A program made the translations under genes and the position numbers. From Cloacibacillus sp. (GTDB lineage Bacteria > Synergistota > Synergistia > Synergistales > Synergistaceae), in NCBI GenBank assembly GCA_036655895.1, contig JAVVPF010000019.1:1-59059 (forward strand): a DNA stretch of 59,059 nt, given 5' to 3'. Shown piece by piece: positions 1 to 59,059 of the stretch. The notes below the pieces were generated by a model. That model had not been told where the DNA came from. It made no database searches and saw only the letters and a list, made by a program, of their open reading frames with translations. The first letter of the stretch is position 1, and every line of letters starts with the position of its first letter.

Positions 1-368
<368 letters not shown>

Positions 369-501
369 ATTTCTGGCATTCTCGCTGACTTGAAATTGAC
401 TTGGTTATAAGCTAATTTCTATTTCTTATGCACTGTATTCTATTGACATGGTTCGTGCCGCCGTTTTTATTTCGTGGTGCCTCGTATCGGCGACAGGAGG
501 T

Positions 502-530
502 AGTATATAATAGATTAGTAAAAAATGCAA
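502..530 (-). promoter_or_regulatory. Promoter of the rRNA operon
   Basis: On the minus strand a -35 element TTGCAT (525-530) is separated by exactly 17 bases from a -10 element TATACT (502-507). This would start transcription near 495 and leave a leader of about 125 nucleotides before the 16S 5' end. The spacer and flanks are AT-rich, as expected for a strong stable-RNA promoter. The -35 matches consensus at only the first three positions. Confidence 0.6.
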
Positions 531-585
531 CCCCCTTTACCGGCTCAATTTTGAAAAAACTCAAAGTCGGAGGCGCGCCGAAAAG

Positions 586-594
586 TGGTATAAT
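586..594 (+). promoter_or_regulatory. Extended -10 promoter of the PBP gene
   Basis: The sequence TGGTATAAT is a perfect extended -10 (TGn plus TATAAT). No good -35 lies 16-18 bases upstream. Transcription would begin near 601, so the ATG at 603 would lie at the very 5' end of the message. This supports the downstream ATG at 633, which has a ribosome binding site. Confidence 0.55.
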
Positions 595-632
595 GTATCT
601 ATATGTACGATGAATTTCGGAGGTTTAAAATA

Positions 633-2969
633 ATGTCTAAAACATCTAAAAGCGACATGGATTTTTCTTTGGAGAATAAATCTCCCAAGAAGAAACGCTC
701 CGTGCTCACTTCACTCATAGCTTCGGCCGCCTTTTTCTGCGTGGTCATAGGCGCGGTGATAGCTGTGGCTATGATATTCTTCCTAAAGGATATTACGGCG
801 GCGCTCCCCTCTTCGCAGGAGATTTTGGATCACGAACCGAGCCTAGCCACTACTATTTACGACAGAAAAGGGCGCGTCGTCACTCAACTGTTTCAGGAAA
901 ACAGAACATGGGTGAAGCTGAGCGCCATCTCTCCGTGGATGGTGAAGGCGATACTCGCGGCTGAGGACGATTCTTTCTACGAACATTCAGGGATAAGGCC
1001 GATCGCCATTGTACGCGCCGGCATTGTGGACTTTTTCCACCGCGGAGCCAAGCAGGGAGCGAGCACGATCACGCAGCAGCTTGCGCGAAATCTTTTCCTT
1101 ACAAAGGAAAAGACTATGATACGAAAGGCGAAGGAGGCGGTGCTTGCGCTTCGGCTGGAACGTATCTATACGAAGGATCAGCTTCTTGAAATGTACCTGA
1201 ATACGATATATATGGGACACGGCGCCTATGGAATAGAGGCGGCGGCAAAGTCCTATTTCGGAAAGGCTCCCAAGAATCTCGGCATCGACGAGTCGGCTAT
1301 ACTTGCTGGGCTGGTCGCGGCGCCTGAGAAGTATTCGCCGTTTAAGAACGAAAAGAGCTCGCAGACGAGGAAGGCCTATGTCATGGGACGCATGCTCGAC
1401 CTCGACTGGATATCTAAAGATGATTACGACAGGTATATCGATACGAAGCCGCCTCTTAACGCGCGCACGCGGAGGCGCAGCTCTCTCACTATCGGCGAGG
1501 CGCCCTATTTCGTATCTTATATACTCTTTAAGCAGCTTCTTCCAAACTACGGAACGGAGAAAATTTACCGCGGCGGTCTGCGCGTCAACACGACGATAGA
1601 CATCGACCTTCAAAAAAAGGCTGAACAGATAGTGTCAAGGATGGGGCACGAAGGCGCGCTTATCGCGCTTGACCCTAACACCGGCGAGATCCTTGCTATG
1701 GTCGGCGGACGCGATTTTGACAAGAGCAAGTTCAACCGCGCTACGCAGGCCTACCGCCAGCCAGGTTCGGCCTTTAAGCCGTTCGTTTACGCGGCGGCGC
1801 TCGAACAGGGCTACCGCGGCGTAGACCACGTGCTGGACGCTCCGCTGAACTTTGCGAACGGCTGGTCGCCGGGCAACTATTCGTCAAATAAATTTGACGG
1901 CGAGGTGACGCTCATCACGGCAATCGCAAAATCTATCAATACCGCCGCCGTCCGCCTTGCGCAGATATGCGGCGTTGGTTCGATTACGGACCTTGCGCGA
2001 AGAATGGGCATCAGTACGCCGTACATCCCGGACGACCTTTCGATGGCGCTCGGCACGGCGAGCGTCACTCCGCTTGAAATGAGCGTCGCCTATTCCGCTT
2101 TCGCCAACAACGGCTATAAGGTGGAGCCGTTCGCGGTGAAGGAGATATTGTCGCGCGGCGGCGAGTCTCTTGAACAGAACGGCCCAAAGATATCAAACGC
2201 TATCTCATCCACCACGGCTGTCACTATGCGCTCGATGCTGGAGCAGGTGACGGGCTGGGGCACAGGTTCCAGAGCGAAGCTGCCCAATTATGAGACCTTC
2301 GGCAAGACTGGTACGACGAACGACTGGACGGACGCGTGGTTTGCGGGCGGCATCCCGGGGCTTGTCGTCGTGGTCTACGTCGGCAACGACAACCACAAAC
2401 CGTTGGGCGGCAGGGCGACTGGCACTATAGCGGCTCTTCCCGTGTGGCGCGAGTTTGTGGATTACGCGGTGACCAAGCTTAATCTGCCTTCGACCTTCTC
2501 TATCCCGGACGACGCTGAGGTGGAGGCCGTTAGCGTCTGCAAAAAGACGGGATTTCTTGCGGCACAGGGCTGCCCGTCTACGACGCTGCTTCTTCCAGTG
2601 GGACACGCGCCGACCGCGGCCTGCCCGTTCCACGGCGGCGCGCTTTCTGCGGCAAAGAGCGACGAGAACGCACCGCAGTTTCTGCTTGCGCCTATTGACG
2701 ATGATATGACCTCCAGAAGATACGCGATGCGCGCAGAGGGAGAGGGCGAGGCAGCTGCGCCTGCGGCCTCTTCCGACACGGGCGAGACGGTTACGCCAGC
2801 GGCTCCGTCCGAGGAGATACCGGTGCAGCAGAAAAAACCGACGCCGAAGGAGCAGGTCAAGCTTCCAAGCTCAACACCCTCTGCGCCGTATAAGAACGAC
2901 CACAGCCAGCAGTCAGAGATGGATAAAAAGTACGACGAGCTGCTGAAAAAATATAAAATCATAGAATAG
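633..2969 (+). CDS. mrcA: Penicillin-binding protein 1A family (transglycosylase/transpeptidase)
   Basis: This is a bifunctional class A PBP that polymerises glycan strands and cross-links peptides on the outer face of the inner membrane. After a short basic cytoplasmic tail it has one membrane anchor (about residues 24-52). The GT51 transglycosylase domain follows, with the EDDSFYEH catalytic motif (Glu about 111) and GASTITQQL (142-150). The transpeptidase domain has the SAFK nucleophile motif near residue 378, an SIN motif and KTGT near 557. The last roughly 80 residues are Ala/Pro/Glu/Lys-rich low complexity. The start at 633 is chosen because CGGAGGT lies 9 bases before it; an in-frame ATG at 603 has no such site and sits at the predicted transcript start. 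Confidence 0.95.
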   Translation: MSKTSKSDMDFSLENKSPKKKRSVLTSLIASAAFFCVVIGAVIAVAMIFFLKDITAALPSSQEILDHEPSLATTIYDRKGRVVTQLFQENRTWVKLSAISPWMVKAILAAEDDSFYEHSGIRPIAIVRAGIVDFFHRGAKQGASTITQQLARNLFLTKEKTMIRKAKEAVLALRLERIYTKDQLLEMYLNTIYMGHGAYGIEAAAKSYFGKAPKNLGIDESAILAGLVAAPEKYSPFKNEKSSQTRKAYVMGRMLDLDWISKDDYDRYIDTKPPLNARTRRRSSLTIGEAPYFVSYILFKQLLPNYGTEKIYRGGLRVNTTIDIDLQKKAEQIVSRMGHEGALIALDPNTGEILAMVGGRDFDKSKFNRATQAYRQPGSAFKPFVYAAALEQGYRGVDHVLDAPLNFANGWSPGNYSSNKFDGEVTLITAIAKSINTAAVRLAQICGVGSITDLARRMGISTPYIPDDLSMALGTASVTPLEMSVAYSAFANNGYKVEPFAVKEILSRGGESLEQNGPKISNAISSTTAVTMRSMLEQVTGWGTGSRAKLPNYETFGKTGTTNDWTDAWFAGGIPGLVVVVYVGNDNHKPLGGRATGTIAALPVWREFVDYAVTKLNLPSTFSIPDDAEVEAVSVCKKTGFLAAQGCPSTTLLLPVGHAPTAACPFHGGALSAAKSDENAPQFLLAPIDDDMTSRRYAMRAEGEGEAAAPAASSDTGETVTPAAPSEEIPVQQKKPTPKEQVKLPSSTPSAPYKNDHSQQSEMDKKYDELLKKYKIIE

Positions 2970-2987
2970 ACGCAAAAAACGGCAAAT

Positions 2988-3033
2988 AAAAATCTGCGGC
3001 AAAGAGGCAACGCCTCTTCGCCGCAGATTTTTT
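2988..3033. terminator. Bidirectional terminator between the PBP gene and dgt
   Basis: A long near-perfect hairpin has arms AAAAATCTGCGGC (2988-3000) and its complement near 3020-3033, extended inward by AAAGAGGC/GCCTCTT. It has T-rich sequence on the plus side and A-rich sequence on the other, so it can end both convergent transcripts. Confidence 0.85.
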
Positions 3034-3054
3034 ATTTACCTGTATGTCGGCCGT

Positions 3055-4065
3055 CTATATTTTAGGCTCGGGCCACGGGCTGGGGACAAACCTTTTTTGG
3101 AAGAGGTGCAGCGCGAACCTGTCGGTCATGCCGGAGATCATATCCACCGCCTCCTGCGCGGAGCCGCCGTTTTTCTTCATTCTGTCGTCAAAGAGCGCGG
3201 AGAGCACATGCTCGACGCGCGAATCTTCTATCTGTGCGTTGGCGCGCGTGTAGACATGCTCGTAAAGGAAGTTGCGCAGGCGCTCAATGTATTCTAGCAT
3301 CTCTGGACTGAACTTTATGGCGCTGTCGGTGCTGTTCTCCACGACGTCGGTTATCATTTGGTTTATGCGTTTTGCGTTCGAGACGGAAACTATTTCGCGA
3401 ACCTCTGTCGGCAGCATGGCGACCTCTATCAGTCCGGCCCGTACCGCGTCGTCTACGTCGTGGTTCAGGTAGGCGAGAGAGTCGGAGACGCGCACCACCC
3501 AGGCCTCCATGGTGGTCGGGTTCGTCAGGTCGTAGCCGGAGCGGACGTCTACCTGCCCTTTTGAATGCTGGATGATGCCCATGCGCACCTCCCACGTGAG
3601 GTTCAGCCCTTCTCCGTCTTTTTCAAGCAGGTCTACTACGCGGAGGCTTTGCGCCGCGTGATGGAAGCCGGAAAGTCCGTTTGCCGCGGCAAGTTTGCTG
3701 AGCACCTTTTCGCCCATGTGGCCGAACGGGGTGTGTCCCAGGTCGTGGCCGAGCGCTATGGCCTCTGTGAGGTCTTCGTTGAGGCGCAGCGCGCGCGATA
3801 TGGTGCGCGCTATTTGCGATACCTCCAGCGTGTGAGTGAGGCGCGTCCTGTAGTGATCACCCTCTGGCAGCAGAAGCACCTGCGTCTTGTATTTGAGCCG
3901 CCGGAAAGATTTGCAGTGTATGATGCGGTCGCGGTCGCGCTGGAAGCAGGTGCGTATGGAGCACGGCTTTTCAGGACGCTCGCGCCCTTTGCTGTTCACA
4001 GAGAGGCACGCGCGCGGCGACAGTATTTGAGATTCGATTTGTTCCCAACGTTCACGGATTGACAT
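3055..4065 (-). CDS. dgt: dGTPase-like deoxynucleotide triphosphohydrolase (HD domain)
   Basis: The family hydrolyses dGTP or other dNTPs to the nucleoside and tripolyphosphate and so adjusts cytosolic dNTP pools. The HD metal site is visible: RTRLTHTLEVSQIAR supplies the first His, and ALGHDLGHTPFGHMGE supplies the His-Asp pair and the following His. The length of 336 residues matches the short form of the family. The gene begins 9 bases after the stop of the prepilin-like gene and has no clear Shine-Dalgarno sequence, so it is probably translated by coupling. The exact nucleotide preference cannot be read from sequence. Confidence 0.9.
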   Translation of the reverse strand: MSIRERWEQIESQILSPRACLSVNSKGRERPEKPCSIRTCFQRDRDRIIHCKSFRRLKYKTQVLLLPEGDHYRTRLTHTLEVSQIARTISRALRLNEDLTEAIALGHDLGHTPFGHMGEKVLSKLAAANGLSGFHHAAQSLRVVDLLEKDGEGLNLTWEVRMGIIQHSKGQVDVRSGYDLTNPTTMEAWVVRVSDSLAYLNHDVDDAVRAGLIEVAMLPTEVREIVSVSNAKRINQMITDVVENSTDSAIKFSPEMLEYIERLRNFLYEHVYTRANAQIEDSRVEHVLSALFDDRMKKNGGSAQEAVDMISGMTDRFALHLFQKRFVPSPWPEPKI

Positions 4066-4074
4066 TTTGTATTA

Positions 4075-4857
4075 CTAAGGCTTCTTTATTACTTTGATTG
4101 GAGTATTCCCGTTCACTTCTTTTTCCTCCACAGTTGTATTTATCTCTTCTGAAGACGAGCAGTTGCCACCGGCATCAAATGAGTATTTAGTTGCTTTTAT
4201 AGGGGTGCCGACCGCGGTCTCATTAGTGAATTTATCTTTCGTGAGGTAGAAGTCATAATTACCACCCTCATTAACAATCAGACGCCACGAATATGCGCTT
4301 ATGTCCAACTCAGGGAAGCGCTTTGTTAAGTCTTCAATCAACAGACCAGCCTTTGCCGCGCCATTGGAATCTAAAGAACCTGGTTCTCCTCTATTATTCG
4401 TACTTGTGGGTTGTTTATAGCGATCTTTATATGTGTAAGTCTCATGCAGTCTTCCAAACATGTTCTTGATTTCTTCGTCCGTATAATATTTCGCGCTGTC
4501 TGCTGAATCTGAGTGGAGGCTGCAGGTTATTATAACTTTTTGGTCTTCGCTTGTTATAGTATATATTCCATCAATGGGGCATATCCCTTTGATTTTATCC
4601 GTCTCCACGCCGGCCCCGTTATAATTATCGAACATATCCTTCAGTTTATCGCTAAAGCCTTCATAGCCGCCGTGTTCCGCTCTGTAGATGTTAAGCGCCG
4701 ATTTTATTGATCTTCTGTCGGCAACGCATCTGGTCACGTTTGCCTTGTCGGTCGCGCCGCCCGCAGATATCATCATTAAACCGGCAAGTACGCCTATAAT
4801 GATTATTGCTATCAGCAGCTCCACCAGTGTGAACGCCTTTTTTCGCATAGCCTTCAT
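4075..4857 (-). CDS. Prepilin-like protein with type IV N-terminal methylation motif
   Basis: The N-terminus MKAMRKKAFTLVELLIA is a class III prepilin signal: a short basic leader, cleavage predicted between Ala and Phe, Glu at mature position 5, then a hydrophobic helix of about 20 residues. Members assemble into type IV pili or type II secretion pseudopili after cleavage by prepilin peptidase. The rest (about 230 residues) is polar with scattered cysteines and is not recognised. The start at 4857 is chosen because AGGAAG lies 8 bases upstream and because the leader is then normal; an upstream in-frame ATG at 4911 would add an improbable 18 residues. No pilus assembly genes are adjacent, and the gene is visibly more AT-rich than its neighbours. 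Ala rather than Gly at -1 is uncommon. Confidence 0.82.
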   Translation of the reverse strand: MKAMRKKAFTLVELLIAIIIIGVLAGLMMISAGGATDKANVTRCVADRRSIKSALNIYRAEHGGYEGFSDKLKDMFDNYNGAGVETDKIKGICPIDGIYTITSEDQKVIITCSLHSDSADSAKYYTDEEIKNMFGRLHETYTYKDRYKQPTSTNNRGEPGSLDSNGAAKAGLLIEDLTKRFPELDISAYSWRLIVNEGGNYDFYLTKDKFTNETAVGTPIKATKYSFDAGGNCSSSEEINTTVEEKEVNGNTPIKVIKKP

Positions 4858-4944
4858 AAAGATCACTTCCTTCACGTCACGCACCCAACATACACCACAC
4901 ATCTGGCGCACCTATATTATACACGTTTTAAAATGTTTTTGAAA

Positions 4945-4983
4945 AGCATAAGCGCCGCTCCTTTTGGGCGCGGCGCTTATGCT
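4945..4983 (-). terminator. Terminator after ppdK
   Basis: A 14-base-pair perfect stem (4945-4958 with 4970-4983, core AGCATAAGCGCCGC) has an 11-base loop. Read on the minus strand it is followed by a short interrupted T run. It lies 30 bases after the ppdK stop and separates ppdK from the prepilin gene. Confidence 0.75.
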
Positions 4984-5012
4984 GTGTATTTTAAATGTTT
5001 AAAATGGTGTTT

Positions 5013-7649
5013 TTACTTCAGCGCGCCTATTGCAGACAGAGCGGCCGAGAGCCTCGCCACTGGAACGCGGAACGGCGAGCAGCTCACGTAGGTGAGGCCG
5101 AGCGAATGGCAGAAGGCGATGCTGGACGGGTTGCCGCCGTGTTCGCCGCAGATGCCGAGCTGTATGTCGGGACGCACGGCGCGGCCCTTTTCAACGGCTA
5201 TCTTCATCAGCGCGCCTACTCCGTCGCGGTCGAGCTGTGCGAACGGGTTGACGGGGAGCACTCCGTCTTCAACGTACTGCGCGAGGAACTTGCCTTCGGC
5301 GTCGTCGCGTGAGAAACCGAATGTGGTCTGCGTCAGGTCGTTTGTGCCGCAGCTGAAGAATTCGGCGTATTCAGCGAGCTGGTCGGCCACCATAGCGGCG
5401 CGCGGCAGCTCGATCATCGTGCCGACTTTATATTCGAGCTCTACGCCGCTTGTCTTGATGATTTCGGCGCCTATGCGGTCAACGAGTTCGCGCATACGCT
5501 TCATTTCTTCGCGTGAGCCTACGAGAGGGATCATGATGTCGGGAATTACTTTAACGCCCTTCTTCGTCAGCTGGCACGCCGCGTTGAAGATGGCGCGGGC
5601 CTGCATCTCGTATATTTCGGGATAGATTACGCCAAGACGGCAGCCGCGGAAGCCGAGCATCGGGTTCTGCTCGTGCAGGTCGCGCGCGCGAGCCATCGTC
5701 GCCAGTATCTTTTTGGCTTCGGGGCTTTCGACATCGAGTCCTTCAAGCGCCTTCTGGAGTTCGGGGATCTTCGGGAGGAACTCGTGGAGCGGCGGGTCAA
5801 GGAGACGCACCGTCACGGGCAGCCCGTCCATCGCCTCAAATATGCCGAGGAAGTCCTCTTCCTGCATCTTTTCGAGTTCGTCGAGCTGTTTTACGCGTTC
5901 TTCGGTCGTGTCTGCTACTACCATTTTTTCCATTACGGGAAGGCGGTCGGCCTGCATGAACATGTGTTCCGTGCGGCAGAGGCCGATGCCTTTCGCTCCG
6001 AAGGCGCGCGCCCTCTTTGCGTCGGTCGGGGTGTCGGCGTTGGCCCAGACTTCCATTGTTGCGATTTTGTCGGCCGAGTCGAGCAGCGAACGGAAGTTGT
6101 CGTCAAACTGTGGCTCCATCAGCTCCATTTTGCCCTCTATCACTTCGCCGGTGCTTCCGTCGAGCGTCAGGAATTCGTCTTTTTTGATGGTCTTGCCGCC
6201 TACGGAGAAGGTTTCCGCGGCGAGGTCTATCTTTACGCTCTCCGCGCCGGATACGCACGGTTTGCCAAGGCCGCGCGCGACGACCGCCGCGTGGCTCGTC
6301 ATTCCGCCGTGGCTGGTGAGAACGCCCTGAGCGGCAAAGAGGCCGTGAATGTCGTCCGGCGTTGTTTCGGGGCGCACAAGTATGACCGCTTCGCCCTTTC
6401 CGCCGCGTTCGGCCGCTTCGTCCGCGTCAAATACAACGCGTCCTACCGCGGCGCCCGGAGAGGCGGGGAGGCCCTTCACAAGTACGGTGCGCTTCGCCTT
6501 CGGGTCGAGCTGCGGGTGAAGCAGCTGTTCGACCTGCTCTGGCGCTACGCGCGATACCGCCGTGGCTTCGTCGATGAGGCCTTCGTGAAGCATGTCCATG
6601 GCGATAGTGACGGCCGCGGCCGCGGTGCGTTTGCCGTTGCGCGTCTGAAGTATGTAGAGTTTGCCCTTTTCAACTGTAAATTCGATGTCCTGCGCGTCGC
6701 GGTAATGGTTTTCAAGCAGCTTCGCGATGCGGTGGAATTCTTTGTAGACTTCGGGCATCGCCTTTTCGAGCGACGCTATCGGAACCGGCGTGCGTATTCC
6801 GGCCACGACGTCTTCGCCCTGGGCGTTGATGAGGTATTCGCCAAAGAGCTTGTTTTCGCCGGTGGAGGGGCTTCTTGAGAAGCAGACGCCTGTGCCGCAG
6901 TCGTCGCCTAAGTTTCCGTAGACCATCGTCACAATGTTTACCGCGGTGCCGTAGTCGGCGGGGATGTTGTTTATTTTGCGGTAGGTGATGGCGCGCGGCG
7001 TGTTCCAGCTGCGGAAGACCGCGTCGATGGCGAGGCGAAGCTGCGTCATCGGGTCGTTGGGGAATTCGCAGCCGGCGGCCTTTACTATTTCTTTGTAGTC
7101 GGCGACGAGGCTTTTCAGCTCTTCCGCCGGTATCTGATAGTCTTCGGCGACGCCCGCGTGTTGCTTGGCGGCCTGAAGTCTGTTTTCAAATTTTTCAAGG
7201 CCCACTTCGAGCACTACGTCGGAGAACATCTGAATGAACCTGCGATAGCTGTCGTAGGCAAATCTTTCGTCGCCCGAGGATTTCGCGAGCGCTTCCACCG
7301 TCTGGTCGTTGAGACCGAGGTTGAGTATGGTGTCCATCATGCCGGGCATGGACACTGGCGCGCCGGAGCGGACGGAGACGAGCAGCGGGTCTTCCGTGGC
7401 GCCGAATTTTTTGCCGGCTAGCTTTTCAACGCGGGCGAGAGCAGCCTCTACGTCGGCCCAGATACCGGCTATAAAATCTTTTTCTTCCCAATATTTGTGA
7501 CAGGCCTCCGTAGTGATGATAAAGCCCGGAGGCACCGGCAGCCCTATCTTCCACATCTGAGCAAGGTTCGCACCCTTGCCGCCCAAAAGCGTGCGCATCT
7601 CGGCGCTGCCTTCGGAAAAGTCATAGATATACTTTTTTGATTCAGCCAT
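5013..7649 (-). CDS. ppdK: Pyruvate, phosphate dikinase
   Basis: It interconverts ATP + pyruvate + phosphate with AMP + PEP + pyrophosphate in the cytosol, linking pyruvate to gluconeogenesis or running pyrophosphate-dependent glycolysis. The order is an N-terminal ATP-grasp nucleotide domain (MRTLLGGKGANLAQM near residue 20), a central phosphohistidine domain with GGMTSHAAVVARG (His about 451), and a C-terminal PEP/pyruvate barrel with SCGTNDLTQTTFGFSRDD. The length of 878 residues is standard. The start has a strong AGGAGGAAGTACA site. It lies 125 bases after glyS with a possible own promoter in that gap. A pyruvate kinase is also in the window. Confidence 0.97.
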   Translation of the reverse strand: MAESKKYIYDFSEGSAEMRTLLGGKGANLAQMWKIGLPVPPGFIITTEACHKYWEEKDFIAGIWADVEAALARVEKLAGKKFGATEDPLLVSVRSGAPVSMPGMMDTILNLGLNDQTVEALAKSSGDERFAYDSYRRFIQMFSDVVLEVGLEKFENRLQAAKQHAGVAEDYQIPAEELKSLVADYKEIVKAAGCEFPNDPMTQLRLAIDAVFRSWNTPRAITYRKINNIPADYGTAVNIVTMVYGNLGDDCGTGVCFSRSPSTGENKLFGEYLINAQGEDVVAGIRTPVPIASLEKAMPEVYKEFHRIAKLLENHYRDAQDIEFTVEKGKLYILQTRNGKRTAAAAVTIAMDMLHEGLIDEATAVSRVAPEQVEQLLHPQLDPKAKRTVLVKGLPASPGAAVGRVVFDADEAAERGGKGEAVILVRPETTPDDIHGLFAAQGVLTSHGGMTSHAAVVARGLGKPCVSGAESVKIDLAAETFSVGGKTIKKDEFLTLDGSTGEVIEGKMELMEPQFDDNFRSLLDSADKIATMEVWANADTPTDAKRARAFGAKGIGLCRTEHMFMQADRLPVMEKMVVADTTEERVKQLDELEKMQEEDFLGIFEAMDGLPVTVRLLDPPLHEFLPKIPELQKALEGLDVESPEAKKILATMARARDLHEQNPMLGFRGCRLGVIYPEIYEMQARAIFNAACQLTKKGVKVIPDIMIPLVGSREEMKRMRELVDRIGAEIIKTSGVELEYKVGTMIELPRAAMVADQLAEYAEFFSCGTNDLTQTTFGFSRDDAEGKFLAQYVEDGVLPVNPFAQLDRDGVGALMKIAVEKGRAVRPDIQLGICGEHGGNPSSIAFCHSLGLTYVSCSPFRVPVARLSAALSAIGALK

Positions 7650-7774
7650 TGTACTTCCTCCTAAAAATATTATTGCAGAAACTGTGTTCCATTAACCATT
7701 TTTAGCAAAAACCTTCAGCCGTTTCATATTTCCTTTATTTTTTGACTCTACGAACCCTGAATTAATTATAACTC

Positions 7775-9829
7775 TTATTTCAATAAACCAAAATCACCGA
7801 TTTGCATAAAAAATGCCTGGCATTCGGCTAGCAGCGCTATACGGTTTGCGCGGATGTCGGGGTCTTTGTCCATTACGAGCACGTCGCTGAAGAACTGCGC
7901 TATGACCGGCGCAAGCTCCGCCATTGTTGCGGCGAGCTTCTCCCAGTCGCAGTTTTCGACGGCGCTCTTTGCCTCTTTTGTCAGCTTGCCTAGCTCCGCG
8001 TAAAGATTTTTTTCGGCCTCGGAGGTGAACTTCGCGGGGTCGACGGCGGCCGTGGCGTTTTCCGCCTTCGCAAGAAGGTTTTTGACGCGCACCGCCGCGG
8101 TGACAAGCTCGCCGAACCACGGTTCGCCGCTTGCCTTGGTCAGCACTTCGGAGAGGCGGTACATCTGAAGCGGGCGGTTTGGCGCCGTCTGCATCGCAAG
8201 CGCCACAGCCTCATGGCTCTGGCCTTTTTCACGGAGCTGCACCTGCTGGCGCGACGCCGTGAAGCTCTTTATTTTTTCAAGCGTCTCGGAGGAGGCGTCA
8301 AGCTGCGACGCGGCCATTGCAAGAGCTTCGTCCATATCTATGTCGAGCCCCATGCCCCAGACAAGTTCGTTTATCGTCCTCACTGCGCGGCGAAGCCCGT
8401 ACGGGTCCTGCGACGAGGAGGGCTCCATGCCTATTTTGTAGATGGCGCAGAGTGTGTCGAGCCTCTCTCCGATGCCAAGCAGAGCGCCGTCCACGCGCGA
8501 CGGAAGTTCGTCGCCCGCAAACCTCGGAAGGTACTGTTCGTAGAGCGCAAGCGCTACCTCTTCCGGCTCGCCGGCGCGGCGCGCGTATTCGCGGCCCATT
8601 ACGCCCTGCACGTCGGAAAATTCATAGACCATGTTCGTTACGAGGTCGGCTTTTGAAAGGTCGCAGGCGCGAGCAAGCGACGCCGCGTCCACATCAGCGC
8701 CAAGCGCCTCGGCAAGCCATAGAGTAATTTTTTTGATGCGCTGCACCTTGTCGTAGACGGAGCCGAGCTGTTCCTGATAGGTGACGTTTTTTAGTTCCTG
8801 CGCGCGTTCTTCGAGGGATTTCTGCTGATCTTCCTTCCAGAAGAAGGCGGCGTCGTAGAGGCGGGCGCGCAGCACGCGCTCGTTGCCCTCGCGCACTACG
8901 TTCATGTCGCGCGCTTTGTTGTTGCTTACGCCGATAAAGTAGGGCATAAGTTTTCCGTCTTTGTCGTGCACGGGGAAGTAGCGCTGGTTCTTCGCCATCG
9001 AGAGTATGAGCACCTCGGCCGGGATCTCAAGGAACTCGCGGTCGAAGCTGCCGTAGAAGGGTATCGGATATTCGTTGAGGTGAACGTTTTCTTCAAGGAG
9101 TTCCGGGTCTACCGTGACCTTGGCGCCAAGTTCAAACTCGATTTTCGCGATGCCATCCATTATCATTTTTTTGCGCTCTTCTGGGTCTATGATGACGAAG
9201 TTGTCGCGCATAGCCTTTTCGTATGCGCCGGTATCTTTTATTTCTATCTCAGCTTTGCCCATGAAGCGATGACCGCGCGACAGATTTCCGCTTTTTACAG
9301 AGCCGAACGATACGGCAAGCGGCATATCTCCATAGAGCGCTACGAGCCAGCGGACGGGGCGCGCGAAGCGGACGTTTTTATCGGCCCAGTACATGCTCTT
9401 GGGGAACGAAAGGCGTCCCGTTATTTTTTCAAGAAGCTGTGGAAGCACTTCGGCGGTTGCGCCGCCTGATATTCTTTTTTCAGCGACTACGTATTCCGCG
9501 CCGCCTATCTCCCGCGTCTTCAGCTCTGATACGTCGATGCCCTTGCCGCGCGCGAAGCCCTCCGCGGCCTTTGTGGGCTTTCCGTCTGCGTCGTAGGCAC
9601 GGTCCTTCATCGGACCTCTTGCCACTTCGACCGCGTCTTCCTGTCTTGCGGCCACGTCTTTTACCTGAAGCGCAAGGCGGCGCGGGGTGCAGGCGACGCG
9701 AACTTCGCCGTGCGGGATGTGCGCCGCGGAAAGCTCGTCACAGGCGAACTGCGCGAGGTCGGAGAGCGTGCGCGTCATAAAACGCGCGGGTATCTCTTCG
9801 GTCCCGATCTCAAATAGAAGGTCAGCCAT
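7775..9829 (-). CDS. glyS: Glycyl-tRNA synthetase beta subunit
   Basis: This is the large subunit of the bacterial alpha2-beta2 glycyl-tRNA synthetase; it binds tRNA-Gly and supports aminoacylation. It begins LLFEIGTEEIPARF, the family hallmark, contains an HD-like central region and ends in an anticodon-binding region. The length of 684 residues is typical. Its start overlaps the glyQ stop by one base (TGATG), so the two subunits are translationally coupled. Confidence 0.97.
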   Translation of the reverse strand: MADLLFEIGTEEIPARFMTRTLSDLAQFACDELSAAHIPHGEVRVACTPRRLALQVKDVAARQEDAVEVARGPMKDRAYDADGKPTKAAEGFARGKGIDVSELKTREIGGAEYVVAEKRISGGATAEVLPQLLEKITGRLSFPKSMYWADKNVRFARPVRWLVALYGDMPLAVSFGSVKSGNLSRGHRFMGKAEIEIKDTGAYEKAMRDNFVIIDPEERKKMIMDGIAKIEFELGAKVTVDPELLEENVHLNEYPIPFYGSFDREFLEIPAEVLILSMAKNQRYFPVHDKDGKLMPYFIGVSNNKARDMNVVREGNERVLRARLYDAAFFWKEDQQKSLEERAQELKNVTYQEQLGSVYDKVQRIKKITLWLAEALGADVDAASLARACDLSKADLVTNMVYEFSDVQGVMGREYARRAGEPEEVALALYEQYLPRFAGDELPSRVDGALLGIGERLDTLCAIYKIGMEPSSSQDPYGLRRAVRTINELVWGMGLDIDMDEALAMAASQLDASSETLEKIKSFTASRQQVQLREKGQSHEAVALAMQTAPNRPLQMYRLSEVLTKASGEPWFGELVTAAVRVKNLLAKAENATAAVDPAKFTSEAEKNLYAELGKLTKEAKSAVENCDWEKLAATMAELAPVIAQFFSDVLVMDKDPDIRANRIALLAECQAFFMQIGDFGLLK

Positions 9830-10728
9830 CAGCGAACGCCTCCTTTTTCAAATTTGTCAAATTTTCCCAACAGCGGATGTCCCATCTCTTCGCGCTGGCG
9901 CACGTAGGCCTGGCAGCAGGCGGAGGCGAGCGCTCTGACGCGGCCTATGTAGCCGGTGCGCTCCGTGACGCTTATCGCGTTTCTTGCGTCAAGCAGGTTG
10001 AAGGAATGCGAGCATTTCAGGACGTAATCGTAGGCGGGCAGCACGAGCCCTGATTCGAGGACGCGTTTTGACTCCGCCTCGTAGCGGTTGAAGAGGTCAA
10101 AGAGCATGTCGGTGTCCGCTATTTCAAAGTTGTAGGTGGAGTGCTCCACTTCGCCCTTGTGATGCACGTCGCCGTAGGTGACGTTTCCGACCCATTCGAG
10201 GTCGTAGACGTTGTCCACCTTCTGCACGAACATCGCTATGCGTTCTATGCCGTAGGTCAGCTCAGAGGGGACCAGCTCCATGTCTATGGAGCCCATCTGC
10301 TGGAAGTAGGTGAACTGCGTCACTTCCATGCCGTCGAGCCAAACCTCCCAGCCAAGCCCCCACGCGCCCGTGGTGGGATTTTCCCAGTCATCCTCAACGA
10401 ATCTGATGTCATGCTCATCGGGGTTGATGCCAAGTTCCCGGAGGCTTTCTATGTACAGCTCCTGTATGTTTTCAGGAGCCGGCTGGATGATCACCTGATA
10501 CTGGTAATAATGCTGGAGTCTGTTCGGATTTTCGCCGTACCTGCCGTCTGTCGGCCTTCTTGAGGGCTCGACATAGGCGATGCGCCACGGCTCGGGGCCG
10601 AGCACCCGAAGGGTCGTCGCCGGGTTCATGGTACCGGCTCCCTTTTCCATGTCGTATGGCTGCTGAACGACGCATCCCTGCGAAGCCCAAAAATGTTCAA
10701 GGCGCATAATGATTTCCTGAAAATTCAC
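9829..10728 (-). CDS. glyQ: Glycyl-tRNA synthetase alpha subunit
   Basis: This is the catalytic subunit that activates glycine. The family N-terminus [18 protein letters not shown] and the motif [17 protein letters not shown] are clear. A GTG start at 10728 is preferred: AAAGGAGG lies 9 bases upstream (10738-10745), and the protein then aligns with the family from its first residues, giving 299 residues. The ATG at 10761 would add 11 unlikely residues and place the Shine-Dalgarno sequence inside the gene. It is 47 bases after the recO stop. Confidence 0.96.
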
Positions 10729-10775
10729 TTGCCGCTGCCTCCTTTGACAATGTTGCCTCATTTATTCGTGTTATT

Positions 10776-11486
10776 TTAGCGCATATTTCTAAAAAATGGC
10801 GACAATTTTTTTAAATTATTGATAAAGAGATTTTTTTCACACTGTCCGCGCGCCCAGAGTATGAAATTTTCATGCGACAGCGCAACGGCCAAGCGCAGTT
10901 CCGCCAGCTCCTGCTGCGTTACAGGGGAGCCGCCGCGCGCGCAGGAGGGGCAGAGCAGCCCTTCGCCCGTAAATACGGCGCCTTCCGAAAAGAGCCTGCC
11001 GCAGTCGGAGCAGAGGTCAAGCGACGGCGCGATTCCGAACAGATTCATCAGCTTCCATGTGTATCTAAATTCCGTGATGTGAGCGGGCGCCTTTTCTTTT
11101 AGCTGAACGAGCGCGCTCCAGAGCATTCGCAGCAGCGCGTCGTTTTCGCAGTCGACGGGCGTCTCCTTCGCCGTCAGCTTGTAAAGCCGCAGCGCGCACA
11201 GCAGCGCCGCAGCGTCGGTGCGCAGACAGAGAAAATCTTCTTTTACCTCGACGCTCTGCAAATATAATTTTGTCGGGCTTTGGTAGAGCGAGAACTCGCC
11301 CCAGACGAGCGGCTCCGTGCCGCCTCCGAAGCGGTTCTTCGACGAGGCCGCCGGCGCGCCGACCCACCTTGCGCCAAATTCCCTCATAAAAATAAGAAGG
11401 GACTGCCCCTCACGGGAGGCATCCCTTCTGAGCAGTACCGTTCCTGTTTTTTTATAATATCCCTGCGGAAGACGCTCGGGCGTCAA
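10776..11486 (-). CDS. recO: DNA repair protein RecO
   Basis: RecO works with RecR and RecF to load RecA on SSB-coated gaps and anneals complementary strands. The 236-residue protein has an N-terminal OB-fold-like region and a four-cysteine zinc motif (LCSDCGRLF and LLCPSC, about residues 158-181). Its start overlaps the era stop by four bases (ATGA), the same era-recO order found in many bacteria. The overall sequence is divergent, but the zinc motif and context agree. Confidence 0.88.
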   Translation of the reverse strand: MTPERLPQGYYKKTGTVLLRRDASREGQSLLIFMREFGARWVGAPAASSKNRFGGGTEPLVWGEFSLYQSPTKLYLQSVEVKEDFLCLRTDAAALLCALRLYKLTAKETPVDCENDALLRMLWSALVQLKEKAPAHITEFRYTWKLMNLFGIAPSLDLCSDCGRLFSEGAVFTGEGLLCPSCARGGSPVTQQELAELRLAVALSHENFILWARGQCEKNLFINNLKKLSPFFRNMR

Positions 11487-12400
11487 TTATTGTACCCCAG
11501 CCAGCGCAGTTCCTGAGGAGACTTCCTCCACCCCGGCTTCACCTTGACCCACATCTGGAGATAGACCTTGTGCCCGAATTTTTCTTCAAGCTCGCGCCTC
11601 GCCTCGCTGCCTATCTGTTTGAGCTTCTCACCGTTCTTGCCGATGATTATGCCCTTTTGTCCCGGCTTGTCGACGACTATCGTCGCGCGTATCTCGCAGA
11701 CCTTCATCTCGGGGAACTCGTCGGGGCTTTTAAATTCGTCGATTATGACGGCTACGCTGTGCGGAACTTCGTCGTCCGTGTGACGGAATATCTTTTCGCG
11801 TATCACTTCGGAGGCGAGAAAGCGCTCCGTCGTGTCGGCGAGCTGATCCTCCGGGTAGATGGCGGGCTGCTCTGGAAGATGTTCCGCTATGGCCGCCGCA
11901 AGCTCGTCAAGGCCGCGCCTGTTGTTCGCAGATACCGGTACGACGGCGGCAGGCGTGATGAACTCTTCGTATAGGGCGGCCGCCTTTTTGTAGTCGTCGG
12001 CGTTTGCCAGCTTGTCTATTTTATTGACGGCGAGCACCACAGGCACCGGCGAGTGCGCGAGGACTTCCAGTATCAGCTTGTCCTGTTCGCTCACCTCGCG
12101 ATCCTGGGCTTCGACCGCGTAACAGACTACGTCGACCTGCCCTAGCGCCTCTTCGGCCTCTTTCATCATGAACTCGCCAAGCGCGTGCCTCGGCACGTGT
12201 ATGCCCGGCGTGTCGACAAATACTATTTGTTCGTCGGCGTTGGTGTAGATGCAGCGCACGGCGTTGCGCGTAGTCTGAGGTTTGGGCGAGACCGCCGCCA
12301 CCTTTTCCTTGATAAGCGCGTTTATTATCGACGATTTGCCGACGTTCGGACGTCCCAGAAGAGCGGCAAAGCCGCTTCTGAATTTCTTTTCTTCGCTCAT
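11483..12400 (-). CDS. era: GTPase Era
   Basis: Era is an essential GTPase that binds the 3' end of 16S rRNA and assists 30S assembly. G1 GRPNVGKSS, G3 DTPGIH and G4 NKID are present in the first 130 residues. A C-terminal KH domain contains GQKGIIIGKNGEKLKQIG. The length of 305 residues is standard. GGGAG precedes the start. It sits with ybeY, cdd and recO in a ribosome maturation and repair operon. Confidence 0.97.
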   Translation of the reverse strand: MSEEKKFRSGFAALLGRPNVGKSSIINALIKEKVAAVSPKPQTTRNAVRCIYTNADEQIVFVDTPGIHVPRHALGEFMMKEAEEALGQVDVVCYAVEAQDREVSEQDKLILEVLAHSPVPVVLAVNKIDKLANADDYKKAAALYEEFITPAAVVPVSANNRRGLDELAAAIAEHLPEQPAIYPEDQLADTTERFLASEVIREKIFRHTDDEVPHSVAVIIDEFKSPDEFPEMKVCEIRATIVVDKPGQKGIIIGKNGEKLKQIGSEARRELEEKFGHKVYLQMWVKVKPGWRKSPQELRWLGYNN

Positions 12401-12404
12401 AATT

Positions 12405-12818
12405 TCACTCCCTGTCCAGCGAGAAGGATAGCGGGAGCAATTCCTTTAGGGAATATATCTCCGGCCCCTTCGGCCCTTTTAAGATGATTTTCATATCGGG
12501 ATTGAACTCCGAAAGAAACTGTCTGCACGCTCCGCACGGCGGGCAGAAGGCGTCGTTCGGCCCGGCTATCGCGGCCGCTATCGGGCGCCTGTGGCCGCGC
12601 GCCACGGCTGCCGCCATAGCGTTTCTTTCCGCGCACAGGGAAAGTCCATAGCTTGCGTTTTCGACGTTGCAGCCCGAAACCGTTTCGCCGCCTTCAAAAA
12701 GCAGCGCGGCTCCGACGGAAAAACCGGAGTACGGCGCGTAGGCCGCGGCTCGCGCCCTCTCGGCCGCCGCGGCCAGCTTTTTTATCTCAGCTTCGCACAG
12801 TTCGCGTTCCGCGTTCAT
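12405..12818 (-). CDS. cdd: Cytidine deaminase
   Basis: It hydrolyses cytidine/deoxycytidine to uridine in pyrimidine salvage. The zinc site is seen as CAERNAMAAA (Cys plus catalytic Glu) and PCGACRQFL (two further Cys), the small tetrameric three-cysteine type. The start at 12818 overlaps the ybeY stop by one base (TAATG) and yields 137 residues, the family norm. An upstream ATG at 12863 would add 15 residues lying inside ybeY. Confidence 0.95.
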   Translation of the reverse strand: MNAERELCEAEIKKLAAAAERARAAAYAPYSGFSVGAALLFEGGETVSGCNVENASYGLSLCAERNAMAAAVARGHRRPIAAAIAGPNDAFCPPCGACRQFLSEFNPDMKIILKGPKGPEIYSLKELLPLSFSLDRE

Positions 12819-13312
12819 TAAAGCTCTTCGACTCTTTTTACAAGAGCCTCCTGCGCCAGCCACATACGGTTTTTTTCATCTTCGTCCGCGTGGTCGAAGC
12901 CTATCAGATGCAGAAAGCCGTGGCATATTACGAGTATCGTTTCGCTCTTCTCGCTTTTGCCGATCTCGTCGGCGTTCTTTTTCACGATCTCGGGGCAGAC
13001 GATGATGTCTCCCAATGTCAGAGTCGACCAGTCTGTCGGAGGTTCAAAGTTCCCGTCCTCATTCTCCCACATCGGAAATGAGAGTACATCGGTGGGGCCC
13101 GCAACGTCGCGGTATTCGTCGTTCATATCCGCCATCTGCGCCTCGTCCACAAAGGTGAGAGATATCTCCGCCTCTTCGGCCGCCGCGGGAAGCGGCTTGT
13201 TCTCGCTCAGATATTCGCCTATCGCCTCTTCGATCTTTTTTATCGTCTCATTGCAGCAAAAGTTTGTCTCCGCAGCCGAAGCTATTTCTCCGCAGTAAAT
13301 GGTAGCCTTCAT
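12818..13312 (-). CDS. ybeY: Endoribonuclease YbeY (rRNA maturation)
   Basis: YbeY is a single-strand RNase needed for 16S 3' end maturation and ribosome quality control. The zinc-binding motif HGFLHLIGFDH with three histidines is intact near residues 130-140. The length is 164 residues. Its start overlaps the stop of the upstream pgpH-like gene by four bases (ATGA). The order phoH-pgpH-ybeY-cdd-era-recO is a widely conserved arrangement. Confidence 0.96.
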   Translation of the reverse strand: MKATIYCGEIASAAETNFCCNETIKKIEEAIGEYLSENKPLPAAAEEAEISLTFVDEAQMADMNDEYRDVAGPTDVLSFPMWENEDGNFEPPTDWSTLTLGDIIVCPEIVKKNADEIGKSEKSETILVICHGFLHLIGFDHADEDEKNRMWLAQEALVKRVEEL

Positions 13313-15459
13313 GACGCTGTTCCCTCCTTTTTGATATCCGCCGCGGCCTCAGCGGCTTCGGCGTCGAAGACTGGCAGGTAGCTGCCGTTTTCTTCTTCCG
13401 CCGCCTTTTTGAGCCGGGCCTCTTTTTCTATTTCTTTTATGTCCTTCACCTCGCGTGAATGGTAGGTGGAGCGGAAGACGTCCATAAAGGCCTCCGTTAT
13501 CTTCGCCATCTCGCGCATCGTAAAGTCTACTTCGTTGAGCTGGCCGCTCTCCAGTTTGCTTCGTATGACCTGATTGATAAAGTCATAGAGCTCCCTGTCG
13601 CTTTCAAAGGGCTTGTTGCGCGCCTTTATCGCGGCCTCAACGGAGTCCGCGAGCATGACGAGCGCCGATTCGCGCGACTGAGGGCGCGGCCCCGGATATT
13701 TGAACTGCTCCTCCGTCACGTTTTCGCCGAGCGCCTTTGCCTTCTCATAGAAATAACGCTGTATCGTAGTGCCGTGATGTTCGCTTATAAAGCGCCTCAG
13801 CGCCTTTGGAAGGTTAGTCTGCGCCGCTATCTCAAGCCCGTCCTTCACGTGCGATATGAGCACCTGTCCAGAAAGCGCGGGCGGCAGATGGTCGTGGATA
13901 TTGACGCCGGGGCGCTGGTTTTCGACGAAATACTGCGGGTTCTTCAGTTTGCCGATGTCGTGGTAATAGGCGCCGGCGCGCACGAGCAGGCCGTTCATGT
14001 GCAGTTTGTCCGCCGCGGCCTCGGCGAGCGTGGCCACCATCAGTACGTGGTTATAGGTGCCGGGCGCCTCCATCTGGAGCCTCTTTATCAGAGGCTGCGA
14101 GGGATGGCTAAGTTCAAGCAGGCGCAGCGGCGAGAGGACGTCGAAAATATTTTCCCAGAGCGGCAGCAGCGCAACGACGATGGCGCCCCATACGGCGCTG
14201 TAGAGCACGGCGCTCAGCACGAGGTTGTATGTGAAGTAGAGCCCCAGCCCCCAGTGGACGCATACGGAGACTGCGCCAAGGCCGAGGCCCAGAACGAAAA
14301 GGTTGCGCCATATCGTGATGCGGTGGTTCGGCGGGTCGATGAAGAGTATGCGCCCCATGCCGGCAGAGAAGGCCGCAAGCAGACAGCCCAGGCAGACCAT
14401 GCCGGGGTTTGTGCCGAAGGCGAGCAGCACGCTGATGACGCCGCCGCCAAAGATGATATGAAATGAAAGCGATACGGGGAGCGTGAGGCAGAGCCATCCG
14501 GTGAGGCCCAGCACAGCCATGGAGTAGCCGCCGCCTACGCGCGCGAAGGCTACTTCAAGCGTCCATACGACGGAGAGCACGACCGCGATGTATATCCATT
14601 CGCGCATCGGAAGTTTTTCGCGGAGGCCGCCCGCTATCCAGACCGGCCAAAAGCTCCATATAACAATGGCGCCTATGATGAAGAAAAGGTGTTTCCACGG
14701 GAAGGCGGCATCCGGGTAGCCCTGCGAGACGAGCAGCTTCGCTATCGACGGTGTGACGGGCTGCCCCTTCTGCACCAGCACCGCGCCGGGACGTATCTCT
14801 TTGACGACCGCCGGTATCTGCGCGGCTACGTCGTCCTTTAATTTCTGCACCATTTCGCCGTCGGAGGCAAGCGACGGGTTCATGAGCACGTCGAGCATCT
14901 GGAAGGCGACGTTCCGTTCGGCCTGAGTGAGCGGCGTCTGACGCAGATATTTCCAGATAAGCGTCGTCTGCTGATCCCTGTCGGTGGATTCGTCGCGCAC
15001 CTTCGCGCCTATCGAAAGGGCCGCCGCTATTATCGCCTTTTTGGAGGCCGCGCTCTGCTTGTCGAATATATTGAGAAGCGGACCGCTGAACAGCCTCGGA
15101 TATTCTCCGTTTTGGAGCTGTTCAAGGCGGCGGGTCACCTCGGCCGCTATTTTTTCGTCCTGCACCATTACGTCTATTATGCGCGAGGCGGCGCGCTGGC
15201 GAAGCTCGAGCGTCGCCGCGCGGTCCTCGTACCGCTGGGAGGTGAGCGCGAAATAGGTCCGCGTGGAGGGAAGCCCTACCTGGTAGTTTTCCCTCCTGTC
15301 GAACATGTACCAGTTGATGCTGACAAGCAGCACCGCGACCACGACAAGGATGGCCCGGAAAATTATGTAGGGTCTGTTTTCCGGCCTGAAAGCGAACTCG
15401 CCAGTGAGTTCATTTATTTTACTTATTATCAGACTGCTTTTCTGGTCTCCGTCTGTCAT
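13309..15459 (-). CDS. pgpH: 7TM-HD phosphohydrolase, PgpH-type cyclic-di-AMP phosphodiesterase
   Basis: A 716-residue membrane protein with a first membrane helix near residues 30-50, then a large extracytoplasmic 7TMR-HDED region (about 55-270). Seven membrane helices follow (about 270-470), then a cytosolic HD domain with HPSQPLIKR, NHVLMVA, YYHDIGKL and EHHGT. In Listeria and Bacillus this family degrades c-di-AMP to pApA; that function is inferred here and fits the cdaA operon 15 kb away. The start overlaps the phoH end by 41 bases. The C-terminus is Glu/Ala-rich. Confidence 0.93.
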   Translation of the reverse strand: MTDGDQKSSLIISKINELTGEFAFRPENRPYIIFRAILVVVAVLLVSINWYMFDRRENYQVGLPSTRTYFALTSQRYEDRAATLELRQRAASRIIDVMVQDEKIAAEVTRRLEQLQNGEYPRLFSGPLLNIFDKQSAASKKAIIAAALSIGAKVRDESTDRDQQTTLIWKYLRQTPLTQAERNVAFQMLDVLMNPSLASDGEMVQKLKDDVAAQIPAVVKEIRPGAVLVQKGQPVTPSIAKLLVSQGYPDAAFPWKHLFFIIGAIVIWSFWPVWIAGGLREKLPMREWIYIAVVLSVVWTLEVAFARVGGGYSMAVLGLTGWLCLTLPVSLSFHIIFGGGVISVLLAFGTNPGMVCLGCLLAAFSAGMGRILFIDPPNHRITIWRNLFVLGLGLGAVSVCVHWGLGLYFTYNLVLSAVLYSAVWGAIVVALLPLWENIFDVLSPLRLLELSHPSQPLIKRLQMEAPGTYNHVLMVATLAEAAADKLHMNGLLVRAGAYYHDIGKLKNPQYFVENQRPGVNIHDHLPPALSGQVLISHVKDGLEIAAQTNLPKALRRFISEHHGTTIQRYFYEKAKALGENVTEEQFKYPGPRPQSRESALVMLADSVEAAIKARNKPFESDRELYDFINQVIRSKLESGQLNEVDFTMREMAKITEAFMDVFRSTYHSREVKDIKEIEKEARLKKAAEEENGSYLPVFDAEAAEAAADIKKEGTAS

Positions 15460-16417
15460 AGTCTTCGTAAGCCCTCACGATCCTCTGGACTATCTCATGG
15501 CGCACGACGTCTCCGTCGTTGAGCCTTATAAACGACACTCCGGGGATATCTTTTAAAATGTTCTGCACCACTTTAAGCCCGGATTCCTTTGAACCGGGAA
15601 GGTCCACCTGCGTGATGTCTCCGGTGATGACCGCTTTTGAACCGAAGCCCAGGCGCGTCAGGAACATCTTCATCTGCTCCGGCGTCGTGTTCTGAGCCTC
15701 ATCCAGGATTATAAAGCTGTCGTTGAGCGTGCGTCCCCTCATGTATGCAAGCGGCGCAAGCTCTATCACTCCCTTATCGAAATAGCGGTCGAACTTCTCC
15801 GCAGGGAGCAGCTCGTAAAAGGCGTCATAAAGCGGACGCAGATACGGCGCTATTTTATCGTTCAGGTCGCCGGGCAGATAGCCCAGCCTTTCGCCCGCCT
15901 CAACTACGGGGCGGACCAGGATTATCCTGTTTACCTTGGCTGATTTCAGATAGGCCACCGCCTGCGCCACCGCAAGATAGGTCTTGCCTGTGCCAGCGGG
16001 GCCTATGCCGAAGGTGATGTCGTTGTCGCGTATCGCCGCGATGTATCCCTTTTGGCCCGGAGTGTACGGGCGGATAGCCTTGCCTCGGTTGCTGACGCAT
16101 ACAATATCGTTATATAGAGAGCGAAGGTTGACGGTCTCGCCCTTCTGGATGCTGTTTAGGCCGTAACGTATCTCAGCGCTGTTGAACTTGTGCCCGGAGA
16201 GCGAAAGCTCCGCGTACTGCACAAGCAGGTTCTCAAGCTTTTTTACAAGCTCTTCGTCGTCGCCCTTTATCGAGAGAGAGCTGCCCCGCGCAAAAATCTT
16301 TACGGGGAAGCTCTGTTCGACAAGGCGGAGTATCTCTTCGTGCTCCGCGAGAAGGCGGACGACGGACTCGTCTGTAAGCGAGAGGAGCGTCTCTGCCTCC
16401 TGATTTGTTTCCTTCAT
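15419..16417 (-). CDS. phoH: PhoH-like ATPase
   Basis: A cytosolic P-loop ATPase of the PhoH/YbeZ family, genetically and often physically linked to YbeY in RNA metabolism. Walker A is GPAGTGKTYLAV and Walker B FIILDEAQN. An N-terminal KH-like region (about residues 1-110) precedes the ATPase. The length of 332 residues is typical. The Shine-Dalgarno sequence is weak, and it follows the NifU-like gene by 15 bases. Confidence 0.95.
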   Translation of the reverse strand: MKETNQEAETLLSLTDESVVRLLAEHEEILRLVEQSFPVKIFARGSSLSIKGDDEELVKKLENLLVQYAELSLSGHKFNSAEIRYGLNSIQKGETVNLRSLYNDIVCVSNRGKAIRPYTPGQKGYIAAIRDNDITFGIGPAGTGKTYLAVAQAVAYLKSAKVNRIILVRPVVEAGERLGYLPGDLNDKIAPYLRPLYDAFYELLPAEKFDRYFDKGVIELAPLAYMRGRTLNDSFIILDEAQNTTPEQMKMFLTRLGFGSKAVITGDITQVDLPGSKESGLKVVQNILKDIPGVSFIRLNDGDVVRHEIVQRIVRAYEDYDRRRPEKQSDNK

Positions 16418-16432
16418 AATTTTAAAGCGCGC

Positions 16433-16675
16433 CTATACCCTTTCGACCTCTTTGACCTCGGGCACTTCGGCTTTGACCGCCTGTTCGACTGTCATGCGAA
16501 GCGTCTCGAGCGCGAAGGGGCAGCTGCCGCAGGCGCCCTCCATAGCAACGTAGAGCGTGCCGGTCGGTTCGTCATATTTGACGAAGGAGCAGTCGCCGCC
16601 GTGTGACTGGAGAGCGGGTGATACGTGGTTGGCAAGTACCTCTTTGATTTTTTCTTCTGTGGTCATTGTTGTCAT
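16433..16675 (-). CDS. NifU C-terminal-like Fe-S scaffold protein
   Basis: A stand-alone NifU C-terminal domain of 80 residues with the CGSC cluster-binding pair (motif GACGSCPFALETLR). Such proteins carry or transfer a 4Fe-4S or 2Fe-2S cluster. GGAGG lies 8 bases before the ATG at 16675; a second in-frame ATG three codons later is possible. No other Fe-S assembly gene is adjacent, so the client proteins are unknown. Confidence 0.92.
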   Translation of the reverse strand: MTTMTTEEKIKEVLANHVSPALQSHGGDCSFVKYDEPTGTLYVAMEGACGSCPFALETLRMTVEQAVKAEVPEVKEVERV

Positions 16676-16700
16676 TTGCTATTCCTCCGATTGATTTGTT

Positions 16701-17513
16701 TTATTGTTTTTTAGCTTCGTTCCAGAAGCCGTCCAGCTCGTCCAGCGTGAAGTCCTTCCACGGGCGGCCTGACCTTTCAACAGATTTTTCTACCTTGCGA
16801 AAGCGTCCCGCGAATTTTTCGCAGGCCTTGTGAAGATTTATCTCGGGCTCTATCCCAAGATGGCGAGAAAGGTTCACCGCGGCAAAGATAAGATCTCCAA
16901 GCTCTTCGGCCGTTTTATCTTTGTCGCCTGCGGCCATCGCCTCTTTCAGCTCGCAAAGTTCCTCTTCGACCTTCGCCATAACAGGCGACGCGTCGCCCTT
17001 CGGCCAGTCAAAGCCGGGCTTCGCCGCGCGCTCCTGTATACGGTAGGCACGCAGAAGCGCGGGCATCCCGCGCGGGACCCCCGCCATAAGAGAAGAATCC
17101 TCGTCGCGTTCTTTGCGTTCCGCGGACTTTATCTGCTCCCAGTTTTTGAGCACCTCTTCGGTATTTTTTACGCTGACCTCGCCAAAGACATGCGGATGGC
17201 GCCTGATCAGTTTGTTCGTAAGAGTGTCCATTACGTCGCAGACCGTGAAGTCTCCGCGCTCCTCCGCCATGCAGGAGATGAATACCACCTGCAGCATGAG
17301 GTCTCCGCACTCTTCGCACATGTTTGGGATGTTTTCGTTTTCTATGGCCTGTACAAGCTCGTAGGCTTCTTCTATGATATAGCGGCGAAGAGACAGATAG
17401 TCCTGCTCACGATCCCACGGACAGCCGTCCGGCTCGCGCAGGCGCTTCATCACGCCGACAAGTTTCGCAAATTTTTCGCGCGTCGCTTCGGACGCCGCAT
17501 CTTTTCCATTCAT
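16701..17513 (-). CDS. mazG: Nucleoside triphosphate pyrophosphohydrolase MazG
   Basis: It hydrolyses NTPs/dNTPs to monophosphates, a house-cleaning and stress function. It has two tandem MazG domains: the first with CPWDREQDYLSLRRYI and EECGDLMLQVVF, the second with EELCELKEA and EELGDLIFAAVNLSRHLG. The EExxD metal ligands are visible in both. The ATG at 17513 has AGAGGTG 6 bases upstream and gives 270 residues. A GTG three codons earlier is inside that Shine-Dalgarno sequence. Confidence 0.95.
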   Translation of the reverse strand: MNGKDAASEATREKFAKLVGVMKRLREPDGCPWDREQDYLSLRRYIIEEAYELVQAIENENIPNMCEECGDLMLQVVFISCMAEERGDFTVCDVMDTLTNKLIRRHPHVFGEVSVKNTEEVLKNWEQIKSAERKERDEDSSLMAGVPRGMPALLRAYRIQERAAKPGFDWPKGDASPVMAKVEEELCELKEAMAAGDKDKTAEELGDLIFAAVNLSRHLGIEPEINLHKACEKFAGRFRKVEKSVERSGRPWKDFTLDELDGFWNEAKKQ

Positions 17514-17540
17514 CGCGATCACCTCTGTACTGCTATTCTA

Positions 17541-20500
17541 TCAGATTGCCGCCATTTGTTCCTGAATTAATTGCGCAAGTTCTTTGATTCCCGTAAATCC
17601 GCCTGGGCCGATCAATCCGTCGACGCGGCGGCGCCATTTCGGCGGCAGTTCCAGGCGCTCCCACGCGCCGTCTGGAGAGGCGCAAAGCACTATCTCGTAT
17701 TGGCTGCATATCATCTTCGTCACGCCAAGCTCGTAGGCCGCGCCCTTTATGACGGCGGCGTTGAAGAGGAAGTCCAGTTCGTTCGGTATCTTGCCGAAAC
17801 GGTCTTCCGTCTCGGCGCGCAGTTCGAGCACCTCTTCCACGTTGTCGGTTTTTAGCAGCCTGCGGTAGAGCGTGACGCGCAGATTTTCCTGCGGCAGGTA
17901 CGCGGAGGGAATGGAGACGGGAAAGCCTATCTCCATCTGCATTTGCGGCCTGTACTGCCCCTTTATCTTCGCTATCTCTTCGGCGAGCAGGTCGCAGTAT
18001 TTCTGGTAGCCTATCTTGCTTGAATTGCCGTGCTGCGAGATGCCGATCAGGTCGCCCGAGCCGCGTATCTGAAGGTCGCGCTGCGCAAGCCTGTAGCCCG
18101 CGCCAAGCTCGTCCAGCTCAGCTATCGCCTCTAGCCGCTCGCTCGACTCAACTGAGATGCGAGCATCCGGCGGATAAAAGAGAAAGGCGTATGCCTGGTC
18201 CTCGCGCCGTCCTACACGGCCGCGCAGCTGGTACATCTGCGCGAGGCCGAGCTCGTGCGCGTCGTCTACGATAAGCGTGTTCGCGGAGGGGATGTCCAGT
18301 CCGCTTTCTACGATGGTGGTGCAAAGGAGTATGTCAATGCGTCCGCCCGCGAAATCGGTCATCGTCTTTTCAAGAGCCGCCTCTGAAGTCCGGCTGTGCG
18401 CCACCGCTATGTTGAGTTTCGGGAAAAGACGCTTTAACATGACGGCCCTCTCCTGTATATCGCCGATGCGGTTATGGACAAAGAATATTTGGCCGCCGCG
18501 GTTCTTCTCGCGCAGCACGGCGCTCTTCAACAGCTCCTCGGAGAAGGGGCGCACCACGGTTATCACCGGCAGACGCCGCTGCGGAGGCGTCTCAAGTATC
18601 GACATGTCGCGCAGGCCGCTGATAGAAAGAGAGAGCGAGCGCGGTATCGGCGTCGCCGACAGCATCAGCACGTCGACGCCGGGCATCATTTTTTTAAGAT
18701 GCTCCTTGTGCATGACGCCGAAACGGTGCTCCTCGTCTATGACTATCAGTCCAAGTTCTTTGAATCTAACGTCGCCGGTAAGTATCCTGTGCGTTCCAAT
18801 GAGGATGTCGACCTTGCCTTCAGCGAGGTCCAGCACGATTTTTTTCTGGTGCGAGGGCGCTACGAAGCGCGATAGAACCTCTATGCGGATAGGCGTGTTT
18901 GCAAAACGCGCCGTGAATGTCTCAAAATGCTGCTGCGCAAGCAGCGTGGTCGGGGCCATGATCGCGGCCTGACGTCCCGCAAAGACCGCCTTCGCCGCGG
19001 CTCGCAGCGCGACTTCGGTCTTTCCGAAGCCGACGTCTCCCACAATGAGCCTGTCCATCGGCACGGGGCGCTCCATGTCGCGCTCCACGTCGTCTATCGC
19101 CATTATCTGGTCGACGGTCTCTTTGTAGATAAAGCTGTCCTCTATCTCGCGCATCATCTCACGGTTATCGGGGAAGGCGAAGCCGCGGCTCAGCTCGCGC
19201 TCCGCGTATATTTTGACGAGGTCGGCCGCGGCCGCCTCAGCCATCTGCTTTGCCTTCTCGGAGGCGCGCCGCCAGTGCGAGCCTTTCAGGCTGTCCGGCG
19301 CGGCCTCCTGCCCCGGAAGCGGAGACCAGGGGGAAATTTTATGAAATTGCAGTACGGGGATGAGCAGCCTGCGTTCCTCTGCAAAGCGCAGCGCTAAATA
19401 CTCCTGCTCACCGTCCGCCGTCTTTACGCGCTCCGCGCCCTGATAGACGGCGACGCCGTAGTCGTCGTGGACGACCCACTGGCCGGGGATAAGCCCCGCG
19501 CCCCAGTCGTCGGGCGCTCTGTTTTCAACGCCTCGGCGAGCGAGCGTTATGCCAGACAGTTCAAGGTCTGTCATTACGGCCGTCTTTGAAGACTGGTCTA
19601 TGAAGCCTTCGCTCAAAAGCCCCTCCTGCGTTTCAAACCCGTTGACGCGCGCCCATTCGCGGTTGCGCCCGGATTCGGAGACGACGCGGATATCGTAGCC
19701 CTCTTTTTTAAGGGAGAGGCAGTAAAGCTCGACCTCTTTGAGTTTGCCCCGGAAGTTCGGGAACTGCATGACCGGCATACGCGCAGCGCAGTTTTTTACG
19801 TCCTGCATGACGCGCAGGCGCCTGTAGGCGGTAAACGCGCCGCAGAGTTTTTCCCAGTCCTCCCACGGCGCGGCGCCGGCTTTGCCCGGCTCAAGATTTT
19901 TCCAGAGCCATACGGTGTTTTCCGCGGTCATGTCAAGGCCGTGCGGGTCAAAAAATATGACGCGCATATCCTGCGGGAAATAATTTTCTATGACGCTCTC
20001 AGATCTGCTTATGAGGCTTTGGACGGAGGTACGGCCTACGCTGCGCAGACTCTTCTGCGTCTCGGAGACGAAAAATCTTACGCTTTCTATTTCGTCGTCA
20101 AAAAATTCCACGCGGACGGGGTGCATGTCCGAGGGACTGAATATATCGACGATGCTGCCGCGCGCAGCGAATTGTCCCGGCGTCCAGACGAGGTCGCTCT
20201 TTTCATAGCCTTTCTTTGCGAGCCAGTCGATGAGCCGCCCGCGCCCGACCTCTTTCCCGCATTCAAGCTCCATGAAATCCCCGCCGGATGAGAACGGGGC
20301 CATCAGAGAGGCTGGGGTCGCCGCGAGCACTCCGCCCTTGTATTTGAACCGGTCAAGGACGTCGCCGCGTACCACCTTCTGAGCCTCGCTCTTTGAATCG
20401 TCCTCCGACATAAGCAGTTCGGGCAGCACAAGCGCGGAGGGGAAAAGTCCAAGCTCAAGCGCGTCCGCCGCAAAGTCGCGCGCCTGACGCGCATCGGGAA

Positions 20501-20630
20501 GCAGCGCAAGGAGCGGCGAATCTATGTTGCGGCAGACCCACGGGCGCATCGCGCCCTTTGCGCCAAGGTGGACCGACCTGTTGCGTTTCCAGAGGTCTGC
20601 GTCAAGAAGGGCAAGCTCGCTGCACTGCAT
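17541..20630 (-). CDS. mfd: Transcription-repair coupling factor
   Basis: Mfd displaces RNA polymerase stalled at DNA lesions and recruits UvrA. In order it has an N-terminal UvrB-homology region, an RNA polymerase interaction (CarD-like) domain beginning WVVHDDYGVAVYQG, and a RecG-like translocase with GDVGFGKTEVALRAA and DEEHRFG. A C-terminal TRCF domain completes it. At 1029 residues it is about 100 shorter than the E. coli protein. The ATG at 20630 is preferred over 20645 because GGAG within the end of pth lies 6 bases upstream and the start is then just past the pth stop. Confidence 0.96.
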   Translation of the reverse strand: MQCSELALLDADLWKRNRSVHLGAKGAMRPWVCRNIDSPLLALLPDARQARDFAADALELGLFPSALVLPELLMSEDDSKSEAQKVVRGDVLDRFKYKGGVLAATPASLMAPFSSGGDFMELECGKEVGRGRLIDWLAKKGYEKSDLVWTPGQFAARGSIVDIFSPSDMHPVRVEFFDDEIESVRFFVSETQKSLRSVGRTSVQSLISRSESVIENYFPQDMRVIFFDPHGLDMTAENTVWLWKNLEPGKAGAAPWEDWEKLCGAFTAYRRLRVMQDVKNCAARMPVMQFPNFRGKLKEVELYCLSLKKEGYDIRVVSESGRNREWARVNGFETQEGLLSEGFIDQSSKTAVMTDLELSGITLARRGVENRAPDDWGAGLIPGQWVVHDDYGVAVYQGAERVKTADGEQEYLALRFAEERRLLIPVLQFHKISPWSPLPGQEAAPDSLKGSHWRRASEKAKQMAEAAAADLVKIYAERELSRGFAFPDNREMMREIEDSFIYKETVDQIMAIDDVERDMERPVPMDRLIVGDVGFGKTEVALRAAAKAVFAGRQAAIMAPTTLLAQQHFETFTARFANTPIRIEVLSRFVAPSHQKKIVLDLAEGKVDILIGTHRILTGDVRFKELGLIVIDEEHRFGVMHKEHLKKMMPGVDVLMLSATPIPRSLSLSISGLRDMSILETPPQRRLPVITVVRPFSEELLKSAVLREKNRGGQIFFVHNRIGDIQERAVMLKRLFPKLNIAVAHSRTSEAALEKTMTDFAGGRIDILLCTTIVESGLDIPSANTLIVDDAHELGLAQMYQLRGRVGRREDQAYAFLFYPPDARISVESSERLEAIAELDELGAGYRLAQRDLQIRGSGDLIGISQHGNSSKIGYQKYCDLLAEEIAKIKGQYRPQMQMEIGFPVSIPSAYLPQENLRVTLYRRLLKTDNVEEVLELRAETEDRFGKIPNELDFLFNAAVIKGAAYELGVTKMICSQYEIVLCASPDGAWERLELPPKWRRRVDGLIGPGGFTGIKELAQLIQEQMAAI

Positions 20631-20631
20631 T

Positions 20632-21216
20632 TTATTCTCCGACATCGAGCCTGAAGCCGTTCGCTTTCGTCATCGCCTTGTCGATGCCCTCCGTGAGCCA
20701 AAGCTCAAGCGCCTCCCACGCGGCATCCTCTATCTTCGGCCACTCTTTCTGCTCATGCTGCGGAATTTTTCCAAGCACCCACTGCGCAAGGTCCATCTTC
20801 CCCTGCGGAGAACCTACGCCTATGCGAAGGCGCGGCACGTCCAGCGTGCCAAGCGCGCCTATGATGGATTTAAGTCCGTTCTGGCCGCCGGCGGAGCCGC
20901 TCTTGCGCATACGCAGCCTGCCGAACGGAAGCGCCACGTCGTCGGAGACGACCAGTATATCCTCCGGTTCAAGGTTTTGATAGCGCGCGGCCTCGCCTAC
21001 GGAGAGTCCGCTCAGGTTCATGTAGGTCTGCGGCTCCAGAAAGCCCACGCGCTGTCCGCAGAGAGAGACGGGGCCCCAGTAGGAGCCTCTGAATTTTATC
21101 TGCGGGCAGCCGAGGCCAAGGCGTCTTACGAAGGAGTCCACTATCGTCCAGCCAGCGTTATGCCGCGTCCATACATATTCATATCCCGGATTGCCCAGTC
21201 CTGCGATTAGTTTCAT
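20632..21216 (-). CDS. pth: Peptidyl-tRNA hydrolase
   Basis: It cleaves the ester link of peptidyl-tRNAs released from stalled ribosomes. Family motifs are GLGNPGYEYVWTRHNAGW near the N-terminus, with the catalytic His in TRHNAGW, YMNLSG and the DD pair in the beta strand ILVVSDDVALPFGRLRMR. The length of 194 residues is standard. It is coupled to mfd downstream, and rplY lies upstream behind a terminator. Confidence 0.97.
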   Translation of the reverse strand: MKLIAGLGNPGYEYVWTRHNAGWTIVDSFVRRLGLGCPQIKFRGSYWGPVSLCGQRVGFLEPQTYMNLSGLSVGEAARYQNLEPEDILVVSDDVALPFGRLRMRKSGSAGGQNGLKSIIGALGTLDVPRLRIGVGSPQGKMDLAQWVLGKIPQHEQKEWPKIEDAAWEALELWLTEGIDKAMTKANGFRLDVGE

Positions 21217-21294
21217 GATTTGTTCTTTCTCTTTGATTTCATATTTTTATACGGGCGGACGCGCCAGCCGGCCGCGTGCGCCCCAAAAAGCGAA

Positions 21295-21337
21295 ATAACC
21301 CGGAATCAGCCGGAATATACGACTGATGCCGGGTTAT
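21295..21337 (-). terminator. Terminator after rplY
   Basis: A 15-base stem with one mismatch (21295-21309 with 21323-21337, ATAACCCGG arm) has a 13-base loop. On the minus strand it is followed by an interrupted T run. It lies 29 bases after the rplY stop, so pth-mfd probably has its own start signal in 21217-21294. Confidence 0.75.
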
Positions 21338-21366
21338 CCAGCAGTAAAATTTAATTGGAGAAAATA

Positions 21367-22035
21367 TTATGCTTCTTCTTTTGCCGCCTTGCCCTTGGCA
21401 ACGACTTCTACCTCTTTTGAACCTTCAGCGTCTTCCTCTGACGTTTCGTCATCTGAAGTCTTGGGTTCTGAGATGTGGAGGATGAGCTTTTCAGCATCTT
21501 CCAGCGCCTCTACGCCTTCCGGCATAGCGATGTCTTTAAGGAAGACTTCAGCGCCCATTTCAAGGCCGCTCGCGTCGAAGGTAAGCTCTTCGGGGATGTC
21601 GCTGGGCTGCACTTCAACGAGGACGAAGCGCATGCTCTGCGTCAGAAGGCCGCCGTCTTTGACGCCCTTCGCAAGCTCCGCGTTGAGGATGCGGATGGGG
21701 ATCTCGACCTTGATCTTGTGGCCTTTGACGACCTGATAGAGGTCTATGTGGCGGATCTGCTGCGTGAGCGGGTGGCGCTGGACTTCACGGATAAGGGCCT
21801 GGGCCGCTGTGCCGTCGTTCAGGGAAAGCTCGATGAGCGTCGTTTCTCTGTGGGCGCTGTTGGCCACGATGGATACGGCCTTTGTGGAGACTGTGCCGGC
21901 CAGACCCTGCTTGTAGTCGGGGCCGTAAAGGACCACGGGGACGAGGTTCTTTGAACGGATCTTGCGGCATACGCCGGTTCCGGTCGTCTCTCTCTTTGTG
22001 AAATCAAGTTTTACTGTCTGATGCTTAGATGCCAT
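21367..22035 (-). CDS. rplY: 50S ribosomal protein L25 (CTC/TL5 type)
   Basis: It binds the 5S rRNA loop E region. The 222-residue form has the N-terminal L25 domain (KLDFTKRETTGTGVCRKIRS, GPDYKQGLAG) and the additional C-terminal beta domain typical of CTC/TL5 proteins, ending in an acidic tail. A strong AGGAGGAAACACCA site precedes the ATG. The upstream neighbour prs and the downstream gene pth repeat a common prs-ctc-pth order. Confidence 0.96.
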   Translation of the reverse strand: MASKHQTVKLDFTKRETTGTGVCRKIRSKNLVPVVLYGPDYKQGLAGTVSTKAVSIVANSAHRETTLIELSLNDGTAAQALIREVQRHPLTQQIRHIDLYQVVKGHKIKVEIPIRILNAELAKGVKDGGLLTQSMRFVLVEVQPSDIPEELTFDASGLEMGAEVFLKDIAMPEGVEALEDAEKLILHISEPKTSDDETSEEDAEGSKEVEVVAKGKAAKEEA

Positions 22036-22084
22036 TGGTGTTTCCTCCTCAAATTTTTTACTTTATAAATCTATGGCTGTCCGC

Positions 22085-23056
22085 TTAACGGAACAGGATA
22101 CTTACGGAATGCTCCGAATGTATTCTTCTTAGCGCCTCCGCGAAGAGCGGAGCGATGGGCAGGACTTTTATCTTGTCCAGCTTCTTTTCTTCGCTGAGCG
22201 GTATGGTGTCCGTCAGCACCATCTCTTTTATCACGGACTCTTTGAGCCTGTCGATGGCGGGGCCGGAGAGCACGCCGTGCGTAGCGCAGGCGTAAACGTC
22301 CTTTGCTCCCCTCTCTTTGAGAGCCTCGGCCGCCTTCACCATAGTGCCAGCGGTATCTATTATATCATCAACGAGGATACATGTTCTGCCGTCTATGTTG
22401 CCGATTATTTCCATTACTTCACACTGGTTGGCAACCTCGTGCGAACGGCGCTTGTCGACGATGGCAAGGTCTGCGTTGCCTAGCTGCTCCGCGAACTTTC
22501 TCGCGCGGACGACGCCGCCGATGTCAGGAGATACTACTGAGACCAGGTCATGCTCTATTTCCTTCGCGAGCACGCGGCGGAAATAAGAGGCAAGAAGCGG
22601 GATGCCTGTGAGGTGGTCCACGGGGATGTCAAAGAATCCCTGTATCTGTCCCGCGTGGAGGTCTGCGGAGATGACTCTGTCCGCTCCGGCCTTCTCGAGG
22701 AGGTTTGCGATAAGCTTCGCGGTGATGGGTTCCCTTGAACGCGTCTTTCTGTCCTGACGGGCATAGCCGAAATAGGGCATGACGAGGTTGACGTGATAGG
22801 CCGAGGCTCTTTTTAGAGCGTCTACTATTATCAAAAGCTCGATAAGATGCTCGTTGGCCGGCTCGCATGTCGGCTGCACGACGTAGACGTCTGCTCCGCG
22901 CACGCTTTCCTCGATCGACACGCCGATCTCACCGTCAGAGAACCGGAATAATTTTGATGCGGAAAGAGGCACACCAAGATTCATGCAGATGTTTTCCGCA
23001 AACTGCGGGTCGGCGCTGCCTGAAAAAATCTTTACCTCTCTTAATCCTGCGGACAT
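22085..23056 (-). CDS. prs: Ribose-phosphate pyrophosphokinase
   Basis: It makes PRPP from ribose 5-phosphate and ATP for nucleotide, His and Trp synthesis. Motifs include the ATP-binding YFGYARQDRKTRSREPI, DLHAGQIQGFFDIPVDHL, and the PRPP loop CILVDDIIDTAGTM. The length of 323 residues is standard. The Shine-Dalgarno AAGGAGG lies upstream. It is 50 bases downstream of glmU, the glmU-prs pairing common in many bacteria. Confidence 0.97.
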   Translation of the reverse strand: MSAGLREVKIFSGSADPQFAENICMNLGVPLSASKLFRFSDGEIGVSIEESVRGADVYVVQPTCEPANEHLIELLIIVDALKRASAYHVNLVMPYFGYARQDRKTRSREPITAKLIANLLEKAGADRVISADLHAGQIQGFFDIPVDHLTGIPLLASYFRRVLAKEIEHDLVSVVSPDIGGVVRARKFAEQLGNADLAIVDKRRSHEVANQCEVMEIIGNIDGRTCILVDDIIDTAGTMVKAAEALKERGAKDVYACATHGVLSGPAIDRLKESVIKEMVLTDTIPLSEEKKLDKIKVLPIAPLFAEALRRIHSEHSVSILFR

Positions 23057-23106
23057 TTTATTTTCCTCCTTGAAATAATTCTGTAATAAACCCGGGAATA
23101 CAGAAT

Positions 23107-24501
23107 CTATTTTTCTTTTTTAGCGCGGTGCGCGGCCGTCCAGCCCTCTATGTTGCACTGTCTCGCGCGGCCCAAGGCAAGGGCGCCGTCCGGCACGTCG
23201 TTAGTTATGACTGAGCCAGCCCCTGTCGAGACGTCGTCGCCCACCGTCACCGGCGCCACGAACATCGTATCGCTTCCGACAAAACAGCGTTCCCCTATCT
23301 TCGTGGGGTTCTTTTTGACGCCGTCGTAGTTGCAGGTTATTGTGCCGGCGCCGATATTTGTATCGTCGCCTATCTCGGCGTCGCCTATGTAGGAAAGGTG
23401 CGGCACCTTTGAGCCGACTCCGATGCGGCTCTTTTTTATTTCCACAAAACGTCCCATGTGGGCGTTTTCGAGAAGCTCTCCATGTTCGCGCATAAACGAA
23501 AAGGGGCCGGCCGAGGCGCGCGGGCCTATCGTTGAATCGTTGAGGCGCACGGAACCCTTTATGTTAGCGTTATTGCATACTAATGAATTTCTGAGAACGG
23601 TGAAGCTTCCGATGAATACGTCGTCCTCTATGACCGTCTCTCCCCACAGCTGGACGTTCGGGTGTATGGTCACTCCCAAACCGACCTTCACCTTTGGCCC
23701 TATCCAGAGGCTCTCGGGGTCCATGCACTGCATGCCGTTTTTCATCAGCTCAAAAACTATGCGGTCCCTCATTATGCGGGCGGCCTGCGCAAGCTGTATC
23801 TGGTCGTTTATGCCCAAAAATTCCTGCGGATCTCCGGTCTTTACCGCTTCGACAAGGCCTCCGCCGTTTTGGATGAGCGAAAGCGCATCCGGCAGATAAT
23901 ACTCGCCCTGCGCGTTGCGGCAGGTGATTTTGTCGATGACGGAAGCGAGCGCCTTTGTATTGAATATGTACATGCCGCTGTTGACCTCTTTGACAAGAAG
24001 TTCCTCGCAGCTCGCGTCCTTGTGTTCGACGACGCGGACGCGGCCTCCGTCGCGGATGACGCGGCCGTAGCCGGTCGGGTCTTCAAGGTCGAAGCTGAGA
24101 AAGCTGCAGGCGCTGCCCGAACTTACGTGGCGTTCCGCAAAGAGCGAGAGCGTCTCCGGCTTCAAAAGAGGTGCGTCTCCCGCAAGCACGATGACGTTTT
24201 CGTAATCCTGCCACCAATGCTGCGCAAGCTTTGCGGCGTGCCCCGTACCCTTCTGCTCGCGCTGCCATATTACAGCGGCATCGGGGAAGTTGTTTTTCGT
24301 CCACGCCTCGACCTCTTCGCCGCCGAAACCGACAATCACGGCAACATCTGTAAATCCAGCCTCACCGGCCGTATTTACAGGATAGTATAATATGGGCTCT
24401 TCGAGCATCGGGTGGAGAACTTTTGGGGTTTTACTTCGCATTCGCGTGCCTTTTCCCGCGGCCAGGATCAAGACCCCAAACATTTTTTTTGGCTGACTCA
24501 C
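23107..24501 (-). CDS. glmU: Bifunctional UDP-GlcNAc pyrophosphorylase / GlcN-1-P acetyltransferase
   Basis: It produces UDP-GlcNAc for peptidoglycan and outer-envelope glycans. The N-terminal uridylyltransferase domain starts LILAAGKGTRMRSKTPKVLHPM; the C-terminal half is a left-handed beta helix with hexapeptide repeats (GAGTITCNYDGVKK). A GTG start at 24501 is chosen: AGGGAG lies 8 bases upstream and the length becomes 464. The longer frame would run through the tRNA-Gln gene. GlmM and GalU are encoded 3-5 kb away, so most of the amino-sugar pathway is in this window. Confidence 0.96.
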   Translation of the reverse strand: MSQPKKMFGVLILAAGKGTRMRSKTPKVLHPMLEEPILYYPVNTAGEAGFTDVAVIVGFGGEEVEAWTKNNFPDAAVIWQREQKGTGHAAKLAQHWWQDYENVIVLAGDAPLLKPETLSLFAERHVSSGSACSFLSFDLEDPTGYGRVIRDGGRVRVVEHKDASCEELLVKEVNSGMYIFNTKALASVIDKITCRNAQGEYYLPDALSLIQNGGGLVEAVKTGDPQEFLGINDQIQLAQAARIMRDRIVFELMKNGMQCMDPESLWIGPKVKVGLGVTIHPNVQLWGETVIEDDVFIGSFTVLRNSLVCNNANIKGSVRLNDSTIGPRASAGPFSFMREHGELLENAHMGRFVEIKKSRIGVGSKVPHLSYIGDAEIGDDTNIGAGTITCNYDGVKKNPTKIGERCFVGSDTMFVAPVTVGDDVSTGAGSVITNDVPDGALALGRARQCNIEGWTAAHRAKKEK

Positions 24502-24558
24502 TTTTCCGGCTCCCTTCAAAAGCACGTTGTTATGATAAAAGGTGCGTCTATACTGTAT

Positions 24559-24634
24559 TGGCTGGGGTGGATGGACTCGAACCATCGATGGAGGATTCAA
24601 AGTCCCCTGCCTTAGGCCGCTTGGCTACACCCCA
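24559..24634 (-). tRNA. tRNA-Gln (anticodon UUG)
   Basis: The minus strand folds as a 76-nucleotide cloverleaf with CCA encoded. Acceptor stem TGGGGTG pairs with CACCCCA, discriminator G. The D arm carries GCC and GGC arms. The anticodon stem GGGGA/TCCTC (one G-U pair) encloses the loop CTTTGAA with anticodon TTG. The T arm is GATGG-TTCGAGT-CCATC. It lies 57 bases upstream of glmU and may be cotranscribed with it. Confidence 0.95.
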
Positions 24635-24649
24635 CTATGTGCAACGGAC

Positions 24650-24679
24650 ATTATAACGTTAAAATACGCAAATCCGCAA
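24650..24679 (-). promoter_or_regulatory. Promoter for tRNA-Gln (and perhaps glmU)
   Basis: On the minus strand TTGCGG (24674-24679) and a perfect TATAAT (24650-24655) are 18 bases apart. The start would fall about 8 bases upstream of the tRNA 5' end. The -35 matches at three positions only. Confidence 0.55.
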
Positions 24680-24728
24680 GCCTCAAAAACATTTTTCAGT
24701 TTATAATACACAAAGCGGCGTTTATGAT

Positions 24729-24743
24729 TTATAATAATAATAT
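24729..24743 (+). promoter_or_regulatory. Candidate PerR/Fur-type operator
   Basis: TTATAATAATAATAT matches the Bacillus PerR box TTATAATNATTATAA at 12 of 14 defined positions. It covers a possible -10 (TATAAT, 24730-24735) just upstream of the PerR-like gene, as expected for autorepression. A second possible -10 lies at 24702-24707. The surroundings are AT-rich, so chance similarity is possible. Confidence 0.4.
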
Positions 24744-24777
24744 TAATTTAAGATTAATTATAGCGGAGGTAGTATAT

Positions 24778-25203
24778 ATGTGGACAGTAGACGACGGAAT
24801 TGCGGTACTTAGAGAAAGAGGCGCGAAGATAACCGCGCAGAGGATAGCTATTCTTCATCAGCTAGAGGGACGCACGGATCATCCTTCCGCTGATACGCTC
24901 TACCGCGAACTCTCTGCGGAATATTCAACGATGTCGGTGGCGACGCTCTACAGCACGGCGCAGCTTCTGGCTGACGCCGGCCTCATCAAAATATTGAGCA
25001 TCGACGACAAGAGGGTCTATTTCGACCCCACCACCTCGACGCACGGCCATTTCCTTTGCAGAAAATGCGGAAAACTTTTTGACATTCCCGTTGACGAGGA
25101 CGAAATTTTCAAATCGGCGGCCTCAGTCCGCGACAACATCGCGCAGATCGAGCGTACGGAGATATTCTTCTACGGCCTCTGCTCCGACTGCCTGAAAATT
25201 TAG
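24778..25203 (+). CDS. perR: Fur family transcriptional repressor, PerR-like
   Basis: A 141-residue metal-dependent winged-helix repressor. Metal ligands match PerR rather than Fur: His in RTDHPSADTLY (equivalent to His37), Asp in YFDPTTSTHGHF (Asp85), the two His of THGH (91 and 93), and Asp in CGKLFDI (Asp104). The structural zinc site is the two pairs CRKC and CSDC. In Bacillus such a protein senses peroxide by oxidising a metal-ligand His. The start at 24778 has GCGGAGGT 8 bases upstream; the longer frame from 24637 lacks one and is compositionally non-coding. A CPBP protease gene follows by 9 bases. Confidence 0.9.
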   Translation: MWTVDDGIAVLRERGAKITAQRIAILHQLEGRTDHPSADTLYRELSAEYSTMSVATLYSTAQLLADAGLIKILSIDDKRVYFDPTTSTHGHFLCRKCGKLFDIPVDEDEIFKSAASVRDNIAQIERTEIFFYGLCSDCLKI

Positions 25204-25212
25204 CGCCGCTTT

Positions 25213-25746
25213 ATGGGCACTGCCATATCGTTTGCGGCCGGGCTCTTTCTTTTATACTGGCCCTATTTTTGGTGCTGGTATAAAAAAGTTTCACCTGATA
25301 CGCTCGGCCTCTATTGGGATTTCAATATCAGAGATATGATGCAGACACTTTGTGTGTCTGCATTAATATTGGCGGGGCTGACGGTAGTCGCCATGAACTG
25401 GCCGTGGGAAAACCTTCCCAAGCACAGGGGTTTATGGACCGCGCTGAACATGGCTGGCTCTGGGCTTGCCGCGGCGGTCATAGAAGAGACTTTTTTCCGT
25501 GGCTGGCTCCAGCCGGTGCTTGAAAAAAAGCTGCACCCCTACGCCGCCATCGTGGTGACAAATATGATATTTGCGCCCATCCACCTCATCGTAGCTCCCT
25601 ACTGGATATCTCTTGCAACATTTTTTCCGGGGCTCATCATGGGCTGGCTCAAATACAGATATAAAAATCTCTTCCCGCCGGCGCTCTTTCATTTCGTGGG
25701 CAACATCTGGGCAATATGGTTCTTCCCGATGCCAGTGAAATTCTGA
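25213..25746 (+). CDS. CPBP family intramembrane metalloprotease
   Basis: A 177-residue polytopic protein with the three CPBP/ABI motifs: EETFFR (about residues 91-96), FAPIH (about 120) and HFVGN (about 160). These supply glutamate and histidine metal ligands within the membrane. Relatives include CAAX prenyl proteases and bacterial proteins of self-immunity or unknown function. The start lacks a clear ribosome binding site and lies 9 bases after the perR-like stop, implying coupling. The substrate is unknown; the pairing with a peroxide regulator suggests stress-linked expression, which is inference. Confidence 0.85.
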   Translation: MGTAISFAAGLFLLYWPYFWCWYKKVSPDTLGLYWDFNIRDMMQTLCVSALILAGLTVVAMNWPWENLPKHRGLWTALNMAGSGLAAAVIEETFFRGWLQPVLEKKLHPYAAIVVTNMIFAPIHLIVAPYWISLATFFPGLIMGWLKYRYKNLFPPALFHFVGNIWAIWFFPMPVKF

Positions 25747-25790
25747 CGGGACGGCAAAGCGGCGCTATAATAATTACGCGGCTTTGCCGT
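25743..25790 (+). promoter_or_regulatory. Promoter enclosed by an inverted repeat
   Basis: CTGACG (25743-25748) and TATAAT (25766-25771) are 17 bases apart, a good sigma-70 style promoter for the secreted-protein gene at 25818. The -10 sits in the loop of a perfect 10-base inverted repeat, ACGGCAAAGC (25751-25760) with GCTTTGCCGT (25781-25790). The repeat could be the transcription terminator of the CPBP gene, an operator, or both. Confidence 0.5.
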
Positions 25791-25817
25791 AAATATTATT
25801 TTGCGAGGTAAATAAAA

Positions 25818-26918
25818 ATGAAAATAAATAAAATATTATGCGCCGCGGCGGCGGCAGCCGCGCTGTTGGCGGCGTCTTCAGTCTCCGCGTTTTGCGCGCA
25901 GAGGCCCCTCTTTGAGATAAAGGCGCCGATGACCGTAGGCGCGCCTGTTACTGTGACGACTTCCGCTGGCGCGACTTGCGTGGTAGGCGCCGTGGTCAAG
26001 CTGCCCACGACGACGCGCTGGCCCAGCTACACCGCAAGCGCGTGGAGCACGCCGGGGACCGTCTGCGCCTCCGCAGTGAACGCCATGCACATGCTTCTTG
26101 CCGTAAAACAGGACAAGGGGCGCACGATGAGCATCATCCCGCAGGAGACGATAGCGCCAGCTGCGGGCGCAGGAGCTTCACTTGTGATCTCAACAAAGGC
26201 GGGAGAGGGCGTATTTGGCGCGTGGGCGCCGCCTGTCGGCTCTAAAGTTTTCGTCGAGCGCGGCGGAACGGTGAAGGAGATAAGCTCCTACAACACTCAG
26301 GCCGGCGCGCACTACCTTCCGCGCAGCGGCGACGTGCTTATAATAAAGGCGGACGAGTTCGACGACCTGCCCTATATGGTGGACATCGAAAACCGTCCGG
26401 GAGGCCGCGTCATAGGCTGGTACAAAAGAGGATACGAGCTGCTTGGGCGCGTCATCAGGCCGCTTGGCGGCACCGGCCGTTTTGAGGGCACGCTTTTTCA
26501 ACGCACTGGCGCGATACGCGCGAACCACAGCGGCGTCATCGACGTCAGCACGTCGCCGCGAGGCGTAGTCGGCGGTTTTCAGATAATCCCGTGGGACCAC
26601 GCAATCAGCTCAAAAGAGATGCAGAACGTCTGGAACATGACGCAGTGGCTGGTCATAGGGCCGGCGGACGGCAAATCAAAGCTCGGCGGCAGCATCCCCC
26701 TCTTTAAAGAGGGACTTGTGCCCGGCCCCGCAGCCGGAGAAAAATTGTGGGACATGTGGTCCACCTACGGCAGAAAATCTCTGGTGCTGGCGCGTTACAA
26801 CGGCGGAAAATGGCAGCGTCTGAAAGAGGCCGACGGCAAGAGCGACACGGCGCTCAAAGAGATAACGGATCTTCGGATATATTATCCGTTCACGGAAGAG
26901 ATACAAAAGGCGGATTAA
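25818..26918 (+). CDS. Secreted protein of unknown function
   Basis: I do not recognise the 366-residue product. It has a clear Sec signal peptide: basic MKINK, an Ala/Leu-rich core, then an AxA-type site near residue 27 (SAFCA-QR). The mature protein contains a Val/Thr/Ala-rich stretch, then a Gly- and Trp-containing region (WNMTQWLVIGP, LWDMWSTYG) without transmembrane helices. No cysteine pair pattern, lipobox or catalytic motif stands out. A GCGAGG site precedes the ATG by about 8 bases. It has its own promoter and a strong terminator, so it is a single-gene unit. An export to the periplasm or envelope is inferred. Confidence 0.85.
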   Translation: MKINKILCAAAAAAALLAASSVSAFCAQRPLFEIKAPMTVGAPVTVTTSAGATCVVGAVVKLPTTTRWPSYTASAWSTPGTVCASAVNAMHMLLAVKQDKGRTMSIIPQETIAPAAGAGASLVISTKAGEGVFGAWAPPVGSKVFVERGGTVKEISSYNTQAGAHYLPRSGDVLIIKADEFDDLPYMVDIENRPGGRVIGWYKRGYELLGRVIRPLGGTGRFEGTLFQRTGAIRANHSGVIDVSTSPRGVVGGFQIIPWDHAISSKEMQNVWNMTQWLVIGPADGKSKLGGSIPLFKEGLVPGPAAGEKLWDMWSTYGRKSLVLARYNGGKWQRLKEADGKSDTALKEITDLRIYYPFTEEIQKAD

Positions 26919-26921
26919 CGA

Positions 26922-26969
26922 AAACGACGCGCCCCGCGGGTGAGCTTTCACCCGCGGGGCGCGTCGTTT
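26922..26969. terminator. Strong bidirectional terminator
   Basis: A perfect 22-base-pair stem (26922-26943 with 26948-26969) has the tetraloop GCTT. It is flanked by T-rich sequence on the right and A residues on the left. It separates the secreted-protein gene from convergent galU. Confidence 0.92.
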
Positions 26970-26994
26970 GTTGTTTTTATTGGCGGATCTTATA

Positions 26995-27891
26995 TTACGA
27001 AAGCAGGCCGCTTTCTTTGACAGTATCCAGAACTATTTTTTGCAGCTCGGGGTCTTCGAGCGCCTTTGCGACGGTCGCCTTTATCCAGCCCTCTTTGACG
27101 CCGCAGTCGTGACGTTTGCCTGAATAGACGGCGCCATATACGGGCTCTTCGTCAAGCAGGGAGGAGATGGCGTCCGTCAGCTGAAATTCGCCTCCGGCTC
27201 CTCTTTTGATTTTTTTCAGATGATCGAATATTTTCGGGGAGAGCAGATAGCGCCCCATGATGGCGAGATTTGACGGCGCCTCTTCTTTCGACGGCTTTTC
27301 GACGAGCGCACGTATCTTATAGACGCCCGGCTCTATCTCCTCCGCGTCGACGATGCCGTATCTTGAGACATCCTCCCACGCCACCTCTTCGAGGCAGAGT
27401 ACGGAGAAACCGTATTTTTCTCTGACGCGTTCAAGCTGCGAAAGAACGGTAGGCTCGGCCGCCATCACGTCGTCGGGAAGCAAAAGCCCAAAGTAATCAT
27501 CGCCGCAAAGCTCCTCAGCGCAAAGAAGCGCGTGCCCCAGGCCAAGCGGACGTTCCTGAAAGGCGTAATGGAACGACGCCATGCGGCTGATTGCGTCAAC
27601 TTTGTCGGCAAGCTCATCTTTGCCGCGCTCGCGCAGCATCGCCGAAAGTTCGGGTGACGGCTCGAAATATTTTTTGATGCTCTCTTTGCCCTGCCCCGTT
27701 ACAAAGACGACGTCGGTGCAGCCGGAGGCTACTGCCTCGTCAACTCCGTGGTGTATGAGCGGACGGTCTACGAGCGGCATCATCTCTTTTGGAATGTCCT
27801 TTGTAGCGGGGAGAAATCTCGTACCAAGCCCAGCTACTGGAAAGACTGCTTTTTTTATCGGTTTGTATTCTTTCTGCGTCTTAGCGGTCAT
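26995..27891 (-). CDS. galU: UTP-glucose-1-phosphate uridylyltransferase
   Basis: It makes UDP-glucose for envelope polysaccharides and sugar metabolism. The nucleotide-binding motif AGLGTRFLPATKDIPKEMMP and the VEKPSKEEAPS segment identify the bacterial GalU family. The length of 298 residues is standard. Its start overlaps the glmM stop by four bases, so it is the last gene of the cdaA-cdaR-glmM-galU operon. Confidence 0.96.
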   Translation of the reverse strand: MTAKTQKEYKPIKKAVFPVAGLGTRFLPATKDIPKEMMPLVDRPLIHHGVDEAVASGCTDVVFVTGQGKESIKKYFEPSPELSAMLRERGKDELADKVDAISRMASFHYAFQERPLGLGHALLCAEELCGDDYFGLLLPDDVMAAEPTVLSQLERVREKYGFSVLCLEEVAWEDVSRYGIVDAEEIEPGVYKIRALVEKPSKEEAPSNLAIMGRYLLSPKIFDHLKKIKRGAGGEFQLTDAISSLLDEEPVYGAVYSGKRHDCGVKEGWIKATVAKALEDPELQKIVLDTVKESGLLS

Positions 27892-29255
27892 GCGCAGTAC
27901 TCCTTTATGGCTGCCTCCATTATGTCGGCTGCGCGGTTCATCAGTTCAGCGTCGCGGCACTCCGCGAAGATGCGGATGAGCGGTTCCGTTCCAGAGGGTC
28001 GCAGCAGCATCCTGCCTTTGCCCGCAAGAAGCGCCTCAGCGGCGCGAGCCGCCTCCGCGACCTTAGGGCTTTCCATAACGCATTTTTTGTCTTTGACCCT
28101 CATGTTGCGAAGCACCTGCGGATATTTTTCAAAGCGGTCGTAGAGCGTCGTTATATCTTCGTTCAGTTCGCCTACCGCCTTTAAGAAAAGTATCCCTGAG
28201 CAGAGCCCGTCTCCGGTGTTTGCGTATTCCAGCGCTATGATGTGCCCCGACTGTTCGCCTCCGATGCGGCCTCCCTCGCGCCGCATCGTATCGAGTACGT
28301 ACCGGTCTCCTACGGCGCAGCGGAAAACTTTTATTCCCTCTTCGTCCAGCAGGTCTTCAAGCGCCATGTTTGACATAACGGTCGCGGTGACTCCCGCGCC
28401 CAGCTCGTTGCGCGAGGCAAGCCACCTTCCGATGACCCAGAGCATGATGTCCCCGTCCAGCACGCGGCCCAAAGAATCGCAGAGCAGCACCCGGTCTGTA
28501 TCGCCGTCGTAGGCGATGCCAAGTTCCGCACCCTCTTCCCTTACGCGCGCGGCGAGCGTCTCTATGTGCGTGACGCCTACGTTTTTATTGATGTTCATGC
28601 CGTCGGGAGTGTCCGCCATGAAGACGGCGCGTCCTTCCCACTCTTTGAAGAGAGGCTCTACGAAGGCAGATGCCGCGCCGTTCGCGGCGTCGATAACGAC
28701 GGAGGCTTTTTTGTTTTTTATCTCACGGATGAGCTTGTGCAGCCTCTCCAAATACTGGAGCCTGTAGACGGAACCGTCGCTTACGCTTCCTATCTCCTCT
28801 GGACGTGCGAAGAGCGCAGCGGAGGCATCCAGGAATATCGCCTCTATGTCGGCTTCGTCGTCGTCTGTCAGTTTGAAGCCGTCTTTGTCAAGAAATTTGA
28901 TGCCGTTATACTCCGCGGGGTTGTGAGAGGCGCTGATGACTGCGCCTCCTGCAAAGTCGTTTGCGGCGGCGGTGCTGCTGACGCCGGGCGTAGGAATGAC
29001 GCCAAGGTCGCAGGCGTCTCCGCCGGCCGCGGTGATGCCTGCCATAAGCGCCGCCTGCAGCATTTCGCCCGACCTTCTCGTATCGCGCCCGACCGCTATC
29101 GCGGGGTGGGCAAAGCCATTCTGGCGCAGAAAAATGACGTAGGCCGCGCCTAGGCGCATCGCGGCCTCGGGGCGCATCATACCGTTGTTTGCAATGTCCC
29201 TTACGCCGTCGGTCCCGAAAAATTGTCTTTTCTTCTCCGCTTTGGAATTATTCAA
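27888..29255 (-). CDS. glmM: Phosphoglucosamine mutase
   Basis: It converts GlcN-6-P to GlcN-1-P, the step before GlmU. Motifs are the N-terminal RQFFGTDGVRDIAN, the phosphoserine loop VISASHNPAEYNG, the metal loop GDTDRVLLCD, the sugar-binding GGEQSGHI and the phosphate-binding RPSGTEPLIRI. It starts at a TTG codon with TAGGAG about 9 bases upstream. In Gram-positives GlmM binds and inhibits CdaA; the same operon order here suggests the same control, by inference. Confidence 0.96.
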   Translation of the reverse strand: MNNSKAEKKRQFFGTDGVRDIANNGMMRPEAAMRLGAAYVIFLRQNGFAHPAIAVGRDTRRSGEMLQAALMAGITAAGGDACDLGVIPTPGVSSTAAANDFAGGAVISASHNPAEYNGIKFLDKDGFKLTDDDEADIEAIFLDASAALFARPEEIGSVSDGSVYRLQYLERLHKLIREIKNKKASVVIDAANGAASAFVEPLFKEWEGRAVFMADTPDGMNINKNVGVTHIETLAARVREEGAELGIAYDGDTDRVLLCDSLGRVLDGDIMLWVIGRWLASRNELGAGVTATVMSNMALEDLLDEEGIKVFRCAVGDRYVLDTMRREGGRIGGEQSGHIIALEYANTGDGLCSGILFLKAVGELNEDITTLYDRFEKYPQVLRNMRVKDKKCVMESPKVAEAARAAEALLAGKGRMLLRPSGTEPLIRIFAECRDAELMNRAADIMEAAIKEYCA

Positions 29256-29336
29256 AGAGGCTCACTCCTATAATAGAATATAAAGATTTTTTATTTATCC
29301 GCCGCGCTCAAAATATGACAAGCGCGCCGCCGTCCG

Positions 29337-30650
29337 TCAGTCTATGACCGACGCCGCTATCTGCTCCGGTTCTATCTTCACTATCTGGAAATTTCTTTTT
29401 AAGTTTTTGACAAGCACGGGAAGCTGCGCCTGCTTTGAAACGATGTTTGAAACGTCTATGTAGAGTTCGCAGGGAGCGTGCGCCCCTGTGAGCCCGTCGA
29501 TGTCAAGTACGGGGCCTTCAACTGAGACTGAGACGCTCTGCGGCGCAAGCCGCCATTCTTTGCCGACATCCTCGCCCTCTACCATAAGCGGCACGTTGAC
29601 AAAGGTCTTTACGCCCATTTTCTTTGAAAGTTTTATCTCAACGCGCGCTCGGTCTGTGCCGGTTATCTCAACGTCCGGGTCAAGCTTCGCCGGCTGCATC
29701 GGTATCATGAGCTGTATGTTTTGGTCAAGCCCCGATATGTCGACGGGAGGCAGGGCAAGCGACTGCATTTTTCGGACTGCGGCGCTTCTGCCCCGTATCG
29801 AGACGCTGTCGGGAATGACCTTGATCGACTCGACCTGAAGGCCCTCCTGCGGCTGCCCTACGACGGAGACTTTGACAGGTATGCGTTCTCCGGCTATCTC
29901 GTTTTCAAAAACTACTTTGGCCTTCGTCTCCGACGGAGTTATTGTAAGACGTCCCTTCGCGCTCTCTCCGGCGAAGGTCGTGGCGGCTCCGCGTAATATT
30001 ATAGGCGCCGTCACGGAGCCGTTTTTGTCGAGCCTGTCAAGCGCTATGGCCGCTTCAAGGCTCTGTATCGCCATGACGTCGCTTTCTGGGCCGCTTATGA
30101 CGGCCTTTGACGGTGAAAGGTCTATTGAACCTATGACCGTGCCGTCCGGCGGCAGGCCTTCGGGCATCGGCGTCAGCGTCAGCGTGCGTTCAACGTGTCT
30201 GTATATCTCGACTTCGGCCATTGAGGGCTGCCAGCTGCGCAGGCGCGCGAACGACGGCACCTCTATGCGTATCGGCAGATTATATTTCCCTGGCTGCATC
30301 TCCGCCAGGCTGACCTCGGCCACGATGTCGGAGGGGCCGACGCTTGAAAGCGTGTTTATCCTGCCTACGACTTTGACCTCGACGCGCCGGTCTTTCGTAT
30401 AGTAAGAGACGCCCTTCGGAAGGTTCGTATATTTTATCTCCGCAGTGATGGTGCGCGCTGCGTCGGAATTTCCGTCAAGCGCAACGAACGACCAAAGGAA
30501 TATCGACATGAAGAGAGAGACTCCGCCCAGAAAAAGTTTCGACTGAAGGAACGACTCTCCCTTATAGTTGAAGCTGCCGCTCGCCTCAGAGATTTTTTTA
30601 TCGAACTCTTTAAATTTTTTCGTAAAAGAGGAGAGGCCGAATTTACGCAT
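29337..30650 (-). CDS. cdaR: YbbR-domain protein, CdaA regulator
   Basis: One N-terminal membrane helix (about residues 40-58) is followed by several YbbR repeats of about 80 residues exposed outside the membrane (segments such as LPKGVSYYTKDRRVEVKVVG and IPVKVSVVGQPQEGLQVES). In Bacillus and Listeria CdaR binds CdaA and modulates c-di-AMP output. ATG 30650 is preferred over GTG 30659 because GGGGAG lies 8 bases before it. Its start lies within the tail region of cdaA, indicating coupling. Confidence 0.92.
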   Translation of the reverse strand: MRKFGLSSFTKKFKEFDKKISEASGSFNYKGESFLQSKLFLGGVSLFMSIFLWSFVALDGNSDAARTITAEIKYTNLPKGVSYYTKDRRVEVKVVGRINTLSSVGPSDIVAEVSLAEMQPGKYNLPIRIEVPSFARLRSWQPSMAEVEIYRHVERTLTLTPMPEGLPPDGTVIGSIDLSPSKAVISGPESDVMAIQSLEAAIALDRLDKNGSVTAPIILRGAATTFAGESAKGRLTITPSETKAKVVFENEIAGERIPVKVSVVGQPQEGLQVESIKVIPDSVSIRGRSAAVRKMQSLALPPVDISGLDQNIQLMIPMQPAKLDPDVEITGTDRARVEIKLSKKMGVKTFVNVPLMVEGEDVGKEWRLAPQSVSVSVEGPVLDIDGLTGAHAPCELYIDVSNIVSKQAQLPVLVKNLKRNFQIVKIEPEQIAASVID

Positions 30651-31470
30651 TTCTATCACTCCCCGCCCATTGCTGCTGTATCTCTTCGCGCAGCCGCTCC
30701 ATAAAGTTCGTCTCTTTTTTCTCGTAGCTGAAGTAGTGGCTGCATATCCTAAGCAGCTGCTCTTCGCTGAGCGGCTTTGAGAAATGCCCCGCTACCGCCG
30801 CGCGGACTTCGCCGCGCTCCTCGGAGACTATTAGCGCTATCGCGTCGGACATCTCCGTGACGCCGAGCGCCGCGCGGTGACGCGTGCCGAACCATCTTGA
30901 AAGGTCCGTCTTTTCCGTGAGCGGCAGATAGCAGCCCGCGGATATTATACATTTTTGATCCATGACGACGGCGCCGTCGTGAAGCGGCGTGCCGGGCCAG
31001 AAGATGGAGACCAGCAGCTCTTCCGTGATGTCGGCCTGTAGAAGCACCGCGGTCCTCCAGACCTCTTTAAGGCTCGTGTCGCGCTGAAGCACGCAGAGCG
31101 CGCCTATGCGCTGGGTGCTGCAATAGATGAGGGCCTTTGTAAGCTGGTCGGCGCGCGTGTCTATCTCCTGCTCGTCGCGGCCCACCTTCCATAGATGGCC
31201 CTTGCCGAGCTCTTCGAGCATGTGGCGCAGCTCCGGCTGAAAAAGTATCGGAATGACTATTATAAAGGCGCCGAGCATTTTTTCGATGATCCATGAGAGG
31301 CTGCGCAGCTCCAGAATGTTCGCAACGGCCCCGATGAGGCCTATGATGAGCACGCCGCGTATGAGCTGCATCGCGCGCGTTCCAACGAGCAGCATGAGCA
31401 CCCTGAAGATAAGGAAGGAAACTATCAGTATGTCTAAAAAATCCTGCCAGCGCAGGTCAAAAAAAGCCAA
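30643..31470 (-). CDS. cdaA: Diadenylate cyclase CdaA
   Basis: A membrane-bound DisA_N cyclase making c-di-AMP from two ATP. Three membrane helices lie in residues 1-90, then the catalytic domain with TPLHDGAVVM and GTRHRAALG motifs. The length of 275 residues is typical. It begins at TTG with GGGAGGAG upstream. It is the first gene of cdaA-cdaR-glmM-galU, with a promoter just before it. Confidence 0.96.
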   Translation of the reverse strand: MAFFDLRWQDFLDILIVSFLIFRVLMLLVGTRAMQLIRGVLIIGLIGAVANILELRSLSWIIEKMLGAFIIVIPILFQPELRHMLEELGKGHLWKVGRDEQEIDTRADQLTKALIYCSTQRIGALCVLQRDTSLKEVWRTAVLLQADITEELLVSIFWPGTPLHDGAVVMDQKCIISAGCYLPLTEKTDLSRWFGTRHRAALGVTEMSDAIALIVSEERGEVRAAVAGHFSKPLSEEQLLRICSHYFSYEKKETNFMERLREEIQQQWAGSDRNA

Positions 31471-31544
31471 CAGAGCACTCCTCCCTTCTTGTCCCGCTCG
31501 CGACTGGAACCAGCGGCGCGGCGCAGAGGCCGCACCGCGTTTTA

Positions 31545-31574
31545 ATGATACTCGTTATTGCCGGCAAAGGCAAT
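31545..31574 (-). promoter_or_regulatory. Promoter of the cdaA operon
   Basis: On the minus strand TTGCCT (31568-31573) and TATCAT (31545-31550) are exactly 17 bases apart, giving 4/6 and 5/6 matches. The -35 lies in a short perfect inverted repeat, ATTGCC (31557-31562) with GGCAAT (31569-31574), which could be an operator. The leader before cdaA is about 70 bases. Confidence 0.55.
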
Positions 31575-31584
31575 CAGAGGCCGT

Positions 31585-32430
31585 CTACTGCCCGCGCACC
31601 TTTCGCAAAAAAGAGAGGTTGCCCTCGTCGCCTATGCCCTCTTTGGGCGTTTCAAGGATCGTAGGCACTTTCGCAAAACGCTCGTCGTTCATAAGCAGCG
31701 CGAAGGGCTGAAAACCTATCTCCCCGTCTCCCAGATGCGTGTGGCGGTCAAGGTTCGAGCCGCGCTCCGCTTTACTGTCGTTCAAATGCCAGCAGAGGAC
31801 GTTGTCGGTGCCGATATGCTTGTCGACGGCTGCGACAAAACGTTCGTAGGCTTCGGGAGAACGCAGGTCGTAGCCCGCGGCGAATACATGACAGGTGTCC
31901 ACGCAGAAGGCAAGCCGTTCGTCGTAGTCCATTTGCTCCTGTATCTCCCTGAAGTGTTCAAGCTCCGCCCCTATTACGCTCCCCTGCCCAGCCATCGTTT
32001 CAAGCAGTATCCGGCATCCGCAGGCCGATGTTTCGTCAAAGAGCCGTGCAAGCGACTCCGTTATGTTTTTTATAGCGGCCGCCTCCGTGGCGCCCTTTGC
32101 GTACCCCGGGTGCAGAACGATGTCGTCGATGCCGAGCTGATGGCAGCGCTCTACCTCCTCGCGTATCGCGTTTCTGCTCTTTTCGAGGATCTCAGCCTCC
32201 GAAGAGGCGAGGTTTATCAGGTACGAGGCGTGCGAGACGACGCATTTTACCGACGACATCCGCCAGGCGCGGAAGAAATCTTCCGCCTCCTGCAAAGTTA
32301 TCGGCTTGTTCTGCCACTGGCGGTGGCTGCGCGTAAATATCTGCATGGATTCGCAGCCCAGCGCCTCCGCGCGCGCGAAGGCCTTGTCGAGGCCACCCGC
32401 GACAGATACGTGCGTCCCGATAAGGGCCAT
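31585..32430 (-). CDS. nfo: Endonuclease IV (AP endonuclease)
   Basis: It cuts 5' of abasic sites in base-excision repair, using three zinc ions. The TIM-barrel family is recognised from IGTHVSVAGGLDKAFARA, VSHASYLINLAS, LHPGYAKG, LLETMAGQG, CVDTCHVFAAGYD and HLNDSKAERGSNLDRHTHLG. The length of 281 residues is standard. Its start overlaps the pyk stop by one base (TGATG). Confidence 0.96.
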   Translation of the reverse strand: MALIGTHVSVAGGLDKAFARAEALGCESMQIFTRSHRQWQNKPITLQEAEDFFRAWRMSSVKCVVSHASYLINLASSEAEILEKSRNAIREEVERCHQLGIDDIVLHPGYAKGATEAAAIKNITESLARLFDETSACGCRILLETMAGQGSVIGAELEHFREIQEQMDYDERLAFCVDTCHVFAAGYDLRSPEAYERFVAAVDKHIGTDNVLCWHLNDSKAERGSNLDRHTHLGDGEIGFQPFALLMNDERFAKVPTILETPKEGIGDEGNLSFLRKVRGQ

Positions 32431-34187
32431 CAGACGGCCCTGCCCATATAGACCCTGCCGCTCACCCCGTCGATCGTAAGCATCACGCCGTCTTCGACCT
32501 TATCCATTATTCCGCGCACTCCCGTGATGAACGGCACGCCGCGGTCAAGCGCTATGACGCCCGCGTGCGTGGTGAGGCCGGCCTCCTCTGTGATGACGCC
32601 GCCCGCCTTTTCAAGCGCCGGGATATATTCCCTGCCGCTCTTTTTTATGACGAGTATCTTATCCGGCGCAGCCTTCAAAAGAGCCTCCTCCGGCGTGAAG
32701 GCCTTCACCGCTTCCGCCGTGAGCCTCCTGCGTCCGAGTGAGAGGCCGTTGCCGACTACGTTGCCTATGCGCCAGACGTTGAGCATGTTTGTGCTGCCCG
32801 GCTCGCCTAGCGGCACGCCAGAGGTGATGACGATGTTGTCGCCGGTGCGCGCAAGCCCCTCCTGCGTCACGAGCGTGACGGCGTTCGTCACTGATTTTTC
32901 AAGTTCGCCCGTCATCGGGCATATAAAGGGCTGGACCCCCCACACGAGCGCAAGCTGCCTCCATGTAGAAAGGTTCGGCGTCGCCGCTATTATCGGACAG
33001 GGCGGGCGGTACTTGCTGACCATGCGCGCCGTGCCTCCGGTGGAGGTGAGCGAAAGTATCGCGACCGCCCCTACCTCTTTTGCTATGTCGCGCGCCGCGT
33101 GGCTTACCGCGTCCGCCGTCTCGCAGACTGCGGGCGTCGCGCGCGGCTTCCTGCGCCACAGCTCGCGGTCGCGCTCGGTGCGCATGATTATTTTATTCAT
33201 AGTGCGCACCGCCTCTACGGGATATTTTCCGCCCGCCGTCTCGCCAGAGAGCATGACCGCGTCCGCGCCGTCGATGACGGCGTTTGCCACGTCGTTTGCC
33301 TCAGCTCGTGTGGGGCGCGGGTTTCGTATCATTGAGTCGAGCATCTGCGTAGCCACTATGACGGGCTTGCCCTGAGCGCGGCATTTTTCTATTATCTCTT
33401 TCTGGACCATCGGGACGTCTTCGGTGTTCATCTCAACGCCCAGGTCTCCGCGCGCCACCATCATGCCGTCAACGACGTCAAGTATCTCGTCTATGTTGTC
33501 GACGGACTGTCGCGTCTCCATCTTTGCGATTATCTTAGCCGACGCGCCCGCCTCTTCAAGTATCCGGCGCACCTCGATTATGTCCTCCTTGTTTCTAACA
33601 AAGGAGACGGCGACGTAGTCTACGTTGTGCAGAGCGCCCCAGCGAAGGTCCGCGATATCCTTCTCGGTGAGCGTCGGCACGGAAAGATCCGCGCCAGGGA
33701 CGTTGACGCCCTTGTGCTCGCCAAGCTCGCCGCCTACGATGACGCGGCACTTGACTCCATCAGCCGACGTTTCAAGCACTTCGAGGTTTATCGCGCCGTC
33801 GTCGATGAAAATATTCTGACCTGCGCTCACCTCGCGCGCAAGCGGCGGGTAGTCTATGTAGACGCCGTTTTCATCGCCGGTTTTTTTATCAAAAAACAGC
33901 GTGAAGTCCGTGTCGGCTGCAAGCATGATCTTCCCGTGCCCCGGCAGTTCTCCGGTGCGTATCTCGGGGCCCTTTGTGTCAAGCAGCACCGCTATGGGCT
34001 GCTGACGCTCCTGCTCCACCGCGCGGACGTTCGCTATCGTTTTTCCGTGCGACTCATGGTCTCCGTGGCTGAAGTTCAGCCGCGCCACATTCATGCCGGC
34101 CTCCGCTATGGCGTATAGCGTGTCGTGATCCCAGCAGGCCGGGCCTATGGTGCATGTTATCTTTACACTGCGTTCCAGTTTTTCCAT
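32430..34187 (-). CDS. pyk: Pyruvate kinase with C-terminal PEP-utilising domain
   Basis: It transfers phosphate from PEP to ADP. The N-terminal barrel shows CTIGPACWDHDTL, NFSHGDHESH, the metal/substrate site KMETRQSVDNIDEILDVVDG, and DSMIRNPRPTRAEANDVANAVIDGAD. After residue about 480 an extra domain carries GLTTHAGVIALDRGVPFITG, the swivelling phosphohistidine-like module found in the Bacillus-type 585-residue enzyme. The module has the Thr-His pair but is thought not to be phosphorylated in this family. Neighbours are mtrB upstream and nfo downstream. Confidence 0.96.
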   Translation of the reverse strand: MEKLERSVKITCTIGPACWDHDTLYAIAEAGMNVARLNFSHGDHESHGKTIANVRAVEQERQQPIAVLLDTKGPEIRTGELPGHGKIMLAADTDFTLFFDKKTGDENGVYIDYPPLAREVSAGQNIFIDDGAINLEVLETSADGVKCRVIVGGELGEHKGVNVPGADLSVPTLTEKDIADLRWGALHNVDYVAVSFVRNKEDIIEVRRILEEAGASAKIIAKMETRQSVDNIDEILDVVDGMMVARGDLGVEMNTEDVPMVQKEIIEKCRAQGKPVIVATQMLDSMIRNPRPTRAEANDVANAVIDGADAVMLSGETAGGKYPVEAVRTMNKIIMRTERDRELWRRKPRATPAVCETADAVSHAARDIAKEVGAVAILSLTSTGGTARMVSKYRPPCPIIAATPNLSTWRQLALVWGVQPFICPMTGELEKSVTNAVTLVTQEGLARTGDNIVITSGVPLGEPGSTNMLNVWRIGNVVGNGLSLGRRRLTAEAVKAFTPEEALLKAAPDKILVIKKSGREYIPALEKAGGVITEEAGLTTHAGVIALDRGVPFITGVRGIMDKVEDGVMLTIDGVSGRVYMGRAV

Positions 34188-34205
34188 TTTATCTCTTTGA
34201 TTTCC

Positions 34206-34436
34206 TCATCTTCCACTTTCGATTTCGCCGTGAGAGGTTATCACCTTCGCGTGTCCCCTGATCTTCATCGCCGATATATTTTCCGTGAACTGCGCTATCC
34301 AGACCTCGCCCTGTTCAAGTTTCTCCGTGTGCAGAAATTTATTCTCCGCGCCGCGCGTTACTCCGGTGACGGTGACGCCGCTTTCCAGCGCCTTTACTGT
34401 GATATAGTCCGCCGTGTGTTCAGAATTTACAGCCAT
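34206..34436 (-). CDS. mtrB: Tryptophan RNA-binding attenuation protein (TRAP)
   Basis: This 76-residue protein aligns end to end with Bacillus TRAP. It has VKALESGVTVTGVTRG, KFLHTEKLEQGEVWIAQFTE and AMKIRGHA, matching the beta-strand order of the 11-subunit ring. The RNA-contacting Lys-Lys-Arg set is present (Lys39, Lys58, Arg60, equivalent to Bacillus 37, 56, 58). In the tryptophan pocket Thr27, Gly29, Gln49, Thr51 and Ser55 are kept, but Bacillus Thr30, His51 and Thr52 correspond to Asn32, Asn53 and Ile54. TRAP binds NAG repeats in trp leader RNA when loaded with tryptophan. No trp gene is in this window. A GAGGAG site lies 8 bases before the ATG, and the gene sits between dnaE and pyk. 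Confidence 0.9.
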   Translation of the reverse strand: MAVNSEHTADYITVKALESGVTVTGVTRGAENKFLHTEKLEQGEVWIAQFTENISAMKIRGHAKVITSHGEIESGR

Positions 34437-34465
34437 CTTTACTTCTCCTCTCCTGTCTGTGCCGC

Positions 34466-37400
34466 CTATATGAAAGTGACCAGTCCCTGCGACATGTCGT
34501 CAAGCTCTTTTCTCAGCTCCGGGCAGATGTTGACCTTTATCTTTTTTATCAAAGAGACGGTCGTCTCGTCCCCGTTTGCCATCTTAAGGATTATCTCACT
34601 TTTCCCCGGATGCTTTGTCAGTATTTTAAAGAAATCGTCGTAGAACTTTCCCGCCGCGCCCGCGCACTGAAGCGTGATGACTGCGCGGCGGTCCAATTTC
34701 ACACTGTACTCGTCCTCGGTGAATATGTCGTCCGCCATTATTGATATTCCGCGGTCCTCGCGCGGCTTGCCCTTTATAAAATAGAGGCGTCCCGGCTCAA
34801 GTATCGGCTTGAACTGCGTCCAGCGCGAGCCGAAGATCAAGACGTCCACAGTGCCGCAGTTGTCCTCAAAGACCGCCGTACCGTACGGGTTGCCGGAGCT
34901 TTTGCTGAATTTCTCCGCGACTGCGGTAAGCAGCCCAGCCGTGACCGCCGGCTGCCCAGACTGCCATCTGCCAAGCTGACAGATGGGGCAGGTGACGTAC
35001 GGCGTCGCCTTTTCCTCATACTGGTCGTATGGATGGCCGGATATATAAAGCCCCATGCTCTCTTTTTCAAGGTCCAGCTTCTGGCGTTCGTTGAAGTCGT
35101 CCATCTCCGCCATCTCCGGCACAAGCATAGCGTCGTCCTCGTCCCCGAAGAGCGAGGCCTGGTTGGTATCCTGCGACTGACGCTGCGCCTGCTCGACAAA
35201 AAGCGGCACTGAGTTGAGCAACTTCGCGCGGTTTTGTTCGAGGCTGTCGAATGCGCCGGACTTGATCAGATTTTCGATGACGCCCTTATTGACCTGCCGC
35301 GTATCTATCTTCGTCAGGAAGTCCCAGAACGACGTAAAGCGTCCTGCCTTCGCACGGCTTTCGATGATGTTCGCTACGGCGGCGTCTCCAACCTTCGCTA
35401 TGGCGGATAGCCCCAGCCTTATGACCTCGCCTACGACTGTGAAGTCCTCTTTTGATTCGTTTATGTCCGGCGGCAGAACGGGGTAGCCCGAGTCGCGCAC
35501 GCTTCTTATGTACTGCCCGAGCACCTCCATCTTGGAACCGATGAGGCTCGTGAGGTAGGAGGCGAGAAATTCCGGCCCATAATTTGCTTTAAGCCACGCC
35601 GTCCAGTAGGCGATGAGGCCGTAGGCCGCGCTGTGGGATTTGTTGAAGCCGTAGCCCGCGAACTTTTCGATGATGTCAAATATTTCTCCCGCGTTCTTTG
35701 CGTCAACGCCGTTTTTGACGGCGCCGTCGACAAATTTCACGCGTTCCTTTTCCATGACCTCTTTTTTCTTTTTTCCCATCGCGCGCCGCAAAAGGTCGGC
35801 TTCGCCAAGCGAGTAGCCTGCCAGCGCCTGTGCACTCTGCATGACCTGTTCCTGATAGAGGATGACGCCGTAGGTGTCCTTCATGTAAGGCTCAAGCTTC
35901 GGATGCAGATAATGCACCTGATCCTGTCCGTGTTTGCATTTGACGTATGTGTCGACCATCCCGCTTTCAAGCGGGCCGGGGCGGTAGAGCGCCATGAGGG
36001 CGATTACGTCGCCGAAGCAGTCGGGCTTGAGCCGCCGCACCAGCGCCGTGATGCCGGCGGATTCAAGCTGGAAGACGCCTAGCGTCTCTCCTCGCTGGAG
36101 CATTTCAAAGGTCTTCGCGTCGTCCATCGGCACGTCGTTCAGGTCAATGCGCCCCTTGCCATTGCCCTCTATATTTTTCACCGCGCCGTCAAGCACGGAG
36201 AGGGTACGGAGGCCCAAAAAGTCCATCTTGACCAGCCCCAGCTTTTCCACAGGCTCCATAGGATACTGCGTGGCCACCTGATTTTCGCCGAACTTGCGCA
36301 CCGGAACCATGTCGCTTGTCGGCTTCGGCGTTATGACGACACCGGCCGCGTGCTGCGAGCAGTGCCGCGCCAGCCCCTCTATCTGCATCGCCGTGTCTAT
36401 CAGTTTTTTTATCTCCGGCTTTGACTCGTATGCCGTCTTCATGTCCGGCACATGTTCAAGCGCGCCTTTAATGTCTTTTATATCGGGCGTAGGCATAGCC
36501 GGTATGAGCTTCGCAATGGCGTTGACCTCGGCTATCGGGATGTCGAGCGCGCGCCCGACGTCCTTTATAGCGCCTCGGCTCTTCATGCGTCCGAAAGTTA
36601 TTATCTGCGATACGTGGTCGACGCCGTATTTTTCAACGATGTAGGCGATAAGCTCTTCACGCCCCTTGTCGGAGACGTCGGTGTCGATATCTGGCATACT
36701 TATGCGTTCTGGGTTCAGGAAGCGTTCAAAGAGCAGGTCGTATTTTATGGGGTCGAGGTCCGTTATGCCAAGCGAATAGGCTACAAGCGACCCGGCAGCG
36801 GAGCCTCGGCCAGGGCCTATCGGGATGTTCCGCGACTTGGCCGCGACGATGATATCGGAGACGATGCAGAAGTATCCGGGAAAGTCCATCTGCTCTATGA
36901 CGCCAAGCTCGTATTCGAGCCGTTCAAGATAGTCCAGCGGCGGCTCTTCAGTTTTGAGCCGGCGGCGCAGCCCTTCGGCCGCTATCCTGCGCAGATGCGT
37001 CGACAGCGTCTCGCCGGGGGGCAGCGGAAATTCCGGCAGATAGTAGTGGCCCATCTTTAGCTTGACGTCGCAGCGGTCCGCTATCTTCTGCGTGTTTATC
37101 AGCGAATCGGGCAGCTCCGCGCCGAAGATGCTCCACATCTCCTCCGGCGAGCGGAAGTAATAATCGTCCCCCTGAAAGCGGTAGCGCTTTTCGTCTGTCA
37201 CCTTGCTCCCCGTGCCTACGCAGAGCAGTATGTCGTGCCACGAGGCGTCCGAACGCTTCATGTAATGCGAGTCGTTTGTCGCGATGAGCGGGATGCCGAG
37301 TTTTTTTGACATCTCAACGAGCGTCTTGTTGACTATCGCCTGCTCAGGGATGCCGTTTGGCTGCACTTCAAGAAAAAAGTTTCCTTCGCCCATGATGTCC

Positions 37401-37888
37401 TTATAAAGCGACGCGCGGGCCAGAGCGGCCTCGATGTCGTTTTTTATGATGAACTGCGGTATCTCCCCGCCAAGACAGGCTGATGAGGCGATAAGCCCTT
37501 TGCTGTGTTTTGCGAGCAGATCGTGGTCGATCCTCGGTTTGTAGTAAAAGCCGTCGGTGTTCGCTATTGAGACGAGCTTTGTGAGGTTGTAATAGCCCTC
37601 TTCGTTTTCGGCCAGCAGTATGAGGTGGTTCTGGCTTTTCCCCTCGCGGCAGGTATGCCCGTTCGGGTCCACATAGACCTCGCAGCCTAAAATTGGCTTC
37701 ACGCCGGCTTCGTTGCATTTATTGTAGAACTCCACGCAGCCGAACATGACGCCGTGATCCGTAAGAGCGACTGCGTTCATGCCCATGTCGCGCGTTGCAG
37801 CAGCTAGCGCAGAACAGCGATTGGCGCCGTCCAGCAGGCTGTATTCACTGTGAACGTGCAGGTGTGCGAATGGTTTACCGTTTTCCAT
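34466..37888 (-). CDS. dnaE: DNA polymerase III alpha subunit
   Basis: The replicative polymerase, DnaE1 type. An N-terminal PHP domain starts [16 protein letters not shown]. The palm has the catalytic [16 protein letters not shown] segment (about residue 400), followed by [23 protein letters not shown] and helix-hairpin-helix, OB (VLIFGSRW) and C-terminal regions. The length of 1140 residues is standard. It lies 38 bases downstream of dnaX, placing two replisome genes together. Confidence 0.97.
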   Translation of the reverse strand: [1140 protein letters not shown]

Positions 37889-37926
37889 ATTTATTCATTC
37901 CCTTTATATTCATGCCGATTTTTTGC

Positions 37927-39741
37927 TTAGATCTGCTCGGCGTCCGGCTCGTCGTCCGCGGCGTCGCTTTCTACGTAGAGTAGCTCGGCTCCGGCAAGCC
38001 GCAGCACGTGCGCGGCAAGCGAATGAGCCTCGTCTTCCGGCGTCTCTTCCTCCGTCTGCTTCGCGGCGCGGCCAGCTTCTTTTACGGGCGCTGCGGCCTC
38101 TTCAAAAATGTTGCCCGAGGCGGACGACTGAGCCTGTTTATTTTCTTCGCCGCCCTCGGCCTCTATGCCCCACAATTTCGCGGCGGCCGCTACCAGCGCT
38201 TTTCTGATTTTGGGAATGGCGAGGAAGTTGCGCGCGGGCGCGGGGCGTTCAAAGCGCACCTCAAGACTGCCGTCGCTGCGGCAAAGCTCCGCGTCAAGCA
38301 GCGCGGCCGCGATTGCAAGGCGGTCCGTGTCAAGCTTGCCGATGAGTCGCGAAAATTCGTTGTCGCCAAGCCGCGCGCAAAGCTCGGAGGCGTCGTAGGC
38401 CTGCGCCTGCGCTAAAACCGGCCGCTCCTGTGCCGCATACGCCTCACCCAAATCAGCCGGGGCAAACGGTATATACGGCTCGTCCTCTTCCGGCTGCGCC
38501 ACTTCGGGAGGGAGGCTGGGCGCCTCTTGCTGCACCGGCGCGCGGTGCGCCGCGACTTGCCTCTCTTGCTGCGTATAAAGCGGCGCGGCAGTCGGTGCGG
38601 CGCGCGCGGGAACGGGCGCCGCGGGAGGCTGTACGAGGCGCGGAACGTCGCCTGACAAGATGTCCAGCAGCCCCATGTAGACGAGCCCGCTGAATACGTC
38701 GCCCTTCATTCCGTAGTGCGCGCGCGGCATGAGCCTGTTGCAGAGGGCGCAGGCGGCGCGGAGTTTTTCTTTGTCCCAGAACGCGCTTTCGGCGGCAAGA
38801 TATGCCTTTTCCGCCTCAGACGTCTCAAGCGCGTCAAGCGCCTTTTCTTTCCACATCGAATAAAGCCAAAGATCGCGGAAGAGGACGAAAAGCGCCTCGC
38901 AAAGACGTTCCGGCGAGACGCCGTGCGCCATGACGCCGGCAAGCGACGCCGCCGCCTCGTTTGGCGCGGTGCGCAGCTGCGCGACCCATTTTTCCAGCTC
39001 GCTCCTGCTGCTTCCTCCTGTGAGGTCGCGCACGCACTCAACGCTCAAGCTTCCGCGCCCAAGCGCTACGGCCTGTTCCGTGAGCGACAGCGCGTCGCGC
39101 AGCGCGCCGTCCGACTGGCGCGCTATCTCCCAGACAGCTTCGTCGTCCGCCGCGATATTTTCCTGCAAGCAGACGTATTTCAGGCGCGCCACCGTATCCG
39201 CGATAGTTATTCTGTGAAACGGGATGTGCTGACAGCGTGAACGTATGGTGACTGGGACCTTGTGCGGCTCCGTAGTGGCAAGAAGAAAGACGACGTTTGC
39301 GGGAGGCTCCTCCAGCGTCTTTAGGAGCGCGTTGAAGGCGGCGTCCGTAAGCATGTGGACTTCATCTATGATATATACCTTATAGGCGGCGGAAAGGGCC
39401 TTCAGGCTGACGTGGCTTTTAAGGTCGCGTATCTCGCCTATGCCCCTGTTTGAGGCGCCGTCTATCTCTATTACGTCAAGGTGTTCGCCGGCCGCTATGG
39501 CGCGGCAGTTCTCACATTCGCCGCACGGCTCGCAGTTATCATCTCTGCGCGAACAGTCAAGAGATTTCGCGACAAGCCGCGCCGCGGAGGTCTTGCCGCA
39601 GCCGCGCGGGCCGGAAAAAAGATAGGCGTGTCCGAGCGAACCTTCGCGCAGCGACTCAAGCAGCACGCCGACCGCCGCGCTCTGCCCCACCATATCTGAA
39701 AATGTCTGGGGCCTGTATCTGCGGTAAAGTGAAATATACAA
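37927..39741 (-). CDS. dnaX: DNA polymerase III subunits gamma/tau
   Basis: The clamp-loader ATPase. Walker A is GPRGCGKTSAARL, the four-cysteine zinc module is CSRRDDNCEPCGECENC, Walker B is YIIDEVHML, and the SRC motif is TIRSRCQHIPFHR, all in the first 180 residues. The Pro/Ala/Glu-rich linker and tau-specific C-terminus extend the protein to 604 residues. It begins at TTG with GGAGGGG 8 bases upstream. I saw no A-rich slippery heptamer, so a separate gamma form by frameshifting is not evident. Confidence 0.95.
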   Translation of the reverse strand: MYISLYRRYRPQTFSDMVGQSAAVGVLLESLREGSLGHAYLFSGPRGCGKTSAARLVAKSLDCSRRDDNCEPCGECENCRAIAAGEHLDVIEIDGASNRGIGEIRDLKSHVSLKALSAAYKVYIIDEVHMLTDAAFNALLKTLEEPPANVVFLLATTEPHKVPVTIRSRCQHIPFHRITIADTVARLKYVCLQENIAADDEAVWEIARQSDGALRDALSLTEQAVALGRGSLSVECVRDLTGGSSRSELEKWVAQLRTAPNEAAASLAGVMAHGVSPERLCEALFVLFRDLWLYSMWKEKALDALETSEAEKAYLAAESAFWDKEKLRAACALCNRLMPRAHYGMKGDVFSGLVYMGLLDILSGDVPRLVQPPAAPVPARAAPTAAPLYTQQERQVAAHRAPVQQEAPSLPPEVAQPEEDEPYIPFAPADLGEAYAAQERPVLAQAQAYDASELCARLGDNEFSRLIGKLDTDRLAIAAALLDAELCRSDGSLEVRFERPAPARNFLAIPKIRKALVAAAAKLWGIEAEGGEENKQAQSSASGNIFEEAAAPVKEAGRAAKQTEEETPEDEAHSLAAHVLRLAGAELLYVESDAADDEPDAEQI

Positions 39742-39797
39742 TAATACCCCTCCTCGTCTATACGCTACATTTTACAGGATTTAAGACTCTTTGGGGC

Positions 39798-40904
39798 TTA
39801 TTGAAAATAGTCAGTCAATGGGCTGCCCCTGCGGGATTTGTTGAGCGCGTCGTTTATTCTGTCGCGTATCTCGGGCAGCGCTGGCATACCTTGTATCAGC
39901 TCGTCCTCCGCAAGCACTTTGTCGCGCCTGATATAGAGCGCCTTTTTGCCGTCAAGCTCCAAAATTTTTATGTCGTACGGCGCAAGCTCAAGCTCCAGCG
40001 CCTCGTCGAGCCTCTTTGCAAGAACTGTGAAAAGTTTTTGCGCCTCATCCGTCTTCGGCAGCACGATGAGCGACGAGCCGTCGACCTTAAGCCTCACGTC
40101 CGCAGAGGCTGCGTCGACCGTCACTTTAAGCGACTGCACCACATCTTTGCGTTTTATTTCGATGCCCTTATCGCGCAGGTATTTCAGCGCCGCGTCGACG
40201 CGCTCCTCCTCTTCGGGGTGCGTTTGAAAAATGCCCAGCTCATACTGAGCGCGTTTTAATTTTTCGACTCGCAGCCGCTCCATCGTAGTTAGCATTGCGG
40301 CCGGGTTGTAGCCCGCTTTGTAGAGTATGTCGATGCCGCGCTCGTCGGCCTCTTTTTCGAGCTCTATCGTATAGGAGTTCATCATAGCGGTCTGAAGGCC
40401 GTTCGCCATCATCGCAACGCCCGCGCCGGAGCTTCCTGCCTGCGTCGCGGCAATGAGTCCAGCTATCGAAAGCAGCATCAGTTTGTTGTTGCGCTTGGCC
40501 TGCACTATGCCGTGTGCACGGTCCGCGTGGACGAACTCGTGACAAAGTATCGCCGCTATCTCGTCCTCGCTCTTCAAAAATTCAAGCATCCCGGTCGTGA
40601 TGTAGGTCTGCCCTCCGGGGAGCGCAAAGGCGTTAGGGTCTTTCATCTCGATGATGCGCACGTTGTAGTCAAGGCCGCGCTGCATATACGGGGTAAGCTT
40701 CTCGGTTATCATGGCGAGCTTCGCCTCGGCGGATGGGTCCAGCACGCGCGGTATCTGTTTTTCTATCTCCGCCGCTCCCTTGCGGCCTATTTTTTCTTCT
40801 TTTTTTATAGTCTTGTCGCTCGGCTCCGGCGACGCCGCGGCAAACGCCGCGCACGTCTGCGCGAGGAGCAAGACCGCAAGCGCGAATATCAGGTGTTTTT
40901 TCAC
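39798..40904 (-). CDS. M48 family metalloprotease, periplasmic
   Basis: A secreted zinc protease resembling BepA/LoiP. The signal peptide is MKKHLIFALAVLLLAQTCAA. The zinc site is HEFVHADRAH (HExxH, about residues 135-144) with the third ligand in ELEKEADERGIDIL. The C-terminal 130 residues, without TPR repeats, are family-unspecific. A GTG start at 40904 has AGGGAG 8 bases upstream; ATG 40910 is only 2 bases from that site. Relatives process or degrade misassembled outer-membrane proteins, consistent with a diderm cell; this role is inferred. Confidence 0.88.
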   Translation of the reverse strand: MKKHLIFALAVLLLAQTCAAFAAASPEPSDKTIKKEEKIGRKGAAEIEKQIPRVLDPSAEAKLAMITEKLTPYMQRGLDYNVRIIEMKDPNAFALPGGQTYITTGMLEFLKSEDEIAAILCHEFVHADRAHGIVQAKRNNKLMLLSIAGLIAATQAGSSGAGVAMMANGLQTAMMNSYTIELEKEADERGIDILYKAGYNPAAMLTTMERLRVEKLKRAQYELGIFQTHPEEEERVDAALKYLRDKGIEIKRKDVVQSLKVTVDAASADVRLKVDGSSLIVLPKTDEAQKLFTVLAKRLDEALELELAPYDIKILELDGKKALYIRRDKVLAEDELIQGMPALPEIRDRINDALNKSRRGSPLTDYFQ

Positions 40905-41035
40905 AGCCATCTCTCCCTTCTACGGAAAGTCTAAATCTATTATACCCATAATTGTCACAGACGAAGAAGGGCTTTTGCCGAACAAATATGTAACATTTAT
41001 AATTTTGCAAAAAGGCGGCGCAATCTGCGGCGCAT

Positions 41036-41086
41036 AAAAAAGCCGCCCCCCTTTCGACAGGCTGGCTGTCGACGGAGGAGCGGCGG
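41036..41086 (-). terminator. Terminator after trxB
   Basis: The core TCGACAG/CTGTCGA hairpin (41054-41060 with 41066-41072) is extended by imperfect GC-rich arms. On the minus strand it is followed by a run of six T residues (41036-41041). It lies just past the trxB stop. Confidence 0.75.
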
Positions 41087-41107
41087 AAAGAACTATTTGT
41101 GTTTAGC

Positions 41108-42304
41108 TTACGCTATGAAATCTTTTATGTCCTGTATAGATTTCGGTTCGGCGAAGCGGACCATTGCACCTTTTTTCATCTGAACGATCGTCGGAAGCTG
41201 CGCGATGCCGAGCTTCTCAACCATCTTGCCGTTTCTGTAACCGTCGATGAAGGCTATTTTCGTGCCGTTTTCTTTCGCCAGCTTCTCGGCTTCGACCTGT
41301 AGCTTCACCTGGTCCTGGTCGATGCTTGAGGTGAAGAGCGCGACGACTTCGTCGGGATCGATGAGCACTGAGCGAAGGTGAAGCTGCTCGGTGATGTACG
41401 CGTAGGCAGCCATTGACGCTACAGCGCCGTCGCCCGCGGCCGTTACGACCTGACGGAGGTACTTCTCGCGCACGTCGCCCGCGGCGAAGATGCCTTCGAC
41501 GGAGGTCTCCATTTTGTCGTTGGTGACGACCCAGCCGCCGCGCGACTGTTTGACGACTGAGTTTTCAGCGCCAAGGTAGGGCACGTTCGGCTCTGTGCCG
41601 ACGAATACGAAGCAGCCGGCAACGGGGAGGTCTGAAATTTCGCCGGTTTTGACGTTTTTCAGTACGAGCTTCTCAACTACGCCTTCGCCCTCGATAGACT
41701 CTACCACGCTGTTCCAGATGGGGACGATCTTCGGGTTCGCGAAGGCCTGCTCGATGGCTGAGCGGTCGGCTCTCCACTCGTCGCGGCGGTGGATTATATA
41801 GACTTTGTCGGCAAAGCGCGTGAGGTAGCCGCCCTCTTCGACCGCGACGTTGCCGCCGCCTACGACCGCGACAGTCTCGCCTTCAAAGAAGGCCGCGTCG
41901 CATACCGCGCAGTAGCTTACGCCCGCGCCCGTGAGTTCAGCTTCGCCGGGGCATCCGAGCTTTCTGAAGCTGGCGCCTGTCGCGATGATGATGGCCTCGG
42001 CCTCGATCTCGCCTTTGTTCGTTACGATTATTTTGGAACCGTTGCGCACTTCAAGGCTCTTGACCGTGCAGTCGCGGAACTCGGTCTTAAAATGCTCCGC
42101 GTGCTTGCGGAACGATTCTCCAAGCTCTGAACCTGTCGAGTGGATGACGCCGGGCCAGTTTTCGATCTCGTCTGTGATGTTGATCTGTCCGCCGGGGATA
42201 CCTTTTTCCAAAAGGAGCGTGTCAAGCCCCGCTCTGCGTCCGTAGATCGCCGATGTAAGACCCGCAGGGCCCGCGCCGATTATTACCAGTTCTCTCTTTT
42301 CCAT
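41108..42304 (-). CDS. trxB: Thioredoxin reductase fused to a cysteine-less thioredoxin-like domain
   Basis: Residues 1-310 form a standard NADPH-thioredoxin reductase: FAD motif GAGPAGLTSAIYGRRAG, redox pair SYCAVCDAAFF (about residues 132-137), NADPH motif VVGGGNVAVEE and the second FAD motif GIFAAGDVREKYLRQVVTAAGDG. Residues about 315-398 add a thioredoxin fold: a beta strand VVALFTSSIDQDQ where the CxxC should be, then TKIAFIDGY, the cis-Pro strand LPTIVQMKKGAMV and a final helix. No cysteine occurs in this domain, so it cannot do dithiol chemistry. It may bind thioredoxin or another partner; that is inference. AGGAAGG lies upstream of the start. Confidence 0.93.
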   Translation of the reverse strand: MEKRELVIIGAGPAGLTSAIYGRRAGLDTLLLEKGIPGGQINITDEIENWPGVIHSTGSELGESFRKHAEHFKTEFRDCTVKSLEVRNGSKIIVTNKGEIEAEAIIIATGASFRKLGCPGEAELTGAGVSYCAVCDAAFFEGETVAVVGGGNVAVEEGGYLTRFADKVYIIHRRDEWRADRSAIEQAFANPKIVPIWNSVVESIEGEGVVEKLVLKNVKTGEISDLPVAGCFVFVGTEPNVPYLGAENSVVKQSRGGWVVTNDKMETSVEGIFAAGDVREKYLRQVVTAAGDGAVASMAAYAYITEQLHLRSVLIDPDEVVALFTSSIDQDQVKLQVEAEKLAKENGTKIAFIDGYRNGKMVEKLGIAQLPTIVQMKKGAMVRFAEPKSIQDIKDFIA

Positions 42305-42384
42305 TTAAAACATCCTTCCTTGATGAATAATTTATTGTTCGTTGTATGGGCAGTACTCTCTTAATATAGCTATTATATAAAATT

Positions 42385-43233
42385 TTATCTTTTGCGCCAT
42401 ATAATATGGCGAATAATTCCATTATAATCTGATATTTTATTCACAAGAACAAATTCGTCGGGCGCCAGCAGTTCAAGCGCTCTTATTTGGGCCTCCCCGG
42501 CCGTTTCGCATAATAACATACCGCCAGATTTTAAGAAAGGCGGAAATGCCTTAAAGAATTTTTTGAAAAGAAAAAGCCCTCCGGCTCCGCCGTCTAGCGC
42601 CATGTGCGGCTCGTAGTCCGCCACCTCGCGCATGAGGCCGGGTATCTCTTCCTCCGGTATGTACGGCGGGTTTGCAGTGATGAAGTCAAGCGACAGCGGC
42701 GCTATGGGCGCCTCCGACGGCTCGCCGTTTTTTATAAGATCAAGGCGCGCCTCCATCTTGTGCATTCGCCTGTTGATGGCGCACCAGCGAAGCGCCTGCG
42801 GGCTTTTATCGACGCAGAGGCCGGTGAGCTTCGGGTTTTCAAGCAGCAAAGAGATGGCGATGCAGCCGCTGCCCGCGCACCAGTCGGCAAAGCGCGCCGG
42901 CGTTCCCGAGGGAAACATGGCGGCCGCGGCCTCAACGAGAAGCTCCGTCTCAGGACGCGGGATGAGCACGCCTTTACCCACTTTGAACGGGTGGCCCATG
43001 AACTCCGCTTCGTGCAGCACGTAGGCAAGCGGCGCGCCTTTTGCCCTGCGCGCCGTTAATGAAACGATCCCCTTGACAGTCTCTTCGGGGATCGTTTCAT
43101 TTTTATAAAGCAGCGCCGCCTGTTCGATGCCCAGTTTCGTCCTGATTATCAAATCGGCCGAATATTGGGGCCTCGCCGTCCCGCTTTCGCAAAGCAGAGC
43201 AAAGCAGGCGCGCCGTATCTCCTGTATCTTCAA
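42385..43233 (-). CDS. prmC: Peptide chain release factor glutamine methyltransferase
   Basis: It N5-methylates the Gln of the GGQ motif in RF1/RF2 with SAM. A helical N-terminal substrate domain (about residues 1-75) precedes a Rossmann methyltransferase domain with PRPETELLVEAA, WCAGSGCIAISLLL and the catalytic TANPPYIPEEEIP. It begins at TTG 10 bases after the prfA stop, so enzyme and substrate are coexpressed. The length is 282 residues. Confidence 0.95.
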   Translation of the reverse strand: MKIQEIRRACFALLCESGTARPQYSADLIIRTKLGIEQAALLYKNETIPEETVKGIVSLTARRAKGAPLAYVLHEAEFMGHPFKVGKGVLIPRPETELLVEAAAAMFPSGTPARFADWCAGSGCIAISLLLENPKLTGLCVDKSPQALRWCAINRRMHKMEARLDLIKNGEPSEAPIAPLSLDFITANPPYIPEEEIPGLMREVADYEPHMALDGGAGGLFLFKKFFKAFPPFLKSGGMLLCETAGEAQIRALELLAPDEFVLVNKISDYNGIIRHIIWRKR

Positions 43234-43243
43234 CGCCGCGTTC

Positions 43244-44317
43244 CTACAGCGAGAGGGCCTGGAGCCTCGCCGCCTGTTCCGCTTCGGAGAGCATACGGAT
43301 CATTTCGTACATATCGCCGTCAAGTATCTGGTCCAGCTTGTAGAGCGTCAGGTTTATTCTGTGATCAGAGATTCTGTTCTGCGGATAGTTGTAGGTGCGT
43401 ATGCGTTCCGCTCTGTCGCCCGTTCCGACCTGCCCTTTGCGCTCGGCCGCCATAGCCGCGTTTTGGCGCTGCAGCTCCGCGTCGTACAGTTTCGTACGAA
43501 GCATCGCCATCGCCTTTGCGCGGTTCTTTATCTGCGAACGTTCGTCCTGGCACGTCGTCACTATGCCAGACGGAATATGCGTGATGCGCACCGCGGAGTC
43601 GGTCATGTTGACGTGCTGTCCGCCCGCGCCGCTTGAACGGTAGGTGTCTATGCGAAGGTCTTCAGTGCGCACTTCCACGTCTACGTCCTGCGCCTCGGGA
43701 AGCACCGCGACGGTGGCGGTCGAGGTGTGGATGCGGCCGCTCGCTTCGGTCTCCGGCACGCGCTGGACGCGGTGGACGCCGCTTTCAAATTTAAGCATGC
43801 TGAAGGCGCCTACTCCGTCTACTTTAAATATTATTTCTTTGAAGCCGCCTATGCCGGTTTCGCTGCCGGAGAGTATCTCCGTCTTCCAGCGCTGGCGTTC
43901 GGCGAAGCGGGTGTACATCCTGTAGAGGTCCGCGGAGAAGAGCGCGGCTTCGTCGCCGCCCGCGCCGCCGCGAATTTCTATGATGACGCTTCTGTCCGCG
44001 TTGATGTCCTTCGGAAGCAGCAGCACGCGTATGTCCGTTTCAAGCTGCGGCACCTGCGCTTCAAGTTCCGCAAGCTCCTCTTCGGCCAGAGCCTTCATCT
44101 CAGGGTCGTCGCCCGACATCATCTCTTTCGCCTCGCCGATGCCTTTGAGGACGGCCTCATAGTGCGCAAAGGCGTCCACTATCGGGGTGAGGTCCACATG
44201 TTTTTTACCAAGCAGCTGCATCTCCTGCTGGTTGTTGGCAACTTCCGGGTCTGCCATCTTTTCTTCGAGCTCCCTGTAGCTGGCCTCGATCTCTTTTAAT
44301 TTATCAATCAGTTCCAT
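43244..44317 (-). CDS. prfA: Peptide chain release factor 1
   Basis: It recognises UAA/UAG and triggers peptide release. It shows [32 protein letters not shown] with the GGQ loop and the decoding region [21 protein letters not shown] 44317 gives 357 residues, near the usual 360. A GTG four codons upstream and ATG 44356 are alternatives. The start lies within the end of the yqhQ-like gene. Confidence 0.96.
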
Positions 44318-45251
44318 CTGTCGGTTCACCGCCTGTATTATCTTTATTAGGGTCAAGCGCCACGTCGAGCGCGGCGAGCGCTACCTCCAGCTGGTCGGCC
44401 GAGGGTTCGCGCGTAGTTATATATTGGAGCGAAAGAGCCGGCTTTATGCAGGCTTTGCCCCATGTTTCGGAATTGGAGGCGCCTCGTATAAATTCATAGG
44501 AGAGCCCGATGACGATCGGCAGCAGCACGACGCGGCTTCCAACACGCCACAAAACGGAGCCGCCTCCGACTATCGAGAATACCATGATGCTGACGACTAT
44601 GACGACGAGCAGAAAGGAGGTGCCGCAGCGTCTGTGTATCCTTGAATATTTCGCGGTCTCTTCCGGGGTGAGCGGCGCGCCGTTTTCATAGGCGTTTATC
44701 GTCTTGTGCTCCGCGCCGTGATATTCAAAGACGCGCGCTATATCCTTCCACATCGAGATGGCCGCTATGTAGGCGATGAAGATCACGCCTCGCGTCACGC
44801 CCTCCACGATGTTTTTTCCAAAATGGGAAAGCGCGAAGTGCGAGGTTATGAACTCCGAGATGAACATCGGCAGCGCAAGGAATATTCCTACGACGCCGAT
44901 GAGCGCGGCGCCAATGGAGAGCGCCATCTCCCACGGGGATATTTTTTCTTCTTCGCCAAGGCTTATGTCGGCAGACATGGAGAGCGCGCGCATCCCTATG
45001 CGCATCATCTCCACCATTGTGGCGAATCCGCGAATGACGGGCCATTTCCAAACGCCGTTTTTCAGCCAGTCCGAGCCAAGCCATGACTTGAGGCATATTC
45101 TGCCGTCAGGCTGGCGCACGGCAAGCCCCCAGTGTTCGGGGCCCTTCATCAGGACGCCTTCGATCACGGCCTGACCGCCTACGGGTATGCGCTTCGGAGG
45201 AAGTTCCGTAAGGGCGGCGGCCGCTATATTCAGCAGATGGAGGGGGCTCAT
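44304..45251 (-). CDS. DUF1385 (YqhQ-like) membrane protein
   Basis: The N-terminal [17 protein letters not shown] motif and the [15 protein letters not shown] and [15 protein letters not shown] segments define the DUF1385/YqhQ family, which has no established function. It has several membrane segments (about residues 108-135, 150-170, 212-232 and 240-260) and His/Cys positions that could bind metal. It sits between thyX and prfA, within the rpmE-yqhQ-prfA-prmC block common to Firmicutes-like genomes, and overlaps both neighbours. Confidence 0.9.
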
Positions 45252-45940
45252 TCGGAAAGCAGGCTCTCCATATTTTTATACGGTTCTCCGCAGGGGTGCG
45301 CCTCCGTGCATTTCCCTGAGACTACGCATGACGGCCCCGCCGTCTCAAAGAGCAGCGGAGCTGCGGCGCGCACTTCGCGCAGCATCGCGCGCGCGGCGTC
45401 GCGTATCTCCCACTGGGCGCGACGGCAAAGGCGCAGCGCGAAGAAATGATGCAGCTCGCGCGCGTTCATCGTGACGACGAGGCGCGTCTCCGCTCCGTGC
45501 GGCAGTATGAAGCGCGCGTCTTCCTTCGGCACGCCAAGCTCGACGAGCTTCATGTAGGCCTCATGAGCGGCGTCAGCCTGAGCTTTGAAGATAAGCGCGG
45601 CCCTCGCGTCCGCTTCGACCGACGGAGGCACGATGCAGCGGCAACCCGACATCTCTACATAGCGCTGGCTCTGCTGAGAGTAGCTGGCCATTCTGTGACG
45701 CACCAACTGGTGGGTCGCGACACGGCTCAGTCCTTCTACGGCGAAGGTAAACGAAGCGTGTTCAAAGGTGGAGAGATGTCCCGCCTCGCGCAGCATTTTC
45801 AAAAAAGAGGCGGTCTTTGCCGGGTCAAGGCCGTCAAGAATTTCCGCAGCGCCGGACGGGCTGTAGCAAATTTTCGCCGCCGCCGCTACAATGCGGTCGG
45901 CCTCGGGCGTTGCTGCTATTAGTTTTGCAAAAACGGCCAT
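45248..45940 (-). CDS. thyX: Flavin-dependent thymidylate synthase
   Basis: It makes dTMP from dUMP with methylene-tetrahydrofolate, FAD and NADPH. The ThyX signature appears as RHRMASYSQQSQRYVEM, preceded by EHASFTFAVEGLSR and followed by NARELHHFFALRLCRRAQWEIR. The length is 230 residues. AAGGAG precedes the ATG. It overlaps the yqhQ-like start by four bases, so it is cotranscribed with translation-termination genes. No thyA was seen in the window. Confidence 0.95.
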   Translation of the reverse strand: MAVFAKLIAATPEADRIVAAAAKICYSPSGAAEILDGLDPAKTASFLKMLREAGHLSTFEHASFTFAVEGLSRVATHQLVRHRMASYSQQSQRYVEMSGCRCIVPPSVEADARAALIFKAQADAAHEAYMKLVELGVPKEDARFILPHGAETRLVVTMNARELHHFFALRLCRRAQWEIRDAARAMLREVRAAAPLLFETAGPSCVVSGKCTEAHPCGEPYKNMESLLSE

Positions 45941-46010
45941 GCCGGAATCACTCCTTAACGATTTATAATCAAGAAAAATTTTAAAAAATTAATTTTTGTG
46001 AAAAGAGATG

Positions 46011-46050
46011 AAAAAAGAAGGGAGCCGCACACAAGCGCACCTCCCTTCTT
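46011..46050 (-). terminator. Terminator after rpmE
   Basis: A perfect 10-base stem AAGAAGGGAG/CTCCCTTCTT (46015-46024 with 46041-46050) lies 11 bases after the rpmE stop. On the minus strand it is followed by a run of T. Confidence 0.8.
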
Positions 46051-46061
46051 AAATGAAAAAG

Positions 46062-46298
46062 CTATTCGGCGGTCTCTTTCACATTCTTCTGTCCGTAGTC
46101 AACTCCGGCATATTTCTGACGGAATTTCTCAAGACGCCCCGCTTCGATGACGCGGCCCTTTTTGCCGGTGTAGAAAGGATGGCATGCGCTGCAGACGGAA
46201 ACTCTCATGTCTCCGACTGTTGACTTTGTTTCAAATGTATTGCCGCAGGCACAGGTCACCTTGCAGACTTCATATTTCGGGTGGATATCCTTCTTCAA
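46062..46298 (-). CDS. rpmE: 50S ribosomal protein L31, zinc-binding type
   Basis: [21 protein letters not shown] and [14 protein letters not shown] identify L31 of the type with paired zinc-ligand cysteines. The start is a TTG at 46298: GGAGGTG lies 7 bases upstream, and the protein then begins exactly at the family N-terminus with 78 residues. The upstream ATG at 46322 would add eight residues across the Shine-Dalgarno sequence. The acidic C-terminal extension VKETAE is a minor feature. Confidence 0.95.
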
Positions 46299-46345
46299 TT
46301 TGTTGCACCTCCAGATGTTCAAGTACGTCTAACATACAGCAATGT

Positions 46346-46374
46346 ATTATATGCCAGATTCATCACAAGCGCAA
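46346..46374 (-). promoter_or_regulatory. Promoter of rpmE
   Basis: On the minus strand a perfect TATAAT (46346-46351) lies 17 bases from TTGCGC (46369-46374). Transcription would begin near 46338 and leave a leader of about 40 bases. The -35 overlaps one arm of the polA terminator hairpin. Confidence 0.55.
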
Positions 46375-46399
46375 GTTTTACCAAGAGAAACTTTGCGCT
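46368..46399 (-). terminator. Hairpin after polA
   Basis: AGCGCAAGTTT (46368-46378) pairs with AAACTTTGCGCT (46388-46399) with one bulged base. It lies about 90 bases after the polA stop. No long T run follows on the minus strand, so termination is likely but not certain. Confidence 0.5.
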
Positions 46400-46486
46400 G
46401 AAAAACGAAAAAAACAGACTGCTTTTTTATGCGCGCGCCATTTCGCATATTTTTTGTTGCGCAGGCGCCGCGAACTTTTTTGTTTC

Positions 46487-49048
46487 CTAGACCTCTTTCA
46501 GCGAACGTCCGCGTTTTGGCTCGGCTTTCAGCGGCACCTTCAAAACGTTGACGCCCTCCATCGTTTCTACCAGCAGTTTTTCGACGGCCGCAGCATCTTC
46601 TTCTCTGCATTCGCAGATTATGGAGTCGTGTATCTGGAGGACGATGCGCGCGTTCGGAAAATCTTTCTTAAGCGCCTCGTCGAAGCGAAAGAGCGCTATC
46701 TTCGCGATGTCGGCCGCTGCGCTCTGAAGCGGCGTGTTCATAGCCACGCGGTCGAGCGGGCTGTTGCCGCGTCCGGCTACGGTCGCCACCTCCGCAAGCG
46801 GCCTTATCCGGCCGAAGGAGGAGAGCGTGTATCCGCGCTCCTTCGCTTCGGCGATGCTTGTATTTATATATTCCTTCACTTTAGGCAGCACGCTGAAGTA
46901 GCGCTCCACCATCTTCTGCGCCGCGCCGCGCTGGATGCCGAGCCTCTGCGCGAGGCCGAAGGCGCTCATGCCGTAGAGCAGTCCGAAGTTTACGACCTTT
47001 GCGAAACGTCGCTGCTCCGGCGTTATATCCTCCGGCGGAAGTCCGAAGACCCACGACGCGGTTTCCAGATGAATGTCGCTTCCCTCGTGGAAGGCCTGCA
47101 TGAGCTTTTCCTCGCCTGTAAGGTCTGCGAGAACGCGAAGCTCTATCTGCGAATAGTCGGCCGCGACAAAGACGTATCCCTCTTTGCGCGGGACGAAGCA
47201 TTCCCTGAATGCGTCGGCCCAGTCGCCGAAGACCGGCATGTTCTGCACGTTTGGGTCGCGGCTGGCAAGGCGTCCTGTGCCGGTTGCTAAGTTGTCAAAG
47301 GTGGAGTGGATGATGCCGCCGCCCTCGCGCCCAAGTTTCAAAAACGGCTGGACGAAGCCGGTGTTGACTTTGGCCTCTTCGCGGAATTTTATTATTTTTT
47401 TCGGCATCTCACACATCGGCTCCGGCAGTTTTGAAAGCTCTTCAAGCACTCCGGCGTCGGTCGAGTAGCCAGTCTGGTTCTTTTTTATCGGCGGCAGGTG
47501 CAGCATCTCAAAGAGCAGCGTCCCAACCTGTTTCGGCGACGAAAGGTTGACCGGCTCTCCTATTGAGGCGTTGATATCTTCCTGTGTTTCGGCTACGCTC
47601 TTTTCAAGCCGCTCGCCCACGGCGGCCAGCCTCTTTGCGTCAACGTAGATGCCAGTACGCTGCATCTCAGCAAGCGTCTTTGCAAGCGGCAGGTCTATTT
47701 CGCGCATCACCTTTTCCAGGCCGTATTTTTCAATCCCCGGCACGCAGAGGCCGTAGAAATCAAAGAGTCTGAGGGCAAGTTCTTCTCCCGAAGGAAGAGG
47801 ACCGCCTATGACTCGTGCGATGCCTTTTTCGCCGCTCTGGTCCGGATGCAGAAGATAATGCGCGGTCTCAAGGTCGTTTATGCGCGCTGCGTCAGGCAGC
47901 GGCATTTCCGGGCGGGCCGTCATGAGGGCGCGGTACCCATAGAGCGTGAGGGTTCCATCTTTCGCCCACTGCGCTATCTTTGAAAGCTCGTCCGGAGAGG
48001 AGAGCGAAAAGCTAGCCACATTGTGCGCGCGGTCGGCCGCGAAGAATCTATCTTTGTCCTCCGGGTCTGACGCAAGCGACAGCTCACTTGATCTAAGCAG
48101 AGCGTCAAGAGAGACCCGCACGGCGCGCGCCGCCTCGTCACTTGCGTTTTGGGCCGCGGCCTTCGCCTGTTCTTCGGCAAGGACGCCCTCCGCGCCTTCA
48201 AAGCGCGAGAGCAGTTTTTTCATTCCAAGCCTTGTGCAGAGCGCTGCAAGCTGTTTCATGTCCGGCTCTTTTACGTCGAGGTCGACAAACTTCACCGCCT
48301 CCGTCTTTTGAGGCACGATAAGTTCGCGGCTTCTGAAAGCAAGCTCGCGTCCCTCCTCCAGCTTTGCGCGGCGTCCCTTGCCCATCTCGTTCAGATGTTC
48401 GTAGATGCCTTCAAGCGCCCCGTAGCGCGAGACGAGCTCCTTCGCGGATTTTTCGCCGATGCCGGCCACGCCGGGGATGTTGTCCACCGCGTCTCCGACA
48501 AGCGCCAGATAGTCCGCCATGAGCGGAGGCTTGAAGCCGTATTTTTCCTCAAAGCTGGCCTCGTTGTAAAGGCCAAAGTCCGTCACTCCGCGCGACGGGC
48601 GGATCACTTCGATGTCGTCGCTTATTACCTGAAAGAGGTCTTTGTCTGCCGAAAGTATCTTTACCTCCCAGCCGTCACGCGCGCCTTCGTCCGCGGTGGA
48701 GACGATGAGGTCGTCCGCCTCGACGCCCTCGCGCGTGAAGACGGGAAAGCCCATAGCGCGGCAGAGTTCCAAGATTATCGGGAGCTGCTCCTTGAAAGAT
48801 TCCGGCGTCGGCTTGCGCCCGTCTTTATAATCTTTAAAAAGTTCGTGGCGCTTCGTCGGCCCCTTTACGTCAAAAAAGATGCCCAGCCCCTCCACCGGCC
48901 ATTCGTCGAGCGCTTTGAGCAGCATATTTGTAAAGCCGAGTATGGCGTTTGTCGGCGTTCCGTCCTCCGCCGCAAGGTTCATCGGCAGCGCGTAATAGCC
49001 CCTGAAGGCGAGACCATGCCCGTCCACAAGCAACATTTGCTTTTTCAT
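46487..49048 (-). CDS. polA: DNA polymerase I
   Basis: It fills gaps and removes RNA primers. The 5'-3' exonuclease domain begins LLVDGHGLAFRGYYALP, with VEADDLIVSTADEG and DNIPGVAGIGEKSAKELV. The polymerase domain has VFVAADYSQIELRVLADLTG, RRFAKVVNFGLLYGMSAFG and LQIHDSIICE. The intermediate proofreading domain (about residues 300-470) lacks the DxE motif of active 3'-5' exonucleases, so proofreading is probably lost, as in Thermus and Bacillus relatives. ATG 49048 has GGAGG 9 bases upstream; ATG 49057 overlaps that site. Confidence 0.96.
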   Translation of the reverse strand: MKKQMLLVDGHGLAFRGYYALPMNLAAEDGTPTNAILGFTNMLLKALDEWPVEGLGIFFDVKGPTKRHELFKDYKDGRKPTPESFKEQLPIILELCRAMGFPVFTREGVEADDLIVSTADEGARDGWEVKILSADKDLFQVISDDIEVIRPSRGVTDFGLYNEASFEEKYGFKPPLMADYLALVGDAVDNIPGVAGIGEKSAKELVSRYGALEGIYEHLNEMGKGRRAKLEEGRELAFRSRELIVPQKTEAVKFVDLDVKEPDMKQLAALCTRLGMKKLLSRFEGAEGVLAEEQAKAAAQNASDEAARAVRVSLDALLRSSELSLASDPEDKDRFFAADRAHNVASFSLSSPDELSKIAQWAKDGTLTLYGYRALMTARPEMPLPDAARINDLETAHYLLHPDQSGEKGIARVIGGPLPSGEELALRLFDFYGLCVPGIEKYGLEKVMREIDLPLAKTLAEMQRTGIYVDAKRLAAVGERLEKSVAETQEDINASIGEPVNLSSPKQVGTLLFEMLHLPPIKKNQTGYSTDAGVLEELSKLPEPMCEMPKKIIKFREEAKVNTGFVQPFLKLGREGGGIIHSTFDNLATGTGRLASRDPNVQNMPVFGDWADAFRECFVPRKEGYVFVAADYSQIELRVLADLTGEEKLMQAFHEGSDIHLETASWVFGLPPEDITPEQRRFAKVVNFGLLYGMSAFGLAQRLGIQRGAAQKMVERYFSVLPKVKEYINTSIAEAKERGYTLSSFGRIRPLAEVATVAGRGNSPLDRVAMNTPLQSAAADIAKIALFRFDEALKKDFPNARIVLQIHDSIICECREEDAAAVEKLLVETMEGVNVLKVPLKAEPKRGRSLKEV

Positions 49049-49210
49049 ATTGACCATCCTCCGCTATCATAAGCTATAATAAACAACTGCGGTGCTGCAT
49101 CTTCGCGCATAAAGCGCGCCGCCTTTATGATACTCCAAAGTTGATTTTAAAGGAATCGCAGTTATTCGCGCCGCATAAAAAAACATAATTTTTTTTGGGA
49201 GGAATTATAG

Positions 49211-50551
49211 ATGGAAAAGAAGATAAGAGTAAGGTTCGCACCAAGCCCGACCGGCTCGCTTCACATCGGAGGCGCGCACACGGCGCTCTTCAACTGGCTG
49301 CTCGCGCGCCGCACAGGAGGCGTCTTTGTGCTGCGCATCGAAGACACCGACCTCGAACGCTCGACAAAAGAATACGAGCAGAGCATCTTAGACGGAATGC
49401 GCTGGATGGGGCTGGACTGGGACGAAGGCCCCGACAAGGGCGGCGAATACGGCCCGTATCGTCAGTCGGAGCGCATGCACCTTTACAAAAAATACGCGCA
49501 GCAGCTGCTTGACGAAGGCAAAGCCTACGAACATGACGGCGCCGTCTTCTACAAGATAGAGCCGGGCAAAAAACTGCACTTCCACGACGAGGTCTACGGC
49601 GACATCGACGTGCTCAGCGAAAACGCCTCCGTCAATCAGGACGGCACGATAAAGGACATCGTCATCATGAAGCGCGACGGGATGCCCACCTACAATTACG
49701 CCGTCGTCATCGACGACTACACGATGGGAATAAATATGGTCATCCGCGGCGAAGACCACGTCATCAACACGCCGAAGCAGCTGCTCATCTACGACGCTTT
49801 AGGCTTTGAGGCGCCCTCCTTCGCGCACCTTCCGATGATACTCGGCAAAGATAAAAAGAAGCTCTCAAAGCGTCAGGGCGCGACAAGCGTCTTTGAATAC
49901 AACGACATGGGCTACCTGCCCGACGGCGTATTCAACTTCCTGGCTCTGCTGGGCTGGTCGCCGCGCAGCGGGCAGGACATCTTTACTCGCGAAGAGGCGG
50001 TCGAACTCTTCGACATAAAGAACGTCACAAGAAAACCCGCCGTGCTTGACGTTGACAAGCTGAACCACCTCAATCAGGAGCAGATGAAGCGCATGGCGCC
50101 AGAAAAACTGCTTGAGGTGATACGCCCCTTCTGGGACAAGATGGGGCTGCCCGTCTGCGATTTTTCAGACGAATATCTCGCCTCGTCGCTTCAGACGATG
50201 GGAGGCCGCGGCCAAACTACCATACAGGTGGCGGAGTTCAGCGATTATTTCCTCGATTTCAGCCGCGTAACAGAGCGCTACGACGGCTCCGACATCAAAG
50301 AGGAGCTGCGCCCTAAGCTGCAAACGATCTACGGGCAGCTGCTTGAGGCGTGGGGCTGCGGCGAGTGCGGCCATCTGCACGAAGAGGCCGAAAGAATATT
50401 CGCCGCAAACGAAAGCTCTATGAAAGAGGCGGCGACGCCTCTGCGCTGGGCGCTGACCGGACGCAAGGTAAGCCCCGGCGTCTTTGAGGTGGCGGCGCAG
50501 CTTGGTAAAGAGGAGACAAAAAAGAGACTTACGCACTACGGCCTCATATAA
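49211..50551 (+). CDS. gltX: Glutamyl-tRNA synthetase
   Basis: A class I synthetase charging tRNA-Glu. HIGH-type motif is FAPSPTGSLHIGGAHTALFN; the KMSKS equivalent is KDKKKLSKRQGAT. The C-terminal anticodon region is short, total 446 residues. A GGGAGG site precedes the ATG. It lies divergent from polA and is followed after 12 bases by glutaminase. A separate GlnRS is also encoded, so this enzyme probably need not charge tRNA-Gln. Confidence 0.96.
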   Translation: MEKKIRVRFAPSPTGSLHIGGAHTALFNWLLARRTGGVFVLRIEDTDLERSTKEYEQSILDGMRWMGLDWDEGPDKGGEYGPYRQSERMHLYKKYAQQLLDEGKAYEHDGAVFYKIEPGKKLHFHDEVYGDIDVLSENASVNQDGTIKDIVIMKRDGMPTYNYAVVIDDYTMGINMVIRGEDHVINTPKQLLIYDALGFEAPSFAHLPMILGKDKKKLSKRQGATSVFEYNDMGYLPDGVFNFLALLGWSPRSGQDIFTREEAVELFDIKNVTRKPAVLDVDKLNHLNQEQMKRMAPEKLLEVIRPFWDKMGLPVCDFSDEYLASSLQTMGGRGQTTIQVAEFSDYFLDFSRVTERYDGSDIKEELRPKLQTIYGQLLEAWGCGECGHLHEEAERIFAANESSMKEAATPLRWALTGRKVSPGVFEVAAQLGKEETKKRLTHYGLI

Positions 50552-50563
50552 GGAGCGGTGAAG

Positions 50564-51508
50564 ATGCGAGACGACAGGGTCCTAAGCACGGCGTTACTGA
50601 ATGAAATAGCCAATAAATCGCGAGTCATGTCCGCCGACGGAAAGGTCGCGGACTACATTCCGGAGCTAGCCCTCATGTCCCCGGAGCTTTTCGCGCTGAG
50701 CTGCCAGCCTGTTGGCGCGGAGGCTGTGGAAACGGGAGACACTCAGGAGATATTCACATTGCAGTCAATGTCGAAGATACTGTCGCTTTCCTTCGCCATT
50801 GAATATTTCGGACGTGACAACGTCTTTCGCCACGTCGGGATGGAGGCGAGCGCCGACTCCTTCAACTCGCTGATGCGGATCGAAATGACCGCCTCAAAAC
50901 CCTCAAATCCGTTCATGAACGCCGGAGCCATCGCAGTCTGCTCGCTCATCTACAAGGCGTATAAGAATGATTCCGTTGGGCTTATCCTTGAACTTTTCAA
51001 AAAAATAACCGGCGCTGAAAACGGCGTAGACGAGAAAGTTTTCGCCTCGGAAAGACGAAGCGCCGACAGGAACCGCGCACTTGCATATTTTATGAAGAGC
51101 ATGGGTTTTCTGCACGGCGACGTTGATTCAATCCTTGATTTTTATTTCACGCTATGCAGCATCCGCTGCACTAGCGGCTCTCTTGCAAAGATAGCGGCAA
51201 TGATAGCGGCGGGCGGACACTCCTGCGTCACGGGGGAAAAGATTATCTCCAAGGAGACCGTATATATACTTTTGGGCCTCATGAGCTCATGCGGCCTCTA
51301 TAACGAATCCGGCGAGTTCGCCGTGCGCGTGGGGCTGCCAGGCAAAAGCGGCGTTTGCGGAGGAGTGCTCGCGGCGGCTCCCGGGCGCATGGGCATAGGA
51401 GTCTTCTCTCCTGCGCTTAACGCAAACGGCAACTCCGTAGCCGGCGTGAAGGCGCTTGAAATGCTCTCGGACGAGCTTGACCTCAGACGCCTGAAACCGG
51501 AGGCCTGA
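50564..51508 (+). CDS. glsA: Glutaminase
   Basis: It hydrolyses glutamine to glutamate and ammonia. The serine-dependent family is recognised by TLQSMSKILSLSFAIE (Ser-x-x-Lys nucleophile pair), NPFMNAGAIA and GLPGKSGVCGGVLAAAPGRMGIGVFSP. ATG 50564 has AAGGAG 8 bases upstream and gives 314 residues; the GTG at 50558 is too close to it. Cotranscription with gltX links glutamate supply and tRNA charging. Confidence 0.95.
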   Translation: MRDDRVLSTALLNEIANKSRVMSADGKVADYIPELALMSPELFALSCQPVGAEAVETGDTQEIFTLQSMSKILSLSFAIEYFGRDNVFRHVGMEASADSFNSLMRIEMTASKPSNPFMNAGAIAVCSLIYKAYKNDSVGLILELFKKITGAENGVDEKVFASERRSADRNRALAYFMKSMGFLHGDVDSILDFYFTLCSIRCTSGSLAKIAAMIAAGGHSCVTGEKIISKETVYILLGLMSSCGLYNESGEFAVRVGLPGKSGVCGGVLAAAPGRMGIGVFSPALNANGNSVAGVKALEMLSDELDLRRLKPEA

Positions 51509-51545
51509 CGCCCGCGCCCTTTAGCCGGCTTCCATACGCAAAGCC

Positions 51546-51589
51546 ATAAAAATAACGGGAGCGAAAATCATCGCTCCCGTTATTTTTAT
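51546..51589. terminator. Strong bidirectional terminator
   Basis: A perfect 19-base stem (51546-51564 with 51571-51589) has loop AAATCA. It ends in AT-rich arms that provide T runs on both strands. It separates glsA from the convergent toxin gene. Confidence 0.9.
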
Positions 51590-51605
51590 GCTCAGCGTAG
51601 CGCGC

Positions 51606-51875
51606 TCAGAACAGTTCAGAGTGACTACCGAGCCGTGTCAGTGTAAGACGTAATTCGTCGGGCTTTTCATATATCAACAGCCAGTCCGGCTCTAGATGAA
51701 GTTCCCTAAAACCTATCCTGCCGCCTTTGAGGTCATGGTCTTTATTTTTCTCTGGAATACACTCGTCGTTTAGGAGCAAAAAAATCATTTCATCAAGCTT
51801 ATCGGTATCTCTGCCCTGTCTGACGGCTCTGCGCAAATCTTTTTTATATTGGTTGGTGATGTCAAGCTCACGCAT
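51606..51875 (-). CDS. yafQ: YafQ/RelE family mRNA-interferase toxin
   Basis: An 89-residue ribosome-dependent endoribonuclease of the YafQ branch. The C-terminal half shows the expected catalytic residues: HDLKGGRIGFRELHLEPDWLLIY (two His, Asp-Trp) and the terminal GSHSELF His. The N-terminal YKKDLRRAVRQGRD matches the family helix. It is downstream of and overlaps the antitoxin gene by 8 bases. The active site is complete, so the toxin is presumably functional. Confidence 0.92.
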   Translation of the reverse strand: MRELDITNQYKKDLRRAVRQGRDTDKLDEMIFLLLNDECIPEKNKDHDLKGGRIGFRELHLEPDWLLIYEKPDELRLTLTRLGSHSELF

Positions 51876-52155
51876 GGCCGGGCTTGTCTATGCCTGATTT
51901 GGCATACATGTCCGCGATGGAGGCGCAGCGCGTCGCGCGTCCTTCTCTTGCCTCCCTCATAGCGGAGCGTGTCACTGCGTTCGGAGTGCATGGCACGCCT
52001 ATCTCAAAAGGCACGACGCCCTCCGCCGCGAATTTTACAAGAAACGCGTTTATGAGCGTCGAAAGCGGAATACCCGCTGCCTCCGCGTTTTCCATCGCCA
52101 GCCGTTTTGTGTCGTTCTTTACTCTAACTGTTATAACGGATGTTTCCGCTGCCAT
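51868..52155 (-). CDS. dinJ: DinJ/RelB family antitoxin
   Basis: A 95-residue antitoxin with an N-terminal ribbon-helix-helix DNA-binding region (TSVITVRVKNDTKRLAMENAE, GIPLSTLINAFLVKF). The C-terminal tail MYAKSGIDKPGHA would wrap the toxin. AGGAGGGG precedes the ATG. Such dimers repress their own operon; an AT-rich inverted repeat lies 33 bases upstream. Confidence 0.92.
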   Translation of the reverse strand: MAAETSVITVRVKNDTKRLAMENAEAAGIPLSTLINAFLVKFAAEGVVPFEIGVPCTPNAVTRSAMREAREGRATRCASIADMYAKSGIDKPGHA

Positions 52156-52187
52156 AGCAACCCCTCCTGTAATTCAATGTATAGCCA

Positions 52188-52208
52188 GTATATATTAGAT
52201 TAATATAC
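52188..52208 (-). promoter_or_regulatory. Candidate operator/promoter of dinJ-yafQ
   Basis: GTATAT (52188-52193) and ATATAC (52203-52208) form an inverted repeat with a 9-base AT-rich spacer just upstream of the antitoxin gene. The position fits autoregulation by a ribbon-helix-helix protein. The arms are short, so this is tentative. Confidence 0.4.
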
Positions 52209-52248
52209 GTTAGCAAGAGCAATAGTGCGTCGGGCGGCTAACTTCTGA

Positions 52249-52298
52249 TAAAAATAAAGCCGACGCAGCAAGCCTCAAGAAGCCTGGAGCGTCAGCTT
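52249..52298 (-). terminator. Terminator after glnS
   Basis: AAGCCGACGC (52257-52266) pairs with GCGTCAGCTT (52289-52298) with one mismatch. On the minus strand it is followed by TTTATTTTTA. It isolates the toxin-antitoxin unit from glnS. Confidence 0.65.
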
Positions 52299-52325
52299 GA
52301 TCCAACTGTCGTCAGTGGCGCAACG

Positions 52326-53993
52326 TTATTTCTTCTGTTCTTTCCCCCATGAATCTTTCAATGAGACTGTGAGGTTGAAGACGGGGCGTTCCGGCGTGGT
52401 TTCGCTGTCGGCGCAGAAATAGCCGTGGCGCAGGAACTGGAATTTATCAAGCGGGGCGGCTGCGGCAAGCGACGGTTCCACAAGCGCGTTTTCTATAACG
52501 ACCAGAGACTCTGGGTTCAGATAATCTTTATAGTCTTTGCCATCTTCCATGTCGTTCATATTGCGCAGGGTAAAGAGGCTGTCGTACATATTTATTTTCG
52601 CGGTCACTGCATCCTGCGCCCAGACCCAGTGCAGAGTGCCCTTTATTTTGCGTCCGTCCGGCGCGTCTCCGCCGCGGCTTTCCATGTCCACGGTGCAGCG
52701 CAGCTCTGTTACGCCTCCTTCTGCGTCTTTTACGACCTCTTCGCATTTGATGATGTAGGCGTGTTTGAGGCGCACCTCTTTGCCGGGCGACATGCGAAAG
52801 AAGCCCTTCACCGGCTCTTCCATGAAGTCTGTCGCTTCGATGTATATCTCTTTTCCCATCTTCACGGTACGGCTTCCGGCCGCTTCGTCCTCTGGGTTGT
52901 TCTCCGCGGGCAGCTCGTCTACGAAGCCTTCGGGCCAATTCGTCAACGTCACCTTAAGGGGCCTTAGCACGGCCATCCCGCGTTTTGCGGTTTTGTTGAG
53001 CTCTTCGCGCAGGCAGTGCTGCAGCAGCTCCACTTCGACCAGACTGTCGGCCTTTGAGACGCCTATCTCGCGGCAGAATCTGCGAATTGAAGAGGCTGTG
53101 TAGCCGCGTCTGCGGAAACCGCTTATCGTGGGCATCCTCGGGTCGTCCCAGCCGTTTACGATGCCAAGCTCGACTAGCTCGTGAAGCTTGCGCTTGCTCA
53201 TGACTGTGTAGGTGATGTTGAGGCGCGCGAATTCATACTGGTGCGGCACGTGCGGCGCGTCGACGCTTGCGATGAACCAGTCGTAGAGCGGGCGGTGGTC
53301 CTGAAATTCCAGCGTGCAGATAGAGTGCGTGACGCCCTCTATAGCGTCCTCAAAACCGTGAGCGAAGTCGTACATAGGATAGACGAGCCATTTTGCGCCC
53401 GTTCTGTGGTGTTCGCGCTTCAATATGCGGTAGATGACTGGGTCGCGCAGATTAAGATTATTGCTTGCCATGTCAATTTTCGCACGCAGCACGTGGCTTC
53501 CCTCTTCAAATTCGCCGGCTGTCATTTTAGCGAATAGCTCGAGGTTTTCCTCAGGAGTGCGCTCTCTGTAAGGAGAGTCGGCGCCGGGCTTCGTAAGCGT
53601 GCCGCGATTTTCGCGTATCTGCTCCGCGCTCTGATCGTCGACGTAGGCTTTGCCCGCCCTGATAAGGTCCAGCGCCCATTTGTAGAACTGGTCGAAATAG
53701 TCGGAGGCGTAGCGCAGTTCAGACCACTCAAAACCAAGCCATTTGACGTCGTTCTCTATCGAGTTTACATACTCCGTCTCTTCTTTTGCCGGGTTCGTGT
53801 CGTCAAAACGAAGGTTGCACCTGCCGCCGAACTCATTCGCCATGCCAAAGTTGAGGCAGATGGATTTTGCGTGCCCGATATGGAGGTAGCCGTTCGGCTC
53901 GGGCGGAAATCTGGTCACGACCTCTTTTACGACTCCGTTTTTGATGTCCTCCGCGATTATGTCACTGATAAAATTTCTGTTTTCTGACGCCAT
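52326..53993 (-). CDS. glnS: Glutaminyl-tRNA synthetase
   Basis: A class I enzyme charging tRNA-Gln directly. The signature PPEPNGYLHIGHAKSI and the KMSKS-like VMSKRKL are present, with two C-terminal beta-barrel anticodon domains (RLKHAYIIKCEEV region). The length of 555 residues matches the E. coli type. GGAGG lies 7 bases before the ATG. Many bacteria lack GlnRS and use amidotransfer instead; its presence with gltX and a tRNA-Gln in the same window is notable. Confidence 0.96.
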   Translation of the reverse strand: MASENRNFISDIIAEDIKNGVVKEVVTRFPPEPNGYLHIGHAKSICLNFGMANEFGGRCNLRFDDTNPAKEETEYVNSIENDVKWLGFEWSELRYASDYFDQFYKWALDLIRAGKAYVDDQSAEQIRENRGTLTKPGADSPYRERTPEENLELFAKMTAGEFEEGSHVLRAKIDMASNNLNLRDPVIYRILKREHHRTGAKWLVYPMYDFAHGFEDAIEGVTHSICTLEFQDHRPLYDWFIASVDAPHVPHQYEFARLNITYTVMSKRKLHELVELGIVNGWDDPRMPTISGFRRRGYTASSIRRFCREIGVSKADSLVEVELLQHCLREELNKTAKRGMAVLRPLKVTLTNWPEGFVDELPAENNPEDEAAGSRTVKMGKEIYIEATDFMEEPVKGFFRMSPGKEVRLKHAYIIKCEEVVKDAEGGVTELRCTVDMESRGGDAPDGRKIKGTLHWVWAQDAVTAKINMYDSLFTLRNMNDMEDGKDYKDYLNPESLVVIENALVEPSLAAAAPLDKFQFLRHGYFCADSETTPERPVFNLTVSLKDSWGKEQKK

Positions 53994-54014
53994 GATTAAG
54001 CCTCCGGTGATCTA

Positions 54015-54995
54015 TTAAAATTTTTCAAGATATAATTCCAAAACTTTTTCGGGAGCGGACGGTTCCGCCGCTAATGCAAGATATGATAATGCAATGAGGA
54101 ACTCAAGGGAATAGCTCCCTTGACTAAAAACTGTGAAATTTTTTGCGGCAAGCCCCGCTATACCCACGCCGGCGTAAAGGCCGGGCGCTTTTGCCCCGTG
54201 GACGCAGGAGCTTGCCGCGATGACAACGGGCTTTTGCGCGGCATAGGCCGCGGCAAACGCTTCATGGAGGCGCTGCGGCATGTTGCCGGCGCCGTAGCCC
54301 TCAAGCAGCACTATCTTAGACGCGCCGTCAAAGCGGGGCGCGACGCCGGGGTAAACGTGCAAAAGAAGAAGCTCCTCGGAAGGGACCGAGCCGACTTTTG
54401 CCGCGGCATCAAGCAGAGAGCGCGGCGCTTCAGGAAGGGCGCGCGCGCCGCAGCTCTGCGTGTAGGCGTCAAGCTCCGACGAATTTTCCTTATGCACATA
54501 GGGGGCGCGGAAGTTTTTTCCGGCGAAATGGATGAATACGCCTTCATCTATCGAACATAGCAGCTCCGCCGCGCCGCGCAGATTTGAGTCGCCGTCAAAA
54601 TCAGAAGCCTCGGGCGTCCTCTGGCTCCCTGTGAGCACCACCGCGGCGCCGGGCGCGGCAAGCGCGAGCCACGCCGCCGTGAAGGCCATCGTGTCCGTGC
54701 CGTGAATGACAAGTATTTTTTTTACGCCGTGCGCCGCCGCGTCGTTTATCTTTGCGGAAATGGCGGCCCATTCTTTTGGCCCAATATCCGAACTGTCGCG
54801 GCCCGCCTCGCCGAAGATGAAATCCGTACAGCAGCGAAGGCCGCGCGCCGCAAAACAGGCCGCGGCGCTTCCAAGCACCGCGTGCGCGGCGGCGGCGTCC
54901 GGTTCTGCGCCAAAACCATGATCGACAGAGACTATGGTGCCTCCGGTTGAGATAACTAGGACTTCACCTTCCGCGTTTGCTTTTATATTTTTCAT
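54015..54995 (-). CDS. ansA: L-asparaginase
   Basis: It hydrolyses asparagine to aspartate and ammonia. The two Thr sites are visible: LVISTGGTIVSVDHG near the N-terminus and LVIHGTDTMAFTAAW with the Thr-Lys-Asp-type second motif around residue 100. ATG 54995 gives 326 residues beginning MKNIKANAEGEVLVISTGG. An in-frame ATG at 55046 would place 17 residues inside the upstream gene. No Shine-Dalgarno sequence is close, so it is probably translated by coupling 14 bases after the NuoH-like stop. No signal peptide is seen, suggesting a cytosolic enzyme. Confidence 0.92.
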   Translation of the reverse strand: MKNIKANAEGEVLVISTGGTIVSVDHGFGAEPDAAAAHAVLGSAAACFAARGLRCCTDFIFGEAGRDSSDIGPKEWAAISAKINDAAAHGVKKILVIHGTDTMAFTAAWLALAAPGAAVVLTGSQRTPEASDFDGDSNLRGAAELLCSIDEGVFIHFAGKNFRAPYVHKENSSELDAYTQSCGARALPEAPRSLLDAAAKVGSVPSEELLLLHVYPGVAPRFDGASKIVLLEGYGAGNMPQRLHEAFAAAYAAQKPVVIAASSCVHGAKAPGLYAGVGIAGLAAKNFTVFSQGSYSLEFLIALSYLALAAEPSAPEKVLELYLEKF

Positions 54996-55009
54996 ATCAT
55001 AAAGGGCCG

Positions 55010-56029
55010 TTAAAAGGCCGCAGCCTCCTGTGAAAGCAGAATACATTCATAATAGAGCAGAAGCATGGCGCAGGCTGTAAACGCGGTAACGAGGAAGGTC
55101 TCGCGCAGCGGCTTGGGCAGCCGCGCCTTGAGCAGATCCAGCAAAAGCCAGCAGACCGGCACGGCGACGGTCCTCATAATCACCACTGAGAACCAGAAGA
55201 TGACGAAGTTCAGCGCCTGACTGCGCCATGAGATGCCGACGGCGTTATTGATGGTGGCTATGAAGTTAGAGGGGAAAAACATATAGGTGACGAGCGCCAC
55301 GATGATGAACGAACGAAAGACCGCCCATACCTGAAGTATGCCGCGCGGCGCGCCTGTGTACTCAGGAATCTCTCCCTGTTTCAGCAGAGCGCAGCCCGTC
55401 ATGAAGTCCCTGTGAGGTATCTGGCTCAAAATAGTGAAGATAAAAAGAGCCGTTCCGCAGACGCCCCATCTGGACATTGCCGTAAGCTGTCCCGCGATGG
55501 AAAAGGAGTTGAGGCTGAACGGGTCGCTGTCCAGACCGTTTTTTATAAGAAAGGCCGCGAGAGAGGCAAAACAGGCAGCTACCGGTACGGCAAGCCGGAT
55601 CACCTTGCCCATTTCGATACGCGCCGCATTCTCAGCCTGTTTTGTGCCAAGCGCATAGAGCGAGATCAAGGCCAAGACCTCCGAAAGCAGCATAAACTGC
55701 AATATCTGTATGACATCGGCGCCGTTGTCGATTATCGGGATGAAGGTGCTGAACGGGATGCTGGCGCAGACCGTCATCAGCGCGGCAAAGGCAAGCGCGG
55801 GGCCGTACAGCGCGATATTGACGGAGGCGCTCTCAGGAAGGCCGACCTCAAGGCGGAAAGCTCCGCGAACATTTTTGATAAGCGGCACGCCCACCTCGCG
55901 CAGCGTTTTGCGTGAGATTATCACCGTAAAAATTATATATATCTTTTCCGCAGCTACCGCCGCCGCCAGCACGAAGCCCATCAGCAGCCATGCGTTGAAG
56001 TATTTAAAAAACGCCCAAATATATTCCAT
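55010..56029 (-). CDS. NuoH/HycD-like membrane subunit (complex I type)
   Basis: A 339-residue protein with about eight membrane helices. It resembles subunit H/HycD of complex I and group 4 hydrogenases: FAALMTVCASIPFSTFIP, LSEVLALISLYALGTKQAE and the loop QGEIPEYTGAPRGILQVW. The loop keeps the EYTG core, but most of the acidic residues of the canonical quinone-site loop are absent. It follows the 101-residue gene by 6 bases and precedes ansA. No hydrogenase or NADH-dehydrogenase catalytic subunit is nearby. The family assignment is fairly sure; function is not. Confidence 0.75.
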   Translation of the reverse strand: MEYIWAFFKYFNAWLLMGFVLAAAVAAEKIYIIFTVIISRKTLREVGVPLIKNVRGAFRLEVGLPESASVNIALYGPALAFAALMTVCASIPFSTFIPIIDNGADVIQILQFMLLSEVLALISLYALGTKQAENAARIEMGKVIRLAVPVAACFASLAAFLIKNGLDSDPFSLNSFSIAGQLTAMSRWGVCGTALFIFTILSQIPHRDFMTGCALLKQGEIPEYTGAPRGILQVWAVFRSFIIVALVTYMFFPSNFIATINNAVGISWRSQALNFVIFWFSVVIMRTVAVPVCWLLLDLLKARLPKPLRETFLVTAFTACAMLLLYYECILLSQEAAAF

Positions 56030-56035
56030 ATCATC

Positions 56036-56341
56036 TCACCTTAAAAATATAGCGGCGGCAAAAAACAGAACGAGCGCCGCCAGACAAATCAACCCGCACG
56101 CCGGCATTTCGGCCCACGGTTCCACAGTAAGTTTTGTTATCGCCGCGGCGAAGCGTTCGATGTCGAAAACGCCGGAATACTCCATTTTCCTCGCCCTCTC
56201 CTCGCGCACCAGCCGGCCGCCGTGCACACGGACGGCCGCGCTGACAAAAAACCCTAAGATTATCGCGGCGAGCAGAAAAACAGAAAGCCATTTATATACG
56301 TCCCATATAAAAAATCCAGTAGCTATCCTAAACAGTATCAT
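56036..56341 (-). CDS. Small two-helix membrane protein of unknown function
   Basis: A 101-residue protein, not recognised. A first helix (about residues 17-36) is followed by a basic, charged loop (HGGRLVREERARKMEYSG) and a second helix near the C-terminus (about 80-100). Its start overlaps the stop of the antiporter-like gene by four bases (ATGA), and the NuoH-like gene follows by 6 bases, so it is surely part of the same operon. It could be an accessory subunit of that membrane complex. Confidence 0.75.
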   Translation of the reverse strand: MILFRIATGFFIWDVYKWLSVFLLAAIILGFFVSAAVRVHGGRLVREERARKMEYSGVFDIERFAAAITKLTVEPWAEMPACGLICLAALVLFFAAAIFLR

Positions 56342-57939
56342 TTCACAGAGGCCTCCGCGGCGCCAGACGAATCAGGCGCGGTTCTGTTGATAAGCGCCTC
56401 CACGGACGGCGCGACCGACTCCTCATAGAGCGCCCCGGGAAGCATCGTAGCGCCCACAAACAGCGTAAGGAGCAGTATAAGCGGAAGAGCTATCGTAGCC
56501 TCGCCGCTGAAGACAAATTCCGAGCCAGGAGAGCGCCCGCCCGTCATCAGCGAAACGAGAAAACGAAGAGAGGTCAGCAGCATCAGCACGGTGAAAATGA
56601 AGAGAAATACAAAAACAAGCGGGTTTATGAAATTAGCGGAGCGAAAGAGGAGCTGCTTTCCGCTGTACCCGATAAACGGCGGCAGGCCGCTCACCATCGC
56701 CGCAAGCAAAAAGAGCGTCACCGCCACCATAGGCGCGCGGTCAAGCAAAGCGCCTCCGCGCCACATCTCAACTCCGCCGCCCTCCTGTTTCAGATATACC
56801 GTGATTACGGCAAGCGCCGCAGTTATCGGCAGGAATACGAGCCACAGCAAAATCATCCCCTCAAGCGCGCTCACGCCGTAAAGCGCCGCACGCTCCGCGC
56901 CGAAGACGCCGTGCATCGCGATACCTATCGCCGCGAGCACCATCCCCTTCATATACATGACGACTGAATTCATGAAAGCGGCGGGGTCCTTCACCGCGCA
57001 TGAAAGGAAAACGGCCAGCAGAATTAGAGCGAAGCCAAGCATGATAAAAAGATACGGCACCTTTTGCAGCCCGTCCATTGGACCATAGATAGAAAAAATT
57101 ATCCGAAAGACGACGAAGAGCGACGCCTGCGTCCTTATGCCGAAAAAGCAGTTGCGCGACGCGTCAGGAAGGTACGGAGACGGTTTTATGAAAAGATAGA
57201 GCATAGGCGCCGCAAGCAGGATGAAGGCCGCAAGCGACGGGCCGGATGAGACGATGCGTGAGGCGAGCACGTTGATATTGTCCGTTCCGTATTCAAATTT
57301 TAAAGTGAGCACGCCGGCAAAAAACATGACAAGCATCGTCACGCGCGAAATGTAATAATAGACTGACTCTCCGCCAGGTTTTTTCTTCGTCTCAAAATTA
57401 CTGTAGAGCCCCGTCACGCCGAACTGTGTAAGCGCCATAAAGAGCGTCAGCAGGTAAAGGCCGTTGGAGTAAAAAATACCCTGGATGCCGGTGCAGGTGA
57501 AAAGAAAAAAGGCCGTCTTGCGCGGTGTGATTATATTTTTTTTATCAGCGAGCGCGCAGATGCCGGCCGTGAGCGCCACGAAATTCATGAGCGCGGCGGA
57601 GACCGCGGAAAAAGGATCTATCCTGAAAACGGTAAGCAGGTTCGCTGCCGCCTCGCCGCTGAGCGCCGTCGTCCATCCGCGCGCCGTAAGCACATAGATC
57701 GGAGCGGACGGCCCCGTGACGCGGCTCCATATAATATACGAAAAAATCACATCGAGCACTAAAAGCGCAAGGAACGGCAGTTTGTAGACCACCTTCGGCA
57801 AAACCAGCGCGTGGCCGAAACGCCTTGACAAAAACCGGTTGTATAGAAGCAGACCGCTGCAAAGCATAGCTCCGATAAACGGAAAAAGCAGCGTCAAAAA
57901 CGGCAGAGGCATAGATTCAAAGAGGAACGCAAATCGCAT
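56338..57939 (-). CDS. NuoN/MrpD-like proton/cation antiporter-type subunit
   Basis: A 533-residue protein with about 14 membrane helices of the proton-conducting NuoL/M/N and Mrp family: FRIDPFSAVSAALMNFVALTAG, FIKPSPYLPDASRN (equivalent of the Lys plus PFHxWLPDA region) and SGLPPFIGYSGKQLLF (conserved Lys helix). The usual helix-5 glutamate (FxWE) is replaced in LLTLFMALTQFGV. It is first in a four-gene operon with the two-helix protein, the NuoH-like protein and ansA. Ion specificity and partner enzyme are unknown. Confidence 0.8.
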   Translation of the reverse strand: MRFAFLFESMPLPFLTLLFPFIGAMLCSGLLLYNRFLSRRFGHALVLPKVVYKLPFLALLVLDVIFSYIIWSRVTGPSAPIYVLTARGWTTALSGEAAANLLTVFRIDPFSAVSAALMNFVALTAGICALADKKNIITPRKTAFFLFTCTGIQGIFYSNGLYLLTLFMALTQFGVTGLYSNFETKKKPGGESVYYYISRVTMLVMFFAGVLTLKFEYGTDNINVLASRIVSSGPSLAAFILLAAPMLYLFIKPSPYLPDASRNCFFGIRTQASLFVVFRIIFSIYGPMDGLQKVPYLFIMLGFALILLAVFLSCAVKDPAAFMNSVVMYMKGMVLAAIGIAMHGVFGAERAALYGVSALEGMILLWLVFLPITAALAVITVYLKQEGGGVEMWRGGALLDRAPMVAVTLFLLAAMVSGLPPFIGYSGKQLLFRSANFINPLVFVFLFIFTVLMLLTSLRFLVSLMTGGRSPGSEFVFSGEATIALPLILLLTLFVGATMLPGALYEESVAPSVEALINRTAPDSSGAAEASVK

Positions 57940-58024
57940 TTTTTCACCTTATTCTAAAAACAAAATCTTCAAAACGATTTATCGCCGCCGCAGCCGGCAA
58001 AGGCGCGGAAGAAATATCCATCTA

Positions 58025-58033
58025 ATTATATCA
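58025..58033 (-). promoter_or_regulatory. Extended -10 promoter of the membrane-module operon
   Basis: On the minus strand TGATATAAT is a perfect extended -10 element, about 85 bases before the antiporter-like start. No convincing -35 is present. AAGGTG precedes the ATG of that gene. Confidence 0.45.
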
Positions 58034-58090
58034 GAGAGCGGGCTAAAAATATGTCGGCCTCTAATCATAGTTTTTTTAGATATATTTGTG

Positions 58091-58096
58091 TATAAT
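58091..58096 (+). promoter_or_regulatory. Candidate -10 of the DAACS symporter gene
   Basis: A perfect TATAAT lies 48 bases before the ATG. The sequence upstream is AT-rich without a good -35. The start site would be near 58103 with a leader of about 40 bases. Confidence 0.4.
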
Positions 58097-58143
58097 TCAA
58101 TAAAGTCGTTTTATTTATATTTTATATCAGGAGGTCGATATCA

Positions 58144-59059
58144 ATGTCAGACAGAAAAATGTCGCTCATGACAAAAATCGGAATCGGATTTATCACCGGG
58201 TTGATTTTAGGCTTCATCATAGGACCCATGGCCTCGAGCTCCAGCATCCTGACAAACGTCGTATTGCCGGTGCTCGAACTTATCGGAAACATCTTCCTCT
58301 CCTTCCTGAAGATGCTCATCGTTCCGCTCGTATTCTCAAGCATCATCATGGGAGCCTCCTCCATAGGGGACCCCAAAGTGCTTGGGCGCATCGGCCTTAA
58401 GACCGTCGCGCTCTACCTCAGCACAACTGTCGTCGCCATAATCATCGGCCTCATACTGGGCAACATCATCCAGCCCGGGCAGGGGATGGCCATTGAAGGC
58501 GTAAAAGCGGCGACGAAAGAGGCTGAATCGATATTCAGCGTCATACTGAACATGATCCCGGCAAACCCGCTTATGGCGCTTGTAAACGGAACCATGCTGC
58601 AAGTGATAGTCTTTGCGCTCTTCCTCGGGGTAGCCGCGACGCTCATCGGAGAAAAAGGCAAAGCCTTCCTCTCCTTCAACGCCTCACTGGCCGAGGTGAT
58701 GTTCAAAGTGACGGCCATCGTAATGCGGATGGCCCCCTACGGCATATTCGCGCTCATCGCCGTCACTGCGGCGAAATACGGCCCATCCGTGCTCGCTCCG
58801 TTCGCAAAGGTGATTGTAGCCGTCTACCTGGGCTGCATACTGCAGATAGTCTTTGTATACTCGGGCCTTATCGCTACAGTAGTACGTAAAAGCCCGCTGT
58901 GGTTCTTCAAAGGAGTCCGTGAAGCTATGCTTGCGGCCTACGTCACAAGGACTAGCTCCGGCGTGCTGCCCATCTCTATGGCAAACGTCCAGAACAACCT
59001 TGGCGTAAGCGAAGACGTATCGTCATTCGTGCTGCCGCTCGGCGCCACCATCAACATGG
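58144..59059 (+). CDS. DAACS family dicarboxylate/amino-acid:cation symporter (truncated by window edge)
   Basis: The open frame runs from ATG 58144, with GGAGG 9 bases upstream, to the window end without a stop: 305 residues. Family features are LLPVLELIGNIFLSFLKMLIVPLVF-type helix 2 (MLIVPLVFSSIIMG), the hairpin RTSSGVLPISMANVQ and the LPLGATINM motif where the sequence ends. Members carry glutamate, aspartate, C4-dicarboxylates or Ser/Thr with Na+ or H+. The hairpin resembles acidic amino-acid carriers, which suits the nearby glutaminase and asparaginase genes, but the substrate is inferred. The C-terminal transport core is missing from the window. Confidence 0.92.
   Translation, partial: MSDRKMSLMTKIGIGFITGLILGFIIGPMASSSSILTNVVLPVLELIGNIFLSFLKMLIVPLVFSSIIMGASSIGDPKVLGRIGLKTVALYLSTTVVAIIIGLILGNIIQPGQGMAIEGVKAATKEAESIFSVILNMIPANPLMALVNGTMLQVIVFALFLGVAATLIGEKGKAFLSFNASLAEVMFKVTAIVMRMAPYGIFALIAVTAAKYGPSVLAPFAKVIVAVYLGCILQIVFVYSGLIATVVRKSPLWFFKGVREAMLAAYVTRTSSGVLPISMANVQNNLGVSEDVSSFVLPLGATINM

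Follow-up and report, generated by a model that had tools for sequence, protein, structure and literature searches.

The evolution of complex I is usually told as the joining of modules. NuoL-like proteins also work outside it, the precedent being the DabA–DabB system of inorganic carbon uptake, where such a protein is part of a non-redox complex. DabB is not known to have a NuoH or an MbhI partner, and this system was rejected as a model for the locus described here, as DabA (PF10070) is absent from the genome in question.

The closest described system is the Mbh-type [NiFe] hydrogenase of Pyrococcus furiosus (PDB 6CFW), which has the same H, I and M subunits, likewise arranged H-I-(...)-M. 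Two of the three links between arm and membrane in Mbh and MBS are made by the TM1–2 loop of MbhI and the TM5–6 loop of MbhM (PMC7684303, PMC11228991). The Mrp Na+/H+ antiporter (6Z16, 7QRU) has an MrpD subunit homologous to H and works without a redox arm; it comprises seven subunits, none of them NuoH-like. A glutamate in TM5 and lysines in TM7 and TM11 are key or essential residues in Mrp (PMC7419157). Complete Mbh operons with homologous subunits are also found within the Synergistota (loci L035–L038 and L044), and these have the full gene set and all the cysteines of the NiFe site.

The window, by which we mean the whole 59,059-nucleotide stretch of Cloacibacillus DNA analysed, contains the following genes.

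56338–57939, minus strand: H, MbhH/MrpD/NuoN-like subunit, 533 aa, about 14 TM helices
56036–56341, minus strand: I, MbhI-like two-helix protein, 101 aa
55010–56029, minus strand: M, MbhM/NuoH-like subunit, 339 aa, about 8 TM helices
54015–54995, minus strand: asparaginase, next in the operon after M (PF00710, E 5e-31)
52326–53993, minus strand: glnS, downstream of the asparaginase gene
49211–50551, plus strand: gltX, a landmark found beside the complete Mbh operon of relatives
58144–59058, plus strand: SDF-family glutamate/aspartate symporter, the nearest divergent gene to H, running off the window

The initial annotation described three tightly packed genes for a NuoN/MrpD-like, a two-helix and a NuoH-like protein, followed by asparaginase as the fourth gene of the operon. 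The reading frames of H, I and M are all intact at these coordinates, and both the family assignments and the asparaginase hold. The H and I genes overlap by ATGA, and I is separated from M by 6 nt. The asparaginase reading frame runs to 55046, with its probable start at 54995. The symporter beside H is a conserved neighbour in many relatives. Scans for promoters and terminators gave signals no better than those of shuffled sequences. Elsewhere in the window (51606–52155, minus strand) two overlapping small reading frames look, by eye, like a RelB/DinJ antitoxin and a YafQ/RelE-type toxin.

The Pfam models PF00146 (NuoH) and PF00361 (Proton_antipo_M) do not match the H, I or M proteins. Taken alone this would imply that they are neither NuoH- nor NuoL-like, a reading that is overturned by pairwise and profile comparison. 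The placement in the NuoH and NuoL/M/N families proposed earlier thus fails with the Pfam models and stands with other profile, pairwise and fold comparisons, on which our assignment is based. In pairwise phmmer comparison with the subunits of complete operons from the same phylum, H gives 5e-23, M gives 5e-17 and I gives 1e-4. Against NCBIfam models H matches PRK08376 at 1e-29, yet far under the cut-off, and I matches MbhI weakly, at 0.07 and below cut-off; the H and I of the complete operon exceed the cut-offs of the same two models. Alignment of the orphan M (that is, M from loci having H-I-M only) with the full M by hhalign has a probability of 99.2 and an E-value of 9e-20. Searched against the PDB, the best matches of the orphan profiles are 6cfw_H (MbhH, 4e-26) for H and 6cfw_M (MbhM, 9e-13) for M. 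The 6CFW chains are also among the best matches by fold. AlphaFold models of moderate confidence superimpose on 6cfw_H with a TM-score of 0.71–0.75 for H (mean pLDDT 65) and on 6cfw_M with 0.66–0.70 for M (mean pLDDT 67.7). The H model matches MrpD, MbhH and NuoN chains by fold, and the M model has the eight-helix NuoH fold, the 50 Foldseek matches listed being NuoH/ND1/MbhM-type chains. All three of the MbhH, MbhI and MbhM subunits of the Mbh-type [NiFe] hydrogenase are represented. Within the complex I family the three proteins fall into the Mbh branch, with I placed least securely. On these comparisons the two-helix protein of the initial annotation appears as an MbhI homologue, and the module as the H-I-M of Mbh specifically.

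In other families of the phylum the complete operon is present, with H, I, J, K, L, M and N together with Mrp-like genes. It matches PF00146 (1e-65) and PF00361 (4e-51), and its L subunit carries all four cysteines of the NiFe site in both CxxC motifs (CGIC...DPCISC). At four loci (L035, L036, L037 and L038) the complete operon F-G-H-I-J-K-L-M-N directly adjoins gltX-polA-SurA. One of these, L036, is from a genome in the same family as the window (G124) and has an asparaginase gene between N and gltX. The order with the complete operon is SurA-polA-gltX, asparaginase-N-M-L-K-J-I-H-G-F. Where the contig allows, the orphan loci read polA-gltX-(glsA)-glnS-(asparaginase)-M-I-H-gltP, and in some genomes SurA is found on the same side of the module as H. 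The glnS gene lies next to H-I-M(-asparaginase) in all 23 of the orphan loci with enough contig, and asparaginase is missing from several. The simplest reading is loss in place of A–G and of J, K, L and N, with glnS inserted beside gltX. The initial annotation had missed this connection: from synteny and homology, the module appears to be a relic of a complete Mbh-type [NiFe] hydrogenase operon at its ancestral locus beside gltX. Rather than a split operon, what remains would be an eroded Mbh remnant; the complete operon occupies the same locus in relatives.

The orphan M is about 25% identical to the full M, and the complete-form M subunits compared are 49–63% identical to that of L037. In trees the orphans and the complete forms lie on separate, long and well supported branches. 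The trees neither contradict descent from the complete operon nor independently prove it; the case for derivation from this particular operon is therefore one of synteny, not of nesting within the tree.

The genome of the window (2.9 Mb, 99.28% complete) was searched for the arm through NuoB, NuoC, NuoD and the NiFe subunit, corresponding to J, K and L. For the NuoI-like N a match would say little, since 4Fe-4S ferredoxin domains are so widespread. No match to PF00346 (NuoD), PF01058 (NuoB), PF00329 (NuoC) or PF00374 (NiFe) was found in the genome, either adjacent to the module or elsewhere, and so the missing arm reported earlier extends from the locus to the whole genome. PF00361 and PF00146 likewise match nothing anywhere in it. 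The genome-wide search for the Mrp module covered MrpB alone (PF04039) and found no match; the orphan loci contain no homologue of F or G and no MrpB/C-like gene.

The module is conserved among relatives. In the family of the window, whose named members are Synergistaceae, 53 genomes were compared and M orthologues were found in 24, in the arrangement H-I-M(-asparaginase)-glnS. This bears out the earlier description of an orphan complex-I-like membrane module lacking a catalytic arm, and shows the three-gene set to be a feature of the family. The other 23 M orthologues are 29–61% identical to M of the window, and none has an internal stop. NuoB and NuoD are absent from all 24 genomes with H-I-M only, including two that are single contigs (G137 and G138). 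PF00346 and PF01058 match only G124 in the family, the sole member with NuoB, NuoD and the complete operon. Neither form is present in the other 28 genomes, some of which are incomplete. A search for related loci using the H alignment found only Synergistaceae and close named relatives, though with two 9-residue patterns such a search tests restriction only weakly. H and I form a single fused protein in two genomes (G127 and G128) that belong to one genus (L046:2560-4569 and L047:6752-8659), which argues that H and I still work together.

Residues and loops were compared between 18 orphan and five complete sequences, the I loop being scored in 15 orphans; helices of H are numbered from its AlphaFold model. 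The acidic TM5–6 loop of M (PMDIPEAKTEILEG) is broken in all 18 orphans by deletion or replacement. D211 is gapped in every one and E214 in 17, and E218 is always replaced. The glutamate of the SYE motif of M is also gone from all 18. D105 of M (D102 in the complete form) is kept in all of them. In 15/15 orphans the TM1–2 loop of I lacks about 11 residues relative to complete Mbh. The charge set of Mrp/NuoN-type subunits (TM5 Glu, TM7 Lys, TM11 Lys/His and TM12 Lys) is incomplete in the orphan H. The TM5 glutamate and the TM11 lysine are each found in 0/18, and the TM7 lysine falls within an 8-residue gap in 18/18, a result that depends on the alignment; it is deleted or shifted, with a conserved lysine (K252) close by. 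The lost positions of H are central to proton movement in the Mrp and MBS studies (PMC7419157, PMC7684303). A lysine or arginine is retained in TM12 in 16 of the 18, including K428 of the window. New charges have become strictly or highly conserved in H, namely R199, K252, K331 and R433. In all five complete Synergistota operons (L035–L038 and L044) the TM8 lysine of other family members is glutamine, with the NiFe site intact.

The genes remain under purifying constraint. In informative close pairs dN/dS (Nei–Gojobori) is 0.09–0.13 for H, 0.14–0.20 for I and 0.11–0.16 for M, with 0.05–0.07 for glnS as comparison. Invariant residues persist among orphans across 27–64% identity. H, I and M are still selected as one unit, as shown by the overlapping or abutting genes, by dN/dS of about 0.1–0.2 and by the H–I fusion in one genus.

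Taken together, an Mbh-type origin, the loss of the arm and continued function of H-I-M are probable. The module would be the surviving membrane core of a group 4, Mrp-linked Mbh-type [NiFe] hydrogenase that once lay beside gltX. Synteny, homology and genome-wide absence indicate that the Mrp-like subunits A–G and the whole arm J, K, L and N would have been lost in the lineage of the window. H, I and M would have been retained, diverging fast in the arm-free state, and I would still strap H to M as MbhI does. Compared with Mbh, H-I-M is without J, K, L and N and without A–G, the arm-facing loops of I and M are shortened, and the pump charges of H are lost. By descent it would be Mbh, with neither the hydrogenase hallmarks (arm and NiFe site) nor the charge set of an antiporter. 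The likeliest reading is a working membrane complex of three subunits with no redox input.

Decay to a remnant with no function is hardly credible. The parent operon has indeed lost most of its genes and 28 family genomes have neither form, but the absence of internal stops among family M orthologues, the invariant residues and above all the dN/dS values in close pairs (0.09–0.20), on which this reading was rejected, all point to function. A membrane part served by a redox arm from another locus, whether its genes are known or unrecognised, is equally hard to credit. Such arms are usually anchored by MbhM/NuoH and the overall fold of M is kept, but homologues of NuoB, NuoC, NuoD and the NiFe subunit are absent from the genome, NuoB and NuoD are absent from the H-I-M-only relatives, and the arm-facing loops of M and I are shortened or lost in all orphans. 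The earlier suggestion of an enzyme encoded elsewhere is not supported by these observations. Loss of the arm-docking loops and of most of the proton-relay charges makes a redox-driven pump very unlikely and a standard Na+/H+ antiporter unlikely. A canonical role as a minimal cation/H+ antiporter, in which M adds a half-channel to an MrpD-like base, would agree with the MrpD/MbhH fold of H and with its TM12 Lys/Arg. It is nevertheless improbable in view of the missing TM5 Glu and TM11 Lys, the deleted or shifted TM7 Lys and the absence of MrpB from the genome and of MrpB/C-like genes from orphan loci, the lost residues being key or essential in Mrp (PMC7419157). The stand-alone antiporter of the initial annotation is weakened by these losses.

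Our leading guess, held tentatively, is ion conduction or exchange without redox input along a rebuilt path. This path would use R199, K252, K331, R433 and the retained K428 of H together with D105 of M, though the newly conserved charges of H could be structural instead. Ranked second, and rather doubtful, is recruitment to amino-acid metabolism, with H-I-M as a partner, channel or sensor for the uptake and deamidation of glutamate, aspartate and asparagine. The conserved neighbours (glnS, asparaginase, gltP, gltX and glsA) would fit such a role, and the basic residues R199, K331 and R433 would suit an anion. However, several orphan loci have no asparaginase, and gltX and asparaginase already adjoined the complete hydrogenase operon (L036), so that the linkage may in part be historical. 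It is conceivable, and we lean only a little away from it, that a redox enzyme from the complex I superfamily lost its arm and its Na+ module and so became a free-standing H-I-M machine with a new, non-redox function, namely altered conduction of ions or small anions, possibly linked to glutamate or asparagine metabolism.

H-I-M provides a clear case of the reverse of module joining, with intact hydrogenase operons and a stripped remnant at the same locus in related families. It is a natural experiment in which NuoH- and NuoN-like residues that serve the arm or pump may be distinguished from those that keep the membrane subunits assembled. As a minimal three-subunit complex it could also be purified and tested. 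The open-access papers searched contain no account of an Mbh remnant that has lost its arm, which does not prove novelty, as subscription papers lay outside the search.

The genome of the window also contains an RnfC homologue (G000:C5:360-656). In lineages without the hydrogenase, ferredoxin-driven pumping of ions may have passed to Rnf. Nearly all relatives have RnfC whether or not they carry Mbh, so that RnfC alone does not explain the loss.

A second arm-less NuoH homologue, B (303–308 aa), is found elsewhere in the genome of the window, at L031:8464-9390 (G000:C13:66466-67380), and in relatives at L032:8625-9542 and L039:8716-9627. It has no PF00146 match and has lost the TM5–6 loop. B is closer to the complete-operon M (1e-13 to 1e-32, and in the tree), and could represent an independent instance of this kind of arm loss. 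It is present in 20 genomes of the family, comprising 19 of the 24 with H-I-M and one of the 28 with neither form, a co-occurrence that could be explained by shared ancestry of the genomes. B adjoins a TAXI-type TRAP transporter and is close to an acyl-CoA-ligase-like gene; at L032 it is also beside a DUF1850 gene.
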